Notes under the pieces: model-generated
What the model was told of the DNA's origin: nothing
What the model saw: the letters and a program-made list of their open reading frames with translations, nothing else
Databases searched by the model: none
NCBI GenBank assembly: GCA_016887485.1
Contig: CP069394.1
Location: 372,001-436,000 of the forward strand
Source: Chloroflexota bacterium
Lineage (GTDB): Bacteria > Chloroflexota > Anaerolineae > Anaerolineales > Anaerolineaceae
Direction: 5' to 3'
Length of the DNA: 64,000 nt
Shown here: positions 1-64,000 of the stretch, piece after piece
Layout of the letters: each line of letters starts with the position of its first letter
How positions within the stretch are numbered: the stretch's first letter is position 1
Made by a program: the position numbers and the translations under genes

Positions 1-417
1 CGCTTCGGCCTGGAGATAATGTACGGTGGGTTGCATCCCGGATATATTGAACAGCAGCCCCCAAAGGCCCCCAACCGGCGGCATATCTTCCACGCGGCGC
101 TGGTCCAGCCAGACAATGGCCGGGCGCAGCGGTTTGTTCTCAACATCCAAGTTGATTACAGTGGAGCGTTGAGTGGTCAAGCCCACCCCGGCAATGGCAT
201 CTTTATGGACCCCTTCCATCTGCCACAGTCCCTGGCAGGCATCACAAACGGCTTTCCAGAAGACATCCGGGTCTTGTTCCGCCCAACCGGGTTTGATGGA
301 GTAGTAGGGTTCAATCGGGACGCGCTTTTTGGCGATCAGATTTCCCTTTAGATCAAAAATTAGTGCCCGAACGCTCTGGGTGCCGTTATCAATAGCAAGG
401 ATCTGTTCACCTGCCAT
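1..417 (-). CDS. FGGY-family carbohydrate kinase, N-terminal part (runs off the left edge)
   Basis: Reading the minus strand from the ATG at 417 gives an open frame to base 1 with no stop, so only about 139 N-terminal residues are present. The start of the protein carries the FGGY phosphate-1 motif ([15 protein letters not shown], near residue 8), followed by GLTTQRSTV and IVWLDQRR, as in glycerol kinases and xylulokinases. The family phosphorylates a sugar or polyol with ATP in the cytoplasm. It is the last visible gene of the operon that starts at 4433, 72 bases after the GlpD-like gene, so glycerol or a related polyol is a reasonable substrate, but the visible part does not separate glycerol kinase from other FGGY kinases. 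The C-terminal ATPase half lies outside the window. Confidence 0.85.
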
Positions 418-489
418 TAGTCCCTCCCGAATGAATTGATTGAGTGATTGCTTTCCCTTTATATCACGGATTATGAAAGCTGAGGATGA

Positions 490-2067
490 TTAATGCGGCA
501 GATGGTAGCTTTTTTGCCAGAGTCTTTGGTATCGAACAACTTCCGCCTGCCAGGTTTCATCGGACCAGCCCAAAGGTTGCTGGATCAGGGCTCTGATATG
601 GTTGATTTCACCCAGGCCACCCTTCGGCAGCAATAAACCCACCCGAACCCGACGCAGGAGCAGGTCATCCAAATGCACCACAGCTTCATTGCTGGCGGCC
701 CAGGCCATTTCGGCCCAGAATTGCGGCATGGGGTCAATGGATTGGAGCTCGTCAGGTAATGCGCTTTCAAAGAAGGGGGTGACATCTTCACCCAGGCGAC
801 CGGCCATCATTTGCCAGGCAGTTTCGCTGGCTTTTGGGGTGGTTTCCGGTTCGGGATGGATGAAACATGGGGCCTGGTGGTCGAATTTTGGCTCTCCGGG
901 TAAGTGATCCCGGCAGAAGTTCAATACATCAGCTGCCATCACGCGGAAGATGGTCAGCTTGCCGCCAGAGACGGTCACCAGGCCATCTTCTTCCCAAACC
1001 TGGTGTGCCCGTGATTCCTTGGAAGGGGTTGGAGCGTTGGTGTTGATCACAGGCCGCAGACCAGCAAAAGTGGAAATTAGGTCAGCATCGGTGACAGTGA
1101 AATCGGGGAAAGCGTATTGTACGGCTTCCATCAGATATTCATATTCCAAAGGGTTAATCCGGGCCTCATCTTCCGTGGTGGGATCATCCAGGTCAGTGGT
1201 GCCAATCATCGTTCGCCCTTCCCAGGGGATGGCAAACAGGGCCCGGTTGTCCCGTGGGTGCAGCATTGTCACGGCGGATTCAATGGGCAGTTTTTCACGA
1301 GAGAAGATCAGGTGGCTGCCACGCAGACGGCGCAGTTTGGGCTCGCCGCTGACCGATTGGCGGATTTCATCCGACCAGGGACCGGTCGCGTTGATGACCA
1401 CATTGCCCCGCAGTTCGCGGGTGGCAGGGGTAAGGGTGCCGCTTTGGTCTTCCACGACCACACCTTCCACCCGGCCGCTTCTGGATTTGCAGAGCCCAGT
1501 TACCTTGGCGTAGTTGAGTGCCAAACCCCCAAAGCGAATCCCGTCCGAGATCACCCGCATGACCAGCTGGCTGTCATCCAGCCGAGAGTCATAATATTCC
1601 ACACCACCGACAAGTGCTTTCTGGTTGATTGCAGGGACGGACTTAACAACTTCTTCCTGTTTGAGGAAGTCATGCTGCCATTTGGGTGCCATTAGGTCAT
1701 AGGCGATCACGCCCAACCGCATCAGGTGGGCTTCCTGTATGTTGTGTTCATAGGCCGGGAAGATGAATGCCAGAGGGTCTACCAAACCATCCGATTCACG
1801 GATCAGGCGTTCACGTTCGCGTACCGATTCCCTAACTACATCGAATTGTCTATTTTTAAGATACCGGATTCCGCCGTGGATCAGTTTGGAGGAACGGCTG
1901 GAAGTGCCAAAAGCGAAATCACGGGCTTCGACCAGGGCAACTTTGAGCCCTTTTTGGGCAGCCATGTTGAAGATACCCGCGCCAGTGATCCCGCCGCCGA
2001 TGACGATTACATCCCAGAGCTGGTCCAATGCCGACCAGGTTTTTTCACGCCATTTTTTATTGAGCAT
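490..2067 (-). CDS. glpD: FAD-dependent glycerol-3-phosphate dehydrogenase (GlpD/GlpA type)
   Basis: A 525-residue protein with the FAD dinucleotide-binding motif GGGITGAG at residues 24-31, followed by the family-typical stretch around FGTSSRSSKLIHGGIRYL and a later NATGPWSDEIR segment. This is the DAO-fold glycerol-3-phosphate dehydrogenase/oxidase family, which oxidises sn-glycerol-3-phosphate to dihydroxyacetone phosphate and passes electrons to the quinone pool at the membrane. Length matches the family. The ATG at 2067 has a GGAGGG ribosome site. It lies 17 bases after the alkyl-DHAP-synthase-like gene and 72 bases before the FGGY kinase, so the operon could both make glycerol-3-phosphate and oxidise it to DHAP, the precursor for ether lipids. 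A role limited to glycerol catabolism is equally possible from this gene alone. Confidence 0.9.
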   Translation of the reverse strand: MLNKKWREKTWSALDQLWDVIVIGGGITGAGIFNMAAQKGLKVALVEARDFAFGTSSRSSKLIHGGIRYLKNRQFDVVRESVRERERLIRESDGLVDPLAFIFPAYEHNIQEAHLMRLGVIAYDLMAPKWQHDFLKQEEVVKSVPAINQKALVGGVEYYDSRLDDSQLVMRVISDGIRFGGLALNYAKVTGLCKSRSGRVEGVVVEDQSGTLTPATRELRGNVVINATGPWSDEIRQSVSGEPKLRRLRGSHLIFSREKLPIESAVTMLHPRDNRALFAIPWEGRTMIGTTDLDDPTTEDEARINPLEYEYLMEAVQYAFPDFTVTDADLISTFAGLRPVINTNAPTPSKESRAHQVWEEDGLVTVSGGKLTIFRVMAADVLNFCRDHLPGEPKFDHQAPCFIHPEPETTPKASETAWQMMAGRLGEDVTPFFESALPDELQSIDPMPQFWAEMAWAASNEAVVHLDDLLLRRVRVGLLLPKGGLGEINHIRALIQQPLGWSDETWQAEVVRYQRLWQKSYHLPH

Positions 2068-2084
2068 AGTCCCTCCTTTTCGTT

Positions 2085-3683
2085 TCAGTCCAGGTCCAGT
2101 AGTTTGCCCCGGTTCATCACTTGATCCGGGTCCACGTCTTTGATGGTTTCCCGAATGAGGTGGATCCCCAACGGGCCTTTTTCCTGCGGTAGGTAGGGTT
2201 TGTGATCCAGGCCCACCCCGTGCTGGTGGGAGATCGTCCCGCCATTGGCGACAATGGCCTCACTGGCTGCGGTCTTCAGGGTCCGCCAGCGAGCGAGGGT
2301 TTCTTCCGGGTCCTGTGAGCGGCGATAGAGATAGGTCACATACATCGAACCGCCGTTGGTGTAAACATGGGAGACATGACTGAAGACGAGGACGATCTCA
2401 TTTTGATCCTCCAAGCCGGTCCGGATGGCTTTGAGGATTTCCTTGCGGCCCTTCTGCAGGCGGTCCCAGGGCAGCGCCGTCTCTAGGGTATCAAGGGCAT
2501 AGCCCAGGTCCCAGAGTGTGTTACGCAGGTAGGGGGATAGGAAGCGTTTCTTGATCCATTCTTTACCCAGATAGAACTTGACCATCAGGCCCTTATTGGC
2601 ACGGACCATATGGGAAAGTTTGATGTCGGCAAGACGATTCTCAGCAGGGTTGCCTGTCAGCCCGTAGATCAGCATACAGCGCTGGTCCCGTTGGCCAACG
2701 AGGTTCAAGCCGGCTTTGGCAACCTTAATCAGTTTTTCTGCACCCGAAAGCTGGAAGGTGGTCTCAGTCTCGTAAGGGTCACTCAGCCGCAGCATTGAGA
2801 GGGGCAGTTCCGCCTGGGCGATCTGCCGCATGGCTTTGACGCCCGTTTCAAAATCCGGGAAGAAAGCGGAATAAAAGTGTTCCTGCTGGGGGAGGCGGCG
2901 GATACGGACTGTGGCCTGGGTGAGGATACCCAGCCGGGCTTCTGAACCCATCGCGAGGTGACGCAGATCGGGACCGGCCGCACTCTTGGGAACGTGGGGG
3001 AAGTCTAGCGGACCACTGGGGGTCTCCATGTGGCCGGTGACGAACAGGGGTTCGATCCGACCGTAATGGATGGATTGTTGCCCAACAGAGCGAGTGACGA
3101 CCCAGCCGCCCAGGGTGGAGTATTCCCATGATTGGGGGAAGTGGCCCAGGACATAGCCGTGGGTCCCGAGTTGTTTTTCCAGGTCTGGGCCGCTGACACC
3201 GGCAGCAAAGGTGGCCTCATGGTTGATCTCGTTGAGGTTCAGCAGCTGGTTCATCTTCGCCATATCCACGCTCAGGGTGGGGAGGCCTTCACCGGGAGGG
3301 GTCAGGTGCCCGACGACGCTTGAACCGCCGCCATAAGGCACCAGGTTGATCTTGTGCTGTTTGGCAAAGGAGATCAGCTCTCGCACCTCGGAATCTGATG
3401 TGGGATAGGCCACGCCATCGGGAAAGGTGTCCACCAGGCCATCGCACATATCGATCCAATCATTGAGGGATTGGCCGCGTGAATGGCTAAGGCGCTCTTC
3501 GGCGTCTGTGGTGATCAGGGGATTATCTGGCAATTGGGAAGCGGGCACTTTTTGGATGAGGGATTCGATGGTGGCGTTTTGCAACTTGAGGGGCTGCCCC
3601 ACGGCGCCGGTAAGGTACTGCTTGGCTGGTTCTGGTACGGGGTAGTCGGTTTCGATATTACCCCAACCCTGGATCCTTTTCAT
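2085..3683 (-). CDS. FAD-linked oxidase resembling alkyl-dihydroxyacetonephosphate synthase
   Basis: A 532-residue flavoprotein of the FAD-binding PCMH (VAO/GlcD) superfamily. The FAD pyrophosphate-binding segment VPYGGGSSVVGH is near residues 116-126. Several landmarks match eukaryotic AGPS rather than lactate or glycolate oxidases: an N-terminal GWGN, an HSRGQSLNDW stretch near residue 67, EYSTLGGWVVTR, AAGPDLRHLAMGSEA, and a C-terminal SHQHGVG at 485-491 where AGPS has its active-site triple histidine. AGPS exchanges the acyl chain of acyl-DHAP for a fatty alcohol, making the first ether-lipid intermediate. The gene follows the FadR-like regulator by 24 bases and has a GGAGG site. The middle histidine of the AGPS HHH is glutamine here, so activity is not certain; a D-lactate-dehydrogenase-like role is the alternative. 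Confidence 0.72.
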   Translation of the reverse strand: MKRIQGWGNIETDYPVPEPAKQYLTGAVGQPLKLQNATIESLIQKVPASQLPDNPLITTDAEERLSHSRGQSLNDWIDMCDGLVDTFPDGVAYPTSDSEVRELISFAKQHKINLVPYGGGSSVVGHLTPPGEGLPTLSVDMAKMNQLLNLNEINHEATFAAGVSGPDLEKQLGTHGYVLGHFPQSWEYSTLGGWVVTRSVGQQSIHYGRIEPLFVTGHMETPSGPLDFPHVPKSAAGPDLRHLAMGSEARLGILTQATVRIRRLPQQEHFYSAFFPDFETGVKAMRQIAQAELPLSMLRLSDPYETETTFQLSGAEKLIKVAKAGLNLVGQRDQRCMLIYGLTGNPAENRLADIKLSHMVRANKGLMVKFYLGKEWIKKRFLSPYLRNTLWDLGYALDTLETALPWDRLQKGRKEILKAIRTGLEDQNEIVLVFSHVSHVYTNGGSMYVTYLYRRSQDPEETLARWRTLKTAASEAIVANGGTISHQHGVGLDHKPYLPQEKGPLGIHLIRETIKDVDPDQVMNRGKLLDLD

Positions 3684-3707
3684 GGTTTCCTCCGGGATAA
3701 AGTGAGA

Positions 3708-4433
3708 TTAATCAAAGTGGGCCTGCTGCCAAAAGCGCAGGCTGTCACGCATTATTGATTCGGTGAGAGATTTTGCCCGCTCAGAGTCATGGGCTTGCGT
3801 TGCCTTGGCAAGCTCATCATAGAAATAGCGGGAGGTCTGACGGGCATCCGGAATATTAAAATATACCGGGGCAAGATTCAGATAGAGGTCCTTGAAGCCG
3901 TTGAGGATCAAGACGAAGATCGGATTACCACTGAGAATGGTGAGGGTATGGTGCAACGACCAGTCAAAATCAGCGAATTCCCGCGGGGAGTCGTCCAGTG
4001 CGACACGGCGTTCCAGAAAGGCCAACAATTCATTGGGGGCGTTTTCCACCGCAAGGAGAGTGTAGAGGGGTGCCATCGCCAGCCTGGCAGTGAGCAGGTT
4101 GGGCACGAAGTTGTCCGGTGAGAAATCAGGATGTTCCGCCAGGGCATTGAGCACGCCGAGATTACCTTCGGTGAGATAATCGCGCACCCGAGTCGGTTTG
4201 CCGTGATGGATCTCAACCCAGCCGTCGCGGGTCAGCCGTTGGAGCGCTTCCCGCAGCGTGGGCCGGGTAACGCCCAGCGATTCCGCCAGTTCCCTTTCGG
4301 CGGGGAGGTGGCTGTTGGCGGGAAAGGTGCCGTCCAGAATAGCTTCGATCAGGCGGGATTCGACGAGTTCAGCGGGTTTTTTGATGGGTTTCCAGTTTTG
4401 GGTATTAGGTGAGTCGGACTGGTAAGTGGTCAT
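3708..4433 (-). CDS. fadR: GntR-family regulator of the FadR type
   Basis: A 241-residue regulator with an N-terminal GntR winged helix (LPAERELAESLGVTRPTLRE, near residues 42-61) followed by ALQRLTRDGW and HGKPTRV. These and the C-terminal part (DFDWSLHHTL, SGNPIFVLILNG, YFNIPDAR) line up by eye along most of the length with E. coli FadR, a 239-residue protein whose C-terminal domain binds long-chain acyl-CoA. It heads the operon with the alkyl-DHAP-synthase-like, GlpD and FGGY genes. A FadR-like operator covers its own start codon, which suggests autoregulation by acyl-CoA. FadR with this effector domain is best known from gammaproteobacteria, so its presence here is notable; an ordinary FCD-type regulator is the fallback reading. 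Confidence 0.75.
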   Translation of the reverse strand: MTTYQSDSPNTQNWKPIKKPAELVESRLIEAILDGTFPANSHLPAERELAESLGVTRPTLREALQRLTRDGWVEIHHGKPTRVRDYLTEGNLGVLNALAEHPDFSPDNFVPNLLTARLAMAPLYTLLAVENAPNELLAFLERRVALDDSPREFADFDWSLHHTLTILSGNPIFVLILNGFKDLYLNLAPVYFNIPDARQTSRYFYDELAKATQAHDSERAKSLTESIMRDSLRFWQQAHFD

Positions 4434-4437
4434 ACCA
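4427..4437 (-). promoter_or_regulatory. FadR-like operator over the regulator start codon
   Basis: On the minus strand the sequence ACTGGTATGACCACTT contains the interrupted palindrome TGGT-NNN-ACCA, the core of the E. coli FadR site (consensus AACTGGTCNGACCAGTT). Its central ATG is the start codon of the fadR-like gene. Binding here would block transcription start and translation. Confidence 0.55.
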
Positions 4438-4439
4438 GT

Positions 4440-4468
4440 ATAATAATATGGAATCAGATGAAAATCAA
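4440..4468 (-). promoter_or_regulatory. Promoter of the fadR-glpD operon
   Basis: On the minus strand TTGATT (4468-4463) and TATTAT (4445-4440) are separated by 17 bases. The predicted transcription start falls at or next to the ATG at 4433, so the message is probably leaderless. No Shine-Dalgarno sequence precedes this ATG. Confidence 0.5.
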
Positions 4469-4538
4469 GAAATTCATCTTGATTCGATGGGGGTTAAGGC
4501 TTGGATTGGAGAATTGAGCGTTATACCAGAGACTCTAG

Positions 4539-5660
4539 TTATAGATCCTTCTCATACTGCCGATGAGTCTTGTAGAAATCAATGTCCAAATTGGCAGCTT
4601 CCAATTGGATATTGATATTTTCTTCCCGCATTTGAATCATCTCCCCGTGTTCATAGCGGTCATCTTTCATCACGCTCTTATAAATCTCATAATAGAGGAT
4701 GGCCGTCCCACCCAGGCGTTGATATTTTTCGATGATCCCGATGCCGTTAAAGTCAATCCATTTAGAACGTTTGCTCTCCCGCAGGATCTGCAGCCAGCCA
4801 AAGGGTAACAACCGGCCTTTGCATCTTTGCAGAGCCCTGCCGATATCCGGATAGCCCAGGATCCATCCGACGGGCTGCTCATCCTTATAGATGATCTTCA
4901 CCAGGCGCGGGTCGGCGATCCAAAGCAGCTGGGAGACCATATTGGCCATGTCTTCATCGGTGAGGGGTGGGTTGCCCGCCGGGCCTGCCAGGGATTCGTT
5001 ATAGAGCATCTGGAAATCCTCGATCACCTTGCGGACGTCTTTTTTGGTGTGGAGTTCCGGGGCAGTGAAGCCGACCTTTTGGGCGACCAGGTTGGCGGCG
5101 CGGGTGAACTTTTCCGGCCATTCCAGGTTACGATCCAAGCGACCGGTGTAGATGTCCTTGACCTTGGTGAAACCGAGGGCTTCGATCAGGCCGGGATAAT
5201 AATACAGGTTAAAAGGCTGCCCAAAGGCAGGTTGGTGTTCAAAGCCTTTAACCAACATACCGAAACCGTCCAGAACGGTCAGCCCTTTTGGGCCGAGGAC
5301 ATGGTCGAGGCCTTGCTGCCTGGCCCAATCAAAGCCGCGCTCAAAGAGGGCATCTGCTACGGATTGGTCATTGATACATTCAAAGTAGTAGAAGAAGGCG
5401 GTTTTGGTTTTATGGAAATCGTTGTAGCGGTGATTGTTTGCCACTGCGAGCCGTCCCAGGACCTGTCCGTCATCACCCAGCGCCAGGAGGAAAGCAGCCT
5501 CTCCATATTGGTAAAAGGCATAATCCGGGCGGAAGATCTTGCGCATTTCCATCCGCATGGGCGGTACCCAGTGGGGGGTATCGCGATAGAGATCAAAGGG
5601 GAATTGAATAAAGGCCCGACGATATTTGTGGTCATTTTGTTTGATCTGTATGATTTTCAT
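4539..5660 (-). CDS. GNAT-like acetyltransferase-family protein (YghO-like)
   Basis: A 373-residue cytoplasmic protein with no signal peptide or membrane segment. Its opening (FIQFPFDLYRDTPHWVPP) and the GRLAVANNHRYND and GPKGLTVLDGFGMLV stretches resemble the E. coli YghO group, thought to carry a GNAT acetyltransferase fold. A second GNAT-like stretch, VGWILGYPDIGRAL, lies near residues 260-275. No substrate is known to me for this family. It stands alone between the fadR operon and a lipoprotein gene that ends in its own terminator, so it is probably transcribed by itself. The intergenic stretch on its downstream side (4446-4538) holds only the fadR promoter. Confidence 0.6.
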   Translation of the reverse strand: MKIIQIKQNDHKYRRAFIQFPFDLYRDTPHWVPPMRMEMRKIFRPDYAFYQYGEAAFLLALGDDGQVLGRLAVANNHRYNDFHKTKTAFFYYFECINDQSVADALFERGFDWARQQGLDHVLGPKGLTVLDGFGMLVKGFEHQPAFGQPFNLYYYPGLIEALGFTKVKDIYTGRLDRNLEWPEKFTRAANLVAQKVGFTAPELHTKKDVRKVIEDFQMLYNESLAGPAGNPPLTDEDMANMVSQLLWIADPRLVKIIYKDEQPVGWILGYPDIGRALQRCKGRLLPFGWLQILRESKRSKWIDFNGIGIIEKYQRLGGTAILYYEIYKSVMKDDRYEHGEMIQMREENINIQLEAANLDIDFYKTHRQYEKDL

Positions 5661-5711
5661 ATAATGCCTGAACCTGCTCTTCTAAAAACTAAAGCCATTA
5701 TCGTTTTGAAT

Positions 5712-5737
5712 AAAAAGACCTCAAACGAGGTCTTTTT
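5712..5737 (-). terminator. Rho-independent terminator of the 5771-6601 lipoprotein
   Basis: A perfect 11-bp stem (5712-5722 with 5727-5737) with an AAAC loop; read on the minus strand it ends in TTTTTATT. It sits just downstream of the lipoprotein stop codon. Confidence 0.85.
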
Positions 5738-5770
5738 ATTTTTTGAAATTATAACGGATATTCAGGTGGC

Positions 5771-6601
5771 TTAGGGGATATTCCAATATTTCAGTTCATC
5801 CACCTTTACTGTGAACCCCGGGTTGTTGACGAAGGCGATGATGAAACCGGTATAGCCTTCATTCGAGAGGGTTGAGTCGCTGGCTGTGCCCACCTCTTCG
5901 CCGTCAATGTAGAAGGTGAAGCTGGAGCCATCCATCAAAACGCCCACCCGATGAGGATTATTGGTGCCATCACTCAGTTGGGTGGCAGTTTGATAACCTT
6001 TGATCTGCATGATATTTACGCCGGGGGCCATTCGGAAGACGCCCCATTGACCATCACAGGTGATGCCCAGGAAATAGAACTGCTGACCGTCAGAGCTGGC
6101 CCGGAATGCCAAACCGAAGTGATCTGCCCCTGAGCAGCTAGACATCTGGATGGTTGTTTCGATATAGGCGTTCTTGAGTTTGGGGCTGGAAACATACCAA
6201 GAATGCCAGTTGGCATTGGCTTTAGCTGTCAGGGTGAGGTAGCCGCCAGAGGTCTGGAAGGTCGCTTGCGTGTAATCAAAGTCCCAGGCGCTGGTAGAAC
6301 CACTGAAATCCTGTGTCCAGGCAGGGGAGCCATAGGTCACTGTCGGGTCGCTGGGGCTCTGGGTTTCGGTGGGCGTCACAGTAACTGTTGGTGTGAATTC
6401 GGTGGGGGCTTCGGTTTCTTCCGTCACTGGTTCGGGGGTCTCACTCGGGGCTACTTCTTCCGTTGCGCCTTCGGTCAGCATGCGTGCCACCTGGGTGCCG
6501 ACGATATCAACTGTTGGTTCAGCGCTTTGGCCGGGGAAGTTACAACCGGACAGGATGAGTATGGTTATCAGAACAAAACTGAACAAACTTATCTTCTTCA
6601 T
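5771..6601 (-). CDS. Lipoprotein with a LamG-like/jelly-roll C-terminal domain
   Basis: A 276-residue predicted lipoprotein: a type II signal peptide with lipobox LSGC near residue 20, a Thr/Glu/Pro linker to about residue 95, then a domain of about 180 residues rich in beta-strand-like segments (WTQDFSGSTSAWDFD, YLTLTAKANANWHSWY, HFGLAFRASSDGQQFYFLGI, FTFYIDGEEVGTA). Such domains are usually concanavalin A-like sandwiches that bind carbohydrate or other ligands at the cell surface; no catalytic motif is visible. It has a strong AGGAGG ribosome site. The gene at 8033-8923 is a paralogue with the same layout (CSGADHFGL and CSGTDHYGL, ITCDGQW and ITCDGKY, both ending in YW-D/N-[IL]P). The binding target is unknown. 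Confidence 0.75.
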   Translation of the reverse strand: MKKISLFSFVLITILILSGCNFPGQSAEPTVDIVGTQVARMLTEGATEEVAPSETPEPVTEETEAPTEFTPTVTVTPTETQSPSDPTVTYGSPAWTQDFSGSTSAWDFDYTQATFQTSGGYLTLTAKANANWHSWYVSSPKLKNAYIETTIQMSSCSGADHFGLAFRASSDGQQFYFLGITCDGQWGVFRMAPGVNIMQIKGYQTATQLSDGTNNPHRVGVLMDGSSFTFYIDGEEVGTASDSTLSNEGYTGFIIAFVNNPGFTVKVDELKYWNIP

Positions 6602-6782
6602 AGGGTCCTCCTGGAGGATTAATGATTTTTGAAGTTAATTATAGTGATTTCATGATTCCAACGCAACTGACAGTATGGAAAGTGGTTAATAGTATAGACA
6701 TTGTTGGTATTATCATTTTTCGGGAATGGCAACCTCATGTATAATGAGCGGTGTTATTCAATAAATATTTAAGGACGAAATT

Positions 6783-7961
6783 ATGGATCTATTTGAAAAA
6801 TGCTTTTCCTTTTCGACTGTGAAGGATGCTAAAAAAACTGGAATTTACCCGTATTTCATTCCACTCGATGAGAATGAAGGGACTGAGGTCATTTTTAATG
6901 ACCAACGCGTGATCATGTGTGGCTCGAACAACTACTTGGGACTCACCACGCATCCCAAGGTTCGCCAAGCAGGCATTGATGCCATCCAGCGTTATGGCAC
7001 CAGCTGCACCGGATCCCGTTTCCTCAATGGGAACATGTCACTGCACGAAAACCTCGAAGCTGAACTGGCTGAATGGGTGGGGAAGGAAGCAGCCCTGGTC
7101 TTTTCCACCGGGATGCAGGTTAACCTGGGAACGATCAGCGCTGTGGTCGGCCGCGGTGATTTTGTGATTTTGGATAAGGAAGACCATGCCAGCATCGTGG
7201 ATGGGGCCTGGTTGAGCAGTGGCAAGATCGAACGTTATCGCCATAATGACATTGACCATCTTGAACGGGTGATGGCAAGCCTGCCTGAAGATCGAGGAAA
7301 ACTGCTGGTCGTGGATGGCCTTTTTAGCATGGAAGGTGATATCGCTCCTTTGCCGGAAATCATCCCGCTTTGTGAGAAATATGGCGTCCGCCTGATGGTG
7401 GATGATGCCCATGCGATGGGCGTTTTGGGTGGGGGCCGCGGCACTGCGGCGCATTTCGGTATGACCGAAGGTGTGGACCTGATTATGTCCACATTCAGCA
7501 AGTCATTTGCTTCTTTGGGCGGGTTCATTGCTGGTGAAGCGGATGTGGTGGATTACATCAAACATAAAGCCCGCAGCCTGATCTTCAGCGCCAGTATCCC
7601 GGCAGCCAATGCCGCAGCCGCTCTGGCCGCGTTGGAAGTTATGAAGGAAGAACCGGAGCGTATTGAACGTGTCAACCAGATTGGCGCTTATATGCGTGAG
7701 GAATATAAGAAGCTTGGGTTTGATACCGGCGATTCAGTTACCCCGGTTATCCCAATCATCATTGGTGACGATGCTCTGACCTTTATGACCTGGAAACGGC
7801 TCTTTGAAGAAGGCGTCTTCGTGAATCCGGTGATCTCACCGGCCGTCTCACAAGGCCGCCAGTTATTGCGTACCAGCTATATGGCTACCCACACCGATGA
7901 ACAATTGGACCAGGTGTTGTCAACTTTTGAGAAGGTTGGCAAGGAACTGGGTCTGATCTAA
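6783..7961 (+). CDS. Alpha-oxoamine synthase, serine palmitoyltransferase-like
   Basis: A 392-residue PLP enzyme of the alpha-oxoamine synthase family (BioF, KBL, HemA, SPT), which condenses an amino acid with an acyl-CoA and releases CO2. The PLP lysine is K240 in STFSKSFASLGG; H135 in DHAS and D208/H210 in VDDAHAMG fit the cofactor pocket. Several stretches recall bacterial serine palmitoyltransferase more than BioF: FSTGMQVNLG, the VILDxxxHASIxDG pattern, FSMEGDIAP, and FVNPVISPAV near the C-terminus. It stands alone between two lipoprotein genes, with no bio or thr genes nearby. A sphingolipid or related long-chain-base role is plausible. Substrate choice in this family cannot be settled by eye, so BioF or KBL activity remains possible. 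AAGGACG precedes the ATG. Confidence 0.78.
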   Translation: MDLFEKCFSFSTVKDAKKTGIYPYFIPLDENEGTEVIFNDQRVIMCGSNNYLGLTTHPKVRQAGIDAIQRYGTSCTGSRFLNGNMSLHENLEAELAEWVGKEAALVFSTGMQVNLGTISAVVGRGDFVILDKEDHASIVDGAWLSSGKIERYRHNDIDHLERVMASLPEDRGKLLVVDGLFSMEGDIAPLPEIIPLCEKYGVRLMVDDAHAMGVLGGGRGTAAHFGMTEGVDLIMSTFSKSFASLGGFIAGEADVVDYIKHKARSLIFSASIPAANAAAALAALEVMKEEPERIERVNQIGAYMREEYKKLGFDTGDSVTPVIPIIIGDDALTFMTWKRLFEEGVFVNPVISPAVSQGRQLLRTSYMATHTDEQLDQVLSTFEKVGKELGLI

Positions 7962-7983
7962 ACCGATATCTATAGTGGAAATC

Positions 7984-8014
7984 AAAAGACCGGAGGTTTC
8001 GCCTCCGGTCTTTT
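7984..8014. terminator. Bidirectional terminator between convergent genes
   Basis: A perfect 13-bp stem (AAAAGACCGGAGG, 7984-7996, with 8002-8014) and a TTTCG loop. U-runs are formed on both strands, serving the oxoamine synthase (+) and the lipoprotein at 8033 (-). Confidence 0.9.
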
Positions 8015-8032
8015 CTGTTGTCTGGTGATTAA

Positions 8033-8923
8033 TTAGGGCAGGTCCCAATAGCGGATCTGATCCAGCCACATGGTGAAGTCCACGCCGCTGTCTCCGCCAA
8101 CAAAGACGCCGAAGATCCCTTCGGTGAAGGTGTCATCTGTGACCTCGTTGACCTTGCTGCCGTTGATATAGAAGGAGAGTGTGTCGCCATCGGCCATCAC
8201 GCCCAGGGTATTGACTTCATTCGCTCCTTTGATGATCTTGTCGCTGGCGGTCCAGCCGATCAGCACGGTCATCTTCGGGTCATCCCAGAGGCGCAGGCTG
8301 TATTTGCCGTCACAGGTGATGCCGAACAGGTAACCCTGGCTGGCGCCGGAGGTCTTGGGTGTGCGGAACATCAGCCCGTAATGGTCGGTGCCGGAGCAGG
8401 CAGGGGTTTGAAATTTACCTTCGAGATAGAAGTTGTCCGGTGCAGGCCAGGAGAGCCGCCAGCCGTCCAAATCCGTGATGGCTGTCAGTTTCATGTAGCC
8501 GCCATTGAATTTGATTTCAGTGAAGGCATCGTTGTCGGTCAGCCAGTTATTGCCGTTATCCAAATTGTCCACCCAATTTGGGGTGCCTAGGGAGGCGGCG
8601 GGGTCGGTGTCTGACATTGTGGGGGTTGGCGCGAGGGTAGCTGTGACGGTTGGTGTGGGCGTTTCCGTAGCTTCGACGATTTCTTCAGTCGGCTCTTCAG
8701 TTACAGTTTCTTCAGTAGCCTCTTCTGTCACGGTTATGTCCTCAGTGCTCTCCGCAGTGGGGGAGACCAGCACTTCGACGGGTGTGCCTGTGAGGATTTT
8801 TGCGATCTCGGTTGCCATGCTCTCGTCCGTCGGCTCTTCAGCAGCCTGATTGATGGGGAGGTTACATCCCGCCAGGAGCAGGGCGATTATTACAATTGAA
8901 ATGAAAGTCAGTCTCTTCTTCAT
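8033..8923 (-). CDS. Lipoprotein with a LamG-like C-terminal domain, paralogue of 5771-6601
   Basis: A 296-residue predicted lipoprotein. The start is placed at the ATG at 8923, four codons inside the longest frame, because the Lys-Arg signal peptide begins there and GGATGG precedes it. The lipobox is LAGC, followed by a long Thr/Glu/Pro linker (to about residue 120) and a beta-rich domain matching the paralogue on the other side of the oxoamine synthase gene. Shared landmarks are CSGTDHYGLMFR, GITCDGKYSLR, LSFYINGSKV and a C-terminal IRYWDLP. It is probably anchored to the outer face of the membrane with its domain held away from it. No catalytic residues are recognisable. Confidence 0.75.
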   Translation of the reverse strand: MKKRLTFISIVIIALLLAGCNLPINQAAEEPTDESMATEIAKILTGTPVEVLVSPTAESTEDITVTEEATEETVTEEPTEEIVEATETPTPTVTATLAPTPTMSDTDPAASLGTPNWVDNLDNGNNWLTDNDAFTEIKFNGGYMKLTAITDLDGWRLSWPAPDNFYLEGKFQTPACSGTDHYGLMFRTPKTSGASQGYLFGITCDGKYSLRLWDDPKMTVLIGWTASDKIIKGANEVNTLGVMADGDTLSFYINGSKVNEVTDDTFTEGIFGVFVGGDSGVDFTMWLDQIRYWDLP

Positions 8924-9093
8924 ATTGCCATCCATTCAGTAGATATTTTCGACCTCAAATAAAATGACGTGCAGTTATGGAAAGAAGTTCCCCATAACCT
9001 GATTCTAGCACGAGGCCAGCTTCTTGTCATCTTAGGCGTGCAAGAATCTGGCCATTCTAGGGTCAACATCAGAGGATAGTGTCAAAATGGGCG

Positions 9094-9102
9094 TGGTATA
9101 AT
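9094..9102 (+). promoter_or_regulatory. Extended -10 promoter of the Mrr-like gene
   Basis: The sequence TGGTATAAT is an extended -10 (TGN-TATAAT) about 70 bases before the start at 9170. No good -35 hexamer is seen at the usual distance, which is normal for extended -10 promoters. Confidence 0.4.
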
Positions 9103-9169
9103 CCCAAATGAGTCAGGGCTTGCCAAATTTGGCAGCCAATTTTCTTTTTAAATCAAAGGAATGCTCCTG

Positions 9170-9877
9170 ATGGAAGGTTTCATCGCAATTTTCACTATAC
9201 TTTATGCTTTCTGGCCCCTGATCATCTTTTTTGGTTTTCGGCCCTTCTTTCAACGCGGAGAATTCTTTCCAGATCGGATAAGACGAGCATCCAATCGGGT
9301 TTTCTTCGGATGGATCGTCTGGGGAGCATTTTGGGGATATCTGCTTGCCAATGACACCCAGCCATTTTCGCTGATTCCGGAGCCATTGAACACCGTTCTC
9401 TTTATCTCCCTGGGTGTGATCTCAGGTGGGGTGTCGATTGGCTTCTGGTGGCATCACCACAACGAGCATCGAATCAGCCTGGCGGATGCCCAAACGCTGG
9501 AAGACCTGATGGCGCTTTCACCGGATAATTTTGAAGCATTGATTGCCAAATTATTTGAAGCCTATGGGCATCAGACAGCCGTCATGGGTGGGAATGGCGA
9601 TCATGGCGTGGATGTGGTGGTCATGACGAGCGAGGGGGAAAAATGGATTGTGCAGTGCAAGCGATACAGCGGCTCAGTGGGAGAGCCGATTGTGCGGGAT
9701 CTCTATGGCACCCTCTTGCATGAGGATGCCCAGAAAGCCTATTTAATTACTACTGGCGGATTGACCCGTCAGGCTGTTGCATGGGCCGAGGGCAAGCCGA
9801 TCGTCCTTTATGATGGCGATGGGCTTGTCCGCCTGATCCGCAGGACGCAATCCGCCAGGAATAGAAGCGCAATTTAA
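9170..9877 (+). CDS. Membrane-anchored Mrr-like restriction endonuclease-fold protein
   Basis: A 235-residue protein. The ATG at 9170 is preferred over 9161 because AAAGGA ends nine bases before it. Two or three hydrophobic segments fill the first ~100 residues (IAIFTILYAFWPLIIFF; VFFGWIVWGAFWGYLL; VLFISLGVISGGVSIGF). The C-terminal half is an Mrr_cat-type nuclease domain: FEALIAKLFEAYG (helix with the conserved Glu), GDHGVDVVV (catalytic Asp) and the WIVQCKRY strand (Q-x-K). The family cuts DNA, often modified DNA, and some members act in defence or repair. Here the domain would face the cytoplasm from the membrane. No modification gene or other defence gene is adjacent, so the role is unknown. 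Confidence 0.75.
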   Translation: MEGFIAIFTILYAFWPLIIFFGFRPFFQRGEFFPDRIRRASNRVFFGWIVWGAFWGYLLANDTQPFSLIPEPLNTVLFISLGVISGGVSIGFWWHHHNEHRISLADAQTLEDLMALSPDNFEALIAKLFEAYGHQTAVMGGNGDHGVDVVVMTSEGEKWIVQCKRYSGSVGEPIVRDLYGTLLHEDAQKAYLITTGGLTRQAVAWAEGKPIVLYDGDGLVRLIRRTQSARNRSAI

Positions 9878-9878
9878 T

Positions 9879-10949
9879 TTAGGCCAGAGCGTCAGCGATC
9901 TGTTGAACCAGGCGTTGAACCTGGATTCCATGTTCGAGAGTGGGCACGAAGCTGATGTCCGGGGCGCCGCCCAGGAAGAGGTAGTGGTTGTGCACCATTG
10001 CGCGCAGCCAGCCGGCGGGGCTGTAACCGGCGTAGAACTTCGACGCGGGTGAGTAATTACCGTAAACATCGTGCCGCTGCCAGCCTTCTTCCGGCAGGTA
10101 GCTCATGTAGATATCAGGCTGAGCGGTGTCAAAGACGATCGACCCAATGGTGCCGTAGATTTCAACTTTCAATTGATCGCCTGTTCCAGCCGAGATGCGG
10201 CTGGCGGTCATGGTACCGATCGCACCAGTCTGGGTTTCCTGAAGCATGGCGGTTGTGCAGAGGTCGCTTTTTTCTGGGAAGCCGGTCAGGTTGGCGTTGG
10301 TGGTGAATGCGTCCTGAACAGTCAGGGTATCACCCAGGAAGGCTGTGAGCAGGCTGAGGATGTGAGAGCCCAAGTCCACAGTGGCACCATTGACCGGGAT
10401 GGGCAAAAGGCGGCTGGTGCGCTTGGCCCGATAGTCTGCGCTGAGGTAGCTGCTGTGCAGGTATTCCGTTCGGAAATGAACCGGATCACCAAATTTGCCG
10501 GTCTGCCAGTGGGCCAGGGCTTGACGCACGGGGGATTTCTGCAGGAATTGGAACCCCATCATTACGAATTTACCGTGATCGGTTTTGCTGATCTCTTCCA
10601 GCTGGGCCAATTCTTCGCGGGAAGAGGCAACGGGTTTTTCTACGTAAATCCGTTTGATAGTTGGGCTTTTGATCGCTTCGATTAATTGGGGGGCATGGGC
10701 GGGGTTTGCGCCCAGAATATACACCGCATCCAGGTCATCCCGTTCCCAAACGGCTTCCGGCGCGCACGATTCAGCGAAACCATAGCGGTTGGCGAAAGCC
10801 TCTCTGTGCGCCGGTGTGGGCGATGCCGCCACAACCCGCTCGATCTTGGGCATCCCCTCGTAATAATGTTGAACGGCGTCCAATGCATATGTATGCGCTT
10901 TGGCAATGCTGCCCGTTCCCAGGAAACCAATTCGTAATGTCTTTTCCAT
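9879..10949 (-). CDS. Gfo/Idh/MocA-family oxidoreductase
   Basis: A 356-residue NAD(P)-dependent sugar oxidoreductase family protein. The N-terminal Rossmann motif GFLGTGSIAKAH is near residues 8-19, and the signature EKP sits in RIYVEKPVASS near residue 100. The C-terminal alpha/beta domain contains VDLGSHILSLLTAFLG, where the conserved Asp and His of this family are found. It oxidises or reduces a sugar, inositol or related ketone; the substrate cannot be read from the sequence. GGAGG precedes the ATG. It ends one base from the stop of the convergent Mrr-like gene and has no sugar transport or isomerase genes near it. Confidence 0.85.
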   Translation of the reverse strand: MEKTLRIGFLGTGSIAKAHTYALDAVQHYYEGMPKIERVVAASPTPAHREAFANRYGFAESCAPEAVWERDDLDAVYILGANPAHAPQLIEAIKSPTIKRIYVEKPVASSREELAQLEEISKTDHGKFVMMGFQFLQKSPVRQALAHWQTGKFGDPVHFRTEYLHSSYLSADYRAKRTSRLLPIPVNGATVDLGSHILSLLTAFLGDTLTVQDAFTTNANLTGFPEKSDLCTTAMLQETQTGAIGTMTASRISAGTGDQLKVEIYGTIGSIVFDTAQPDIYMSYLPEEGWQRHDVYGNYSPASKFYAGYSPAGWLRAMVHNHYLFLGGAPDISFVPTLEHGIQVQRLVQQIADALA

Positions 10950-10982
10950 GATAGCCTCCGATGTTTTCTCTCATTATACGAA

Positions 10983-11009
10983 GAAACCGCCAAACTATCT
11001 GGCGGTTTC
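10983..11009 (-). terminator. Terminator of the 11052-11654 lipoprotein
   Basis: A perfect 9-bp stem GAAACCGCC/GGCGGTTTC (10983-10991 and 11001-11009) with a 9-base loop. On the minus strand it is followed by TTCGT, a weak U-tract. Confidence 0.6.
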
Positions 11010-11051
11010 GAGAGAATCTGGAAGATTTTAAGCTAATTGAGAAAATCAATG

Positions 11052-11654
11052 TCAATCCAGGTGCAGGATCAACAACCAACCCTCACCACTGACTTGAGCG
11101 CCATCCATAAGCGGGAATGTGGCCTCGACCTGGGGGGAGCCTTCCCAGGGATAGGAATATTCCACGCCTTCAACCGTCACCACGATCATCTGTTGGCCGG
11201 TCATTTCAATGAGTACATTCAGCGTACCCGTTTCATCTGATGAGACACAGTCACCGGTGACGGAAGTCACTCCATCAAAAGTCACAGCGAAGGAACCCCA
11301 GTCGGCGGTCAGGATATCTTCGTAGTAGTCAACCGCACCGCTGCCCGTCACAAGGTAGGCATTTCCTTCCTGAACGACCTGGAAGGGGATGGTGGCGAAG
11401 GTGTAGGGTGAAAGGCCAACCGCCTCCGATGGGCCAACCAGCAGTTGTAATTCCAGTGTGCCGCTTAGATTTGCGCACGGGTCATTGGGATCGGTTGGGG
11501 TGGCGACCCCGCTGCCAACGAAATCAGTCGGCGTGGGCGTGACCTCAGAGGTTGTCCCGGCACCGGGAGAAGATAGCAGACTGCAACTCAATGTAGTGGC
11601 TGCCATCAATATCACAACCATTAGTAGAGCTAGTCGTTTGTTCTTTTTAACCAT
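11052..11654 (-). CDS. Small secreted lipoprotein of unknown function
   Basis: A 200-residue predicted lipoprotein. The start is set at 11654 because GGAGGG lies a few bases upstream and the Lys-rich signal peptide starts there. The lipobox is TLSC near residue 24. After a short Thr/Ser/Pro linker the mature part (about residues 50-200) is beta-rich with two regular cysteines (DPCANLSGTLEL; GDCVSSDETG) that could form a disulfide. No known domain is recognised. Its neighbours are a sugar oxidoreductase and the AT-rich islet upstream, and it has its own terminator, so it is probably monocistronic. Confidence 0.65.
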   Translation of the reverse strand: MVKKNKRLALLMVVILMAATTLSCSLLSSPGAGTTSEVTPTPTDFVGSGVATPTDPNDPCANLSGTLELQLLVGPSEAVGLSPYTFATIPFQVVQEGNAYLVTGSGAVDYYEDILTADWGSFAVTFDGVTSVTGDCVSSDETGTLNVLIEMTGQQMIVVTVEGVEYSYPWEGSPQVEATFPLMDGAQVSGEGWLLILHLD

Positions 11655-11856
11655 ATTTCCCTCCAGTATAGAAAAAATTTTCTGAAAAGACAAAGCGGAT
11701 GGTATGTTGTCAACGGGATAGGTTGTGCTGAGGTGTGGGTTGTGATGCTGGAATTAATGCAGACTGAAATTGTTTTTTCAGAATGATCATCTCTTAATTA
11801 TATTACCAATCCTGAGGATATAAACTTCCCAACGAGTGATATGTCTGAGTGAAAAA

Positions 11857-12480
11857 TTATTTATGGGATAATTTTAATTTGATTTCATCTGGTGATAACC
11901 AGACGTCATCAATAAATCCATGGATAGGTTTGCCATTCAACCAAAAAACCTCACCCCGCTCTTCCATATTGAAAATACCACAAACACCTTGATGTTCCTT
12001 CAGCAGGTTTGTGAATTGGGTCCGGATGGATTTGGAGTAATAGAACAGGTTGCTCATCCGTGTCCCGGTGGTTCCAAAATTGAGCAGTACCAAGTCTTGC
12101 AGATCCAAAATAATTTCAGGGTAGTAAGCAGACAAGTCATTATAAACAGTTAGGTAGATATAACCGACAGATACCGGATATTGGAAATGATTTCCAATTG
12201 CGAGTGTGGATTTATCTGTAACTTCTTGGCCGTGACCCCAATCAATAATGGCATCGTCTTCTTCAAAGATCAATACCGTATCAAACCCAAATTCCGGGTT
12301 GTTATAGCAAATGATTTCATCTTCAAATGAACCTGGATTAAGGGGGATTTCCAAAATATGATCGGGAAAGAGAATTTTGGCAGGTGGGAAATACTTCTCG
12401 GCGAATTTGGAGATTCCCAGCAGGACATCTTCCAATTGATCGTTTTTAAAATACAACATGTAAGAATATAACAACCCCAT
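11857..12480 (-). CDS. Hypothetical protein in an AT-rich islet
   Basis: A 207-residue protein with no signal peptide and no recognised domain. The start is the ATG at 12480: TTGAGGATAATTTCA before it supplies a GAGG ribosome site, whereas the longer frame would begin at the TTG inside that site. The sequence is rich in aromatic and acidic residues (YFPPAKILFPDHILEIP, FEEDDAIIDWGHG) and looks like a soluble globular protein. It and its two upstream neighbours are more AT-rich than the surrounding genes, which suggests a different history. No function is proposed. Confidence 0.55.
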   Translation of the reverse strand: MGLLYSYMLYFKNDQLEDVLLGISKFAEKYFPPAKILFPDHILEIPLNPGSFEDEIICYNNPEFGFDTVLIFEEDDAIIDWGHGQEVTDKSTLAIGNHFQYPVSVGYIYLTVYNDLSAYYPEIILDLQDLVLLNFGTTGTRMSNLFYYSKSIRTQFTNLLKEHQGVCGIFNMEERGEVFWLNGKPIHGFIDDVWLSPDEIKLKLSHK

Positions 12481-12512
12481 TGAAATTATCCTCAATAAAA
12501 GCTGATAGCTGA

Positions 12513-12731
12513 TTAATAATCTTCCAAATGGAGATCTGCAATCGCTTTGGACATGAAGAGGCTAGAAAACAAGGGCAGGGGGATCAGCCACCACCAGACG
12601 ATTTGAATGTTAGCTTGACCCAAGCCGTTAATCAGACGAATGATAACAGCCAGCACGCCATCCAGTCCCAGTCCCAGGAACAGGCCCATGAAGAAACCGG
12701 TGAGATATTCAATTGACCGCTGAGGGTTCAT
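12513..12731 (-). CDS. Small two-helix membrane protein
   Basis: A 72-residue protein with two hydrophobic stretches (about residues 9-32 and 42-61) and charged ends. GGGAG lies in front of the ATG at 12731. It is 32 bases upstream of the 11857-12480 gene and probably co-transcribed with it. No family is recognised. Confidence 0.5.
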   Translation of the reverse strand: MNPQRSIEYLTGFFMGLFLGLGLDGVLAVIIRLINGLGQANIQIVWWWLIPLPLFSSLFMSKAIADLHLEDY

Positions 12732-12874
12732 GGGAGGTCTCCCATTGTGTGTATCTGGGCAAATAAGGTTCGTTTTTAGAGGTTTTATTCTATTCGGTTA
12801 CGCAATCTAACAGGGATGACGGATTATGGATCCTCCATGAGAGCGGGAAGGAGGAAATTATGGCTTTTTGGTTG

Positions 12875-13255
12875 TTATTTCTTTGCGTACCGGCCAGCGA
12901 GATAGCCAAGGATTATTATCACCAATCCAATTACGAGAAACAACCAATTTGATAGAAGGAGTTCGATGCTCTTTTCCCGCATGGCAGCACCAATCCATTC
13001 AAAGAGAACTATCATGACTCCAAGTGGCATCATGATCCATGAAAAGGTTTGGGCTATCTTCTTTATTGTTGGCCTTTCGGTGCCTAAAAAATAACGAACG
13101 CTCCCAACAATTACACCTAAGAATCCAACTGGGGTTAAAAAATACGGTGCGAGAATTGATCCGAGGGTACTATCAGTTGGCCCGGATATTAGCGCTCTAA
13201 TTCCCAGGAATAAAAGGATTACACCAACGTTTATTAGGCCATGAATATCGTTCAT
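12875..13255 (-). CDS. Four-helix membrane protein of unknown function
   Basis: A 126-residue protein with four predicted transmembrane helices (about residues 5-23, 32-56, 69-90 and 99-121) and a short basic C-terminus (AGRYAKK). TTGGAGAG precedes the ATG. It is the first of three small minus-strand genes in an AT-rich stretch that begins after tRNA-Pro. No homologous family is recognised. Confidence 0.55.
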   Translation of the reverse strand: MNDIHGLINVGVILLFLGIRALISGPTDSTLGSILAPYFLTPVGFLGVIVGSVRYFLGTERPTIKKIAQTFSWIMMPLGVMIVLFEWIGAAMREKSIELLLSNWLFLVIGLVIIILGYLAGRYAKK

Positions 13256-13417
13256 AATCTCTCCAATATTATTAATATATAACTAATTCCTGGATTATAT
13301 AAATACTTCTTTATTTTACTATTAAAAATCATACGAAATTTGGCACGGGTGTGATTTTCGAATTTTCTGTTATCTGCTCGAAGTTGGGATATCAGAGTAG
13401 TAGTGAATTAAATGAAA

Positions 13418-13443
13418 AAGGGATTGCTGATTAGCAATCCCTT
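13418..13443 (-). terminator. Terminator of tRNA-Pro
   Basis: A perfect 11-bp stem (AAGGGATTGCT, 13418-13428, with 13433-13443) whose minus-strand reading ends in CCCTTTTTC. It begins four bases after the CCA end of the tRNA. Confidence 0.85.
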
Positions 13444-13446
13444 AAT

Positions 13447-13524
13447 TGGTCGGGGCGCTGGGATTCGAACCCAGGGCCTCTTACACCCCATGCAAGCGCG
13501 CTAGCCGGACTGCGCCACGCCCCG
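13447..13524 (-). tRNA. tRNA-Pro (anticodon GGG)
   Basis: On the minus strand the sequence folds into a full cloverleaf: acceptor CGGGGCG/CGCCCCG, D-stem GCGC/GCGC, anticodon stem CTTGC/GTAAG with loop ATGGGGT (anticodon GGG), T-arm CTGGG-TTCGAAT-CCCAG, discriminator A and an encoded CCA end. It decodes CCC and CCU proline codons. A terminator follows at once, so it is expressed alone or read from the methyltransferase operon upstream. Confidence 0.97.
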
Positions 13525-13584
13525 ATTTCAGAGTGATATTATAGCCGCCTTTGGATGATTTTGCAAGCAAATGATCAAATTCAT

Positions 13585-14346
13585 TCACTCGCCAACCCAG
13601 CCAATGGCATAGTGGGTTGGGATGATCATAACCCGTTCCCCGTTGTTTCGGGCATCAACATCAAATAATTCAAATTGGTCCAAATCGGCTCTTGTGACCA
13701 TGTCTTTGAGGTCCGAACGAAGGACCTGCCATTCCAGAGAATCTTCTGCTATCAGGTCCTGTTCCAGCTCCTCATCGAGTGTCTCGGTGTAGGTGTTGCG
13801 AAGTCCAACTTGCTGGTACAGGTCATTAAGTTTGGATCCCATTTCAACATCAGCCCCTTGCCGCACCAGTGATTCATTCTGGATCAGTCCTAGCTCATCC
13901 AGCGGTGGGGGATAGTCGATCCGGCTGGTGTAATCCGGTTCTGCCAGGGCGATCACTGCGCCGCCGGGATGAGTCACACGTTTCATCTCAGCCAGCACCT
14001 GAACGGGATCCGCTACCCAAAGCAGCAGGTAATGACAATAGACAGTGTCAAAGCTGTCATCAGCAAAGGGCAGCTGGTGTCCGTCCGCTTGGGTGAGCTG
14101 GTATACGGGGTTTTCATTATGGGCAAAACAAAGACTGGGGTGGTATATATCCACCCCAGTCAGGGTAAAGTCAAATTCTTCTGTAATGGCACCCATCACC
14201 GCACCGGTTCCGCAGCCAACTTCTAAAACCTTACAGCCGGGTTTCAGGCCAGCCTGTTCAAAGAGGTGCCGGCGGATTTCAGTTGTCCAGCCGGCTTGCT
14301 GCTGAAAACGGGAGTGCCAATCGGCCAGAGTGAGTTCCGGGTTCAT
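13585..14346 (-). CDS. Class I SAM-dependent methyltransferase in the radical SAM operon
   Basis: A 253-residue methyltransferase with SAM motif I VLEVGCGTG near residues 40-48, the acidic loop GVDIYHP, and the post-I/II segment DSFDTVYCHYLLLW followed by AEMKRVTHPGGAVIALAEP, which fits the UbiE/Methyltransf_11 group. It transfers a methyl group to an unknown acceptor in the cytoplasm. Its start codon overlaps the stop of the preceding gene (ATGA at 14346-14343), so it is translationally coupled to the cysteine-less radical SAM-like protein. It is the last gene of the operon from 19073. Its position suggests a role in maturing the same product, but a general metabolic methyltransferase is not excluded. 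Confidence 0.85.
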   Translation of the reverse strand: MNPELTLADWHSRFQQQAGWTTEIRRHLFEQAGLKPGCKVLEVGCGTGAVMGAITEEFDFTLTGVDIYHPSLCFAHNENPVYQLTQADGHQLPFADDSFDTVYCHYLLLWVADPVQVLAEMKRVTHPGGAVIALAEPDYTSRIDYPPPLDELGLIQNESLVRQGADVEMGSKLNDLYQQVGLRNTYTETLDEELEQDLIAEDSLEWQVLRSDLKDMVTRADLDQFELFDVDARNNGERVMIIPTHYAIGWVGE

Positions 14347-15497
14347 TTAGACCAGATCTGCTCCCATTCATCGGTCAGCAGGTTGCCCATGATCTGATCC
14401 GCCAACCCCTGAGCGGGGAGGACGTCGCCATCGGGTTCCACATAGAGCCAGGCCTTGCCAGCGCCTTCCACGAAGGCTTCGTCGCCTTCTTTTTCAAGCT
14501 CCAGCGAAACGGGATTATTGCTGGAATAAGGCACGGGCAGGTCCCAGACAAGGTCCAGCTGCTGCACTGCGGCGTAGTCTCGCAGGCTTTGCAGTTTCTC
14601 AGCCATTTCCGGGTCGGCCACGCTGAGTGAGAGGGCATTTGCGCCCATTTCCGCCAGCCGTTTGATCGTGGGCTTGAGGTCAGAGCCGTTACGGAGGGTA
14701 AGATGCACGGTTGTGAAGAGGTCATCCGGGAGCACTGTCTCCAGGACTTTCCAGTCACGATCATCTTCCGGGTCGAAGATCATCATGAAGTGATCCAGGC
14801 CGCTGGTCAGCAGGGTGTCTAGGTAGGCTTTATCACCCAGCCTGAGCCCATCGGATAAGAGCCCGGTCACGAGGCCCAGGTCTTCCGCTTCCTGAAGCAG
14901 TTCAGGGAGGTCTTCCCGCAGAGTCGGTTCACCACCAGTGTAGAGGATGTGAGGGATGCCAACCTGATAGGCTTTATTGAGAACGGTTTTCCATTCTTTG
15001 GTGGTCAGTTCCCGATCCACACGGTCCACGGGGGCATCGGTTTCGTGGCTGTCCCTATCCACCCGGTAGGTCAGGGCGCAATCCAGCCGGTAAGGGGCGG
15101 AGATGTCCGCTTTATAGGGTTCCTGGCGTTCAATGCCCAGATAGGTCACCGGGTCCAGATCAGGGGTGTGAATCAGGGTCTGGATTTGATCCTGAAAGGC
15201 CTCAAAGTCCAGATTGACCTGTTCCGGGTTCACCTGGTACCGCTTGGCGACGATTGATGCGATTTCCGCTGCCGGAGTGCCTTTGATGATGTGATAGGCA
15301 TATTCCACAGCGCTCTGGTTGAGATGCAGGACGGTGGAAGCGTTGATAACGAGGATCCCGCTGCCATCTCCTTCAATCCGGAGGTGCAGCCGGTATTGGT
15401 CTTCCTGATCCGCCGGTGACAGGTAACTGTACATGCCGGTTGGGAGGGGTTGTTTGTTTGAGAAAAATTGCTTGATAGATTGAATGAGATTGGCCAT
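14343..15497 (-). CDS. Radical SAM-like protein without cluster cysteines (pseudoenzyme) with PqqD-like domain
   Basis: A 384-residue paralogue of the radical SAM enzyme upstream. The start at 15497 has GGAG eight bases away and leaves 11 bases after the previous stop; the longer frame would run into that gene. Residues ~20-110 match the PqqD-like N-terminus of the paralogue (YRLHLRIEGDGSGILVIN, VLHLNQSA). The TIM-barrel part keeps PYRLD-ALTYR, TGGEPTL (187-193) and the LxxGLDHxxxxxDP region, but the CxxxCxxC motif is replaced by VDRDSHET (146-153). The SPASM-like end stops after MGNLLTDEWEQIWSK and has none of the seven cysteines of the paralogue. Only one cysteine (C140) remains. The frame is intact and coupled to both neighbours, so this is a maintained non-catalytic protein, perhaps a scaffold or peptide-binding partner, rather than a pseudogene. 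Confidence 0.82.
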   Translation of the reverse strand: MANLIQSIKQFFSNKQPLPTGMYSYLSPADQEDQYRLHLRIEGDGSGILVINASTVLHLNQSAVEYAYHIIKGTPAAEIASIVAKRYQVNPEQVNLDFEAFQDQIQTLIHTPDLDPVTYLGIERQEPYKADISAPYRLDCALTYRVDRDSHETDAPVDRVDRELTTKEWKTVLNKAYQVGIPHILYTGGEPTLREDLPELLQEAEDLGLVTGLLSDGLRLGDKAYLDTLLTSGLDHFMMIFDPEDDRDWKVLETVLPDDLFTTVHLTLRNGSDLKPTIKRLAEMGANALSLSVADPEMAEKLQSLRDYAAVQQLDLVWDLPVPYSSNNPVSLELEKEGDEAFVEGAGKAWLYVEPDGDVLPAQGLADQIMGNLLTDEWEQIWSK

Positions 15498-15508
15498 ATC
15501 CGCTCCGT

Positions 15509-16885
15509 TTATTTTGAAAATATGGGATTCTGGATGGGATGGATCGTCTGGTGTTCCCGGGCCAGTGGACAGCCTCCGCCGCATTCGGGCAGGAACTCAC
15601 AGGTCAGGCAGCCCTCAGGCACGTCGCTCCGATTGCGGAGTGAGAGCGCCAGGGGGTGTTCCCAGATCGATTTCCAGGGGTCCTGGAGCATATTGCCCAG
15701 GGCTTGATAATAGGATTGGCAGGGGATGACATCCCCGTTGGGTTCAATACACATGTTATAAAGTGCTGCTGTACAACCCTTCACGCCCAAATCCAATTGT
15801 AAGGGGTTGAAATGGCAGTATTGGGTGGGGGTGTACCAGATCAGACGCTGTCCCTGAGCTTCTGTGAGCTCACGGGCGATTTCCAACAAAGGGGGCAGGT
15901 TTTCTTCGGCCAGGCCGGTATCGACCTCTTCGCCTTTGCCGGAATAGATCAGGGCATTCAGACCAACGGTTGGCACACCAAGCTCGCCCAGGAAATGCAG
16001 AGTCTCTTTAACATAGAGGCTGTTGTGAGTCAGCAGGGTGGTGTTGGTCATGATATAGAGGGGTGACGCGATCACATTGCGCACCCCGGCAACGGTCTGT
16101 TCCCAGGCGCCTTTCGAGGCTACCATCAGGTCATGGATGGCCGGGTCATGCGATTCGAGGGTGATCTGCACATGATCCAGTCCCGCGTCCACCAGGGATT
16201 GCACAAAAGCCGGATCTGCCAGCTTGCGGCCATTGGTGTTCAGGCCGGTGATCACACCCAGCGATTCGGCATAGGCAATCAGATCCGTCAGGTGGGGGTA
16301 GAGGGTGGGTTCGCCACCCGTGAAGACGATATGGGGAATGCGTTGATCCCAGACCCGGTCGATGACAGCTTTCCATTCCTCAAGGCTAAGCTCGGGATAC
16401 TGCCGTGAGCGGGCATTGTAGCAATGGCTGCAGTTGTTGTTACAGCGATAGGTGATGGCCAGGTCCATCCGGTAAGGCGCACTGGGTTTCGCACTGAAGG
16501 GCGCCATGGTTTCTAGGTCCAGTTCACAGACCGGACAAGCGCCATTGGGCCTCAGGAGTTCTTCAACTTGATTGATGAAGTCCATGAAGTCATTTTGGGC
16601 ATCTTTGGCCGAGACACTGAATTCCCGCTGCAAGGCTTTGGAGGCTGTCTCGGGGGTTAAGCCTTCGAGGTGAAAATATGTCATTGCCGCCGCAGAGGGG
16701 TTGAGATGCACAACCCGGTTGGCATTAACGATCAACAGCCCGCGCCCGTCCGGATCAATCCGAAGGTGAATGCGGGTTTTCTCGTCCTTGCCCTCACGCC
16801 GGTAATGATACAGCCCGGTTTTGGGCAGGGGCGTGCGTTGAAAGATCTTGGTCAATTTTCCAGTAAACGAGTTTGATGGTTTCAT
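15509..16885 (-). CDS. Radical SAM/SPASM enzyme with N-terminal PqqD-like domain
   Basis: A 458-residue enzyme. Residues ~38-112 resemble a PqqD/RRE peptide-recognition domain (IHLRIDPDGRGLLIVN, VVHLNPSAAAM). The radical SAM core has CNNNCSHC at 148-155 for the 4Fe-4S cluster and TGGEPTL at 189-195. The C-terminus is a SPASM domain with C371, C379, C389, C426, C429, C435 and C439, spaced as in enzymes that bind auxiliary clusters. Members such as PqqE, AlbA and anSMEs modify peptides or proteins by radical chemistry, often at cysteine. The gene follows the DUF2207-like protein with the Cys-Ala tail by 57 bases, which makes that tail the obvious candidate substrate. The ATG at 16885 has no ribosome site except AGGAG inside the hairpin at 16898-16924. 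Confidence 0.9.
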   Translation of the reverse strand: MKPSNSFTGKLTKIFQRTPLPKTGLYHYRREGKDEKTRIHLRIDPDGRGLLIVNANRVVHLNPSAAAMTYFHLEGLTPETASKALQREFSVSAKDAQNDFMDFINQVEELLRPNGACPVCELDLETMAPFSAKPSAPYRMDLAITYRCNNNCSHCYNARSRQYPELSLEEWKAVIDRVWDQRIPHIVFTGGEPTLYPHLTDLIAYAESLGVITGLNTNGRKLADPAFVQSLVDAGLDHVQITLESHDPAIHDLMVASKGAWEQTVAGVRNVIASPLYIMTNTTLLTHNSLYVKETLHFLGELGVPTVGLNALIYSGKGEEVDTGLAEENLPPLLEIARELTEAQGQRLIWYTPTQYCHFNPLQLDLGVKGCTAALYNMCIEPNGDVIPCQSYYQALGNMLQDPWKSIWEHPLALSLRNRSDVPEGCLTCEFLPECGGGCPLAREHQTIHPIQNPIFSK

Positions 16886-16897
16886 TAGGTATGAGAG

Positions 16898-16924
16898 GCT
16901 CCTGGCGCAATGTGCGCCAGGAGC
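16898..16924 (-). promoter_or_regulatory. Intercistronic hairpin holding the radical SAM ribosome site
   Basis: A perfect 12-bp stem (GCTCCTGGCGCA, 16898-16909, with 16913-16924) and a 3-base loop lie between the DUF2207-like gene and the radical SAM gene. No U-run follows, so it is not a clear terminator. Read on the minus strand, its 3' arm contains AGGAG, the only Shine-Dalgarno-like sequence before the ATG at 16885. The hairpin could lower translation of the enzyme relative to the upstream protein or protect the message end. Confidence 0.6.
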
Positions 16925-16942
16925 GATATAGTTGGGTTATTG

Positions 16943-18700
16943 TTACCGGCCGCCGCCAGCACAAGCGCAGGCACAACCGGCACAGGCGCAGGCACAGGCA
17001 CAACCACCGCTGTGACCACCGCCGCCGCCTCGGAACCCGCCGCTGCCGGACTTGCTGGTAACGGGGATAGGGTTGGTGCGGGTGGTGACACTGCTGGTAA
17101 AGGAGGTCAGGTTGCCGACCACGCCGGCCGCCATGCCCGTCACACCATTGACCACACCAGCCGCGAAGTCTGAACCGGGGATGTGAGGCAATGAGGGCGA
17201 GCTGCTGCGTGAGCCGCCGGTGGACACCTTGCCAACCGAGGGTGTTGAGCCGCTCACCCGGCCAATATTGCGCCGATAGGTGGGTGAATAGCGGGGCCAC
17301 CAGATGGGTACGTAGACCGGGCCACCCACGAATGTTCGGCGGGTGCGTTCGGCATAGTCGTCGTCCAGCATCGTCCATTCCAGGGTCTGATCGTAGTACT
17401 CGCTCTTGACTTCAGGAGTCTGGGCTTCTTCCACCATCTTCCAGGCCCGGCGCATGATGTCTTCATAGTAGGCTATGGTTTCTTTGCGGCTGAAGCCTTT
17501 CATCTTGTTCGAAACGCTTTTTACCAGGTCCACCATCATCTTTTGTAAGGAGGTTCGCCGTTTCGCATCGGGCTCTTTGAAGGCATTTAGGAAATCAATC
17601 TCATATTGATGCAGTCCAGCCGGCAGCGGATCCGTGACCGTCAGTTTCAGGGGGTCGGATTGCTCCACTGTGGCGGCGTCCTTCTTAATCGTGCCAAAGA
17701 GGATCATGGTCATGATCTTATCCATCGGCTGTTCCATCAGGATGGCCGATTCGACTGCGGTGAGCCCGCGTTTAATGCCGTGTCCCTCAATTTTCATCTT
17801 GGGCGGCAGATATTTCATCTTGCGTTTCTTCGCGCCGACGGTGCCCTGATAGATACTCCAGCCGAAGATGGCCGTGAAGAGCAAGCCAAAGCCAAAGCAG
17901 CAGATATTGCTGCCAAAGGCATCAAAGATGAAGGGAATGATCCCGGATGAGCCACCTGGCGAGGAACTGCTGCCGCTGGGAATCGACTTCACAATGGTCT
18001 CAGCGGGGATATATTGATCCGGGAAGGCCGTGCCAAAGATATATTGTGAATGCAAGTCGGCGTTATCGGTATACCAGGAGTAGTACATCCGATCTTCTGC
18101 CGCAGTCCGTCCGATATCATCGGGTGTATCGGCACCTGGCCAATTCGCGGGGTAGTAATACACACCCTCATCGTCACCCACGCCCGGGGGAAGGATCAGA
18201 GTCGCCCGGTAGGCTGTTCCGCTGCTCTTGTCATAGGCGGAATCAAACCAGGTGGGGCTGAATTGGAAATTCGCATAGTTTTCACGGTCGCCATTGTCAT
18301 AGGGCGTGATGACATTCTCAACACCTGAAATCCAGGCAGTCACGGTACCGGTTTGTCCCGGGGGGATGGCTTTATCATCGAGATTCAGGGCGAAGCCATT
18401 GGTGACATAGGGCGAACTTTCCACTTTGGTGATCGCCTGACCATCAATTTCACCTTGAATGTTCTTAAGACTGTACGAGGAGGATGGCATGCCGATGTCA
18501 ACATACTCAATCGGTGCCCCCGTAGGTAGGTTCTGGAATTCAAATAAATACCAGATGGATAAGGTGCCATCCTCTTCAATATATGCTTCCACTTCCATTG
18601 CGGTGACTTTGAATGCGTAGTCCTGCGCCGAAACGGTCGCGGGCAGCGTAAAGACTCCCAATAGAACGACAATGAGAAGGATGAACTTCAGTTTCTTCAT
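16943..18700 (-). CDS. DUF2207-like membrane protein ending in a Cys-Ala repeat tail
   Basis: A 585-residue protein with a signal peptide (residues 1-25), an extracytoplasmic beta-rich DUF2207-like domain (~27-240, with GTLSIWYLFEFQNL and PPGQTGTVTAWISG), one membrane helix (~255-285), a basic stop (KKRKMK) and a cytoplasmic region containing GLTAVESAILMEQPMDKIMTMILFG, typical of the family. The last ~35 residues are Gly-rich and end in alternating Cys and Ala: cysteines at 567, 569, 571, 573, 576, 578 and 580, then GGGR. DUF2207 proteins commonly have glycine-rich tails, but here the tail is a cysteine repeat and the next gene is a radical SAM/SPASM enzyme, so post-translational modification of the tail is inferred. 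The zinc-ribbon gene ends four bases upstream; no Shine-Dalgarno of its own is obvious, suggesting coupling. Confidence 0.8.
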   Translation of the reverse strand: MKKLKFILLIVVLLGVFTLPATVSAQDYAFKVTAMEVEAYIEEDGTLSIWYLFEFQNLPTGAPIEYVDIGMPSSSYSLKNIQGEIDGQAITKVESSPYVTNGFALNLDDKAIPPGQTGTVTAWISGVENVITPYDNGDRENYANFQFSPTWFDSAYDKSSGTAYRATLILPPGVGDDEGVYYYPANWPGADTPDDIGRTAAEDRMYYSWYTDNADLHSQYIFGTAFPDQYIPAETIVKSIPSGSSSSPGGSSGIIPFIFDAFGSNICCFGFGLLFTAIFGWSIYQGTVGAKKRKMKYLPPKMKIEGHGIKRGLTAVESAILMEQPMDKIMTMILFGTIKKDAATVEQSDPLKLTVTDPLPAGLHQYEIDFLNAFKEPDAKRRTSLQKMMVDLVKSVSNKMKGFSRKETIAYYEDIMRRAWKMVEEAQTPEVKSEYYDQTLEWTMLDDDYAERTRRTFVGGPVYVPIWWPRYSPTYRRNIGRVSGSTPSVGKVSTGGSRSSSPSLPHIPGSDFAAGVVNGVTGMAAGVVGNLTSFTSSVTTRTNPIPVTSKSGSGGFRGGGGGHSGGCACACACAGCACACAGGGR

Positions 18701-18704
18701 TATT

Positions 18705-19073
18705 TCACCACTTTGGTTCTTCAGTCAGTTGGTAAGTAGTACCACAACTTGGACACTCGACCACCGGCGCACCAGCGACCATTTTGATGTCCTCGGCACT
18801 GAGAGGTGAGCCGCATGATTTACATTTGATCGTATCCATGTTTACATCACCCGGCAGATCAACCTGCAGATTTACAACCTGGTCACCAGCTTTTTGAGGC
18901 GGGGACAGCTTGGTACCAACAAAGATCAGCACGAATCCAATAACCATTCCGATCAGGCCGATAAATATCCAGCCAGGGGAACCTTCCGCGCTGAATGCAC
19001 CCAGGATGAACAGAAATCCGAAGATGATGAAGACAGCAGCCGTTATGAAAGCAATGATTCTTCCTGCACGCAT
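18705..19073 (-). CDS. Two-helix membrane protein with C-terminal zinc ribbon
   Basis: A 122-residue protein with two hydrophobic helices (about 7-27 and 35-53) and a C-terminal zinc ribbon: C84-x2-C87 and C107-x2-C110. GGAGG lies before the ATG at 19073. It is the first gene of the operon that continues through the Cys-tail membrane protein, the two radical SAM-like proteins and the methyltransferase; the next gene starts four bases after its stop. The ribbon should face the cytoplasm, where it could bind a partner or metal. The family is not recognised. Confidence 0.7.
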   Translation of the reverse strand: MRAGRIIAFITAAVFIIFGFLFILGAFSAEGSPGWIFIGLIGMVIGFVLIFVGTKLSPPQKAGDQVVNLQVDLPGDVNMDTIKCKSCGSPLSAEDIKMVAGAPVVECPSCGTTYQLTEEPKW

Positions 19074-19194
19074 AGGACCTCCAATATTGATTTATATTTT
19101 TTTCTCTATGGTTATTTTAGCCGAGAATGTCTTTCTGTACCTGAGAAAATCACAGGCTTTGATCCAACCAGTAAAAGACAGTGACCATATAGCG

Positions 19195-19230
19195 TATAAT
19201 AGATGTGTTTGAAATAAATTCATATCACCA
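19195..19230 (+). promoter_or_regulatory. Possible rex promoter with Rex-box-like sequence
   Basis: TATAAT at 19195-19200 is a good -10 hexamer; a -35 is not clear. Just downstream, TTTGAAATAAATTCATA recalls the Rex operator TTGTGA-N6-TCACAA but keeps only the central GAA and TTC parts. Autoregulation is common for Rex, so the site is worth noting, at low confidence. Confidence 0.3.
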
Positions 19231-19256
19231 GCTCTAATTATACAGGATACTGACTT

Positions 19257-19889
19257 ATGGCAGAAGTAATTGTCCCAGACATTGTAATCAGCCGGTTACC
19301 TTGGTATCTCCAGACTCTCAACCAGTTAGCACGACAGGGGATGCATACCGTTTCGTCAAAAATGCTGGCTGAACGGCTTGGTACGACTGCAGCCCAAATC
19401 CGTAAAGATCTGTCTTATTTTGGGGGATTTGGCAAACAAGGGACGGGCTATTCGATTTATTATCTGATCGAGCAACTTCAAAAGATCCTCAACCTTGACC
19501 GGGTTTGGCAGGTTGTGGTGGTCGGCGCAGGTGACCTGGGCCGGGCACTTACCCGCTATCAGGGCTTTGCCAGCCGCGGGATTGAGATTGGCCTGCTTTT
19601 TGATGTGGACCCAAAGGTGATTGGGACCCCCGTCGGTTCAGTGGTTGTTGAAGATGTGGCGGTTATGGAAGAGAAGATCCGGGAAAAGAATATAAAAATT
19701 GCCATTCTGACTGTACCTGCCCAAGCTGCCCAACAGACAGCAGATAAATTAGTCGCAGCCGGGGTTAAATCCATTCTGAATTATGCTCCGATCACGTTGA
19801 TCACCCCGGAATCAGTTCATGTGCAGCATATTGACCCTGTGCTCCACTTGCAGCGGATGATGTATTATCTGGGGGATTCCAAGCGCTAA
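19257..19889 (+). CDS. rex: Redox-sensing transcriptional repressor Rex
   Basis: A 210-residue protein, the usual Rex length. The N-terminal winged helix ends in the family signature TAAQIRKDLSYFGGFGKQG (near residues 44-62), and the Rossmann NAD(H)-binding motif GAGDLG is at 90-95. The C-terminal NYAPITL and HIDPVLHLQRMMYYL segments, including the domain-swapped dimer helix, are also typical. Rex represses fermentation and respiration genes and leaves DNA when NADH rises, which fits an anaerobic lifestyle. It is transcribed away from the radical SAM operon, and its stop overlaps the stop of the convergent membrane protein gene by four bases. Confidence 0.95.
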   Translation: MAEVIVPDIVISRLPWYLQTLNQLARQGMHTVSSKMLAERLGTTAAQIRKDLSYFGGFGKQGTGYSIYYLIEQLQKILNLDRVWQVVVVGAGDLGRALTRYQGFASRGIEIGLLFDVDPKVIGTPVGSVVVEDVAVMEEKIREKNIKIAILTVPAQAAQQTADKLVAAGVKSILNYAPITLITPESVHVQHIDPVLHLQRMMYYLGDSKR

Positions 19890-20704
19890 CTTTTTAGCGG
19901 GGGATTTTCAAGCAATGACAAAAGAATATCGGCATTTTCCAATTGGTTGATTGGCAGAGAGATCAGTTCGCGCGATGAGGTTTTTTCCAACAGCGCGAAT
20001 TTTCTTTTCCTGAACTTTGGCTCAATATCCTGCCAGTAATAGGGCATTTTCTGGATCAGAAGGGCCTGAGGGGTAGCAACCAGGTCTCGATGGAAGGTGA
20101 TTTTTTCTCCTTGCCAAAGGGCCTGTTGAGCCCTTTGGAACAGCCTGGGGAGGATAGCCTCACGGCAGCGGAGGATCAGTTCCTGAGAGTTGGTGACCTG
20201 GTCTGTGATTTGGAAGGTTTCCTCATCAACGGTCTCAAACTCAGCTCTGGATTGGACGTCAATAACGCTGGTGGCAAATTTGATCAGGTTGATTCGGGCA
20301 TCCAGACGGGTAATTGAATCCCAAGGAATATTCTTGTGATTCTTTCCATTCTTGAAGCTCAAACCTGAGGAGCCAATCTCAATCCCATCGTATCCGTGGC
20401 GTGTGGTGAGAAGGAGAATGAGTGACCCTATGATTAAGCCACCGATAAAGATCAGCAATGGAATGGGGAGGGTCCGAAGGATCACGGCGCGACCGAAGCG
20501 TTGTATGGCGGTCCAGGTGATGAAAGCTCCATAGAACAGGGCAATGATTGCAACCAGGATCAGCAGAATCCCAGTCGGGATCCCAATGGTCCGTTTGAGA
20601 TTATGAAAGCGAATGGGATAGAAACTGACCAACCCGTCCTGCCTCACAGGCTGACCTGGCGAATTTTGGTTACGCTTTGGCTGGGTCGAGACGGGTTTGG
20701 TCAT
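19886..20704 (-). CDS. Membrane protein with a possible PH-like domain
   Basis: A 272-residue protein with a polar N-terminus (residues 1-40), two membrane helices (about 40-66 and 80-100) and a soluble C-terminal part of about 170 residues. The segment GIEIGSSGLSFKNGKNHKNIPWDSITRLDARINLI has the pattern seen in bacterial PH-like (bPH) domains: a beta hairpin, then an IPWDSIxxL motif. The gene follows mreB by about 12 bases on the same strand, so they are likely co-transcribed. No specific function is recognised; a role near the membrane or cell wall is a guess from the neighbour. Confidence 0.55.
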   Translation of the reverse strand: MTKPVSTQPKRNQNSPGQPVRQDGLVSFYPIRFHNLKRTIGIPTGILLILVAIIALFYGAFITWTAIQRFGRAVILRTLPIPLLIFIGGLIIGSLILLLTTRHGYDGIEIGSSGLSFKNGKNHKNIPWDSITRLDARINLIKFATSVIDVQSRAEFETVDEETFQITDQVTNSQELILRCREAILPRLFQRAQQALWQGEKITFHRDLVATPQALLIQKMPYYWQDIEPKFRKRKFALLEKTSSRELISLPINQLENADILLSLLENPPLKS

Positions 20705-20716
20705 TAAGTTTGTCCT

Positions 20717-21727
20717 TTATGACTTGGGGGGAAGATTTCGGCTGAGCTCATCCATCATTGAGAAGGCTTTGGCCGCTCCTTCCACCACACAGGTCGTGGG
20801 GTTATCCACCAAATAAGCGGGAATACCGAGGGCTTTGGTGAGATACTTGTCAATCCCGCGCATCAGGGCTGTGCCGCCACACAGGGCCACCCCGCGGTCG
20901 ATGATGTCGGAGATCAACTCCGGCGGGGTCTTTTCCAGCACGTGCCGGATCATGGTGACGACTTCTTCGAGTGGTTTTTGCAGGGCTTCGACGATCTCAT
21001 CTGTGGTCAGAAGCACGGGTTTGGGCAGACCGCTGACCTGGTCCTGGCCCTGGATTTCCATAGAGTGTTGCTCATCCTGCGGGATGGCTGCGCCAATTTT
21101 AATTTTCAATTGTTCAGCGGTGGGCTGACCAATGATGAGCCCATATTTATGGCGGACGTAATCAATGATGGAGTCATCCATCCTGAGGCCGGCCATCTGA
21201 GTTGTCTCAGCGGAAACGATGCCATTCATTGCTAAAACGGCTGCCTGAGATGTGCCGCCGCCCAGACTGACGATCATGTTACCGGTAGGGGTGCTGATGG
21301 GCAGATCCACGCCGATGGCGGCTGCCAGGGGCTGCTGGATCAGGTTGACATCCCGGCTGCCAGCGCCCAGCCCGGCTTCATAGACCGCGCGGCGCTCGAC
21401 ACTGGTGATCCCATAGGGGATGGTGACCATCAAATTGGGGCGGAAGAGCAGCATCCGTCCGGTTACGCGGCGAACCAGCTCGCGCAGCAAGTTTTCGGTG
21501 ATTTCAAATTCCGCGATGACGCCGTAGCGCATCGGATGGTTGACCTCAATGGTGTCGGGGACACGGCCCAGCATATCCAAAGCGGATTGGCCGATTTCCA
21601 CCAGTTTTAACTCCTCCAGGAGGATGGCAACCACGGTAGGTTCTTGAATGAGGATGTCTTTGCCTTCGGCAATCCTGGTGTTAAGGGTACCCAGGTCGAT
21701 TCCGAGTTCGTGTGAGAGTCCTGCCAT
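20717..21727 (-). CDS. mreB: MreB/Mbl rod-shape-determining actin homologue
   Basis: A 336-residue actin-fold protein. The phosphate-1 motif GIDLGTLNTR is near residue 9, phosphate-2 is IVSLGGGTSQ near residue 153, and the adenosine motif is GVALCGGTALMRGID near residue 285; HPMRYGVIAEFE near residue 65 is also typical. MreB forms membrane-associated filaments that guide cell wall elongation. AAGGAAGG precedes the ATG. No mreC, mreD or rodA follows; the downstream gene is a membrane protein of unknown function. Family proteins of this kind are often present in several copies in Chloroflexota, so this may be one of several paralogues. Confidence 0.9.
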   Translation of the reverse strand: MAGLSHELGIDLGTLNTRIAEGKDILIQEPTVVAILLEELKLVEIGQSALDMLGRVPDTIEVNHPMRYGVIAEFEITENLLRELVRRVTGRMLLFRPNLMVTIPYGITSVERRAVYEAGLGAGSRDVNLIQQPLAAAIGVDLPISTPTGNMIVSLGGGTSQAAVLAMNGIVSAETTQMAGLRMDDSIIDYVRHKYGLIIGQPTAEQLKIKIGAAIPQDEQHSMEIQGQDQVSGLPKPVLLTTDEIVEALQKPLEEVVTMIRHVLEKTPPELISDIIDRGVALCGGTALMRGIDKYLTKALGIPAYLVDNPTTCVVEGAAKAFSMMDELSRNLPPKS

Positions 21728-21817
21728 AAAACCTTCCTTATAAGGTGTGGTTTCTATCTATGATCTGGGGTTTATTGTAACCGCAGATGGTCCAAAATTA
21801 TAGATATATCCAGATGA

Positions 21818-21847
21818 AAAAAACCCTGACCGCAGAGTTCTGTCAGG
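21818..21847 (-). terminator. Terminator-like hairpin in the mreB leader
   Basis: CCTGAC and GTCAGG (21842-21847 and 21825-21830) form a 6-bp stem; on the minus strand it is followed by GTTTTTTTC. It lies 90 bases upstream of mreB and just after a possible minus-strand promoter (TTCCAT at 21907-21902, 17 bases, TATAAC at 21884-21879). No gene upstream on this strand needs a terminator here, so it may attenuate mreB. Confidence 0.5.
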
Positions 21848-21941
21848 ATTGATCTCAAATGGTCGATTAATCCCGTTAGTTATACCGATATTCTATCATT
21901 TATGGAATAGGTCTTTGTTTGATGAATTCCTGATCACAGTC

Positions 21942-21969
21942 TTGGATGTTTTTCAGCAGGGGATATAAT
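21942..21969 (+). promoter_or_regulatory. folC promoter
   Basis: TTGGAT (21942-21947), 16 bases, TATAAT (21964-21969). The predicted start lies about 30 bases before the folC ATG, which has AAGGA in front. The rest of the 21728-22006 gap holds the mreB leader elements and nothing else recognisable. Confidence 0.6.
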
Positions 21970-22006
21970 AAACCCACGTTGCAATTCAGAGTAAAAAAGG
22001 ATAAAC

Positions 22007-23392
22007 ATGCAGGATTTAGAAACCCGTTATCAGGAGTCACTGGATTTCCTCTATAGTTTCATTGATTACAGTCTGAAAAGAAATTTTCGGAATGCCGCCG
22101 AGAAATTCAACCTTGACCGCATGCGTCACTTTATGTCCCTGTTAGGAGATCCGCAAAAGGACTATGGCGTCATCCACGTGGCGGGGACCAAAGGCAAAGG
22201 TTCGGTTTCTTCCATGTGTGCCAGTGTGCTCAAAGCGCAGGGTTATCGGACGGGGCTTTATACCAGCCCGCATATGGTGGACTTTACGGAAAGAATTCGG
22301 ATCAATGGCGAGGAGATTGGTCATGAGGATCTTGTCAGCCTGGTGGATGAACTTCGCATCGTCGCCGAGACGGTCCCAGAGATCACAACCTTTGAATTGA
22401 CCACGGCTCTGGCATTTCTTTATTTTTCCCGCCAGAAGGTCGATTACGCGGTTTTTGAGGTTGGCTTGGGCGGGCGGTTGGATGCGACCAATATCGTGGC
22501 CCCGATTGTCTCTGTCATCACATCTATTTCTTATGACCATACCAAAATCCTGGGCGACACCCTCAGCGAGATCGCCAGCGAAAAGGGCGGGATCATTAAA
22601 CCCGGCCGGCCGGTCGTGGTCGCGCCCCAAAAAGAGGAAGCCCGCCTGAAACTGGAGCAGATCGCTAGCGAACGTAGCGCCCCTTTGATCCAGGTCGGAC
22701 GGGATTATCTTTTTGCTGCTGATGCGCACAGCCTGAGCGGGCAGAGCTTCCTGGTTTGGACGCCGGATGAGCAGCCTATGGTGGATGAGTTCATTGAGAG
22801 CGGCGGCCGAGACCTTTGGAGCCCGATGCGGTTCCATATTCCGCTGCTGGGCTTCCATCAGGTGGAAAATGCCGCCACAGCTTTTGCGGCCCTGCAGACG
22901 GCGGAAAAATATGGCGTTGAATTGAGTCAGCAGGCCTATCAGGAAGGTTTCGCAGGTGTGGATTGGCCAGGCCGTATGGAAGTCCTGAGAAAGTCGCCTC
23001 CTGTGGTGGTGGATTCAGCCCACAACCGCTATTCAGCCCTGCGACTTCGGCAAGCGATGGATGACTATTTCCCCGGGCTGCCAATTGTGATGGTCTTTGG
23101 TGCATCGGAGGATAAGGACGTTAGCGGGATGTTCCAGGAACTGCTCCCCCGAGTGCGTCAGGTGATCACGACCCAATCCGTTCATCCCCGAGCTTATGAT
23201 GCGGTGGAATTGGTGGATATGATTCACCGCAGCGGACGGGCCGCCAAAGCCATTGTGCCGATCGAGGACGCGCTGGTTGAGGCTTTGCGTGAAGCTGGTA
23301 ATGAAGCGGTGGTGTTGATTGCCGGGAGTGTTTTTCTCGCTGCGGCTGCTCGAGAGGTGTTACCTAAACTCGGGAATAATGGTACGGAATGA
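22007..23392 (+). CDS. folC: Folylpolyglutamate synthase / dihydrofolate synthase
   Basis: A 461-residue Mur-ligase-family enzyme. The ATP loop is GTKGKGSV (near residues 59-66), followed by GLYTSPHMVDFTERI and FEVGLGGRLDATN, all family signatures; the C-terminal domain has DSAHNRYSALRL and VFGASEDKDV. FolC adds glutamate to folates, and in many bacteria also makes dihydrofolate from dihydropteroate, in the cytoplasm. The length is slightly greater than the usual 420-440 residues. It is followed 43 bases later by lon, probably on the same transcript. No other folate gene is in the window apart from the glyA-gcvT fusion. Confidence 0.93.
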   Translation: MQDLETRYQESLDFLYSFIDYSLKRNFRNAAEKFNLDRMRHFMSLLGDPQKDYGVIHVAGTKGKGSVSSMCASVLKAQGYRTGLYTSPHMVDFTERIRINGEEIGHEDLVSLVDELRIVAETVPEITTFELTTALAFLYFSRQKVDYAVFEVGLGGRLDATNIVAPIVSVITSISYDHTKILGDTLSEIASEKGGIIKPGRPVVVAPQKEEARLKLEQIASERSAPLIQVGRDYLFAADAHSLSGQSFLVWTPDEQPMVDEFIESGGRDLWSPMRFHIPLLGFHQVENAATAFAALQTAEKYGVELSQQAYQEGFAGVDWPGRMEVLRKSPPVVVDSAHNRYSALRLRQAMDDYFPGLPIVMVFGASEDKDVSGMFQELLPRVRQVITTQSVHPRAYDAVELVDMIHRSGRAAKAIVPIEDALVEALREAGNEAVVLIAGSVFLAAAAREVLPKLGNNGTE

Positions 23393-23435
23393 TAAAATTA
23401 AGCGAACTTATATTTAGAGATTTATTGGAGAGATT

Positions 23436-25934
23436 ATGAACGACGAACAATGGTTTCCGCCATCTGAAGATGACAAAGATTTGATGGGGAATATCCATCA
23501 ACGGACGGAAGAGCTCTATCGAATTTCAGACCGCGATCCGAACGAGGAAGGGGTATTTGTCTGCCCAGCTTTCGTGCTGAAAGATGTCGTGGTGTTCCCG
23601 CATATGATCTCACCGATTTTCATCAGCAATGAGATCAGCCCAAAGGCGATTGAAGCCGCTCAGGGACAGAATAAGACGGCGATAGCACTTTTCCTATCCG
23701 ATGAAGGCGTGGAAGGTGACATGATGAGCCAACACCTGCCGGTTGGTATGGAATTGGCCGTGGGGCGGCTGTTGAATATGCAGGGGGGCAATCACTCCGC
23801 TTTGGTGCAGGGACGGCGGCGGGTCGAGATTGTGAATATCCTCGAAACGGAGCCTTATCTCATCGTGGAAGCACGCCCAATACAGGATGAATACCGCATG
23901 ACACGCCAGGTGACTGCCCTAATGCGAACGGCGCGCAGTCTGTTTGAGCGTTGCGTTGAATTAAACGATTCCATTCCGGATGAAGCTCAACTCTTTTCCA
24001 TGAATATTAATGACCCCTCCTGGCTGGCGGATATGATCATCACGTCTCTTTCACTGGATAATGAACTGCGAAAGGAATTGATGGTGCTCTCCCATCCGGC
24101 AGACCGGCTGCAACGGGTCAATAAGATTTTGGCAGAAGAACTTGATGTCCTCGAACTTGAGGATGAGATTCAGGCCCAGGTGCAGACGGAAGTGAACCGT
24201 TCGCACCGGGAGTTCTATTTGCGGGAGCAGATGAAGGCGATCCAGACAGAATTGGGTGAAGGGGACATCTGGACCGAGGAAATCCTTGAGCTGCGAAAGT
24301 TGATTAAAGAAAAGGATATGCCTGATGAAGCCCGGTTGCAGGCAGGGCGTGAACTGGAGCGGTTGCAGCAGATGCCGCCAATGGCGCCTGAGGTGGGCAT
24401 TATCCGAACTTATCTGGATTGGATGCTGGAACTGCCCTGGAATGATTCCAGTGAGGATAACCTTGATGTGGTCCATGCCAATAAGGTGCTGGAGCAGGAT
24501 CACTATGGCTTGAAGAAACCCAAAGACCGGATCATAGAGTATATTGCGATCCGCAGTCTGAATCCCACTCGTTTACGCCAGCCTATTCTCTGCTTTGTTG
24601 GCCCTCCAGGCACGGGGAAGACCTCGCTAGGGAAGTCAATTGCCAACGCTTTGGGTCGGAAGTTCGTGAGGCTTTCGCTGGGCGGCGTCCGTGATGAGGC
24701 TGAAATCCGCGGTCACAGGCGGACCTATATCGGTGCGCTCCCCGGCCGGATTATCCAGACCATGCGCAAGGCGCAGACCAACAACCCGCTCTTCATGCTG
24801 GATGAAATTGACAAGCTGGGTGCGGATTTCCGCGGCGATCCTTCGTCGGCGTTGCTGGAAGTGCTGGACCCCGAACAGAATAACGCTTTTTCGGATCACT
24901 ATTTGGAAGTGGATTATGACCTTTCCGAGGTGATCTTCATCACCACGGCCAACAGCCTGGGTTCCATCCCACCTGCCTTGTTGGACCGTCTGGAAGTTAT
25001 TGAATTTTCTGGTTATATCCTGGAAGAGAAACTGGAAATCGCCCGGCGATTCCTGATCCCCCGCCAGTTGGAGGAAGCTGGTTTGGAAAAAGAAGGGATT
25101 TCCTTCCAGAACTCTGCGCTGACCAAGATTATCCGCGAATACACTTTTGAAGCCGGTGTCCGTAATTTTGAACGCGAAATCGGGCGAACTTTGCGGAAGA
25201 TTGCCCGGATGAAGACGGAGAATAAGGACTATCCCAAGCGGATCACGCCTGCCGCCATCACGAAATTCCTCGGACCTCAACAGTTCTTTGAAACTGAGGC
25301 CGAAGGGGAGGATGAGGTTGGCGTGGCCACTGCTATGGCCTGGACGGAAAACGGCGGTGAGATCATGCCGGTGGAAGTGTTGATTCTGGATGGCAAGGGC
25401 AACCTGCAAATCACTGGACAGATCGGGGATGTGATGCAGGAATCTGCGCAGGCAGCCTTATCCTATATCAAATCACGGTCCGACATTCTGGATATTGATC
25501 CGGAGATATTTGAGAATATAGACGTGCATCTCCATGTGCCGGAGGGCGCAATTCCGAAGGATGGCCCCAGCGCAGGGATCACGATTTCAACTGCGATGAT
25601 CTCAGCCCTGACGGAACGACCCAGCTATCACTGTGTAGCGATGACAGGCGAGATCACGCTGCGCGGCCGGGTCCTACCGATCGGCGGCGTGAAGGAAAAG
25701 GTTTTAGCGGCATATCGGGCAGGTTTGAAGAGGGTGATCCTGCCGGCTCGCAATGAGAAAGACCTTGAAGAGCTGCCCAAGAGCGTCTTGAAGGAACTGG
25801 AACTGGTCTTTGTGACCCACATGGACCAGGTTCTGCCAGTGGCGCTGCATGATAAACCGAAGACCACCAAGCCTGCCAAACGCAAGCCGAAAAAGAAAAC
25901 AGCATCTGAAGAATCAGATGCTGCGGAAGGCTAG
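23436..25934 (+). CDS. lon: ATP-dependent protease Lon
   Basis: An 832-residue LonA protease. The N-terminal substrate-binding domain (about 45-235) leads into a coiled coil and the AAA+ module with Walker A GPPGTGKT near residue 388 and Walker B FMLDEIDKLG. The C-terminal protease domain has the catalytic serine S712 in PKDGPSAG and lysine K755 in GGVKEKVLAA, 43 residues apart as in E. coli. Lon degrades damaged and regulatory proteins in the cytoplasm. The last ~25 residues form a basic, Lys/Pro-rich extension (KPAKRKPKKK) not found in most Lon proteins. GGAGAG precedes the ATG. Confidence 0.97.
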   Translation: MNDEQWFPPSEDDKDLMGNIHQRTEELYRISDRDPNEEGVFVCPAFVLKDVVVFPHMISPIFISNEISPKAIEAAQGQNKTAIALFLSDEGVEGDMMSQHLPVGMELAVGRLLNMQGGNHSALVQGRRRVEIVNILETEPYLIVEARPIQDEYRMTRQVTALMRTARSLFERCVELNDSIPDEAQLFSMNINDPSWLADMIITSLSLDNELRKELMVLSHPADRLQRVNKILAEELDVLELEDEIQAQVQTEVNRSHREFYLREQMKAIQTELGEGDIWTEEILELRKLIKEKDMPDEARLQAGRELERLQQMPPMAPEVGIIRTYLDWMLELPWNDSSEDNLDVVHANKVLEQDHYGLKKPKDRIIEYIAIRSLNPTRLRQPILCFVGPPGTGKTSLGKSIANALGRKFVRLSLGGVRDEAEIRGHRRTYIGALPGRIIQTMRKAQTNNPLFMLDEIDKLGADFRGDPSSALLEVLDPEQNNAFSDHYLEVDYDLSEVIFITTANSLGSIPPALLDRLEVIEFSGYILEEKLEIARRFLIPRQLEEAGLEKEGISFQNSALTKIIREYTFEAGVRNFEREIGRTLRKIARMKTENKDYPKRITPAAITKFLGPQQFFETEAEGEDEVGVATAMAWTENGGEIMPVEVLILDGKGNLQITGQIGDVMQESAQAALSYIKSRSDILDIDPEIFENIDVHLHVPEGAIPKDGPSAGITISTAMISALTERPSYHCVAMTGEITLRGRVLPIGGVKEKVLAAYRAGLKRVILPARNEKDLEELPKSVLKELELVFVTHMDQVLPVALHDKPKTTKPAKRKPKKKTASEESDAAEG

Positions 25935-25952
25935 TAAATTTAGCTTCTCAAA

Positions 25953-26453
25953 TTAGAGCAGATTATTTTCCATGGGCGCCTGGCTTTCATCGGATGAGGG
26001 CTGGTTATAGGCGTCCACTTTCAACGCGGTGATTCCATTCCTGACCTGTGAAAGCAGCCGGTCGAGGTCAGTTTCCAATTTGGAGAGCGAATCGAGGATA
26101 TACTGATCGGCTTCATGCTGGGTCAGGGCGGCCTCCTGATGAGCCCGTTCGACGATCTGATTGGCCTGACTGTTGGCAGCCAGGATCAGTTCGTTATCAT
26201 CCAGACTTCTCTCAGCCTTATCCCGTGCCAGGGCCAGGGTCCGATTGGCTTCTTCTTTGGCCTGCGCCATGATGCGGTCACGCTGGGCGATGATCTGCTG
26301 GGCTTTCTTGATCTCTTCCGGGATTGCAACCCGCATTTGATCGATCAGATCCAACATACGATCCTCATCCACGATGACACTATGGGTTAACCAGACCGGA
26401 CGACTCTCATTGAAGAGCTCTTCCAATCGATCAACAAGATGTAGTATATCCAT
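25953..26453 (-). CDS. Coiled-coil protein, DivIVA/SepIVA- or AtpF-like
   Basis: A 166-residue cytoplasmic protein. The start is the ATG at 26453 because the GTG of the longer frame lies within the GGAGG ribosome site. Residues ~45-130 form a long charged helix (KKAQQIIAQRDRIMAQAKEEANRTLALARDKAERS) of the type found in DivIVA-like and ATP synthase b-subunit-like proteins, and the tail is disordered. It follows coaD by about 80 bases on the same strand. A short Chloroflexota-type cell-division or scaffold protein is the best guess; no catalytic motif exists. Confidence 0.6.
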   Translation of the reverse strand: MDILHLVDRLEELFNESRPVWLTHSVIVDEDRMLDLIDQMRVAIPEEIKKAQQIIAQRDRIMAQAKEEANRTLALARDKAERSLDDNELILAANSQANQIVERAHQEAALTQHEADQYILDSLSKLETDLDRLLSQVRNGITALKVDAYNQPSSDESQAPMENNLL

Positions 26454-26533
26454 AACATCCTCCACTCATTCTAGTCATCGTATTTAGTTGCAAGCCTCAT
26501 ACCAATATTAACATATTCCGGTTCTTTTGTGAA

Positions 26534-27058
26534 TCAATCCCTTAGAGAGGTCAGGGGGACGATATCCTGTTCTTCTCCCAGGGTGTGAAAGCGCGCTTTG
26601 AGGGCTTTTTCCACGTGGGGGGGCACCATGCTGGAGACATCTCCGTCCAGGGCGGCAATCTCTCGAACAGTTGTTGATGACAGGAAAGTGTGCTGCTCAG
26701 AGGTGATCAGGGCGATCACGTCAATTTCCGGTTCAAGGCGGTTATTCGCCAGGGCCATCCGGAACTCATATTCAAAATCGGAGAAGACCCGCAGCCCACG
26801 GATCATTGCCCTGGCACCAATTTCCTTGACATACTTCACCGTCAGCCCGGTATAGGCTGTTACGCTGATGTTGCCCACATTTTTGAAGGATTCTTCAACG
26901 AGGGACAGGCGTTCTTCCGGTGAGAAGAGGATATTCGATTGATCCCGAGCGTAGACTGCCACTATCACTTCATCAAAAAGGTCGGCTGCGCGCTTGGCAA
27001 TATTGATATGACCGTAATGGATCGGGTCAAAGGTTCCGGGAAATACGACGGTTGTCAT
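26534..27058 (-). CDS. coaD: Pantetheine-phosphate adenylyltransferase
   Basis: A 174-residue nucleotidyltransferase with the signature GTFDPIHYGH at residues 8-17 and the second motif SSTTVRE near residue 128. It transfers AMP from ATP to 4-phosphopantetheine, the fourth step of coenzyme A synthesis, in the cytoplasm. GLRVFSDFEYEFRMA near residue 89 is also typical. It begins one base after the recG stop, so the two are co-transcribed, an arrangement with rsmD and recG found in many bacteria (rsmD is absent here). The C-terminal ~15 residues are longer than in E. coli. Confidence 0.96.
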   Translation of the reverse strand: MTTVVFPGTFDPIHYGHINIAKRAADLFDEVIVAVYARDQSNILFSPEERLSLVEESFKNVGNISVTAYTGLTVKYVKEIGARAMIRGLRVFSDFEYEFRMALANNRLEPEIDVIALITSEQHTFLSSTTVREIAALDGDVSSMVPPHVEKALKARFHTLGEEQDIVPLTSLRD

Positions 27059-27059
27059 T

Positions 27060-29546
27060 TCAGCTTAAATCTCCTTCGCCGCCAAGCCAAAAATGGTTGA
27101 GGGCGTTCAGCATTAGTTGATGTTCAGGTGCGGATAATTCCGGGTCGTTGTCGAAGACCTCTTTGGCATATTGACCGGCTTTTTCGATCAGGTGAATATC
27201 GGTCAGTTTAGCCAGCCGCAGGTTCTCATATCCGGATTGACGGGTCCCCAGGAATTCGCCGGGTCCGCGTTGGGCCAGGTCGTGTTCAGCGAGGACAAAG
27301 CCGTCATTGGTGCTTTTCATCGCCAACAAGCGTTCATTTTCAGCCGCATCTTTGGTCTCTGGGATCAGGAAACAGTAGGATTGATCCTGGCCGCGACCAA
27401 CCCGGCCGCGAAACTGATGGAGCTGAGCCAGGCCAAAGCGGTCTGCGCCTTCAATCAGCATGACGGTGGCATTGGGGATATCCACGCCAACCTCTACCAC
27501 CGAAGTGGAGACAAGGATGTCCAGTTCCTTATCGCGGAACTGCTTCATCACGGTTTCTTTTTCTTCAGGACGGAGCCGACCATGCAGCAGACCGACCCGA
27601 AGATGTGGGAAGACATCTTTTTGCAGCCGTTCCTGTTCTTCCACAGCAGCTTTCCGTTCTTCATTTTCACCCTGTTCCACCAGGGGGTAGATGATAAAGG
27701 CTTGATGACCTTCCCTCACCTGGGCTTTGATCAGGGTATACACCCGTTCCCGCTCTGTAGGATAGAGGATGTGGGTGCTGACAGGCTGGCGGCCAACCGG
27801 CATCTCGTCCATAATGCTGAGGTCCAAATCGCCATAAATGGTTAGCGCCAGGGAGCGAGGGATGGGTGTGGCGGTCATGACCAGCAGGTGGGGGTTCTCG
27901 CCCTTTTCACGGAGCGCTGCTCTTTGGGCAATACCAAAGCGATGTTGTTCATCGACCACGACCATTTGAAGGTCTTTGAAGACCACGGGCCCTTCAATCA
28001 GGGCGTGGGTGCCGACCAGAATCTTGACTGTGCCATCGGCCAGACCTGCCAGAATTTCTTCGCGTTCGCTATTGGGGGTGTCACCAATCAATAAGCGGAT
28101 TTCATTTTCGTGGAGATAAGCGCCTTCAGCATCTGAAGCCAGCAAGCGTTTGAGGCTGGCGTAATGCTGTTCAGCTAAAATGCTGGTGGGCGCCATGAAG
28201 GCGGCCTGAGCACCGTTTTGTACGACGATTCCCATACCCAGGGCAGCTACGATGGTCTTGCCGGAACCGACATCGCCTTGCAGCAGGCGGTTCATGGGGT
28301 GCCCGGCAGCCAGGTCCTGGCGAATTTCTGCCAGCGCGTTTTGCTGCGCCCCGGTGAGTTCGAAGGGGAGTTTGGATGTCTGTTCTGCAAGCCAGTTGTC
28401 GTCCACTTCGTAAATCCGGCTTTCCGGGCTGATCCATTCCTGACGTTGGCGCAGGAAGCCTAATTTTAGTAAGAAATGTTCGTCAAAAGCAATCCTATAA
28501 CGGGCCTTGCTCAGGTTGGATTTATCTTCGGGAAAGTGAATTTGCATTAGCGCGGTCGAAAGGTCCATCAACTCTGCATCAGCCAGGATGTACTCGGTGA
28601 TGAAATCGGAGATTTTAGGCGCCCAATAGCTCACCACATTGTGCATGGTCCGCCTCAGCCAGCGCTGACTCAGCTTGGCTGTCAGGCCATAGACTGGCAC
28701 GATGCGGTTGGTATTGATCTGTTCTTTTTCCACTTGCTCATAAACAGGGTGGTACATCACCAGGCGGCCAAGATATTGTTCAACCTTGGCTGAGATGGAG
28801 AGGAACATATCCTTTCGCAGATAGCGCATTTGATATTCCTGGTTGAACCACATCAATTGAATGGCGCCGGTGCTGTCTGAAACGATGGCCTGGGTTATCT
28901 TGCGTTGGCTGTTAGGAGTTTTGAAGGTCTTGACCGACTTGACATAGGCCAGGATGGTGACTTCCTCACCGAATTTCAGGTCCTGGATCAGCTTCATCTG
29001 TGAATAATCGTCATAGCGATGGGGGAAGTTGTAGAGCATATCCTCTACGGAGTTCAATCCCAGTTTTGATAACAATTCTGCTTGTTTGTCACCGATCCCA
29101 CGGATGATGGTGGTGGGTGCCCTCAATCCCTGGAGCGTATCTGAGACTGGCAGGGGGGCGGGAGCGCTTTGACGCCGCGTGGTCGTCCCACGGGATTTCT
29201 TTTCAGTTGGTTTTTGGGGTGCAGGTTTCTGAGTTTCCTGCTTTTGGGGTTCCATAGGTTGCACCTGTATTTCTGTTGAATCCGGCAGGTGTTTGATGCC
29301 CGCCACATCCAAAATCTGGCCGATCTCTTTGAGAGCCTTGGCCCGCTGCTCAATTGGCAGGTTGGTGTAGTTTTTCATAATCTTCGAGACTTGCTGGATC
29401 AGAGTTTCATTCATGCCTGCAGCCCGGGCTTCTCCCACCCAGGAATCGGTGAATTTCTCCAGTCCTCCCACGACAGCCTTGTTTTGATAATTGAATTCGG
29501 CTTCCAGCTTGAAGATTTTATAGAGTTTTTCCGTTGATTGAACCAT
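27060..29546 (-). CDS. recG: ATP-dependent DNA helicase RecG
   Basis: An 828-residue superfamily 2 helicase. The N-terminal ~140 residues are a poorly conserved extension with a basic Gln/Pro-rich linker. Then come the HhH-like stretch GIGDKQAELLSKLGLNSVEDML, the wedge/OB domain (about 180-300) and the helicase core: DVGSGKTIVA (Walker A), DEQHRFG (motif II) and TATPIPRSLA (motif III), with the QFRGRVGRG motif near the end. RecG reverses stalled forks and unwinds branched DNA. A -10-like TATCAT lies seven bases before the ATG and no ribosome site is seen, so it may also be transcribed without a leader, in addition to reading through from the fakA-like gene. Confidence 0.95.
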   Translation of the reverse strand: MVQSTEKLYKIFKLEAEFNYQNKAVVGGLEKFTDSWVGEARAAGMNETLIQQVSKIMKNYTNLPIEQRAKALKEIGQILDVAGIKHLPDSTEIQVQPMEPQKQETQKPAPQKPTEKKSRGTTTRRQSAPAPLPVSDTLQGLRAPTTIIRGIGDKQAELLSKLGLNSVEDMLYNFPHRYDDYSQMKLIQDLKFGEEVTILAYVKSVKTFKTPNSQRKITQAIVSDSTGAIQLMWFNQEYQMRYLRKDMFLSISAKVEQYLGRLVMYHPVYEQVEKEQINTNRIVPVYGLTAKLSQRWLRRTMHNVVSYWAPKISDFITEYILADAELMDLSTALMQIHFPEDKSNLSKARYRIAFDEHFLLKLGFLRQRQEWISPESRIYEVDDNWLAEQTSKLPFELTGAQQNALAEIRQDLAAGHPMNRLLQGDVGSGKTIVAALGMGIVVQNGAQAAFMAPTSILAEQHYASLKRLLASDAEGAYLHENEIRLLIGDTPNSEREEILAGLADGTVKILVGTHALIEGPVVFKDLQMVVVDEQHRFGIAQRAALREKGENPHLLVMTATPIPRSLALTIYGDLDLSIMDEMPVGRQPVSTHILYPTERERVYTLIKAQVREGHQAFIIYPLVEQGENEERKAAVEEQERLQKDVFPHLRVGLLHGRLRPEEKETVMKQFRDKELDILVSTSVVEVGVDIPNATVMLIEGADRFGLAQLHQFRGRVGRGQDQSYCFLIPETKDAAENERLLAMKSTNDGFVLAEHDLAQRGPGEFLGTRQSGYENLRLAKLTDIHLIEKAGQYAKEVFDNDPELSAPEHQLMLNALNHFWLGGEGDLS

Positions 29547-29662
29547 AGTATAGATGATACCTTGTCAGATCAATAGTGCATTCATTTTAACGCAATTCAT
29601 CCCATAATCATAATATATCATGGCAGAAAACGTATTTTCCCAAACAAAGCCCATTAAATCAA

Positions 29663-29685
29663 GAACCCCGTGTTTGGCGGGGTTC
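29663..29685 (-). terminator. Terminator of the DAK2-domain gene
   Basis: An 8-bp stem GAACCCCG/CGGGGTTC (29663-29670 and 29678-29685) with a 7-base loop; on the minus strand it is followed by TTGATTTAA, a weak U-tract. Partial read-through to recG is possible. Confidence 0.6.
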
Positions 29686-29708
29686 CTGGCTGTTTCAGAT
29701 AGTAAGGA

Positions 29709-31394
29709 TTATTCAATCGCTATGATAAGCTGATAATGGGGCTGGTCCCCTTCATGAACTTCAATTTCGTGGTCGGGATAAATGGAGCGGATCTTGTCGG
29801 CCAGTTGGTTGACCTGGGCTTGTTTCATGTTTTCACCATAGAAGAGGGTGATCCGTTCAAATTCGTCGGCTTCCGCATCCACCAGAAGTTTTTCGCAGGC
29901 TTCGTCAATGGAGCTGGTTGAAGCAACCAGTTTGCCATTATGGAGGGCGATCACCTGGCCTTTTTCCACCTGAACGCCGTCAATTTCGACGGTCCGTGTA
30001 GCGGTAGTGATCTCGCCGGTCTCAACTTCCGTCATGGCGTCTTTCATATCAGCTACGATCTCATCGAAATCGCCATCCGGGATCAGCCGGAACATGGCGG
30101 AGAGGCCCTGGGGGATGGAGATGGTTGGAATCACAGCGACCTGTTTGACGGTCATGGAGGCTGCTTCATTGGCTGCCAGGATAATGTTCTTGTTATTCGG
30201 CAGGATAATGACTTTATCAGTGGGAAGGTCCTCAAAGGAGGCCAGGATTTCTTTAATGGAGGGGTTCATTGTTTGGCCGCCCTGGATGATGGCTGCCACA
30301 CCGAGGCTGGCAAAGATACGGGTCAGGCCTGAACCGGGTGATACGGAAACGACTGCGATCTCATCAGGTTGGACCTGAGCCAGCTTGATCTTGGGTTTTT
30401 TCTTGTTTTTCTTCTCATCCATCTGAGCGAGCAGATTTTCAATAGCGACTTTTTGGATCGTACCCAGCCCCATGGTGTAATCAATGGGTGTGTATCGGTT
30501 TTCGGTGGGCACGTGGATGTGCATCCGGTACATGCCGTCGCCTTCACCAACCTGGATTGAGGTGCCAATATCTTCGAGGGCTTCATAGTAGTTCTCGAGG
30601 TTGAAGCCGTCTTCCGGTGTGAAGTCGATCACGACTTCATAATCCTGCCCGGGTTCCACAGTTTCCATGGCATCATCGAGGTTCATTTCGGAAAGCGGCA
30701 GGACTTCAGCAATCGGTTTATCCAAAGCCTCACCATTGATGAAGCGCCACATGCCTTCAAATATGCAGAAGAGGCCCTTGCCCCCTGAATCGACCACGCC
30801 AGCCTGTTTGAGGATCGGCAGAAGGTCGGGCGTCCGCTGCACGGAAGCATCGGCGGCTTCGACGATATCCGCCAGAACCTCAGTAAAGGAATCGGTGCGC
30901 TGGACGGAGGCTTCTGCCTGGGCAGCGATGTCTTTGATGACGGTCAGGATAGTACCTTCCACCGGGCGGACGACACCTTTATAGGCGGTCGCTTTTGCTT
31001 CTTCCAGGGCGGCAGCCAGGAGTTTGACGCTCATGGTGCTTTCGCTATCCAGGGCGCGCGCAAAACCACGCCAGATCTGCGAAAGGATCACGCCTGAGTT
31101 CCCCCGAGCGCCCATCAAGGCCCCCCGTGCAATCGAGTGGGCTAATTCACCGGCATTGTCCGTGCCGGAATTTTCGACTTCGTCGAATGCCGCCTGCATG
31201 GTCAGGACCATATTGGTGCCCGTGTCGCCATCGGGGACTGGGAAAACATTTAAGCTGTTGACATTCTGCTGATTTGTCTTCAGCCAGATCATTCCTGCTT
31301 CTAAGAGGGTCTTCAGACCCTGTCCATTGATTGGTACTGAAACCAGATTATGGCGTTCTTCAGCACTCAACTTAGTCAATTCGGCTGTACTCAT
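29709..31394 (-). CDS. fakA: DAK2-domain fatty acid kinase FakA-like (YloV family)
   Basis: A 561-residue protein. The N-terminal DAK2 domain (about 25-215) has the ATP-site signature GDTGTNMVLTMQAA, followed by ARGALMGARGNSGVILSQ and, near residue 205, DSGGKGLFCIFEG. The middle and C-terminal parts match the FakA/YloV family: IPQGLSAMFRL and a final alpha/beta domain. FakA with a FakB fatty-acid-binding partner phosphorylates fatty acids to acyl phosphates for phospholipid synthesis. No fakB or DegV gene is in the window. An Asp23 gene lies directly upstream, the usual pairing in Gram-positive-type genomes (yloU-yloV), and recG follows. Confidence 0.88.
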   Translation of the reverse strand: MSTAELTKLSAEERHNLVSVPINGQGLKTLLEAGMIWLKTNQQNVNSLNVFPVPDGDTGTNMVLTMQAAFDEVENSGTDNAGELAHSIARGALMGARGNSGVILSQIWRGFARALDSESTMSVKLLAAALEEAKATAYKGVVRPVEGTILTVIKDIAAQAEASVQRTDSFTEVLADIVEAADASVQRTPDLLPILKQAGVVDSGGKGLFCIFEGMWRFINGEALDKPIAEVLPLSEMNLDDAMETVEPGQDYEVVIDFTPEDGFNLENYYEALEDIGTSIQVGEGDGMYRMHIHVPTENRYTPIDYTMGLGTIQKVAIENLLAQMDEKKNKKKPKIKLAQVQPDEIAVVSVSPGSGLTRIFASLGVAAIIQGGQTMNPSIKEILASFEDLPTDKVIILPNNKNIILAANEAASMTVKQVAVIPTISIPQGLSAMFRLIPDGDFDEIVADMKDAMTEVETGEITTATRTVEIDGVQVEKGQVIALHNGKLVASTSSIDEACEKLLVDAEADEFERITLFYGENMKQAQVNQLADKIRSIYPDHEIEVHEGDQPHYQLIIAIE

Positions 31395-31450
31395 AATGCT
31401 CCAAAGATATTTTGACGCGATAAATTCATCGTTTAATTCAATAAAAAGCG

Positions 31451-31816
31451 TTAGTCCATATTGCTGATTCGCAGGCCGCGCACATGCACATTGATTCTGC
31501 GCACGGGGACCCCGACCGTTTTTTCGACGTTGTATTTTACACTATTAACAATACTGTTGGTAATGGACTTGATCCGAGTGCCATACTCCACAACGATGTA
31601 AAGGTCAATGATCAGTCCATCATGATCAAAGGTTACATCAACGCCATATTTGGCGTCTCGTTTGAGGACTTGGCGGATATTCTCAACCAGGTCCTTGGGC
31701 GCAAGGCCCACGACCCCATAAGAGGTGAGGGTGGATTGTCTGGCGATGGAAGCAATGGCTTCCTTTTGGATAAGGATGCTACCAAGTTCGTTGTGTCGAT
31801 ATTCTGTTTCAGACAT
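31451..31816 (-). CDS. Asp23/Gls24-family envelope stress protein (YloU-like)
   Basis: A 121-residue Asp23 protein; the ATG at 31816 is chosen because AAGGTGAT lies before it and this length matches YloU, whereas the long frame adds unrelated residues. The pattern GSILIQKEAIASIARQSTL, GVVGL, a VDVTFDHDGLIIDLYIVVEYGTRI strand and the C-terminal VRRINVHVRGLRI are the family hallmarks. Asp23 proteins are small cytoplasmic proteins associated with the membrane and cell-wall stress. It is the first gene of the block asp23-fakA-recG-coaD. Confidence 0.9.
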   Translation of the reverse strand: MSETEYRHNELGSILIQKEAIASIARQSTLTSYGVVGLAPKDLVENIRQVLKRDAKYGVDVTFDHDGLIIDLYIVVEYGTRIKSITNSIVNSVKYNVEKTVGVPVRRINVHVRGLRISNMD

Positions 31817-31941
31817 ATTTCTTATCACCTTAGTTTGCTTGTCACTCGTGTAAGAGTATGGTAAAATAATTCGCTGTTTGGGTGAACGAATCACCAAGTT
31901 CAATCAGTCATTATAACTTAAAGATGTGAAAGGACGACATC

Positions 31942-32127
31942 ATGGCAGTCTGCGAGATTTGTGGAAAAAAGACCACTTTTGGTCATAACCGTAGCCACTC
32001 AATGCGGGCAACCAACCGGAAATTCAAACCAAATCTTCAATCTGTCTCCGTTTATGAGAACGGCCGGACAGTTCGTAAGACTTTGTGCACTCGCTGCATC
32101 CGGACGCTGGTTAAATCCTCTAAATAG
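31942..32127 (+). CDS. rpmB: 50S ribosomal protein L28, zinc-binding type
   Basis: A 61-residue L28. It begins MAVCEICGKK and keeps the SHSMRATNRKFKPNLQ segment of the family. Cysteines C4-x2-C7 and C48-x2-C51 form a four-cysteine zinc site (C+ form). Its own terminator follows. It is transcribed away from the asp23 gene; a GAAAGGA ribosome site precedes the ATG. Confidence 0.95.
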   Translation: MAVCEICGKKTTFGHNRSHSMRATNRKFKPNLQSVSVYENGRTVRKTLCTRCIRTLVKSSK

Positions 32128-32152
32128 GGTTAACCCATTTAGAAAGCATTAG

Positions 32153-32176
32153 TCGCGGCTTTTTGCCGCGATTTTT
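32153..32176 (+). terminator. Terminator of rpmB
   Basis: A 7-bp stem TCGCGGC/GCCGCGA (32153-32159 and 32165-32171) with a T5 loop, followed by TTTTTGC. Confidence 0.85.
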
Positions 32177-32186
32177 GCTTTAAGGA

Positions 32187-32852
32187 TTAATTCTCCAATG
32201 CGGAGCTCAGGGCGTTGATGCCAGCCGCAATGCCACCGGGATATTTGAAGATGGCAGAGCCCGCGACGAAGTTGGTTGCGCCTGCTTCATAACAATCCCG
32301 AATAGTCGTACTATCCACGCCGCCATCCACCTGGATCATCGCTTGGGAACCAGTGGCGTCGAGGAGGGCCTTTGTCCGGCAGATCTTATCAAGCATGGTT
32401 GGGATGAAGGCCTGCCCACCAAAACCGGGGTTGACCGTCATGAGTAGCACATGGTTGAAATCATGGGTCAGTTCGCGCAAAGCGGTTACCGGCGTGCCGG
32501 GGTTGAGTGTGATCCCCGGGGAGACGTTGAGATTGCGGATGTTTTGTAAAGTCCGGTGAATGTGGGGACAGGTTTCATAATGCACGGTTATGTGATCCGC
32601 ACCGGCATCGGCAAAAGCCTTGAGATGGCGATCAGGTTCGACGATCATCAGGTGTACATCCAAAGGAAGATCGGTTACCTGACGAAGGGTTTTGACAATA
32701 TTGGGCCCAAAGGAGATGTTGGGGACAAAACTGCCATCCATCACATCAACATGGATCCAATCCGCGCCGCCATCAGCGGCTTGTTGAACCTGATCTCCCA
32801 ATTGGCTGAGATCAGCAGAAAGAATTGACGGGGCAATAATAAAGGGCTTCAT
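32187..32852 (-). CDS. rpe: Ribulose-phosphate 3-epimerase
   Basis: A 221-residue TIM-barrel enzyme of the usual length. Signatures are IAPSILSADLSQLG at residues 6-19, WIHVDVMDGSFVPNISFGP near residue 33 (metal ligands His and Asp), MTVNPGFGGQAF near residue 140, and IQVDGGVD. It interconverts ribulose 5-phosphate and xylulose 5-phosphate in the pentose phosphate pathway. It lies 27 bases after the Ser/Thr kinase gene on the same strand and is probably co-transcribed with it, as in several other bacteria where rpe sits with a PrkC-type kinase. Confidence 0.96.
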   Translation of the reverse strand: MKPFIIAPSILSADLSQLGDQVQQAADGGADWIHVDVMDGSFVPNISFGPNIVKTLRQVTDLPLDVHLMIVEPDRHLKAFADAGADHITVHYETCPHIHRTLQNIRNLNVSPGITLNPGTPVTALRELTHDFNHVLLMTVNPGFGGQAFIPTMLDKICRTKALLDATGSQAMIQVDGGVDSTTIRDCYEAGATNFVAGSAIFKYPGGIAAGINALSSALEN

Positions 32853-32879
32853 TTTTGATAAACCTGCATTCTATTAAAT

Positions 32880-33965
32880 TTATGGTCGAATTGAAAAATA
32901 AATAAATAACCAGAAGGGCACCAGACCCAAAACGGTGGTGAAAGCTAATAATCCCAGCCCCCAGGTGATCCAGTCGATCCCGGTGGCTTCGTCACCTTCA
33001 AATTCCTCATCATCGAATTCATCAACGAAACTATCATCACTGGGACCGGTCTGATTATCCATTGAATAGAAGGGGCGGTCCAGTGAGGGGCTTTTACCAT
33101 TCTTTGCCTGGGGCAGGACGATGGGGCCGGTTTTGTCGGTCACGATACCGCCAAAGGAAAGCAGCACCCGACCCAGTTGATCGGCTGTGCGATAACGGGA
33201 GGATGGTTCCTTGGAGAGGACTTTGAGGGTGATCTCTTCCAGGGCTTCCGGAATGGCCGGGTTGATCCGGCGCGGCGGCAGGGGCGGTTCTTCGCGGTGC
33301 ATCCGAGCCAACTCGGTTGAATCGCTGGCTTCAAAGGGGAGCTGACCGGTCAGCATTTCATAAAGGATGATACCCAGTGAATAGACATCTGAGGCAGGAG
33401 AAGGCGCACTGCCGGCGGCTTGTTCGGGTGAGAAATAGTGGGGGGAACCCCAGACGATTTCGCTGTGTTCTTCCGGGTGGATGGTGGCCAAAGCCCGGGC
33501 GATCCCAAAATCGGTTACCTTGAGTCGGTAATCTTTGGAAACCAGCATATTGTGTGGTTTGATGTCACAATGGACCAGGCCTGCCCGATGGGCATAGCCG
33601 ACCCCGGCGCAAGCCTGAGCCATCAGACCAACCGTGTCCTCCACGCTGAAATGGCCTCTCTCCCTAATCAGAGTCTTGAGGTCGGTACCGTCAATATATT
33701 CCATGACGATGAACACCTGGTCTTCATCCAGGCCGAAATCATAAACCGTGACAATATTGGGATGGGAGAGATTGGCTGCGGCTTTAGCTTCCTGTTTGAA
33801 CCGCTCTCGGAAGTCTTCGTCTTTGGCATAGTCCTCTTTGAGGATCTTTATGGACACCACACGTTCCAGCATTGTATCCATGGCCTTATATACCACAGCC
33901 ATGCCACCCGAACCCAAAGGCTCAAGCAGTCTGTAGCGATCATTTAGAAGGGTGGGTTGTTCCAT
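32880..33965 (-). CDS. Membrane-anchored Ser/Thr protein kinase (PknB/PrkC type)
   Basis: A 361-residue Hanks-type kinase. Motifs: glycine loop GSGGMAVVYK (near 18-27), catalytic lysine K40, HCD at 132-134 where most kinases have HRD, DFG at 152-154, and an activation loop ending SPEQ. After the kinase domain (about 11-275) there is a low-complexity acidic stretch (DDSFVDEFDDEEFEGDEATG) and one C-terminal membrane helix (about 335-358). No PASTA repeats or outer domain are present, so it does not sense muropeptides in the usual way. A PP2C phosphatase, its natural antagonist, is encoded at 34828 on the other strand. The HCD variant removes the activation-loop-regulating arginine, suggesting constitutive activity. 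Confidence 0.92.
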   Translation of the reverse strand: MEQPTLLNDRYRLLEPLGSGGMAVVYKAMDTMLERVVSIKILKEDYAKDEDFRERFKQEAKAAANLSHPNIVTVYDFGLDEDQVFIVMEYIDGTDLKTLIRERGHFSVEDTVGLMAQACAGVGYAHRAGLVHCDIKPHNMLVSKDYRLKVTDFGIARALATIHPEEHSEIVWGSPHYFSPEQAAGSAPSPASDVYSLGIILYEMLTGQLPFEASDSTELARMHREEPPLPPRRINPAIPEALEEITLKVLSKEPSSRYRTADQLGRVLLSFGGIVTDKTGPIVLPQAKNGKSPSLDRPFYSMDNQTGPSDDSFVDEFDDEEFEGDEATGIDWITWGLGLLAFTTVLGLVPFWLFIYFSIRP

Positions 33966-34028
33966 AAACGTATTAAATCCTCAGTCATCCTCAATTATGC
34001 CAATTTTACATTATTTTACCCCTCAAAG

Positions 34029-34164
34029 CGGGGAATGCACCTCCTTGACGGAGATTTCACCCCCTAAACGGGATTTCACCCCCTAAACGGGATTTCACCC
34101 CCTAAACGGGGAATGCACCTCCTTGACGGGGATTTCACCCCCTGACGGGGATTTCACCCCCTGA
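34029..34164. repeat. Tandem array of seven 19-20-bp GC-rich repeats
   Basis: Seven units begin with CGGG or CGGA and run head-to-tail: 34029-34048, 34049-34068, 34069-34087, 34088-34106, 34107-34126, 34127-34145 and 34146-34164. Three forms occur: two with AATGCACCTCCTTGA, three with ATTTCACCCCCTAAA and two with ATTTCACCCCCTGA, in the order B A A A B A' A'. Each unit can pair its GGGG with a neighbouring CCCC. A degenerate piece (CCCCTCAAAG) precedes unit 1. The array occupies half of the 282-base divergent gap between the kinase and the SH3 gene. No spacers are present, so it is not CRISPR. Confidence 0.9.
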
Positions 34165-34247
34165 AAACACCGCAAGCCCAATTCGGACTGTTTTAGGCTA
34201 TAATTAAACTGATATCAAACCAAAAACAACAAAAAAGCACTTATTCA

Positions 34248-34745
34248 ATGAAATCAAAAAAGATTGACCTAAAATCCTTTCTAAACCCAATCACATTGTT
34301 GACCACATTAATCCTTCTGGCCGGGCTGGTCCTGGCTGCGATTGCAATCCTGACCCTTGGACGGAGCGAGAATGCTGGTGGACTGGTCACTCCTCAGGTG
34401 ACGAAGATTGCTGCTGCGACCCAGACGCCCCAACCCCAGCCGACCGCCGTTGTCGCCTCACCGACTCCTACCAGCATATTTTTCCTGCCGGACGGCGTGA
34501 TGGGCGTGGGGGCTTATGTCAAGGTCACTGGCACAAACGGGGCAGGCCTGCGGATGCGGGCTGAGCCTGGGCTGAATGGGACGGTCAATTTCACCGCCCT
34601 GGACGCAGAAGTATTCCTGGTGGTGGATGGGCCGGTGGAGGCGGATGGATATACCTGGTGGTATCTTGAAGCGCCCTATGACCAAACCCGAAGCGGTTGG
34701 TCCGCCGGGGATTTCCTGGCCCCGCTTGAGGAGGAAGATCAATAA
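34248..34745 (+). CDS. Membrane-anchored protein with SH3-like domain
   Basis: A 165-residue protein with one N-terminal membrane helix (about 16-37), a Thr/Pro/Gln-rich linker and an SH3b-type domain (about 85-160): VKVTGTNGAGLRMRAEPGLNG is the usual SH3_3 opening, and TWWYLEAPYDQTRSGWSAGDFL the usual closing. Bacterial SH3 domains bind peptidoglycan or peptides outside the cell. TATAAT is found about 45 bases upstream; no clear ribosome site is visible. It is followed by the PP2C and response-regulator genes, with which it may form a signalling unit. Confidence 0.75.
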   Translation: MKSKKIDLKSFLNPITLLTTLILLAGLVLAAIAILTLGRSENAGGLVTPQVTKIAAATQTPQPQPTAVVASPTPTSIFFLPDGVMGVGAYVKVTGTNGAGLRMRAEPGLNGTVNFTALDAEVFLVVDGPVEADGYTWWYLEAPYDQTRSGWSAGDFLAPLEEEDQ

Positions 34746-34827
34746 TCTGTTGGGTTCCTTTGTTATGAGGTGTACTTATCCAGTAAAATTATGATGGTAA
34801 AGGCAAAGGTTGCCTTTGGAGATCGTA

Positions 34828-35721
34828 ATGTTTGATTTTTTCAAGAAGATTTTTCAAGAGAAATCTGAGGGGGGCTGGCTTTCTGATTCGCCTACAACAC
34901 AGGTGAACCATGGTGATCTCCTGACCATTAACCCGGAAAAATCCGGCTTACCCTATCAGGTCGCGACCTGCCAATCCGTTGGCAAGGAGCGGACCCACAA
35001 TGAAGATACCCTCTTCGTGGTCAACACCTATCTGGATGGGATTGACCCCGGTTTGGCTTTGGGCGTTTATATCGTGGCGGATGGGATGGGCGGGCACCAA
35101 AGTGGTGAGATTGCCAGTCATCTGGCCGTGCAGGGTGCTGGTTTTTATCTTCTGGACCAGCTGCTTAAAACCCAGATCTTTGAACGCAAGGGCTTCACGG
35201 AGCAGGAGGTCATGGACCTCTTGCGAGAGGCCGTTGCCCAGGCCCAAAAAATGATCGGTCAGCGGGTGCCCGGCGGCGGGACGACCCTCACTCTGGCGTT
35301 GATCCTGGGTGACCGAGTCTTCACCGCTCATGTTGGCGACAGCCGGCTGTATGTGCTTTCGGAGAATGGCAAACTGACCATCTCTACCAAAGACCATTCG
35401 CTGGTCAAGCGGCTGGTTGATCTGGGTGAGATCACGGAGGCGGATGCCGCCACACACCCCCAGCGGAATGTCCTCTATCGGGCCTTAGGGCAAACCGATG
35501 CCCTGGAACCGGACCTGGGACAATTGACGCTGGCAGCGGGTGACCTGATCCTGATCTGCTCGGATGGCCTATGGGGCACAATGGATAAAAGTGAACTAAA
35601 GGCGATCCTGAAAGATGATGGACTCAGCCTGGACCAAAAAGCAAATGCGTTAGTTGATGCCGCCAATCAGGCCGGCGGACCGGATAATATTTCGGTGGTG
35701 CTGGTCAAGAGGATTGTGTAA
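34828..35721 (+). CDS. PP2C-family Ser/Thr protein phosphatase
   Basis: A 297-residue phosphatase. The start at 34828 has GGAG nine bases upstream. Metal-binding and signature motifs of the PPM family are visible: ERTHNEDTLFVV, VADGMGGHQSGEIASH, GTTLTLALI, HVGDSRLYVL, CSDGLWGT and GGPDNISVVLV. It is a soluble phosphatase with a short N-terminal extension. It dephosphorylates Ser/Thr residues and is probably paired with the kinase at 32880-33965. The OmpR-type regulator starts 18 bases after it. Confidence 0.95.
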   Translation: MFDFFKKIFQEKSEGGWLSDSPTTQVNHGDLLTINPEKSGLPYQVATCQSVGKERTHNEDTLFVVNTYLDGIDPGLALGVYIVADGMGGHQSGEIASHLAVQGAGFYLLDQLLKTQIFERKGFTEQEVMDLLREAVAQAQKMIGQRVPGGGTTLTLALILGDRVFTAHVGDSRLYVLSENGKLTISTKDHSLVKRLVDLGEITEADAATHPQRNVLYRALGQTDALEPDLGQLTLAAGDLILICSDGLWGTMDKSELKAILKDDGLSLDQKANALVDAANQAGGPDNISVVLVKRIV

Positions 35722-35739
35722 TTCTTTACAGGAGGAAGC

Positions 35740-36465
35740 ATGCAGGAAGCACTTTCAAGGAAATATCGGATCCTGGTCGTTGATGATGAACGCCGGATGG
35801 TGGGATTCATCCGTTTGAACCTGGAACAAGATGGCTTTGAGGTGATTGAGGCCTTTAATGGTACTGAGGCATTGGACCGTCTGCGGGATTCGCTGCCCGA
35901 CCTGATTTTGTTGGATGTGATGATGCCGGATATTGATGGCTTTGAGGTTTTACGGACGATCCGTGAGATCAGCCAGGTACCGGTGATCATGTTGACCGCT
36001 AAGGGCGAAGAGGATGATAAGGTCAAGGGGCTGGAACTTGGCGCAGATGACTATATCACCAAACCCTTCAGCCCAAGGGAACTTGTCAGCCGGGTGAAAG
36101 CTGTGCTACGGCGGGGTGCCCCTTCAGAAGAGGACGATCAGGGCGTGATTGATGTGGATGACCGCCTGAAGATCGATTTTGGGCGGCGGGAAGTCTGGGT
36201 GGATGGCAAATTGGTCAAGCTGCGCCCAACGGAATACCGCCTGCTTTATCACCTGGTGCGCAATGCCGGCTGGGTGCTGACCCATGACCAGATCCTCACG
36301 AAAGTCTGGGGTTATGAATATCGCGACGAACCGCACTATGTGCGTTTATATATCAATTATCTGCGGAAGAAGATTGAAGAAGATCCATCCAACCCGAAAT
36401 ATATCCTGACGGAAAGAGGTGTGGGCTACCGTTTTGTGGATTATAAGCGGGATGATAAAGCCTGA
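35740..36465 (+). CDS. OmpR/PhoB-family response regulator
   Basis: A 241-residue regulator with a receiver domain (phosphorylation site D59 in LLDVMMPD, conserved K108 in ITKPF) and a C-terminal winged helix containing [17 protein letters not shown] and VGYRF. AGGAGGAAGC gives a strong ribosome site. It follows the PP2C gene by 18 bases and is followed 13 bases later by a NarL-type regulator. No histidine kinase is in the operon; the partner may be encoded elsewhere, or the regulator may be a target of the Ser/Thr kinase. Confidence 0.95.
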
Positions 36466-36478
36466 GCGAAGGATAACT

Positions 36479-37138
36479 ATGGAAAAGAAAGACATTTTGC
36501 TGGTTGATGATCATGAGGTTGTCCGGCTGGGATTGAAATCCCTGTTGGAACACAACGATCAATTCGAGGTGGTTGCTGAAGCTGGAACAGCCAAGGAAGC
36601 CGTCGCCCAGGTAGAGAAATATCATCCGGATGTTGTCCTGATGGATATCCGGATGCCGGGCGCCTCCGGAATTGAAGCCTGCGAGGAGATCACTAAACGC
36701 TGGCCTGATGTGCGCGTGGTGATTTTGACCTCTTATGCCGAGGATGAGATGCTCTTTTCCGCCATTCGGGCGGGAGCGAGCGGGTACGTCCTCAAGCAGA
36801 TCGGTGCGGAAGGCTTGATCACCGCGATTGAAGCTGCCTGCCGCGGAGAAGCGTTGCTGGACCCAGCTGTGACCCAGCGGGTGTTCCAGGAAGTACGCCG
36901 GGCGGTGAAAGAAGAGGAAGCGGCTGCATTTGCCAACCTCAGCCAACAGGAAAAGCACGTATTGGCATTGGTGTCTGAAGGCAAGACTAACCGTGAGATT
37001 GCGGCAGCGCTTTACCTTGGCGAGGGGACCGTTCGCAACTATGTCAGTAGTATCCTGAGTAAACTTGGCGTGAGCAACCGGGCGGAAGCTGCTGCCTATG
37101 CGGTGGAACATAACCTGAAAGAGTATATTGACCGCTAG
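36479..37138 (+). CDS. NarL/LuxR-family response regulator
   Basis: A 219-residue regulator. The ATG at 36479 is chosen because AAGGA lies before it; the longer frame overlaps the previous gene. The receiver has D56 in LMDIRMPG and K106. The C-terminal LuxR-type helix-turn-helix is LSQQEKHVLALVSEGKTNREIAAALYLGEGTVRNYVSSILSKLGVSNR (about 158-205; only key positions given: E162, G171, T173, N174, V187, L195). It closes the PP2C-RR-RR operon before a strong terminator. No histidine kinase is adjacent. Confidence 0.93.
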   Translation: MEKKDILLVDDHEVVRLGLKSLLEHNDQFEVVAEAGTAKEAVAQVEKYHPDVVLMDIRMPGASGIEACEEITKRWPDVRVVILTSYAEDEMLFSAIRAGASGYVLKQIGAEGLITAIEAACRGEALLDPAVTQRVFQEVRRAVKEEEAAAFANLSQQEKHVLALVSEGKTNREIAAALYLGEGTVRNYVSSILSKLGVSNRAEAAAYAVEHNLKEYIDR

Positions 37139-37160
37139 GAACGCTATTTAGTTAAAGAAT

Positions 37161-37192
37161 AAACGGGCTGTGAAAACCACAGCCCGTTTTTA
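37161..37192. terminator. Bidirectional terminator between the response regulator and tatD
   Basis: A perfect 12-bp stem AAACGGGCTGTG/CACAGCCCGTTT (37161-37172 and 37178-37189) with a 5-base loop and a T-run on the plus side. Confidence 0.92.
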
Positions 37193-37205
37193 TGTTGTTT
37201 TTAGG

Positions 37206-38015
37206 TTATTCCCATTGGAATAATCGGGTCGCGTTCGCATAGGTTATCTCAGCGACTTCCTTGGGGCTGGTGTTGTGCAGTTTGGCGATCTCTTCTGCTA
37301 TCAGGGGGATATAAGCTGGCTCGTTACGTTTGCCGCGGTGGGGATGCGGCGTGAGATAAGGGGAATCGGTCTCCAACAGGAGGTGATCCAGCGGCAGATT
37401 ACGGACGATGGCTTTACGATCCACAGCGTTGCTGAAAGTGACTGGTCCGGTGATCCCCAGGCAGAAGTTTAGCTCAATGGCAGCCAGACCTGTTTCTAGA
37501 TCTGCACTAAAGCTGTGCAGGACACCGGGGCGGTCCTTGAGAGGGTGCCCGGCGCGGATTAATCCTGCGTGCCACTCGGACAGCATCGCCATCAGGTCAT
37601 GGCTGGCCTCACGGTCATGGATGATGACCGGCAGGCAGAGTTCTTCCGCCAGCTTGAGCTGTTCTCGGAACATCATCCGCTGCTGGTCAAAGGGTGTGTG
37701 CTGGCGATAATAATCCAGCCCGATCTCTCCAATTGCTACAACGCCCGGTTGGGCTGCTTGCAGCCGCAGAGTGGGGAGGATGTCAGCCGTCCAGGGTTCG
37801 CCGATATTGGGATGGATGCCAATTGCGGCATAGAACATCCCGGGATAATGTTTAGCCAGGTCGATGGCAGCCTGCCCGGTAGGGAGGCTAATCGCCGGGT
37901 TGATGATCTTAACCAGGCCGGCTTTACAGGCGCGCTTGAGGACCTGGTCGCGGTCCTCATCAAACCGTTCAAAGTCGAGGTGGCAGTGAGTATCGGTATA
38001 GGGAATCATTGTCAT
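37206..38015 (-). CDS. tatD: TatD-family deoxyribonuclease
   Basis: A 269-residue TIM-barrel metal hydrolase of the TatD family. TDTHCHLDFERFDEDRD near residue 7 carries the HxH metal ligands, AIGEIGLDYYR near residue 93 the Glu ligand, and LLLETDSPYLTPHPHRGKRNEP near residue 205 the last Asp ligand. TatD enzymes are Mg-dependent 3'-5' exonucleases or AP nucleases in the cytoplasm. Its operon context gives no further hint: it is convergent with the response regulators and divergent from mnmA. Confidence 0.93.
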   Translation of the reverse strand: MTMIPYTDTHCHLDFERFDEDRDQVLKRACKAGLVKIINPAISLPTGQAAIDLAKHYPGMFYAAIGIHPNIGEPWTADILPTLRLQAAQPGVVAIGEIGLDYYRQHTPFDQQRMMFREQLKLAEELCLPVIIHDREASHDLMAMLSEWHAGLIRAGHPLKDRPGVLHSFSADLETGLAAIELNFCLGITGPVTFSNAVDRKAIVRNLPLDHLLLETDSPYLTPHPHRGKRNEPAYIPLIAEEIAKLHNTSPKEVAEITYANATRLFQWE

Positions 38016-38076
38016 TTCTTTCGTTAATAACTTCTCAATGGATCAATTATAGCAGTCCAGGCAAGGGCGGTTAAGG

Positions 38077-38082
38077 TAAAAT
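38077..38082 (+). promoter_or_regulatory. -10 box directly before mnmA
   Basis: TAAAAT is followed by seven bases and the ATG at 38090, so the transcript would start at or one to two bases from the start codon. If this is the main promoter, the ATG at 38081 cannot be used. Confidence 0.4.
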
Positions 38083-38089
38083 GGAAGGT

Positions 38090-39166
38090 ATGACGTCTCG
38101 TGAGCATGTCTATGTTGCGATGAGCGGCGGGGTGGATTCCGCTGTCAGCGCAGCAAAGTTGATTGAAGCAGGCTACCAGGTGACGGGGATCCATATGACC
38201 ACCTGGAAAGACCCCAAATGGGAAGCTGAAATTGAGTCCCTGCCTTCTCCGGTATCTTTGGCTCAGGCTACTGCTGATTTCCTTGGTATTCCTTTCATTA
38301 ATCTGGATGTGCGTGATCCCTTCTATCTGAAGGTTGTCGAATCCTTCATTGAACAATATCTGGCTGGGCAAACACCCAACCCCTGCATGTTCTGTAACCC
38401 TGAGGTAAAATGGGGCCTCTTGCAGACCTATGCGCTGACACATGGCGGCGATTATTTCGCCACAGGCCATTACGCCCGTCTGGAACGATCTGAGGATGGC
38501 ACCGTGCGGCTCCTGCGGGGGCTGGACAGTGGCAAGGATCAATCTTATGTTCTGGCGATGCTCAGCCAGGAACAATTTCAAAAGACCCTGCTGCCATTGG
38601 GCGGGATGACCAAAGCCCAGGTGCGCGAAAAGGCCAGTCAGATGGGCTTGCAGGTCGCAGATCAACAGGACAGCCAGGACCTGTGCTTCCTGGGGACGGT
38701 GCATTATCGTGATTTTCTGGATCGTTATGCCCCTGAGGCGAAGCATCCGGGTGAGATTGTTAATCCCGATGGGAAGATTCTGGGTGAGCATGAAGGCCTG
38801 GCATTTTATACGATTGGCCAGCGGAAAGGTATCCGCATCGCTGCACCAGAGCCATATTACGTGATCGGCAAGGATTCGGAAAAGAACCACCTGGTGGTTG
38901 GCTTTGCCGACCAGACCGGCGTGGGCCAGCTCACGGCTGAACGGGTAAATTGGGTTTCGGGCCAAACGCCTGAACTGGATGATACATATGATGTGATGGT
39001 CCGTTATCGTGCCAATCCCGTTTCTGCCCGGATGTTCTTTGCAGAAAATGGAAAATTTAAGTTAGAATTTATGGGTAAAATACGCGGGGTTTCCCCCGGC
39101 CAGGTGGCAGTTCTTTATAAGGGTGAAGAATGCCTGGGCGGCGGTGTGATCCAATCCGCTGAATGA
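38090..39166 (+). CDS. mnmA: tRNA-uridine 2-sulfurtransferase MnmA
   Basis: A 358-residue enzyme from the ATG at 38090; an ATG at 38081 would add three residues. The PP-loop motif is SGGVDSAVSA. The two catalytic cysteines lie in PNPCMFCN (first Cys near residue 99) and in DLCFLG (near residue 199), as in the two-Cys MnmA family. It activates uridine 34 of Lys, Glu and Gln tRNAs with ATP and installs sulfur. C-terminal LxxxxGQRKGIRI is family-typical. A small membrane protein and an S9 peptidase follow at short spacing. Confidence 0.95.
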   Translation: MTSREHVYVAMSGGVDSAVSAAKLIEAGYQVTGIHMTTWKDPKWEAEIESLPSPVSLAQATADFLGIPFINLDVRDPFYLKVVESFIEQYLAGQTPNPCMFCNPEVKWGLLQTYALTHGGDYFATGHYARLERSEDGTVRLLRGLDSGKDQSYVLAMLSQEQFQKTLLPLGGMTKAQVREKASQMGLQVADQQDSQDLCFLGTVHYRDFLDRYAPEAKHPGEIVNPDGKILGEHEGLAFYTIGQRKGIRIAAPEPYYVIGKDSEKNHLVVGFADQTGVGQLTAERVNWVSGQTPELDDTYDVMVRYRANPVSARMFFAENGKFKLEFMGKIRGVSPGQVAVLYKGEECLGGGVIQSAE

Positions 39167-39200
39167 GAGCAGCGTTACCGCGGTTTAGAGGAGTTTTAAG

Positions 39201-39470
39201 ATGACATTTCCGGCCATTGTGTTTTCGTTCTTCCTTGCCAGTATTTTTGGCAGCCTGATGCATATCTGGCGCAATGGGGGGTTGTTCCGACTGGTGTTGT
39301 ATCTAGTGTTGAGTTGGATTGGTTTTTTTGCTGGGCATATCATTGCTCAGGTCTTTTCCATCAATTTCCTTAATTTGGGCACGATCCATTTAGGGATGGG
39401 TATCTTAGGCTCTTTGGTCTTATTAGGCCTTGGTTATTGGCTAAGCCTGGTTGATCCACAACAGATTTAG
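39201..39470 (+). CDS. Small membrane protein with three helices
   Basis: An 89-residue hydrophobic protein with about three membrane helices (residues 3-20, 28-50 and 60-80). GAGGAG precedes the ATG. It begins 34 bases after mnmA and ends 15 bases before the peptidase gene, so it is probably part of an mnmA operon. No family is recognised. Confidence 0.6.
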   Translation: MTFPAIVFSFFLASIFGSLMHIWRNGGLFRLVLYLVLSWIGFFAGHIIAQVFSINFLNLGTIHLGMGILGSLVLLGLGYWLSLVDPQQI

Positions 39471-39485
39471 ATTGGAGCTTTTCGA

Positions 39486-41396
39486 ATGTATCGGATTGAA
39501 GCCTTATTATCAGCAAGACAGTTCCTGCGCCCTCAAAGAGTAGGCGGCAGGATTTTCTTTTTATCCAACATGAGCGGGCACAACAGCCTCTACGCCATGG
39601 ATTATGGCGGCAGTGTGCCGGAGCCCCTGTTGCCGCCAAATATCGTCCTGCAGAACCCCCATTTGATCGGTGGGGACTCCTTCGTGGTATTCAAAGGCCT
39701 CGACAAGGTCCTGGTGATGATCGACCAGGACGGCGATGAGAACTACCTACCGATGGTTGTGCCGATGTCGGGTGGTTTCCCGGAGTCTGCGTTCAATAAT
39801 TTTTTTGAGAACACCCGCTGCCATTTAGGCATGTCAGATGAAGATTTGAATATCTGCATCATTGCGGCTGAATCCCGTGAAGAAGGCATGATCCGCACCT
39901 ACATCTGCCACCTGGACACGAATGAGGTGGAGGAGATCTATGCCAGCCCCTATGGTGGTTATCCCGCAGCCCATAATGAAGATTTCTCCCGGCTCGTGTT
40001 AGTTGAAGGGTATATGGTGGGTGACAGAGTGGCCTATCTTTGGGAACAGGGAAAAGGTACACATCTGCTTTATGGCAAGCCTTTGACTGACCGGCAGCCT
40101 GGTGAGGAAGTTCCTCTGACCGCATTCGGCGGTGGGTTCTTCACCGATGGCGGCAAGGGACTGGTCTTCAATAACGCACTCTTCAAGGATACCTACGGCC
40201 TGGGATATCTGGATATTGACCATCCCGAAAAGGCTGTCGAAGTGCCATTTGCTGGTCTGGTGCACAGTGGCGCCGGTGAGTTCGATGGCTTAGCACCGTT
40301 GAAGAATGGCCGCTTCTTGCTATTCTTCAATATCGATGGGGCCAGCTGGGTTTATGAGGCGGAATATGATGCCGAAGCCAAAGTCATGCAGGCGCTGTAT
40401 GTGCTGGTGGGCCGGGGCATTCTGGCTGCTGGCGTTCTGGAAGCCCTGACCTATGACCATGAGACGGATTCATTCGCGATTGCATTCTCCACAGCCACTT
40501 CGCCAATTCAGATCTACACAATTGATGGTGAGGACCGGGATCGCCTGGTGTGCCATACCAACGAATCGATCCTGGGTATCCCGCAGGAAATTCTTTCCGC
40601 TGGGGAAGACCTCTCGTTCACGACATTTGACGGTTTACGGGTTTCGGCCCGTTTATACATGCCCTCACCGGAGTTGGGCTTCACCGGTAAACGCCCGGTG
40701 ATCTATTACCTGCACGGCGGCCCACAGGGGCAGGAACGACCGGACTTCTCCTGGTTTTCCATGCCGCTGATCGAGTTCCTCACATTGGAGGGATTTGCGG
40801 TCTTTGTCCCGAATGTACGCGGCAGTACAGGCTATGGCCTGAGCTACACCAAGCATGTTGATCGGGATTGGGGCGGCCAGGATAGGCTGGATCATGTCCA
40901 TGCGATGAAGGAAGTGCTGGCCAAGGATGACCGCCTGGACGTCAATCGGGCAGGTGTGGTGGGACGGTCCTATGGCGGGTATATGACCCTGACGCTGGCC
41001 GGCCGACATCCTGAGCTTTGGTCCGCGGCGGTGGATATGTTCGGGCCTTATGACCTGGTTACCTTCTGTGAGCGGATTCCCCCAACCTGGAAGCCTTATT
41101 TTGATGTGGCTCTCGGTAATCCGGATGTGCCGGAGGATTTGGCCTTCCTGAAGGAGCGATCACCCAAGACGTATATTGATAACATCAGCTTCCCGATGCT
41201 GGTCATCCAGGGGCGTAACGACCCCCGTGTGGTGGCCGAGGAATCGGAGGACCTGGTCGAACATCTGCGGGAGATCGGCAAGGATGTGGAGATGATCCTT
41301 TTTGAGAATGAGGGGCACGGTGTCGAGAAATATGAGAACAAGGTGATCTGCTATAACGGCATCACGGACTTCTTCAAGAAGACCCTGAAACCCTGA
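39486..41396 (+). CDS. S9-family prolyl oligopeptidase / acylaminoacyl peptidase-like
   Basis: A 636-residue protein with an N-terminal beta-propeller region (about 1-370) and a C-terminal alpha/beta-hydrolase domain. The catalytic serine is S495 in GRSYGGYMT, followed by an Asp in NDPRVVAEES and a His in NEGHGV. PVIYYLHGGPQGQE near residue 405 forms the oxyanion region. No signal peptide is seen, so the enzyme is cytoplasmic. It would cleave short peptides, perhaps removing acylated N-terminal residues; the precise substrate is not apparent. GGAG precedes the ATG and a terminator follows. Confidence 0.88.
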   Translation: MYRIEALLSARQFLRPQRVGGRIFFLSNMSGHNSLYAMDYGGSVPEPLLPPNIVLQNPHLIGGDSFVVFKGLDKVLVMIDQDGDENYLPMVVPMSGGFPESAFNNFFENTRCHLGMSDEDLNICIIAAESREEGMIRTYICHLDTNEVEEIYASPYGGYPAAHNEDFSRLVLVEGYMVGDRVAYLWEQGKGTHLLYGKPLTDRQPGEEVPLTAFGGGFFTDGGKGLVFNNALFKDTYGLGYLDIDHPEKAVEVPFAGLVHSGAGEFDGLAPLKNGRFLLFFNIDGASWVYEAEYDAEAKVMQALYVLVGRGILAAGVLEALTYDHETDSFAIAFSTATSPIQIYTIDGEDRDRLVCHTNESILGIPQEILSAGEDLSFTTFDGLRVSARLYMPSPELGFTGKRPVIYYLHGGPQGQERPDFSWFSMPLIEFLTLEGFAVFVPNVRGSTGYGLSYTKHVDRDWGGQDRLDHVHAMKEVLAKDDRLDVNRAGVVGRSYGGYMTLTLAGRHPELWSAAVDMFGPYDLVTFCERIPPTWKPYFDVALGNPDVPEDLAFLKERSPKTYIDNISFPMLVIQGRNDPRVVAEESEDLVEHLREIGKDVEMILFENEGHGVEKYENKVICYNGITDFFKKTLKP

Positions 41397-41428
41397 TGTA
41401 AATTTGCCGTAAAGAATTCAATAAATCC

Positions 41429-41456
41429 AAAGGGCAGTGGTGACAAACTGCCCTTT
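41429..41456 (+). terminator. Terminator of the S9 peptidase
   Basis: A perfect 10-bp stem AAAGGGCAGT/ACTGCCCTTT (41429-41438 and 41447-41456) with an 8-base loop, followed by ATTTATT. Confidence 0.85.
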
Positions 41457-41490
41457 ATTTATTAGAATTGAGAACAAAAGGAGAAAGAAA

Positions 41491-42342
41491 TTGACCTGGA
41501 CACAATATGAAGCCATAGCCCGAGACGGGGATTTGGTTCAACTTTTGGGAAAGCGGCATAAAAGCCATATCATCCGCCTGAAAGCTGGGGCGGTATTTCA
41601 GACCCACCGCGGTGAGTTACAGCATGACGAAATTATTGGGAAGCCCTGGGGCACGCGCTTGACCAGTCACACTGGCAGCCCGTTCTTTTTAATGCGGCCG
41701 GGGTTATCCGACCTGATCAAAGAGACCAAACGTAACACACAAATTATGTATCCGAAGGATATTGGCTATATAGTGATGGTGATGGGTATTGGTCCGGGCG
41801 TCAGGGTGTTGGAAGCGGGGACCGGTTCTGGTGCGCTGACCACGGCCTTTGCCTTTTTCGTGGGGGATGAGGGCAAGGTCATTTCCTATGAACGCCGGGA
41901 GCAGATGCAGAACCTGGCCCGTAAGAACCTGAATAACCTGGAACTGCTTGATAGGGTTGAACTTAAGTCCGGTGACATTCTGGATGGCTTCGAAGAGCGT
42001 GATATGGACGCGATCTTTTTAGATCTGCCCAACCCTTATGATTACATCCCGCAGGTGACAGCCTCACTAAAGTTGGGCGGTTTCTTTGGCACGATCTTGC
42101 CCACGACAAATCAGGTCAGCCGGATGCTGGCCGCGCTCTATGCGGATAATTTTGCCTTTATTGAGGTTTGTGAAGTGTTGCTCCGCTTTTACAAACCGGA
42201 TTATGAGCGGCTTCGCCCAACGGACCGGATGGTGGCTCATACTGGCTATTTGGTGTTTGCCCGTTCCGTGATGGAGCGACCAGAAGATGACCGGCCTAAG
42301 AAAAAAGAACAGGAAGAGGAAGAAGGCGAAGATGTTTCGTAG
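41491..42342 (+). CDS. trmI: tRNA (adenine-58-N1)-methyltransferase TrmI
   Basis: A 283-residue SAM methyltransferase starting at a TTG: AAGGAG lies seven bases upstream, and the longer frame has no site and crosses the terminator of the previous gene. The N-terminal substrate-recognition part has RPGLSDLIKETKRNTQIMYPKDIGYIV, which together with VLEAGTGSGALTTAFAFFVG (SAM motif I) is characteristic of TrmI. It methylates A58 in the T-loop of tRNA. The C-terminus is a run of acidic and basic residues (KKKEQEEEEGEDVS). Its end overlaps the next gene by 11 bases, indicating coupling. Confidence 0.9.
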   Translation: MTWTQYEAIARDGDLVQLLGKRHKSHIIRLKAGAVFQTHRGELQHDEIIGKPWGTRLTSHTGSPFFLMRPGLSDLIKETKRNTQIMYPKDIGYIVMVMGIGPGVRVLEAGTGSGALTTAFAFFVGDEGKVISYERREQMQNLARKNLNNLELLDRVELKSGDILDGFEERDMDAIFLDLPNPYDYIPQVTASLKLGGFFGTILPTTNQVSRMLAALYADNFAFIEVCEVLLRFYKPDYERLRPTDRMVAHTGYLVFARSVMERPEDDRPKKKEQEEEEGEDVS

Positions 42343-42880
42343 AAGACCTATCCGACCTGGCAGGCGACCCGGAGATCGAGCGAAAGTCTTGCTTAATCAA
42401 GCTCACCGATTGTATGATGAAGGCCAATATCAACGAGCAGCGAAACTGTTTGAAGAGTTGGCCCAGGGAGCGCTAAGGCGACAGCTTCCTAGGGCGCCGT
42501 TTCTTTTTCTTCAAGCAGGGAAAGCCTATATTTATGCCGGGAACGATAAATATGGGGTGGTACTGATCAAGGCAGGTTTGAAAGACCTGGCAATGCACAA
42601 ACGGTGGCTGGTATTGACCCGGGTCGGTAATCAGGTGACTGCTGAACTCAAAGATCGAGGATTGACTGAGGCAAGTGATTCTATTCGGCAATGGCTGGAT
42701 GAGAAGCTGGCAGGCTTGAAAACTGAGCTGCCGGTTGAGGGAAAGGTGGTTGAACGCCCTATCCTGCCGACCAAGTGTCCTTCCTGCGGTGGCAGCATTG
42801 ATCCGCAGATGGTCGAATGGCTGGATGGCGTCACAGTGGAATGTCTTTATTGCGGGAGTGCAGTCAGGGCGGAGAGTTGA
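42332..42880 (+). CDS. TPR-like protein with C-terminal zinc ribbon
   Basis: A 182-residue protein. The ATG at 42332, with AAGG upstream, overlaps the end of trmI by 11 bases. The first 17 residues are arginine-rich (RRRPIRPGRRPGDR). A helical TPR-like region follows (AHRLYDEGQYQRAAKLFEEL, near 24-43), and the protein ends in a zinc ribbon with C149-x2-C152 and C171-x2-C174. Helical scaffold, basic start and ribbon suggest interaction with RNA or protein, but no function is known. Co-transcription with trmI is likely. Confidence 0.65.
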   Translation: MFRRRPIRPGRRPGDRAKVLLNQAHRLYDEGQYQRAAKLFEELAQGALRRQLPRAPFLFLQAGKAYIYAGNDKYGVVLIKAGLKDLAMHKRWLVLTRVGNQVTAELKDRGLTEASDSIRQWLDEKLAGLKTELPVEGKVVERPILPTKCPSCGGSIDPQMVEWLDGVTVECLYCGSAVRAES

Positions 42881-42886
42881 TATAAT
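42881..42886 (+). promoter_or_regulatory. -10 box directly before the Nudix gene
   Basis: TATAAT, seven bases, then the ATG at 42894: the predicted start coincides with the start codon and no strong ribosome site precedes it, as in a leaderless gene. Confidence 0.45.
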
Positions 42887-42893
42887 GTGATTT

Positions 42894-43496
42894 ATGTTTG
42901 ATTTGACCGAAGACAGAATCAAAACGGGGATCCAGAATTTCAGGCAGTCCCGGGGCGAAAGAAATTATCATATTTTTACCGACGGTGGCGTGCAGAATTA
43001 TAAATCGGCTGCCATCCTGATGCCTTTATTGGTTTATGAGGGGCGCTGGCATCTCCTGTTTACCCATCGGTCCGAAAAGTTAATGGAGCATCGAGGACAG
43101 GTCTCTTTTCCGGGTGGTGCCAAGGAAAAGGGTGATCCGAGTATGATTTTCACGGCCTTACGTGAAACCCAGGAAGAGATTGGGATTGCGCCAGAGGACG
43201 TGACAGTCTATGGCGATCTGGGCATCATGCCGATTGTTACGGGGTATTTGGTGAACATGGTAGTTGGGCAGATTCCCTGGCCCTATCCGCTGAAACCTAA
43301 CCCGGATGAGGTCGAAAGTGCATTTATATGTCCGCTGCTCTGGCTGGCAGACCCGGACCATCGTACGATAAAGTATCGGAGTTTTGCCGGGCGGGAATTT
43401 CCGATCATCTACTTTGACCAGTTTGAAAATTATCAACTTTGGGGGGCAACTGCGCAAATGACGATCAATCTGATGGAAGCGTTGGGAGTTATTTAA
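42894..43496 (+). CDS. Nudix hydrolase, coenzyme A diphosphatase-like
   Basis: A 200-residue Nudix protein. The Nudix box runs through GGAKEKGD and ALRETQEEIGI (about residues 72-97), and the upstream HRGQVSFPGG is the UPF0035/CoA-pyrophosphatase (NudL) pattern. Such enzymes cleave CoA or acyl-CoA to 3',5'-ADP and acyl phosphopantetheine, and some act on other nucleoside diphosphate derivatives. It is followed by a terminator shared with rplY. The substrate is inferred from the motif only. Confidence 0.85.
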   Translation: MFDLTEDRIKTGIQNFRQSRGERNYHIFTDGGVQNYKSAAILMPLLVYEGRWHLLFTHRSEKLMEHRGQVSFPGGAKEKGDPSMIFTALRETQEEIGIAPEDVTVYGDLGIMPIVTGYLVNMVVGQIPWPYPLKPNPDEVESAFICPLLWLADPDHRTIKYRSFAGREFPIIYFDQFENYQLWGATAQMTINLMEALGVI

Positions 43497-43518
43497 TCGA
43501 TCGCTAGCCTGGAAATAA

Positions 43519-43546
43519 AAAAGTCTGGGAATATTCCCAGACTTTT
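43519..43546. terminator. Bidirectional terminator between the Nudix gene and rplY
   Basis: A perfect 12-bp stem AAAAGTCTGGGA/TCCCAGACTTTT (43519-43530 and 43535-43546) with an ATAT loop; T-runs on both sides. Confidence 0.92.
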
Positions 43547-43577
43547 CTTTCTTAAGTAGATTGAGGAGTAAGAATTT

Positions 43578-44258
43578 TTACTCTTCTTCCCCTTCTTCTT
43601 GTTTACCCTTTTCAATAACTTCGGGTTCATTGCCTTCGTCGAGGATGTCGGCCAATTCGCCTTCAGCTTCCGCTTCCGGTTCCTCTTCAATTGCCACGTA
43701 GGTCACGCCTGCGATCATTTCATCCTCAGGAGTGAGGATCTCGACATTATCGGAAAGCTTCAAGTCCTTGACCAGGATAACGCTGTCGGTATCAACCAAT
43801 ACGCTGGCATCAACTTCAATACGCTCGGGCATATCCTGCGGGAGACATTCGATTTCCAGTTCGGAAATACCGGTCATTACAACAAAGGATAAGTTGGAAG
43901 CAGCAGGTGCTTCGCCGACCAACTCGATCGGAACTGAAGTTTGCAGCTTTTGGGTCAGGTCAAGCGCCATGAAATCGACATGGCGGAGCGTTCCGTAGAT
44001 GACGTCCTTCTGGACCTCACGGAGGACCACAGGGTATTGCTTGCCTTCAACTTCAATTTTCACCAAGCTGGACTGTGTCAGGGTTTTAATGATCTGGGAA
44101 GAATCGTGCAGGTTCATTTGGACCATGATGGGGTCCATGAATTTTTTGCCGATCTTGCCATAAATAATTCCGGGGAGGATGCCTTCCCGGCGCAGAACGC
44201 CGACTTTCTTGCCTTTGACGGTGCGGGGATCTGCTTTAATTACGATTTGGTCTGTCAT
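43578..44258 (-). CDS. rplY: 50S ribosomal protein L25 / general stress protein Ctc
   Basis: A 226-residue TL5/Ctc-type L25. The N-terminal 5S-rRNA-binding domain (about 1-95: RRGGILPGIIYGK-like segment, here VLRREGILPGIIYGK) is followed by a beta-barrel (about 96-185, with HVDFMALDLTQKL and ERIEVDASVL), then an acidic Glu-rich tail ending EEEGEEE. It binds 5S rRNA in the large subunit. AAGGATGG precedes the ATG. The long acidic tail is common in Ctc proteins. Confidence 0.93.
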   Translation of the reverse strand: MTDQIVIKADPRTVKGKKVGVLRREGILPGIIYGKIGKKFMDPIMVQMNLHDSSQIIKTLTQSSLVKIEVEGKQYPVVLREVQKDVIYGTLRHVDFMALDLTQKLQTSVPIELVGEAPAASNLSFVVMTGISELEIECLPQDMPERIEVDASVLVDTDSVILVKDLKLSDNVEILTPEDEMIAGVTYVAIEEEPEAEAEGELADILDEGNEPEVIEKGKQEEGEEE

Positions 44259-44576
44259 TTTTCCATCCTTCGAGCGCCTCTCACCCTTCTTGCGCGGGTT
44301 ACCTTCGCTCTATAATGTATTGGGTTAACTCGCCGGATATAACCAGCGACCTTGAATTTTATCCGGTAATGAAGAACACGTCAAGCCGGGCTGGTGCTGA
44401 TACGGCTTTATGCTCCGTCAGAATCATAGATCTTTTGAGTTTTGAGTATGGAGTGGGTATTGATCGCAAAATTTAGAAGCCTGTTGTTCATAGTTTATTT
44501 GTAGATGACCCGGAGGTTGATTTCGTGTAAAATCAAGGGGAAGGCGTGGACTTTTTACCAATTCCAAGGAGAGAAC
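44259..44576. other. 318-base divergent gap between rplY and the GH57 gene
   Basis: No gene or RNA structure is recognised here. A spaced inverted repeat CCGGAT (44333-44338) with ATCCGG (44361-44366) is the only notable feature. It must hold promoters for both flanking genes, but no hexamer pair stands out. Confidence 0.5.
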
Positions 44577-47500
44577 ATGCTTAAAAAATTTAAAATTTTC
44601 CATCTTGCCCTTCTATTAACACTGCTGGTTTCAGCAGTATCGGCCTGCCAACAAAAGACACCGGCTGACCCTGACATCCTTTATGTCAACATCACCTGGC
44701 ATCAACACCAACCGCTCTATTATCAGGACGCGGATGGTATTTACACTCGCCCCTGGGTCCGGGTGCATGCCACCAAGGACTATCTGGATATGGCCCAAAA
44801 AGTTGCGCAATATCCGGATATCCATGCCACTTTCAATATCACACCCTCCCTCATCCGGCAGCTGAATGAGCTGGCCGCGGGCACCAAGGACATCTATTGG
44901 GTCCTCGGTGAGAAAGAAGTGAGTGAATTAACGACTGATGAGAAACAATTCATTTTGGAACGTTTCTTTGATGCCAACTGGAACAATATCATTGCCCTCT
45001 ATCCCCGCTATCAAGAACTGCTGGATAAACGGGGTGGGTCCAGTGAAGAGGCAATCCAAGCTGCGTTGGAAAATTTCACCGACCAAGATTTTCTCGACCT
45101 GCAGGTTTGGTTCAACCTTGCCTGGTTCGACCCAACATTCCTGGCTGAGGAGCCATTATTGAGCCTTGTGAAAAATGGGGAGAATTTCGATCAGGCTGAT
45201 AAGCAGATCGTGTTTGACAAGGCGCTGGAGATCGTTCAGGAAGTGCTGCCCTATCATGCTGAATTACAGCGGGAGGGTCAGATCGAGGTGACAACCACGC
45301 CTTATGCTCACCCAATTTTGCCCCTGATTTATAACAACCAACTGGCTTTGGTCGGCAATCCCAACGCGATCATGCCCGAGAAGACCTTTGTCTATCCCGA
45401 AGATGCCGTGGCGCATCTAGACCTGAGCGTGCAGATGTACGAAGAAAACTTCGGCACCAGTGTGCGCGGCTTGTGGCCGGGTGAAGGCTCTGTGGCTGAG
45501 GAAATTGTTCCGCTTGTGGCTGAAGCTGGTTATAGCTTCATGCAGACGGGTGAACCGGTCCTGGCGAAGTCCTTGGGTATCGATTCCTTCACCCGTGATT
45601 CCAATGGTTACGTACAGGAAGCGGACATGCTCTATCGCCCATATTTCGTCACTGATGATGACGGCAATCAGGTCGCGATGTTCTTCCGGGATTGGACGCT
45701 CTCAGATAAGATCGGCTTTGACTATTCTCAGATGAGTGGCGAGGCAGCTGCTCAGGATCTGGTCGGCCGTCTTGAACAAATTCATACCGACTTCATGGAG
45801 AGTGATGAAGCTGGCCCGCATATCGTCAGCATCATCCTCGATGGTGAAAACGCTTGGGAGAATTATCCTGGCGACGGCAATGAATTCTTCAATGCCCTTT
45901 ACCAGAAACTTTCCGATAGCGAAGTCCTGCAGACCGTGACCCCTTCGGAATATCTGGAAATGTTCCCCGAGCAGCAAACCCTCGACACTCTCTTCCCCGG
46001 TGCCTGGTTCAGTGCCAACTATGACACCTGGATCGGCGAGGAAGAGGAAGCAATTGCCTGGGATTATCTCGCAACGACCCGTGAAGACCTGGCGGCTTTC
46101 GAGAGCGGCGCTGAATATACCGCTGAAGAGAACCTGGCTCAGGCCCTTGACTTTATGTACCTGGCTGAAGGTTCTGACTGGTTCTGGTGGTACGGTGCTG
46201 ACCAGGATTCCGGCCAGGACAGCTACTTCGATGAAGGCTACCGGGCCTTATTGGCAGGGGTTTATGACTCACTGGGTGTGGATGTTCCACCGTTTGTCAG
46301 TGTGCCAATTGTCCAGGCGCCAGTTGTTCAACCTGCTGTTGCGTTTACCGGCCTATCCACCCCTGAGATGGGCGCTGTGGCCGAAGACCCCGCCTGGGAA
46401 ACCGCTGCTTACTATCCCGTAGCCGGGAATTCTTCAGTAAATGATTTCTATATCACAATGGATGAAGATAACCTCTACTTGCGAGTGGATAGCGAATTTG
46501 ACATTGCTGATCAACAGATTGGTTTCTACTTCGCTGCTCCCAACGTCGAAGGTGGAAAATCCGCTTTCGCTCTGCAATCAGACCTGATCCTGCAGTTCTT
46601 CGCCAACACCCTGCTGCAATGGGACGGTGCTGCCGACTCATTGGATCTCTACTCTCTGACGGACTCTGAGTGGGGCCTCAGTCAGGCTGGGGTGGGGGCT
46701 GTTGTGACCGGTGATGGACTGGCTGAATTCAAGATCCCAATGGAAAGCATGGGCGGTCTGAATGTCGGCACCTACTTAAAGTTTGGCGTGGTCGTTGGGC
46801 CTGATGGCGATATCTTCCCAACTGATGGACCGGCGAGGATGTTGATCCCCAGCCTGGGCGAAACCACGATGATCTTGGAAGTACAGGATCCTGTAGGTGA
46901 TGATAATGGCCCCGGTACGTATGAATATCCCACCGATGGCGTCTTCCCCGAATCAGTATTTGATGTGGATCACTTCTCGGTTGGATCGGATGGAATCAAT
47001 CTGGTCTTCACTTTTGACTTTGTAGGACCGGTTGAGAATTCCTGGAATTCACAAAACGGCTTGTCGGTTCAAACGCTGGATGTGTATATCGACACAGACC
47101 CCGGTGCAGGAACCGGCGCAAGGATGCTGATGCCTGGCCGCAACGCTGCCCTCGAGGAAGGTTATGGTTGGGAGTACGCTGTCTGGGCTGAGGGCTGGAC
47201 GCCTCAGGTTGTGATGGTGGATCCTGACACACTGGAGCCGAAGGAATACACCGAGGCTACCGGCGGTATGACCGTGGTGGTCGATTCGGCCAATAATCAG
47301 GTTATGGTACGGGTGCCTTTGAGTTTCTTCCCCGAAGGTGATCCTGCCGATTGGGGCTATGCGGCTGCTGTTTTGGGCCAGGAAGGCTATCCCACGGAAG
47401 GTGTGTGGCGTGTTCGGGATGTTTCGATCAATGCTGCACAGTATCTCTTTGGCGGCGGAGCGGCTGATTCCAACCACACTCGCATAATCGACTTGATTTT

Positions 47501-47618
47501 GCCTGAGGGTTTCACGCCTACCCAGGGCGAGTGGCTCTCGAATTACCCGTCGATCATCGGTTCACTTGACGATATGACACCGGATGATTTTGTTCAGGTC
47601 CCAGTTATCGTTCCATGA
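44577..47618 (+). CDS. Surface lipoprotein with GH57-like glycoside hydrolase and C-terminal DOMON-like domains
   Basis: A 1013-residue protein from the ATG at 44577 (AAGGAGAG upstream). It has a lipobox (VSAC, about residue 24). Residues ~33-450 resemble glycoside hydrolase family 57: an early NITWHQHQPLYY, HATFNITPSLIRQL, GLWPGEGSVAEE (candidate Glu near 303) and IILDGENAWENYPGDGNEF (candidate Asp near 422). About residues 590-760 and 770-1000 form two beta-rich modules, the last with VYIDTDPGAGTGARMLMPGRNA, as in glucodextranase-type DOMON domains. GH57 enzymes attack alpha-glucans; most are cytoplasmic, so the lipoprotein anchor suggests surface breakdown of starch- or pullulan-like polymers. 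Confidence 0.85.
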   Translation: MLKKFKIFHLALLLTLLVSAVSACQQKTPADPDILYVNITWHQHQPLYYQDADGIYTRPWVRVHATKDYLDMAQKVAQYPDIHATFNITPSLIRQLNELAAGTKDIYWVLGEKEVSELTTDEKQFILERFFDANWNNIIALYPRYQELLDKRGGSSEEAIQAALENFTDQDFLDLQVWFNLAWFDPTFLAEEPLLSLVKNGENFDQADKQIVFDKALEIVQEVLPYHAELQREGQIEVTTTPYAHPILPLIYNNQLALVGNPNAIMPEKTFVYPEDAVAHLDLSVQMYEENFGTSVRGLWPGEGSVAEEIVPLVAEAGYSFMQTGEPVLAKSLGIDSFTRDSNGYVQEADMLYRPYFVTDDDGNQVAMFFRDWTLSDKIGFDYSQMSGEAAAQDLVGRLEQIHTDFMESDEAGPHIVSIILDGENAWENYPGDGNEFFNALYQKLSDSEVLQTVTPSEYLEMFPEQQTLDTLFPGAWFSANYDTWIGEEEEAIAWDYLATTREDLAAFESGAEYTAEENLAQALDFMYLAEGSDWFWWYGADQDSGQDSYFDEGYRALLAGVYDSLGVDVPPFVSVPIVQAPVVQPAVAFTGLSTPEMGAVAEDPAWETAAYYPVAGNSSVNDFYITMDEDNLYLRVDSEFDIADQQIGFYFAAPNVEGGKSAFALQSDLILQFFANTLLQWDGAADSLDLYSLTDSEWGLSQAGVGAVVTGDGLAEFKIPMESMGGLNVGTYLKFGVVVGPDGDIFPTDGPARMLIPSLGETTMILEVQDPVGDDNGPGTYEYPTDGVFPESVFDVDHFSVGSDGINLVFTFDFVGPVENSWNSQNGLSVQTLDVYIDTDPGAGTGARMLMPGRNAALEEGYGWEYAVWAEGWTPQVVMVDPDTLEPKEYTEATGGMTVVVDSANNQVMVRVPLSFFPEGDPADWGYAAAVLGQEGYPTEGVWRVRDVSINAAQYLFGGGAADSNHTRIIDLILPEGFTPTQGEWLSNYPSIIGSLDDMTPDDFVQVPVIVP

Positions 47619-47689
47619 GTTTTTAGAACGAGGTAAAATAGGGAACTCACCAAAAAGGTATCGCCAGGCGATATTGGAAAGACATTTCT

Positions 47690-49417
47690 ATGGGATCGAA
47701 TATTAAATTAAAAGAACATTTACGGGACACTGTTGAAATTGTCCTGAAAGACGGCACGGTTTTGGAAGGCCCGCGGAATACACCCCTTGGTGATTTTATG
47801 CGGGCTTACCAAGACCCTCAAAAGCCGCAAATTGTGGGCGCGATTGTCAACCATGATCTACGAGAGCTGACCTTCCCGATTTGCATGGATGCCGAGGTTA
47901 CTCCGGTGGATATGTCGGACCCGGATGGGGCTCGCATTTACCGGCGATCGTTGACCTTCCTGTTGGAAGTGGCTTTCATGGAGCTTTTCCCCAAGTGGTC
48001 ACTCACCATTGACCATTCGGTGTCTTCTGGCGCATATTACTGTCATGTGCCGGAGCAGGAACCCTTCTCGGCGGAATCTCTTGAGCTGCTTGAAGCAAAG
48101 ATGTATGAAATCGTTGAAGCCAATGAATCCTTAGTGCGGAATAAGGTTAGTTTGGAAGAGGCGCGTAAATTCTTCCGAGATCATGGCCAGGAGGATAAAT
48201 TGCGGCTGTTGAACTACCGCCAGGGGAATGATCTGGTACTCTATTCCTTGCGCGGCCAGCGCGACTATCATCACGGCTATATGGTGCCCTCCACGGGTTA
48301 CCTCAAGCTGTTTGACCTCAAACGGGTTGGTGCGGGCTTTGTTCTGCGCTTCCCCCGCAGGCATGCCCCTGACAAACTTTCACCGATGCCAAGTTACCCC
48401 ACTTTGCTGGTCACTTTCCGACAGTATGGGGAATGGCTGGAGACATTGGGGATTCAGAGTGTTGGTGCTTTGGATGATGCCATTAGTGAGGGGCGGATCA
48501 ATGAGGTGATTTTGGTTTCTGAGGCGCTCCATGCCCAACAGATCTCCAGAATTGCGACCACGATCAAAGAGCGTCGAAATAAGGTCAATGTGATTTTGAT
48601 TGCCGGGCCGAGTTCTTCCGGCAAGACCACGTTCTCTAAGCGGCTGTCTATCCAATTACTTTCGGAAGGTATTTCTCCTTTCGCATTGGAAATGGATAAT
48701 TACTTTGTGGATCGCGCCGATACGCCATTGGATGAAAATGGTAATTATGACTTTGAAAACATCGAAGCTCTGAACCTTGAACTCCTGCAAGAACATGTGG
48801 AGCGATTGGTCCGCGGCGAGAAGGTGCAGCTTAGGCACTACAACTTCCGGGAAGGACGAAACGAGCCTGGTGACGAAGTCCAATTGGAACCCGGTCAAAT
48901 GATCATTTTAGAGGGTATTCACGGACTGAATCCAAAGCTTCTGGGAGATATTCCTCCTGAAGAGACTTACCGAATTTATGTTTCCTGCCTGACCCAGTTG
49001 AACCTTGACCGCCAAAACCGAATTTCGACAACGGACACCCGTGAGTTGCGCCGTATCCTGCGGGATGCGCGCGACCGGGGATATACCGCTCAACAAACCA
49101 TCGCAAATTGGGAGAACGTTCGGCGTGGCGAGAAACGGCATATCTTCCCCTATCAGGAAAATGCTGACGTGATGTTCAATTCAGCGCTTGCTTATGAATT
49201 GACGGCGTTGAAACCGCTGGTGGAGCCTTTGCTGCGCCAGGTGCCCTATGGCACACCGGAATATATTGAAGCCAAGCGATTATTCAAATTCCTGCAATGG
49301 TTCCTGCCAACCAGCCAGGAGCTCATCCCCGATAATTCGATTTTAAGAGAATTTCTGGGTGGCTCTATCCTCACGGATTTCAAGATCTGGCATCACGGCA
49401 AGTCCATCGATTATTAA
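47690..49417 (+). CDS. TGS-domain uridine kinase-like nucleoside kinase
   Basis: A 575-residue protein. The N-terminal part is a TGS-like domain (about 10-75), then a threonyl-tRNA-synthetase-like second domain (about 80-240, with HSVSSGAYYC and YRQGNDLVLYSL) of the type found in this kinase group. The C-terminal part (about 290-500) is a uridine kinase fold with P-loop GPSSSGKTTFSKRL near residue 304 and DNYFVDRADTP. It phosphorylates uridine or a related nucleoside. This combination is a known but little-studied arrangement in Firmicutes and Chloroflexota. GGAAAG precedes the ATG. Confidence 0.88.
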   Translation: MGSNIKLKEHLRDTVEIVLKDGTVLEGPRNTPLGDFMRAYQDPQKPQIVGAIVNHDLRELTFPICMDAEVTPVDMSDPDGARIYRRSLTFLLEVAFMELFPKWSLTIDHSVSSGAYYCHVPEQEPFSAESLELLEAKMYEIVEANESLVRNKVSLEEARKFFRDHGQEDKLRLLNYRQGNDLVLYSLRGQRDYHHGYMVPSTGYLKLFDLKRVGAGFVLRFPRRHAPDKLSPMPSYPTLLVTFRQYGEWLETLGIQSVGALDDAISEGRINEVILVSEALHAQQISRIATTIKERRNKVNVILIAGPSSSGKTTFSKRLSIQLLSEGISPFALEMDNYFVDRADTPLDENGNYDFENIEALNLELLQEHVERLVRGEKVQLRHYNFREGRNEPGDEVQLEPGQMIILEGIHGLNPKLLGDIPPEETYRIYVSCLTQLNLDRQNRISTTDTRELRRILRDARDRGYTAQQTIANWENVRRGEKRHIFPYQENADVMFNSALAYELTALKPLVEPLLRQVPYGTPEYIEAKRLFKFLQWFLPTSQELIPDNSILREFLGGSILTDFKIWHHGKSIDY

Positions 49418-49438
49418 ATTCTCGATCCTGGATAGCAA

Positions 49439-49468
49439 AAACCCCCGCATTTATGCTTGCGGGGGTTT
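49439..49468. terminator. Bidirectional terminator after the nucleoside kinase
   Basis: An 11-bp stem AAACCCCCGCA/TGCGGGGGTTT (49439-49449 and 49458-49468) with an 8-base loop, between convergent genes. Confidence 0.88.
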
Positions 49469-49494
49469 AATTGTTTAGTTAATCCAATGTTGGC

Positions 49495-50712
49495 TTAAAG
49501 ATGTTTCTTGATCACATTTGCCAGCCGTTTGATCCCTTCTTCGATCATATCCGGCTTGGAATTGGAGAAGTTCAGGCGCATGGTGTTCTCACCGCCGCCG
49601 AGGGGGTGGAAGGAGCCGCCCGGGACAAAGGCAACCTTCTGGGCTACGGCTTCTTTAAAAATCTTGCTTGAATCTGTACCCTCAGGAAGAGTCATCCAGA
49701 GGAACAAGCCGCCTTTGGGGTAAGTCCAATGGACATTCTCTGGCATATTGTCGTTAAGCGCCTGCAGCATCGTATCCCGACGCTCTTTATAGACTTTGCG
49801 GATCAGCTGGATATGCTGTTTCATGCCGGGAGAACTCGCTATTTGGTAAGCGATATATTGGTTGAAGGTGGCGGTATGCAGGTCACAGCCCTGTTTGGCC
49901 TGAACCAGTTTCTTGATGACCTCAGTGGGTGCAACCACCCAGGCTAAACGCAGACCGGGGGCCAGAATCTTGGAGAAAGTTGACGTGTAGATCACGTTAC
50001 CGCTGTAGATCGGCACTTCCTTGGCACGCATCTCGTCGTCAATGACAACGACGGGGGTCTGGTGCTCGCCTTCATAACGCAGCTGGCCATAGGGATCGTC
50101 CTCAACAATCGGGACGCCGTAGGCATCGGCCATTTCCACCAGAGTCTTACGGCGTTCTCGTGAGAGGGTCACGCCAGTCGGGTTCTGGAAGTTGGGCAGG
50201 ACATAGATGAACTTGATACCGGTCCGTAACCGTGACTCAAGCAGGTCTGTGTTCATCCCGTTATCATCTGAGGGGATGGTGACATACTTGACGCCATAAG
50301 CGTTCCAGGCCTGGATGGCACCTAAATAGGTGGGTGACTCCACCAGGACCCGGTCGCCTCGATTGATAAAGATTCTCCCGAGAAGATCGAGCGCTTGTTG
50401 AGAACCAGCTGTAATCAGGACGTTGTCTGCTGAGATTTGAATGCCATACTTTGAAGCATTGTGGGCAATCAATTCCCGCAAGGGCTGATAGCCTTCAGTG
50501 GTGCCATACTGCAGGGCTCGATCGCCCATTTCAGACAAGACCACTTCGCATGCTTCCTTGAAACCTTCAATTGGGAAGACTTCAGGTGCTGGCATTCCAC
50601 CCGCGAAGGAGATCACATCAGGCTGTGATGTGAGCTTCAGCAGTTCGCGGATAGCTGAGCTGCCCATATTATCCGTTCTTAGGGCATATCTTTCGTCCCA
50701 TAGGGTGTGCAT
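49495..50712 (-). CDS. PLP-dependent aminotransferase (class I/II, 2-aminoadipate/valine type)
   Basis: A 405-residue fold-type I aminotransferase. LITAGSQQALDLLGRIF near residue 105, NFQNPTGVTLS near residue 175 and the PLP lysine in STFSKILAPGLRLAW near residue 238 are typical of the group that includes 2-aminoadipate and kynurenine aminotransferases (PLP-binding half of MocR-like enzymes). It is transcribed with the glyA-gcvT fusion, 14 bases downstream, with AAGGAGAG before the ATG. The pairing suggests a role with glycine, serine or glyoxylate, but the specificity cannot be read from the sequence. Confidence 0.87.
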   Translation of the reverse strand: MHTLWDERYALRTDNMGSSAIRELLKLTSQPDVISFAGGMPAPEVFPIEGFKEACEVVLSEMGDRALQYGTTEGYQPLRELIAHNASKYGIQISADNVLITAGSQQALDLLGRIFINRGDRVLVESPTYLGAIQAWNAYGVKYVTIPSDDNGMNTDLLESRLRTGIKFIYVLPNFQNPTGVTLSRERRKTLVEMADAYGVPIVEDDPYGQLRYEGEHQTPVVVIDDEMRAKEVPIYSGNVIYTSTFSKILAPGLRLAWVVAPTEVIKKLVQAKQGCDLHTATFNQYIAYQIASSPGMKQHIQLIRKVYKERRDTMLQALNDNMPENVHWTYPKGGLFLWMTLPEGTDSSKIFKEAVAQKVAFVPGGSFHPLGGGENTMRLNFSNSKPDMIEEGIKRLANVIKKHL

Positions 50713-50726
50713 AGATTATTCTCTCC

Positions 50727-53700
50727 TTATTTAGGAAATCTGCTAATAACGGTTGCCCGGGCGGGTAAGGTCACCCGGTCGCCGATGGATAGGTTGGCTG
50801 GCGCTTTGCCAGCTTTGTCAGGTGAACCCTGGTAAATTAAGATGCCGGTGCCTTCGGCTGCATATTTCTCTGAGACATAAGCCTGGCCGGTGAGAGAGCC
50901 ATCAGAGTCAACTGCACAGCTGGTTATGGTACCGATCACTTTACCACGGTCATCCAATACCGGATCGCCAAGATGGGCCATCCGGGTTCGTTTTTCATCA
51001 AACCGGAAGCGGACCACAATCCCGTTCCGATCAGATTCCTGATTAAGAAATGCCTGACGCCCGATGAACCAGGGCTTGTAGGTTTTAACGAACCTGCCAA
51101 AACCTGCCTGGCCGACGCCTAAATTGAGCTGGCCGCCCATCTCATGCCCATAGAGCGGTAATCCGGCTTCTGTACGCAGCGAATCCCGAGCGCCAAGGCC
51201 GCAGGGCTTGATGCCGAAGGCTTCCCCGGCCTTCAGGAGGGCGTTCCAGAGCTTGACGGTCTGGTCGGGGTGAACGAAAAGTTCAAAACCCATCCGCTCA
51301 CCGGTATAACCAGTGCGGGAGATGACCAGCGGAATGCCATCGAGTGTAGCTTCGCAAAGCTGAGCCCATTTGAGGCTCATGATAGCGATCCGGTCTTCCG
51401 GGCTGACTTCCATAGCCAACATGATGTCACGCGATTTTGGGCCTTGCAGAGCGACATCCAGGCGCATCTCTTTGCCTGATTGGGGATCACGCAGGTTCTT
51501 CAAGGTGACATTGCGGCCAAATGCGACAGCTGTGGGATGGGCAGGATCCACTAGGACTTTCCCTTCACGTACGGCATTCAGCCAGGCCCAATCCTTGTCA
51601 TCGTTGGCGGCGTTGACCACCACCAAGAATTTTTCGATGCCACGGCGATAGACCAGCAGGTCATCCAGTACGTTGGCGTCCGTATCCAGGAAATGGGTGT
51701 AGCAGGATTCGCCGACTTCAAGACCGCCAATATCATTAGCGCAGACGGAATCGAGGAAGAGGGCGGCATTAGGACCTTCAGCCTGATAGACGCCCATGTG
51801 GGTGACATCGAAGAGTCCGGCTGCCTGACGAACGGCCAGGTGTTCTTCTACTACAGAGGAATACCAAACGGGCATATCCCATCCGGCAAAAGGCACCATC
51901 TTTGCGCCCAGTGCCCGGTGAGTGGCGTTGAGCGGGGTGGTGAGGGGTGTGCCTTCTTCGGTGGGCTGCCAGTTGAATTTGGGCAGCGGTTCGCCGGTTT
52001 GGGTTGTCTCTGGAACCCCGATGTAATAAGGCTTGTTGCCGGGGACTGGTTTGCCTAATGAGCCATCAATCTCGATGGGTTCGGTGTCTTCGATTGCCAT
52101 CGGCCCGGGCAGGCGCATCACCAGGTCGGAATCGAATTTGGTGTAGGCGTCGGAGAGGTCCCGCAGCCAGGCACTCGCCAGGCCGGCTTTATTACCCGGC
52201 ACCGTCAGAACAAAAGTGAAGGGATCCTGGCAGAGCAGGAAGCCCTCAACCTCACCATAGGTGGTGTGCAGTGTTGTGGGTTGGGTCTCGTCAGGTTGTA
52301 AGGCTTCAACATCACTGGCGAAGGCATAGGTCACAAAATGGCGGATTTGATCGCCAGACAACTTGAAAGACGCCCAGGTTGTTTCCTGGTCATCGCTGAT
52401 TGCGAAGAAATGGGGGTAGCCGTGGGCAGCGGGTGTCTGGGTGACATTATCGGCCTTTTCTGCCAGCGCTGCCACTTTGAGTTTGGCATCTTCCAGAACC
52501 TTGAAGTCCACTTTGGCCCGTCGCTGAGCTTTTCCGCCCCCAGGCATGTTGTAAGGGGTAATCCCGGCAAACAGGTCTGCGATGATGTCGGCCACCTGAC
52601 GGAACTCCGCTTCTTTGAAGCCCCGCTGGGTAAGCCAGGGCGAACCAAAGCGGATGCCTGTGGCAGAAAATGCGGAGCGGTCACCGGGGATAGTGTTACG
52701 GTTGGCAACAATGCCGGCCACATCCAGAATGCGAGCGCCCATATCACCGGAAAGGTAAACATTGGGGCCCGCGTTGATGGATTTGGTATCGAGCAGGGCC
52801 ATGTGGCTGTCCGTGCCGTTATAGGGCACACGCAAACCGCGAGCCATTAATTGATTGGCGAAGGCTTTGGCATTCTTGATGATCTGCTCCTGCAATTCCT
52901 TGAAGGCTTTCGATTGAGCGATCTTGAAAGTGACCGCCATGGCAGCCATCGCATTGATGTGTGGGCCGCCTTGTTCGCCGGGGAAGACGGCTTTGTCGAT
53001 CTTCTTGGCATAGGCGGGGCTGTCAGTGAGAATGACGGCGCCACGAGGGCCAAGCAGGGTTTTATGCGTGGTGAAGGTGATCACCTGGGCATAGCCAACC
53101 GGTGAGGGTACTTGCCCGGCTGCGATCAACCCCGCAATATGGGAGATGTCGGTCATCAGGATGGCGCCGACTTTATCCGCGATCTCGCGGAACTTCTTCC
53201 AATCCGGGATGTAGGGATAGCTGGAATATCCGGCCACAATGATCTTGGGCTGGACCTCTTCGGCTTTGGCCAGGATCATATCGTAGTTGAGCAGTTCAGT
53301 TTCCGGATCCACAGTGTAATGCTGGGCGTTATACCAGATCCCGGAGCGGTTTACAGAGGAACCGTGGGAGAGGTGTCCGCCCACCAGCAGGCTCATACCG
53401 AGGATGGTGTCACCTGGCTGGAGGAATGCGGTGTAAACCGCGTTATTGGCTGGCGCACCGGAGAGCGGCTGGACGTTGGGATAAATTTGGTCGGCTGAGA
53501 CGCCATTGGCAGCGAAAGCTTCGGCACAGCGGCGACGGGCCAGCGCTTCGACCACATCAACATACTCCACACCTTTATAGTAGCGTGGATCGGCATAGCG
53601 ACGGTAGGTACCAAGCATCTTCGTATAGTCGAAGATCTCTTCTTCGGTGAAACCTAAGGTCTCAGGCCGGGGATAGCCCTCAGCATAGATGTTGGTGAAG

Positions 53701-53855
53701 GAGGAACCCAAGGCTTGCCGCACTGCCAGCGGGGCAATGCTTTCGCTAGGGATCATGATCAACCGACGAGTTTGGCGTTCTTCTTCTAAATTAATTAACG
53801 TAAAAAGGCCTGGATCGAGTGACTCCAGGTCTTTTTTGTGTTGAAATTCGGGCAT
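50727..53855 (-). CDS. Serine hydroxymethyltransferase fused to glycine-cleavage T protein
   Basis: A 1042-residue fusion. Residues ~15-450 are serine hydroxymethyltransferase, with PLP lysine K265 in [12 protein letters not shown] and the conserved YAEGYPRP and [12 protein letters not shown] stretches. About 455-640 is an unassigned linker. Residues ~650-1042 are GcvT/aminomethyltransferase: [42 protein letters not shown] and a TxxxCAVD segment. Both halves share tetrahydrofolate: SHMT makes glycine and methylene-THF from serine, and T protein makes methylene-THF from the aminomethyl H protein. No gcvH or gcvP is adjacent. AAGGAGAG precedes the ATG at 53855. The frame has no break at the joint, so the fusion looks real. 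Confidence 0.9.
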
Positions 53856-53958
53856 TCAGTCTCTCCTTACAAAGAGATAGGTGAAGTCTTGGATGTTCTA
53901 TTTATCTAATCTAATTTTATTCCTGCTGACAGAGACGGTCAAGGCAGGAGAGGGCCTG

Positions 53959-54795
53959 CTATAAAACCTGGTCGTTGAGCCAATTGATCATGAGCGTGAT
54001 GACATCTTCTTTGCCAACATCGTTGTGGATCTCATGATAATAACCTTCCCATGCTTTGAAGGTTACCCTGGTGTTTGCGTTATCGGCAAATTCCTCGCTG
54101 GCTTTGCAGGATGAAATCCGATCTTCGCTGCCGTGCATGAGTAAAAGGGGCAGGGTCCACTCATCTGCGTGGTCCATGGCGTATTTACCACTGTTGAATA
54201 GTTCCATCACGAGTTTAGCGGAGAGCCGGTCGTGAACCAGGACATCATCCTGATAGGCTTTGACGATGGCGGCGTCTCGGGAGAGAGCGTTCACGTCCAG
54301 AGCATTGTTCATTGAGAAGGATGGCATCAGGTCTGCCATGATCTTGCCCATCACAAGTTTGAACTTGGGCGGCTCAAATGAGAGCCGGAGGGCGGGATCT
54401 GTCGCAATCACGCCTTTTAATGCCGGCTTGCGGCGCAGGGCATAATTCAAAACAATGGTGCCGCCCAGGCTGTGCCCATAGAGAAAATGGGGGTGATCGC
54501 TGCCAAAGAACTCATTGGATTTATCCAGGAAGAGCTCGACATCATTCATAATGTAATCATAATCGGGCGTGTGACCGCGTTTACCTTCTGAAAGGCCGTG
54601 GCCCCGCAGATCGAATCCGATGAGGTTATAGCCAACTTTGGTCAGCGCTTCAGCGATATGAGCATAACGGCCGGTATGTTCACCCAGGCCGTGCACCAGA
54701 TTGACAATGCCTTTCGGTGTACCCGTTGTCTGCCAGACACGTCCCAGCATTGTTAACCCGTCATGTGTTTTGAAATTAAAAGTCCCGTCTTGCAT
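53959..54795 (-). CDS. Alpha/beta hydrolase, monoacylglycerol lipase-like
   Basis: A 278-residue protein from the ATG at 54795, the Met with AGGAGAGGG upstream. It carries a Ser-hydrolase nucleophile elbow GHSLGG (about residue 117), the oxyanion HGLGEHTGR motif near residue 38 and a C-terminal His in YYHEIHNDV. The pattern fits the Hydrolase_4 group (monoacylglycerol lipase, lysophospholipase). It releases fatty acid from a monoacylglycerol or lysolipid, in the cytoplasm or at the membrane. It is divergent from comB and follows no operon. The substrate is inferred from the family. Confidence 0.85.
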   Translation of the reverse strand: MQDGTFNFKTHDGLTMLGRVWQTTGTPKGIVNLVHGLGEHTGRYAHIAEALTKVGYNLIGFDLRGHGLSEGKRGHTPDYDYIMNDVELFLDKSNEFFGSDHPHFLYGHSLGGTIVLNYALRRKPALKGVIATDPALRLSFEPPKFKLVMGKIMADLMPSFSMNNALDVNALSRDAAIVKAYQDDVLVHDRLSAKLVMELFNSGKYAMDHADEWTLPLLLMHGSEDRISSCKASEEFADNANTRVTFKAWEGYYHEIHNDVGKEDVITLMINWLNDQVL

Positions 54796-54940
54796 GATGT
54801 TTGAATCCCTCTCCTGTGATTGTCTTTTATAATGGTGATGGTTAAAAACCACAGGAATTATACAATAGTTTTCCAATGATGGATTAATAGGGAAAGTTTA
54901 GCAAGGAAACTACAATTATTTGGAAATTGGGAAGCAGGCT

Positions 54941-55636
54941 ATGAGCGACTTTCGTTTCTTTACATTAGCAGAATCGGATCAAGTGCAGGGTGATGTTGTG
55001 GTCATTGATGTGCTGAGAGCATTTACGACCGCAGCCTTTGCATTTGAACAGGGAACCAGCTGGATATTGCCCGTCTCAACGGTGGATGAAGCCCTGGCGT
55101 TAAAAAGGGAAATCCCTGGCGCGCTTGTGATGGGTGAGGTGAATGGCTATAAGCCTGAGCCTTTTGACCTGAGCAATTCGCCCGGCGCATTAAGAGGATT
55201 AGATTTAACTGACAAGGTACTGATCCAGCGGACAAGTGCCGGCACTCAGGGGTTGGTCCGGGCTATTCAAGCCAAAGCCCTTTTTGCGGCTTCATTTGTG
55301 GTTGCCAAGGCGACAGCGCAGAAGCTGCTTGAACGGCAGGCAGCGACCATCTCATTTGTGATTACCGGTACCTCAGAGGGCCGTGATGGAGATGAGGATT
55401 TGGCTTGTGCTGAATATATTCAGGCTCTGGTGCAGGGGGATGATCCCGAACCTACGCCATACCTGGCGCGGGTGGCGACATCCACCGTCGGTCGAGAATT
55501 TATCAGCGGTTCTTTGGGCTATCTTCTCCAAGAAGATTTCCAGTTGAGCGTGCAGGTCAACCATTTCGGTTTTGCGATGCCGGTGCGGAGCATTGGGGGA
55601 CGTCTGGTGATGACGAGTGCATCCTTGGAACAGTAA
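54941..55636 (+). CDS. comB: 2-phosphosulfolactate phosphatase family protein ComB
   Basis: A 231-residue protein of the ComB family (phosphosulfolactate phosphatase, the second step of coenzyme M synthesis in methanogens). Signatures: VVVIDVLRAFTTAAFAFEQG near residue 22, NSPGALRGLD near 82, QRTSAGTQGLVRA near 99 and FVITGTSEGRDGDEDLACAEYIQALV near 146. The ATG at 54941 is preferred over an upstream TTG-started frame. No comA or comC is in the window, so coenzyme M is unlikely to be the product; many bacterial ComB-like proteins have unknown substrates. A palindromic element begins right after the stop. Confidence 0.85.
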   Translation: MSDFRFFTLAESDQVQGDVVVIDVLRAFTTAAFAFEQGTSWILPVSTVDEALALKREIPGALVMGEVNGYKPEPFDLSNSPGALRGLDLTDKVLIQRTSAGTQGLVRAIQAKALFAASFVVAKATAQKLLERQAATISFVITGTSEGRDGDEDLACAEYIQALVQGDDPEPTPYLARVATSTVGREFISGSLGYLLQEDFQLSVQVNHFGFAMPVRSIGGRLVMTSASLEQ

Positions 55637-55812
55637 GTGTCATAAAATTTAATTTTTAGAGATTGCTTCTTCCGCCTTCGGCTCCATCGCAATGACAAAG
55701 AAGGTAGTCACTCGCTATGTTTTTTACCAATCACTTCAGATCTAACGATTGATTATTTTCTACCTTTTGTCATTGCGAGCAAAACGAAGCAATCTCAGGT
55801 TATTAAGTGTCA
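55634..55812. mobile_element. Palindromic MITE-like element with possible 9-bp target duplication
   Basis: Two inverted arms, GAGATTGCTTC (55659-55669) with GAAGCAATCTC (55786-55796), and AATGACAAAGAAGGTAG (55691-55707) with CTACCTTTTGTCATT (55760-55774), surround a loop of about 50 bases. The arm core, GTCATTGCGAGC...GAAGCAATCTC, is a palindrome known as an interspersed repeat in several bacterial groups. The sequence TAAGTGTCA occurs once on each side (55634-55642, containing the comB stop, and 55804-55812), as expected for a target-site duplication, although the arms are not symmetric to these ends. No transposase is encoded. Confidence 0.7.
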
Positions 55813-56008
55813 GGTGTACTTCACTCCTAGAGTGGGGCCTCGAATAGGCCTACCGGAGGATAGTCTAAATTCCATTGAAGCCCATAAATTATCTTCCCTG
55901 CCCCCTAATTGGGGTGGCGACGAAAATCGAGTATGATAATATTCTGTTGAGAAGAACTTATTCGCATTTTTATTGTTAATCACTACAGATGGATAAAAGG
56001 TTGATCCA
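55813..56008. other. Intergenic stretch after the palindromic element
   Basis: About 196 bases between the palindromic element and the sigma factor gene with no reading frame or clear structure. It probably contains the promoter of the sigma factor operon, but no convincing -35 and -10 pair is seen. Confidence 0.4.
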
Positions 56009-56566
56009 TTGGACGAAAAACAAGAAGAAAAAGCGCTGATTGATCGAGCGAAAAGGGATACAGCCGCATTCGGTGAATTGTACCGTCGCTATGTTGATCG
56101 CATTTATAACTATATATACTATCGCACGGGCAGCGCTGGAGATGCTGAGGACCTGACGGGCAAGGTGTTTTTTAAGGCGATGAGCCATATCAAGGGCTAT
56201 AAGCACATGGGATTGCCCTTTTCCGCCTGGCTCTATCGGATCGCCCATAACCTGGTAGCGAATTACCACCGGGATCGCTCCAGAAAACAGGAAATCTCGC
56301 TGGATAATTTACCAGGGCAGATCCTGCCAAAGAGTAATCTGCATCCCGAAACCCGGGTGGTCCAAAGCCAGGAAGTGGATGCGCTGCTCTCCCGAATTCG
56401 GGATTTGGCCCCTAACCGGCAGGAACTGCTCATTTTAAAGTTTGTGGATCAACTTTCAAACGCTGAAATTGGGCAGATCATGCGCAAAAGTGAAGGTGCA
56501 ATTAAAAGTCTCTATCATCGGACCTTGTTGGAACTTCGTGAGCTGATGGTTGAGGATGTGGACTAA
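56009..56566 (+). CDS. ECF-type RNA polymerase sigma factor
   Basis: A 185-residue ECF sigma factor starting at a TTG, with AAGG about ten bases upstream. Region 2 runs through AAFGELYRRYVDRIYNYIYYRTGSAGDAEDLTGKVF and LPFSAWLYRIAHNLVANYHRDRSR (about 20-95; -10 recognition), and region 4 through RQELLILKFVDQLSNAEIGQIMRKSEGAIKSLYHR (about 134-168). It directs RNA polymerase to a stress-type promoter set. A small membrane protein starts 33 bases later, the usual place for an anti-sigma factor. Confidence 0.93.
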   Translation: MDEKQEEKALIDRAKRDTAAFGELYRRYVDRIYNYIYYRTGSAGDAEDLTGKVFFKAMSHIKGYKHMGLPFSAWLYRIAHNLVANYHRDRSRKQEISLDNLPGQILPKSNLHPETRVVQSQEVDALLSRIRDLAPNRQELLILKFVDQLSNAEIGQIMRKSEGAIKSLYHRTLLELRELMVEDVD

Positions 56567-56599
56567 CCGCAATGAAAGGATTGAGGGGAGGATTTGTTA

Positions 56600-56848
56600 A
56601 TGGCTGAAGGATTGGCTGCTGAAAATCAACTGAATAAAATCGAACAAACGCTGAGAACCAAACTGGCACCCATTGCTCCCAATGATCAGTTTATTGGGAC
56701 CTTGCGGAACCGCCTTGAGGGATCAACCATTTATGAAAAACAGCATCGTCTGGCTGTTTCGATGCTTTCAATTGCGGTGGGTTTGGTCGTCGGCCTGGTT
56801 GTGTTCTTGGTTGGACGCGGGTTTGTTAATGATGGTGAAAAAGCCTGA
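56600..56848 (+). CDS. Small single-helix membrane protein, probable anti-sigma partner
   Basis: An 82-residue protein with GGAGG in front of the ATG at 56600. The N-terminal ~50 residues are soluble and helical; one membrane helix follows (about residues 54-74, LAVSMLSIAVGLVVGLVVFLV). Its place after an ECF sigma gene and its cytosolic-to-membrane layout fit a regulator of that sigma factor. The usual zinc-binding anti-sigma HxxxCxxC motif is absent, so this is inferred from context alone. Confidence 0.5.
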   Translation: MAEGLAAENQLNKIEQTLRTKLAPIAPNDQFIGTLRNRLEGSTIYEKQHRLAVSMLSIAVGLVVGLVVFLVGRGFVNDGEKA

Positions 56849-56870
56849 GGATGGAGTCAATTTAAAAAAA

Positions 56871-56902
56871 ATAAGAACCGCTTAGGAATAAGCGGTTCTT
56901 AT
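56871..56902. terminator. Bidirectional terminator between the sigma operon and the glutaredoxin gene
   Basis: A perfect 14-bp stem ATAAGAACCGCTTA/TAAGCGGTTCTTAT (56871-56884 and 56889-56902) with a GGAA loop. The run of seven A before it gives a strong U-tract on the minus strand for the glutaredoxin gene. Confidence 0.92.
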
Positions 56903-56915
56903 GTAATAGAGAAAA

Positions 56916-57161
56916 TCAGTTAAGCGAATTTAGTTTATCGAGCAGCGCCTGATTGCGGGGTTCTACGAGGATGGTGCCATCGGGGAAAAACAAAGTGGGG
57001 ACGCTGCGGAATCCGTTATTGGTTTCGATGACGAGTTTTTCGCCTTCCGGGTCCTGGTCAATGTCAATCCACTCATAGTCAATATTGTGCTCATCCAGGG
57101 TTCTGACAACTCTACGGGATGTGCCGCACCAGGTGGTGCCAAATACTTTGATTTTATCCAT
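56916..57161 (-). CDS. Glutaredoxin-like/mycoredoxin protein
   Basis: An 81-residue thioredoxin-fold protein with the active-site motif WCGTS (C12-G-T-S15) and the cis-proline loop SVPTLFF near residue 54. A single active cysteine pattern (CxxS) suggests a monothiol, mycoredoxin-like type reducing mixed disulfides. The EWIDIDQDPEGEKLV stretch is usual for mycoredoxins. AAGG precedes the ATG, and a strong terminator lies downstream. Confidence 0.88.
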   Translation of the reverse strand: MDKIKVFGTTWCGTSRRVVRTLDEHNIDYEWIDIDQDPEGEKLVIETNNGFRSVPTLFFPDGTILVEPRNQALLDKLNSLN

Positions 57162-57224
57162 TGATATCCATCGCCTTCGAATGCACCGAGGTTATTGTTT
57201 TCTCACTGATTTTATCACAGCAAA

Positions 57225-57248
57225 AAACCGCTCCATTAGGAGCGGTTT
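57225..57248 (-). terminator. Terminator of the 57257-57841 gene
   Basis: A 10-bp stem AAACCGCTCC/GGAGCGGTTT (57225-57234 and 57239-57248) with an ATTA loop; on the minus strand it runs into TTTTTTG. Confidence 0.88.
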
Positions 57249-57256
57249 GATTTACT

Positions 57257-57841
57257 TTAGGCCTTATTTGTTGGGGGTTCGAGGATGTTGCGTACCCAGT
57301 CACCGATCAGCCAATAGCGGAAATCTTCGCCGTTGGTAACTTTTACACCGCCGATGACACCGTAGATCAGAGAAATTGGGATCAACAGCAGGATCAGGAA
57401 ACCAGGGATAAGGCAGAGCAGCGGAATGATCAGGAAACCAAACCCGGCACCGATCGAGATCAGAATACCGGAAACCAACCCGGCACCCAGCCAGGTGATC
57501 GCCTGGAAGATAAAGGACTGCATGGCGTGGTAGGCCACGAAACGGGACCGGTCCTTATAAACGAAGTAGATGATGATGGCGGCAATACCACCCAGGAAGC
57601 CGGTGACCAGGTTTAGCAGGACGCTCAAATGCGCCAGCATTGCCCAGGTCCGCTCTTCAGAGCTTGTGTCGGAATCTGACTCCAAGGTGATTAGCTGAGA
57701 TGAGGGTTGTTCTTGGGCTTCCGGCTGACTTGCTTCGGGTTCGGGATCCGACGCCTTAGACTTTGGAGAAGGATTGGGAATAACCTCTTCGACGTTTTCA
57801 GCTTTGATTTCTTCAGGTTCTTTATCTTTCTTTGCGGGCAT
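57257..57841 (-). CDS. DUF4870-like membrane protein with acidic N-terminal extension
   Basis: A 194-residue protein; the ATG at 57841 has AAGGAACG upstream, while the longer frame begins in noncoding sequence. The first ~80 residues are acidic and disordered (KEPEEIKAENVEEVIP), and residues ~85-185 form membrane segments with the DUF4870 pattern (ERTWAMLAHLSVLLNLVTGFLGGIAAIIIYFVYKDRSRFVAYHAMQSF, key: W87, H94, K120, R122, Q132). The next gene upstream, 57987-58313, encodes the same core without the extension. The function of DUF4870 is unknown. Confidence 0.75.
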   Translation of the reverse strand: MPAKKDKEPEEIKAENVEEVIPNPSPKSKASDPEPEASQPEAQEQPSSQLITLESDSDTSSEERTWAMLAHLSVLLNLVTGFLGGIAAIIIYFVYKDRSRFVAYHAMQSFIFQAITWLGAGLVSGILISIGAGFGFLIIPLLCLIPGFLILLLIPISLIYGVIGGVKVTNGEDFRYWLIGDWVRNILEPPTNKA

Positions 57842-57938
57842 ATTCGTTCCTTTCATTATAAAAGAAAGTTTATTATTTATTCGATTGCACTTTCTAATAT
57901 GATATACGGGGGTGTGCTTTAAAAGTTGCAAGAAAAAA

Positions 57939-57962
57939 CCTGCTCTCGGGGAAGAGAGCAGG
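57939..57962 (-). terminator. Terminator of the 57987-58313 gene
   Basis: A 9-bp stem CCTGCTCTC/GAGAGCAGG (57939-57947 and 57954-57962) with a 6-base loop; on the minus strand it ends in TTTTTTC. Confidence 0.9.
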
Positions 57963-57986
57963 CGAATGTTGCAAACCAGAGTAGAT

Positions 57987-58313
57987 TTAGGCCCAGCCCT
58001 GTTTCTTAACGAAATCGGTGATCACGGGGATTTCAACCTGTTCACCATTATAGGCTTTGATGCCCCAGATAATATTCATTATGAATGCGACCGCCCAGGC
58101 CAATTGACCAATGATTGGAATGACATTGATCACAATCATAACAATACCCCAAGCCAAGGCCTGTGGGTAATGGGATTTTAAGTAAGGACGACTTTTCTTG
58201 TCTTCCATAAGCAGGAGAATGATTGGGATTAGGGGAGTGAATAGATATGAGAGCAGCGCCCAGGTCTTATCATCACTGCTGATGTTGGGGTCAACAAAAT
58301 TATTTTCAGTCAT
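57987..58313 (-). CDS. DUF4870-like small membrane protein
   Basis: A 108-residue protein with three or four membrane helices. The DUF4870 core is visible in DDKTWALLSYLFTPLIPIILLLMEDKKSRPYLKSHYPQALAWG (key: W18, L21, Y23, H48, Q51) and in IWGIKAYNGEQVEIPVI near the end. AGGAG precedes the ATG. It is separated from its paralogue downstream by a terminator, so each is expressed on its own. The family's role is unknown. Confidence 0.8.
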   Translation of the reverse strand: MTENNFVDPNISSDDKTWALLSYLFTPLIPIILLLMEDKKSRPYLKSHYPQALAWGIVMIVINVIPIIGQLAWAVAFIMNIIWGIKAYNGEQVEIPVITDFVKKQGWA

Positions 58314-58437
58314 GTTTATCTCCTATTACGATTATGGTTTTTGTTTGACTAGAATGATTCACATAGTAGTGGTTAACCTCAATCATAAACAATTCGGATT
58401 CGAAAATCAAATGGAGTTTTCCGAATTTACGATGTGT

Positions 58438-58443
58438 TAAAAT
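58438..58443 (+). promoter_or_regulatory. -10 box directly before fmt
   Basis: TAAAAT is followed by eight bases and the ATG at 58452. No Shine-Dalgarno sequence exists in between, so the transcript may be leaderless. Confidence 0.4.
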
Positions 58444-58451
58444 AATTCCAT

Positions 58452-59366
58452 ATGAAACCGCGAATTGTTTTTATGGGCTCACCCGATTTTGCTCTGCCCA
58501 CGCTCAGGGCATTAAATGAGTCCTTCAATATTGTTGGCGTGGTCACGCAACCGGACCGACCTGCTGGAAGGGGCCGGGAGATGCGACCCCCGGATGTTAA
58601 GGTCCTGGCAGAAGAACTCGGTTTGCCCATTATACAGCCGAAGACCCTGAAATCACCGGAGACCTTGGCGCAGTTGGCCGACTGGCAGCCGGATGTGATT
58701 GTTGTGGCAGCGTTCGGCCAGATCCTGCGGGAAAATGTCCTGACTTTACCGCCTTTTGGCTGTGTGAATGTGCATGCTTCCTTGTTGCCGCGTTGGCGGG
58801 GGGCGTCACCGGTGCAGGCAGCCGTCCTGAATGACGATGTCAGCGGCGTGACGATTATGCAAATGGGGAAAGGACTGGATACCGGCCCAATCCTCTCGCA
58901 ACGCGCTGTGGATATTCCGGCTGACCAGACGGCGGGTGAGTTATTTGATGAATTAGCAGAATTGGGAGCAGTTTTGCTGGTCGAGACTCTACCTGGATAC
59001 CTGGCTGGTGAGATTAAGCCTGAGGCACAAGATGAGTCCTTGGCAACCTATGCGCCAAAAATAGAAAAAGCGGATGGTGAACTGGACCTTGCTCAACCGG
59101 CTGAACTGCTGGCCCGAAAAGTTAGGGCTTACAACCCCTGGCCAGGGACCTTTCATAAATTTGAGGATCGTTACCTGAAAATCCATCGCGCTTATGCCCT
59201 GCCGGATGAGCAAGCTGTTCCGGGGAGACGTTATGTTGTTGAGGATAGGCCCGCCTGGGGAACGGGTGATGGGTTGCTGGTCCTGGAAGAAGTACAGTTA
59301 GCAGGGAAGAGTCGAGTCACCGGAGAAGCTTTCCTGCGAGGTGCCAAGACCTGGCTTTCTGAGTAA
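58452..59366 (+). CDS. fmt: Methionyl-tRNA formyltransferase
   Basis: A 304-residue enzyme. The N-terminal formyltransferase domain (about 1-205) has VTQPDRPAGRG and the catalytic-site stretch NVHASLLPRWRGASPVQ (Asn and His), with an Asp in MGKGLDTGPIL. The C-terminal domain (about 210-300) binds tRNA. It formylates initiator Met-tRNA using 10-formyl-THF. The gene is followed by a histidine phosphatase gene 48 bases later; no def gene is adjacent. Confidence 0.96.
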   Translation: MKPRIVFMGSPDFALPTLRALNESFNIVGVVTQPDRPAGRGREMRPPDVKVLAEELGLPIIQPKTLKSPETLAQLADWQPDVIVVAAFGQILRENVLTLPPFGCVNVHASLLPRWRGASPVQAAVLNDDVSGVTIMQMGKGLDTGPILSQRAVDIPADQTAGELFDELAELGAVLLVETLPGYLAGEIKPEAQDESLATYAPKIEKADGELDLAQPAELLARKVRAYNPWPGTFHKFEDRYLKIHRAYALPDEQAVPGRRYVVEDRPAWGTGDGLLVLEEVQLAGKSRVTGEAFLRGAKTWLSE

Positions 59367-59414
59367 CACGCTCCACTGACAACCGACGCGGATCAAAAAT
59401 TAACTGGAACGGAC

Positions 59415-60062
59415 ATGGATATTTACAAAATTACATTATTACGGCATGGTGAATCGGTGGGTAATGCGGAGGGGTATTATCAGGGGCAATATGACTTTCC
59501 ATTAACCCCACGGGGGAAGAATCAGGTGCGGCGGGTAGTCGCTCGCTGGCAGGCGGATGGCTCAATATTTGACCAGGTGATTGCCAGCCCCCTCAAACGC
59601 GCTAAAGAGACAGCCGAGATGGTGGCAGAGGGATTGAATGTCCCTTTGCAGTTTGATCCGGATTGGATGGAACGCGATAACGGCAAATTGGGCGGGATGA
59701 AACGTGAAGATGCTGATGAACAATTCCCCAGGCCGGACTTTTTTACGCCCTATGACAATATTGCCGAAACCGGCGAAGGGGATTTTGCGCTCTACTTACG
59801 GGCTGGACGCGCCATCCAGAGCATCCTGCAAATGCCACCGGCTCGTTACCTTGTAGTCTCGCATGGGGGTATCCTGAATCAGGCCCTCCACGTTATCCTG
59901 GGGATCACACCGCAAGCAAACGGGCAGGGTACCCATTTTCGGTTTAGGAATACGGCTTTTTCAACGCTTTTTTATGAGCCCGATCATCATAATTGGGTCT
60001 TTTGGGGGCTGAATGACTTTACCCATTTGGTAGTGAAGAATGTTGAAATTATTGAGGAATAA
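59415..60062 (+). CDS. Histidine phosphatase family protein (phosphoglycerate mutase-like)
   Basis: A 215-residue protein of the histidine phosphatase superfamily with the RHG motif LLRHGESVGNAEG near residue 8, VIASPLKRAKETAEMV near residue 57 and the second His in LVVSHGGILNQ near residue 145. It may be a phosphoglycerate mutase or a broad phosphatase acting on small sugar phosphates or nucleotides. GGAACGG precedes the ATG. It is probably co-transcribed with fmt. Confidence 0.9.
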   Translation: MDIYKITLLRHGESVGNAEGYYQGQYDFPLTPRGKNQVRRVVARWQADGSIFDQVIASPLKRAKETAEMVAEGLNVPLQFDPDWMERDNGKLGGMKREDADEQFPRPDFFTPYDNIAETGEGDFALYLRAGRAIQSILQMPPARYLVVSHGGILNQALHVILGITPQANGQGTHFRFRNTAFSTLFYEPDHHNWVFWGLNDFTHLVVKNVEIIEE

Positions 60063-60098
60063 GAATGCTAGCGCTTCTTCCTCGTGATTAAGAATTTC

Positions 60099-61055
60099 TT
60101 ACACGGGTTTCGGCTTCTTTTTACCGAATAACCAGAATGTTGCCAAAAGGGCCAGATGGACCATGCTGGCGAGAATCACGATCCAGAGGATCTCAGTGAA
60201 TCCACCCAGGATAGTGAAGGTGATATCCGATAGGTGCAGCACAAAGGGGATCAGGAAGATAGGCAGGTCCTGGTAGGTGTAGGGTTTTGTTTTTTGTGCT
60301 TTCCATAAGATCAATAACAATACGGAGGGGAAAATGAGGTGGAAGGCTAGTAACACCCATTCGATGAACTCGCCTTTGGCGTAGAACGGTTCCAGCCAAA
60401 GCAGGAAAGTGGAGAGGGGGCTGAACATCAATAGCAGGGAGATGACCATTGCGAGAACGGGATACACCAGACCCACAATCAGCTTTTCACCGGATTTCTT
60501 GTACAACGAACGGCCAATCAGCAAGCAGACCGAGGCATAGAACATGATGAGCATCCAGCCGGGGAAGTTGAATACCGGTACGTCTAGGATGTTCGCGTCC
60601 GTTGAATGGATATACCAATTCCACCGGGCGGAGGTGCCACTGGTGGTTTCAAAGACCTGACGAATGGCGAGTGGGTCCAATGAAAAATCCTGCAACATGC
60701 CAAAAAGGCCGATGATGGGAGGCTTGGTCCAGTTGGGTAGATTGGTCTTGTCCAGCAGCCAGAAGCCGGTGATAAGGATCAGCCCTTCAATGAGCGGCAC
60801 CGTGAGAGGGACGGATCCAACCATGAGATAGGACCGTCCAAAGCTGTAAAGTCCGATCACACTGGCTGCGTTCTCGTAAATGGAGGCATAGAGGAAGACG
60901 AAGCTTACCAATTCCAGAATGGTGATAAAGGGCCGCTTTTGGTAGCGGATGATGAAATAAACGAGGACTAATGAGAGGATTAGCACGATCGTATCTTGAA
61001 TCAGCCAGGGTAAGGGGATGGGGTCTGCAAATATATAGCTGAGAAAGGTTTCCAT
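60099..61055 (-). CDS. Integral membrane protein, carotenoid-biosynthesis CruF-like (DUF422)
   Basis: A 318-residue protein with about nine membrane helices. Residues SIYENAASVIGLYSFGRSY near 57, VPLTVPLIEGLI near 82 and the later DPLAIRQV...WNWYI and VFNFPGWMLI segments recall the CruF/DUF422 carotenoid 1,2-hydratase family. No other carotenoid genes are in the window, so this assignment is tentative. It is transcribed away from a TetR regulator with a 127-base gap, so that regulator may control it. Confidence 0.5.
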   Translation of the reverse strand: METFLSYIFADPIPLPWLIQDTIVLILSLVLVYFIIRYQKRPFITILELVSFVFLYASIYENAASVIGLYSFGRSYLMVGSVPLTVPLIEGLILITGFWLLDKTNLPNWTKPPIIGLFGMLQDFSLDPLAIRQVFETTSGTSARWNWYIHSTDANILDVPVFNFPGWMLIMFYASVCLLIGRSLYKKSGEKLIVGLVYPVLAMVISLLLMFSPLSTFLLWLEPFYAKGEFIEWVLLAFHLIFPSVLLLILWKAQKTKPYTYQDLPIFLIPFVLHLSDITFTILGGFTEILWIVILASMVHLALLATFWLFGKKKPKPV

Positions 61056-61182
61056 AAATGGCCCTCCAATTAATTTATTCCACAGTGTGTTGATTATTCG
61101 GATTATAATTCGGGTTGATCAATAAATACTCGACATTCTGAAAAGAAATGATGTGTAATCAACATAGGAGAGAGATGTGTAG

Positions 61183-61770
61183 ATGATTGAGAGCGGAATT
61201 GACCCCAGAGTTCTGCGAACCCAGCGAGCATTAATCGAGGCGCTTAAGCGATTGGTGGAAAAAAAGCCGTTTTCGAAATTATCCATCAAAGAAATCACCG
61301 CCGAGGCGGGAGTGGATCGAACTACATTTTATTTACATTTTCACGGTATTCATGAATTGATGGATGCACTAGCATTGGATTTGTTTGCCGAATTGCATCA
61401 GGCGATTTATTGCAGGGACCAATCTGAATTCTCGCAGAAATCTGAAGATCTCAAGGATTACGTCGAGATTGTTTTTATCCATTTGGAGAAGCATCGCGCC
61501 TTTTACCGAAGTGTTTTGAGCAATAAGGGTGATCCCTATTTTAAAGACCTTTTTCAGGCGATGTTATCTGAGTTACTTTTTAAGCCGATGGCGGCCTCTC
61601 TTCATTTCCAGGCGGATTCTTCTTCCGAGCTAATTATCTGTTTCTATGTCAGTGGCTTTACTGGAATTACCGCTTGGTGGCTTGAGAAGAATATCCCCAT
61701 TGACGCGCGTAAGGCATCTAAGGAAATCTCCGAGAAAATTCTGCCGGGTTATTTGCAGTTGCTGGGATGA
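61183..61770 (+). CDS. TetR/AcrR-family transcriptional regulator
   Basis: A 195-residue regulator. The N-terminal helix-turn-helix has RVLRTQRALIEALKRLVEKKPFSKLSIKEITAEAGVDRTTFYLHFHGI (about 9-56; key: R11, T13, F31, I36, A41, G42, V43, T46, F48, Y49, F52). The C-terminal ligand domain is less conserved and looks like the TetR_C_33 group. The effector is unknown. It is divergent from the CruF-like gene, which is its most likely target. Confidence 0.9.
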   Translation: MIESGIDPRVLRTQRALIEALKRLVEKKPFSKLSIKEITAEAGVDRTTFYLHFHGIHELMDALALDLFAELHQAIYCRDQSEFSQKSEDLKDYVEIVFIHLEKHRAFYRSVLSNKGDPYFKDLFQAMLSELLFKPMAASLHFQADSSSELIICFYVSGFTGITAWWLEKNIPIDARKASKEISEKILPGYLQLLG

Positions 61771-61857
61771 ATCAGCGCTTCACTCGAGTCAGTACGAGAG
61801 TAACCTCACCAACTGAGAGGTTTAGAGTAGCGGCTATCTGATTGAAAGGGGGATGTG

Positions 61858-64000
61858 TTATTTGACGTCATCTTTCAGGTAGCGCCGCTTCCATTCATAC
61901 AGCAGGTTCAAGGCCTCGATGGGGGTCAGGCTGTTGATATCCAATTCTTCGATAGCTTCCAGGAGTGGGTTGTTTTCAGGGAAGAGGGCCAGCTGCTGAC
62001 GGGAGGTCGGGTTTTGCTCCAGGGTGCTGCCGGAGGTCTTCTCCAGCTGCTGGAGGATCTCGTTCGCCCGTTGGATGACCGGACGGGGAAGCCCAGCGAT
62101 CTGGGCGACATGGATGCCGTAAGAGCGATCCGCGCTCCCGGGGATGATCTTGTGGAGGAAGACGACCTTGCCATCCGCTTCGGAGACAGCCACGTTATAG
62201 TTGCGCACGCCCGGCAGGAGGTCTGCCAGTTGGGTGAGCTCATGGTAGTGGGTGGCAAAGAGAGTGGTGGCTTTCAGGTCCGGGTGACTGTGAATATATT
62301 CGATCATCGCCCAGGCAATTGAGACACCGTCATATGTGCTTGTGCCGCGCCCGATCTCATCCAGGATGAGCAGACTGCGTGAGGTGGCGTTATGCAGGAT
62401 GTTGGCGGCTTCAATCATCTCGACCATGAAGGTGGACTGTCCGGCGTGGATCTCGTCCTGTGCGCCAATCCGGGTGAAAATTCGATCCACCAAGCCGATC
62501 CGGGCTTTTTCTGCCGGTACGAAGGATCCCATCTGTGCCATCAACACGATCAGGGCTACCTGGCGCAGGAAAGTTGATTTACCGCTCATATTAGGCCCGG
62601 TGATGATCCGGACGATCTCTTCAGGGTCATAGGTGGTGTCGTTGGGGATGAAGCGCTCGGAAGCTCGCAGCTTTTCAACCACGGGATGTCGTCCATCGGT
62701 GATCTCCATACAACGTTCAGCAACGATTTCCGGCCGGTGATAGTCATTGATCGCAGCGGTCTCCGCCAGAGAAAGGAATACATCCAGTTCGGCGATACCG
62801 CGGGCGGTTTCCAGCAGGTCATGGGTACCTTCAGCCAGCTCACCGCAGACCTGGGCGAAAACCTGAGCTTCGACTTGATGGATTTGATCCTCGGCATTGA
62901 GCACCAGGGTCTCATATTCCTTCAATTCGGGGGTGATATAGCGTTCGGCGTTGACCAGGGTCTGCTTGCGAACATATTCATCGGGAACCTGAGAGGTGTT
63001 CGAATGTGTGACTTCAATGTAATAGCCAAAGACCTTGTTATAGCCCACCTTGAGGGTTTTGATTCCAGTGCGGGCTTTTTCATTTTTTTCCAGTGAGCCA
63101 ATCCAATCCCGCGCATGGCGAGAGGAATCGAGGATTTGATCCAGTTCAGTTGAGAAACCGGGGCGGATAATGCCGATATTGGCGAGAGTTGCAGGGGGTT
63201 CGTCCTCAATAGCGGCTTCCAGTAAGGCCAGCTGGTCCACGCAGAGGTGGATTTTTCGGAAGGTAGCGTTCAGCGCTGGCCCATCTTCGGGGAAGAGCGA
63301 GCGGATCTTGGGCAGACGGCGCAGGTTCTCCCGCATTGCAACCAGGTCGCGCGGAATGGCGTGACCGGAGAGCACTCGATTGGTGAGACGCTCGAGGTCG
63401 TCAATCTCACTCAGGGCTTCCCGAATTTCTGCCCGCAGCAGGCCATTCTGGTGGAAAGCGCTGACGGCATCCAGACGTTTTTCAATCTGTTCCACATCTA
63501 ATAGGGGTTTGCTGACCCAGTGGTGGATTAAGCGGCCGCCCATCGGGGTTTTGGTTAGATCCAGAATGCCCAACAAAGAGCCCTGGACTTTGCCGCTGCG
63601 AATGGTCTCGGTCAGTTCCAGGTTGCGCCGGGTTTCAGCGTCCAGCACCATGAATTCATCCAGGGTGTAGGTGCTGAGGTCGGTGAGCAATTTGAGGGCC
63701 TGGCGCTGGGTGTCTTCCAGATAGGAGAGGATTGCCCCGGCGGCCCGGATGGCCATTGGCTTACCCCGCAGGCCATAGCCATCCAATGTGGCGACCTGAA
63801 AATGGGATTTGAGGTTCTCGGTGCAGTGACCAAGTTCGAAATGCCAGGTTTCATAGGTGGTCAGGAAGCCGGGTAGGTTTTCAGGTTGGGGGAGGGTATC
63901 CGGCCAGAGGATTTCAGTTGGCTGGAGGCGGTGCAGCTCGGAGCGGATCTGGTGCAGTAATTCCTGCCCTTCCAGTTCCGTCGTGGCAAACTCACCGGTG
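61858..64000 (-). CDS. mutS: DNA mismatch repair protein MutS, C-terminal part (runs off the right edge)
   Basis: An open minus-strand frame from beyond 64000 to the stop at 61858 encodes about 713 C-terminal residues. It reads through the first bases of the window as TGEFATTELEG, a connector-domain segment, and continues with the core lever (MVLDAETRRNLELTETIRSG), the clamp, and the ATPase domain: TGPNMSGKSTFLRQVALIV (Walker A), DEIGRGTSTYDG (Walker B) and ATHYHELTQL. MutS recognises mismatches with MutL. The TTG at 63786 is internal, not a start. The N-terminal mismatch-binding domain with its FxE motif is outside the window. mutL is not seen. Confidence 0.96.
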   Translation of the reverse strand, partial: TGEFATTELEGQELLHQIRSELHRLQPTEILWPDTLPQPENLPGFLTTYETWHFELGHCTENLKSHFQVATLDGYGLRGKPMAIRAAGAILSYLEDTQRQALKLLTDLSTYTLDEFMVLDAETRRNLELTETIRSGKVQGSLLGILDLTKTPMGGRLIHHWVSKPLLDVEQIEKRLDAVSAFHQNGLLRAEIREALSEIDDLERLTNRVLSGHAIPRDLVAMRENLRRLPKIRSLFPEDGPALNATFRKIHLCVDQLALLEAAIEDEPPATLANIGIIRPGFSTELDQILDSSRHARDWIGSLEKNEKARTGIKTLKVGYNKVFGYYIEVTHSNTSQVPDEYVRKQTLVNAERYITPELKEYETLVLNAEDQIHQVEAQVFAQVCGELAEGTHDLLETARGIAELDVFLSLAETAAINDYHRPEIVAERCMEITDGRHPVVEKLRASERFIPNDTTYDPEEIVRIITGPNMSGKSTFLRQVALIVLMAQMGSFVPAEKARIGLVDRIFTRIGAQDEIHAGQSTFMVEMIEAANILHNATSRSLLILDEIGRGTSTYDGVSIAWAMIEYIHSHPDLKATTLFATHYHELTQLADLLPGVRNYNVAVSEADGKVVFLHKIIPGSADRSYGIHVAQIAGLPRPVIQRANEILQQLEKTSGSTLEQNPTSRQQLALFPENNPLLEAIEELDINSLTPIEALNLLYEWKRRYLKDDVK

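Follow-up and report, generated by a model that had tools for sequence, protein, structure and literature searches.

A candidate substrate for an RRE-containing radical SAM/SPASM protein in the Cys-Ala tail of a Chloroflexota membrane protein

Radical SAM/SPASM enzymes with RRE domains, among them SkfB and SuiB, are known mainly for making small peptide products, and cysteine is a residue on which such peptide-modifying enzymes often act. In the thuricin CD system two radical SAM enzymes, TrnC and TrnD, work as one complex, and radical SAM activity is strictly essential in one partner only (PMC12093266). For membrane proteins, Antoine et al. 2025 (PMC12452194) propose Cys-tailed TIGR04222 proteins as MNIO substrates, and list 490 of 1372 TIGR04222 genomes without MNIO genes.

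The locus described here resembles the TIGR04222/MNIO pairing (PMC12452194) in that a membrane protein with a low-complexity, Cys-rich C-terminal tail is encoded near a peptide-modifying metalloenzyme. It differs in that the enzyme belongs to the radical SAM/SPASM class and the tails are strictly ordered motifs; in addition, the tail is predicted to be cytosolic rather than periplasmic, and enzyme and tail co-occur almost completely, whereas many TIGR04222 genomes have no MNIO. Unlike MNIO-modified precursors, the tail gene has no PF05114 gene beside it. As with the RRE-containing radical SAM/SPASM peptide maturases, a Cys-containing substrate candidate is encoded together with the enzyme, here called RS1, which shares with SkfB, SuiB and TrnC/TrnD a winged helix at the N-terminus, the radical SAM and SPASM regions and the fold. 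In contrast to these systems, the candidate substrate is the tail of a 585-residue membrane protein and not a short precursor peptide with a leader, as in a classical RiPP. A second, paired protein (RS2) recalls TrnC/TrnD, where radical chemistry is dispensable in one partner; however, the radical SAM cluster motif is gone entirely from RS2, whereas in thuricin CD both partners are active enzymes (PMC12093266).

The five genes ZR, TAIL, RS1, RS2 and MT form an operon on the minus strand of the window (the whole 64,000-nucleotide stretch analysed), running from 19073 to 13585 (Table 1). In this order they are spaced by 4 nt, 57 nt, a 76-nt overlap (taking the first ATG) and a 4-nt overlap, which confirms the five same-strand genes with short gaps or overlaps described in the initial annotation, all at their place. 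Six peptide patterns, including one taken from the tail, were used to collect relatives from named genomes; the best 80 of 226 were analysed as loci, 79 of which yielded a tail-protein ORF. Among these 79 loci a ZR homologue is present in 77, RS2 in 67 and MT in 49; for MT the count is 32 of 41 where at least 6 kb follow RS1. ZR is also found at 13 of 13 loci of a distant branch (L171-L183), and every Pfam zinc-ribbon match of the window ZR falls under its cut-off. RS2 and MT look like accessories. Profile searches with Pfam and NCBIfam identified no protease or exporter for release among the five operon genes. The flanking genes (a Rex-like gene, the gene at 19886, an MreB-like gene and the oxidoreductase gene at 9879) were rejected as parts of the system: within the best 80 of 226 loci, of which 38 have the full 17 kb length for this comparison, they recur only in the near relative L031.

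Table 1. Features of the operon, in window coordinates
Feature	Coordinates	Strand	Description	Remarks
ZR	18705..19073	-	Small membrane protein with a zinc-ribbon-like C-terminal end (CKSCG...CPSCGTTYQLTEEPKW)	122 aa; membrane helices judged by eye
TAIL	16943..18700	-	Signal peptide, beta-sandwich ectodomain, single membrane helix, helical domain, linker, Cys-Ala tail	585 aa
Cys-Ala tail	16946..17002	-	CACACACAGCACACAGGGR, residues 567-585; proposed substrate	Mean entropy 0.11 bits; 78/79 relatives (best 80 of 226)
FTxxVTxxTNPxP motif	17063..17101	-	Residues 534-546, upstream of the Gly-rich linker and tail	32-sequence alignment
RS1	15509..16885	-	N-terminal PqqD/RRE-like winged helix, radical SAM core C148/C152/C155, SPASM; proposed tail-modifying enzyme	458 aa
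RS2	14343..15584	-	RS1 paralogue; RRE-like region and TGGEPT present, cluster motif lost; proposed non-catalytic partner	413 aa
MT	13585..14346	-	Class I SAM-dependent methyltransferase (Methyltransf_11); optional system A accessory	253 aa; Pfam match

The tail contains seven of the nine cysteines of the TAIL protein (567, 569, 571, 573, 576, 578 and 580), the remaining two, 267 and 268, lying within the membrane segment. All but one of the 79 tail-protein ORFs (best 80 of 226 relatives) end in (CA)n-X-(CA)3-GGGR, the exception, L106, meeting a run of N. Of the 78 tails, 63 are of the 4-G-3 form and 13 of the 5-G-3 form, with one 4-S-3 and one 3-G-3. The seven C-terminal cysteines alternating with alanine, as first annotated, are thus beyond chance. 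In an alignment of 32 sequences the last 19 residues have a mean entropy of 0.11 bits and vary less than any other stretch of that length in the protein; elsewhere the helical domain averages 1.27 bits, the linker 1.54, the ectodomain 1.63, and the signal peptide and membrane helix about 2.1. To compare the underlying DNA, we picked 76 tails from the best 80 of 226 loci by the exact protein motif. All 76 differ from one another, and the variation sits at the third codon positions (1.36 bits vs 0.05 and 0 at the first two). As the DNA is different throughout while the protein motif is constant, the tail is selected at the level of the protein sequence and not of the DNA. Upstream, F534, T539, T542, N543, P544 and P546 are near-invariant in the 32 sequences and define the FTxxVTxxTNPxP segment, a possible recognition segment.

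Averaged hydropathy of the TAIL protein points to a signal peptide and to a single membrane helix at about residues 255-285, with KKRK following. The structure model (mean pLDDT 76.8, pTM 0.44) shows the ectodomain as a beta-sandwich modelled with confidence, then a helix at 269-296, the helical domain and a disordered tail. Basic residues flanking a membrane helix are commonly used to assign its cytosolic side (the positive-inside rule). Based on this rule and the KKRK sequence the tail is predicted to face the cytosol and the ectodomain to face outward, which would place the tail within reach of a cytosolic, oxygen-sensitive enzyme. The product had been annotated as membrane-anchored rather than secreted; anchoring is retained in the predicted topology, with the tail facing inward. 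In a fold search, the protein gave partial ectodomain matches only, to M1 aminopeptidases and ribophorin (TM 0.2-0.25). The description 'DUF2207-like' should be used with caution for the window protein, which has no significant Pfam or NCBIfam match, DUF2207 (cut-off 24.4) and TIGR04222 (cut-off 43) included; it applies only by way of a sister protein, B, which reaches 31.0 bits on DUF2207 and with which distant body homology is shared. A DUF2207_C protein in the genome of locus L187 has a Cys-free, Gly-rich end.

RS1 can be identified as an RRE-containing radical SAM/SPASM protein from its cluster motif, SPASM cysteines and N-terminal winged helix. The window protein passes the Pfam cut-offs for Radical_SAM and SPASM (33.1 bits for SPASM, cut-off 21.5), and its PqqD score of 22.5 bits lies 0.9 bits under the cut-off of 23.4, which the related enzyme of L187 exceeds with 30.8 bits. 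The CxxxCxxC motif is present in 71 of 72 RS1-A ORFs, the L103 ORF as called being the exception, and is invariant across 32 aligned RS1 sequences of both types described below (A and B), as are the SPASM cysteines C357, C371, C389, C426, C429, C435 and C439. The structure model (pLDDT 85.6, pTM 0.86) shows a strand-strand-helix pattern at residues 24-111, and its best matches among solved structures are two peptide maturases, SkfB (E 2.2e-17) and SuiB. The best PDB sequence match is PqqE (6c8v, E 1.9e-34), with SkfB also matched by sequence. The top NCBIfam scores include those to PqqE, NirJ2 and AhbD, the last two being haem-pathway enzymes, all far below the cut-offs. While RS1 shares with PqqD/PqqE the combination of a PqqD-like domain and a PqqE-like enzyme, it remains far under the PqqE equivalog cut-off (111 vs 381 bits).

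RS2 scores 33.9 bits on Radical_SAM (cut-off 29.5) and is missing CxxxCxxC, in agreement with its annotation as a paralogue without the cluster cysteines. Among 67 RS2 relatives (best 80 of 226 loci) the motif occurs in just one ORF, and the aligned sample retains the TGGEPT-type and RRE-like regions. By analogy with TrnC/TrnD, RS2 may be a non-catalytic partner of RS1. Some distant A loci (L177, L218) carry a second accessory with no radical SAM motif that retains a SPASM-type end.

We then analysed the distribution of enzyme and tail. A search of 298 genomes of the class Anaerolineae with RS1 (E 1e-40 or better) gave matches in 77, which were divided by identity and score into 43 genomes with RS1-A (at least 43% identity) and 34 with RS1-B (33-36%); G276 carries both, and in G192 there is just an RS2-like frame interrupted by stops. 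Because the patterns behind the 80-locus set included the tail, the co-occurrence rests on a search of the same 298 genomes with the TAIL body without its tail. The body was found in 44 genomes, 39 of them RS1-A genomes, the other five matches being weak ones to B proteins (G017, G022, G082, G106 and G134). Tail A is present in 39 of the 298 genomes, every one with RS1-A, and 255 have neither. RS1-A stands without a tail protein in four drafts of 70 to 1110 contigs (G005, G006, G128 and G157), and the tail-A protein was not found in the 255 class genomes without RS1-A. An initial short tail pattern, matching 155 of 298 genomes, was too loose and was replaced by a two-block pattern. This CACA-x-CACA DNA pattern matches 41 genomes, namely the same 39 plus G193 and G257, where the matches run antisense to longer ORFs. 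The expectation that the tail would not recur where the radical SAM gene is lacking has therefore held in the class.

Fisher values for the co-occurrence (1e-44 and 6e-41) ignore kinship, and many of the genomes are drafts. Since kinship inflates counts, the family table is the better guide: in enzyme-mixed families (12 family-by-system cases in 11 families) there are zero genomes with a tail and no enzyme, and two, G128 and G024, with an enzyme and no detected tail.

In the 80-locus set (best 80 of 226 relatives), RS1 is present at 73 of 79 loci, with at most 220 bp between the tail gene and the RS1 match at 64 of the 73. At three of the remaining six the genome (G661, G663 and G664) has RS1 on another contig (41-45% identity); for L052 the RS1 match is partial and the locus contains a run of N, and L056 and L060 lie at contig ends, with no RS1-A found. 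Tail A and RS1-A also occur together though unlinked in G100, G173 and G012. The two are found together in all 39 tail-A genomes, while strict adjacency is not always kept. The initial annotation had taken the radical SAM pair as the unit. This does not stand, as RS2 was not found at 12 of 79 A loci (best 80 of 226) nor in the fetched B loci; the working unit is RS1 plus the tail protein.

The 34 RS1-B genomes define a sister system, B, in which the remote RS1 homologue accompanies a homologous membrane protein with a (CHSA)n-like tail of about 13 cysteines. Upstream of RS1-B a membrane protein ending in [SG]RF or a near variant is encoded at 28 of 34 loci; five of the others stop at a contig edge, and in G059 tail and enzyme are on separate contigs. 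The CHSACHSAC pattern occurs in 32 of 298 genomes, all within the 34 with RS1-B, the two without it (G024 and G225) being 79 and 82% complete. The B body is homologous to that of A (hhalign 99.9%, E 2e-31, 393 columns) and scores 38.3 bits on TIGR04222, below the cut-off of 43. The fetched B loci gave no matches to A-type ZR, RS2 or MT; zinc-ribbon-like genes are seen at 19 of 29 B loci, below Pfam cut-offs and with no detectable homology to the ZR of A. In a tree of 63 rows the 34 RS1-B sequences are separate (support 100/100), with 26 RS1-A and three RS2 sequences on the other side, so that RS1 clade and tail type correspond, one type to each clade. With a combined A+B profile, 30 of 400 genomes across the phylum match at E 1e-80 or better; the only one outside the class, G307, contains A and B together, and in each the RS1 lies close to the matching tail.

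As a control, 100 class genomes were searched for TIGR04222, giving 23 TIGR04222-like proteins in 20 genomes, none above the curated cut-off. All 15 such proteins from 12 genomes without RS1-A or RS1-B lack cysteine in the last 60 residues read; 13 have Gly-rich ends, one is cut by the contig edge and one has an end of another kind. In the eight RS1-B genomes, seven TIGR04222-like proteins carry the CHSA tail at their end and the eighth is truncated. This agrees with the case, raised in the initial annotation as a check, in which tail cysteines are conserved only where the radical SAM gene is present. As the A bodies score nothing on TIGR04222, the control bears directly on B, and on A by homology.

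Taken together, we favour the reading, at a probability of roughly 70%, that RS1 is a dedicated enzyme that modifies, in place, the tail cysteines at the C-terminus of the resident, single-pass TAIL protein. As the tail goes genome by genome with RS1, an enzyme of a type that remodels cysteine peptides, the tail is probably modified inside the cell. Following the predicted topology, the TAIL protein would be inserted by its signal peptide, leaving the ectodomain outside and the tail in the cytosol, where RS1 could reach it. The RRE of RS1 would bind the segment preceding the tail, in system A perhaps aided by the cluster-less RS2, and the reaction may form thioether links at cysteine, as in sactipeptides or ranthipeptides, the least certain step; in system A these might join one Cys-Ala block to the other across a hairpin with the central glycine at its turn. 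No release would be needed, and the modified tail could, speculatively, stay membrane-bound and, with the zinc-ribbon protein, serve as a metal- or redox-active element. A more elaborate version, for which we see slightly less than an even chance, is a post-translational modification system for a working membrane protein instead of a natural product: RRE-guided enzymes would place covalent links within the cytosolic tail of a single-pass, receptor-like protein, with at least two tail types, (CA)n and (CHSA)n, evolved on one scaffold and served by their own enzyme clades and the modified tail acting as a permanent metal- or redox-responsive element coupled to the extracellular domain.

Operon partners co-occur for many reasons and tail and body types diverge together, so RS1 could also act on a different region of the protein or on some molecule not seen here. 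The Cys/His-rich tails, those of B above all, look like metal ligands needing no covalent change. An unmodified, metallothionein-like tail that binds metal or an Fe-S cluster, with RS1 acting on a tetrapyrrole, another cofactor or the TAIL body, would account for the CxCxC and CHSACHSAC repeats, for the zinc-ribbon-like genes beside both A (77/79 loci, best 80 of 226) and B (19/29), and for the sub-threshold NirJ2 and AhbD scores of RS1. We nevertheless regard it as unlikely, given the RRE-type N-terminus of RS1 and its structural resemblance to peptide maturases, and given that the relatives encoded in RS1-free genomes lack Cys ends; a plain metal site would presumably also not need a private radical SAM enzyme. 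That RS1 modifies a different part of the TAIL protein or an unrecognised small peptide, the Cys tail being a docking or follower segment, fits the fact that the FTxxVTxxTNPxP motif and the helical domain are also conserved. This appears quite improbable when the least variable stretch is the Cys-rich tail itself and the short distance from tail gene to RS1 (at most 220 bp in 64/73 loci, best 80 of 226) leaves scant room for another gene.

Another enzyme such as an MNIO might modify the tail with RS1 being ancillary, as MNIO modification is already proposed in print for related membrane proteins (PMC12452194), and the genome of the window itself has two places over the PF05114 cut-off. Neither is in the operon, none of whose five genes encodes an MNIO, and PF05114 is unmatched in two of three tail-bearing genomes tested (G027 and G213, both single contigs); we rejected this very remote option. 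Finally, the TGYGCN units of the tail DNA are repetitive, as in a functionless low-complexity repeat, an artefact that is ruled out, with practically no probability left to it, by 76 tails that all differ in DNA, mainly at third positions (1.36 bits vs 0.05 and 0), while the protein motif is retained in 78 of 79 relatives (best 80 of 226).

With respect to the reading of in-place tail modification by RS1, the enzyme class is known and the substrate type has already been proposed for another enzyme; what is new is the pairing with two tail types. In a literature search, with most subscription journals outside its coverage, we found no paper on a radical SAM counterpart of the MNIO/TIGR04222 pairing. 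The statement that no such system had been described holds for the exact gene set in searchable papers, while the idea of a Cys-tailed TIGR04222 protein as an in-place substrate had already been put forward for MNIO (PMC12452194). In Chloroflexota, many of them uncultured and a few cultured, one such enzyme appears to work for a resident membrane protein, and the two rigidly conserved tail sequences would make clean, testable substrates. The 80-locus set includes the strains Levilinea saccharolytica KIBI-1 (L047), Ornatilinea apprima P3M-1 (L035) and Bellilinea caldifistulae GOMI-1 (L059). If the tails are modified, peptide-maturation chemistry would reach ordinary cell-envelope proteins, in parallel to the proposed MNIO/TIGR04222 pairing but through an enzyme unrelated to MNIO, and a role would be assigned to a set of membrane proteins that lack annotation.

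Two further observations were made. A tRNA-Pro gene lies directly downstream of the operon on the same strand. In G263 a second match to the TAIL protein, which does not sit well with the rest, covers the ectodomain only (residues 27-234, 50% identity); the frame that contains it is 878 aa long and has no Cys tail.

The gene that lies divergently to the five-gene operon is, judged by sight, a Rex-like redox-sensing repressor. Because a single locus (L031) shares it among the 80 loci listed of 226 relatives, this gene is not a conserved part of the system. The genome of the window itself contains two places above the cut-off of PF05114, the MNIO family proposed to modify related TIGR04222 membrane proteins (L319 and L320), the latter located about 9 kb before the window.

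The sister system, which combines a CHSA-type tail with its own radical SAM enzyme (RS1-B), has recurrent neighbours. In loci L184-L217 the region 5' of its tail genes often encodes products of about 370 and 270 aa on the same strand. Downstream of RS1-B, 20 of 29 loci encode a product of some 390 aa whose coiled-coil-type matches stay below the cut-off, and 19 of 29 encode a zinc-ribbon-like one of some 163 aa.

In a distant locus of the window-type system (L177) a kinase-domain protein (Pkinase, 153.6 bits) lies between RS1 and two tandem tail proteins, which have different bodies and each finish in a Cys-Ala tail. A DNA pattern search of 298 class genomes also found two tail-pattern sites per genome in G174, G187, G219, G259 and G048.

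Features with coordinates in the window and in relatives' loci
Feature	Position	Strand	Remark
Rex-like redox-sensing repressor	19257-19889	+	named by sight
Kinase-domain protein	L177:1892-3340		Pkinase match
Two tandem tail proteins	L177:6301-10053		each with a Cys-Ala tail at its end
878 aa frame with ectodomain-like stretch	L287:1442-4078 (G263)

In genome G192 a frame resembling RS2, the paralogue without the cluster motif, is interrupted by stops (L221), and searches of the 298 class genomes for RS1 and the tail protein found neither there. The interrupted frame is possibly the relic of a lost system. The frame in G263 carries an internal stretch with 50% identity to the ectodomain of the tail protein and no Cys tail. 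By sight, its start appears kinase-like. In a fold search, the model of this ectodomain (tail protein residues 30-230) showed a weak likeness to the beta-sandwich at the N-terminus of M1 aminopeptidases and ribophorin.
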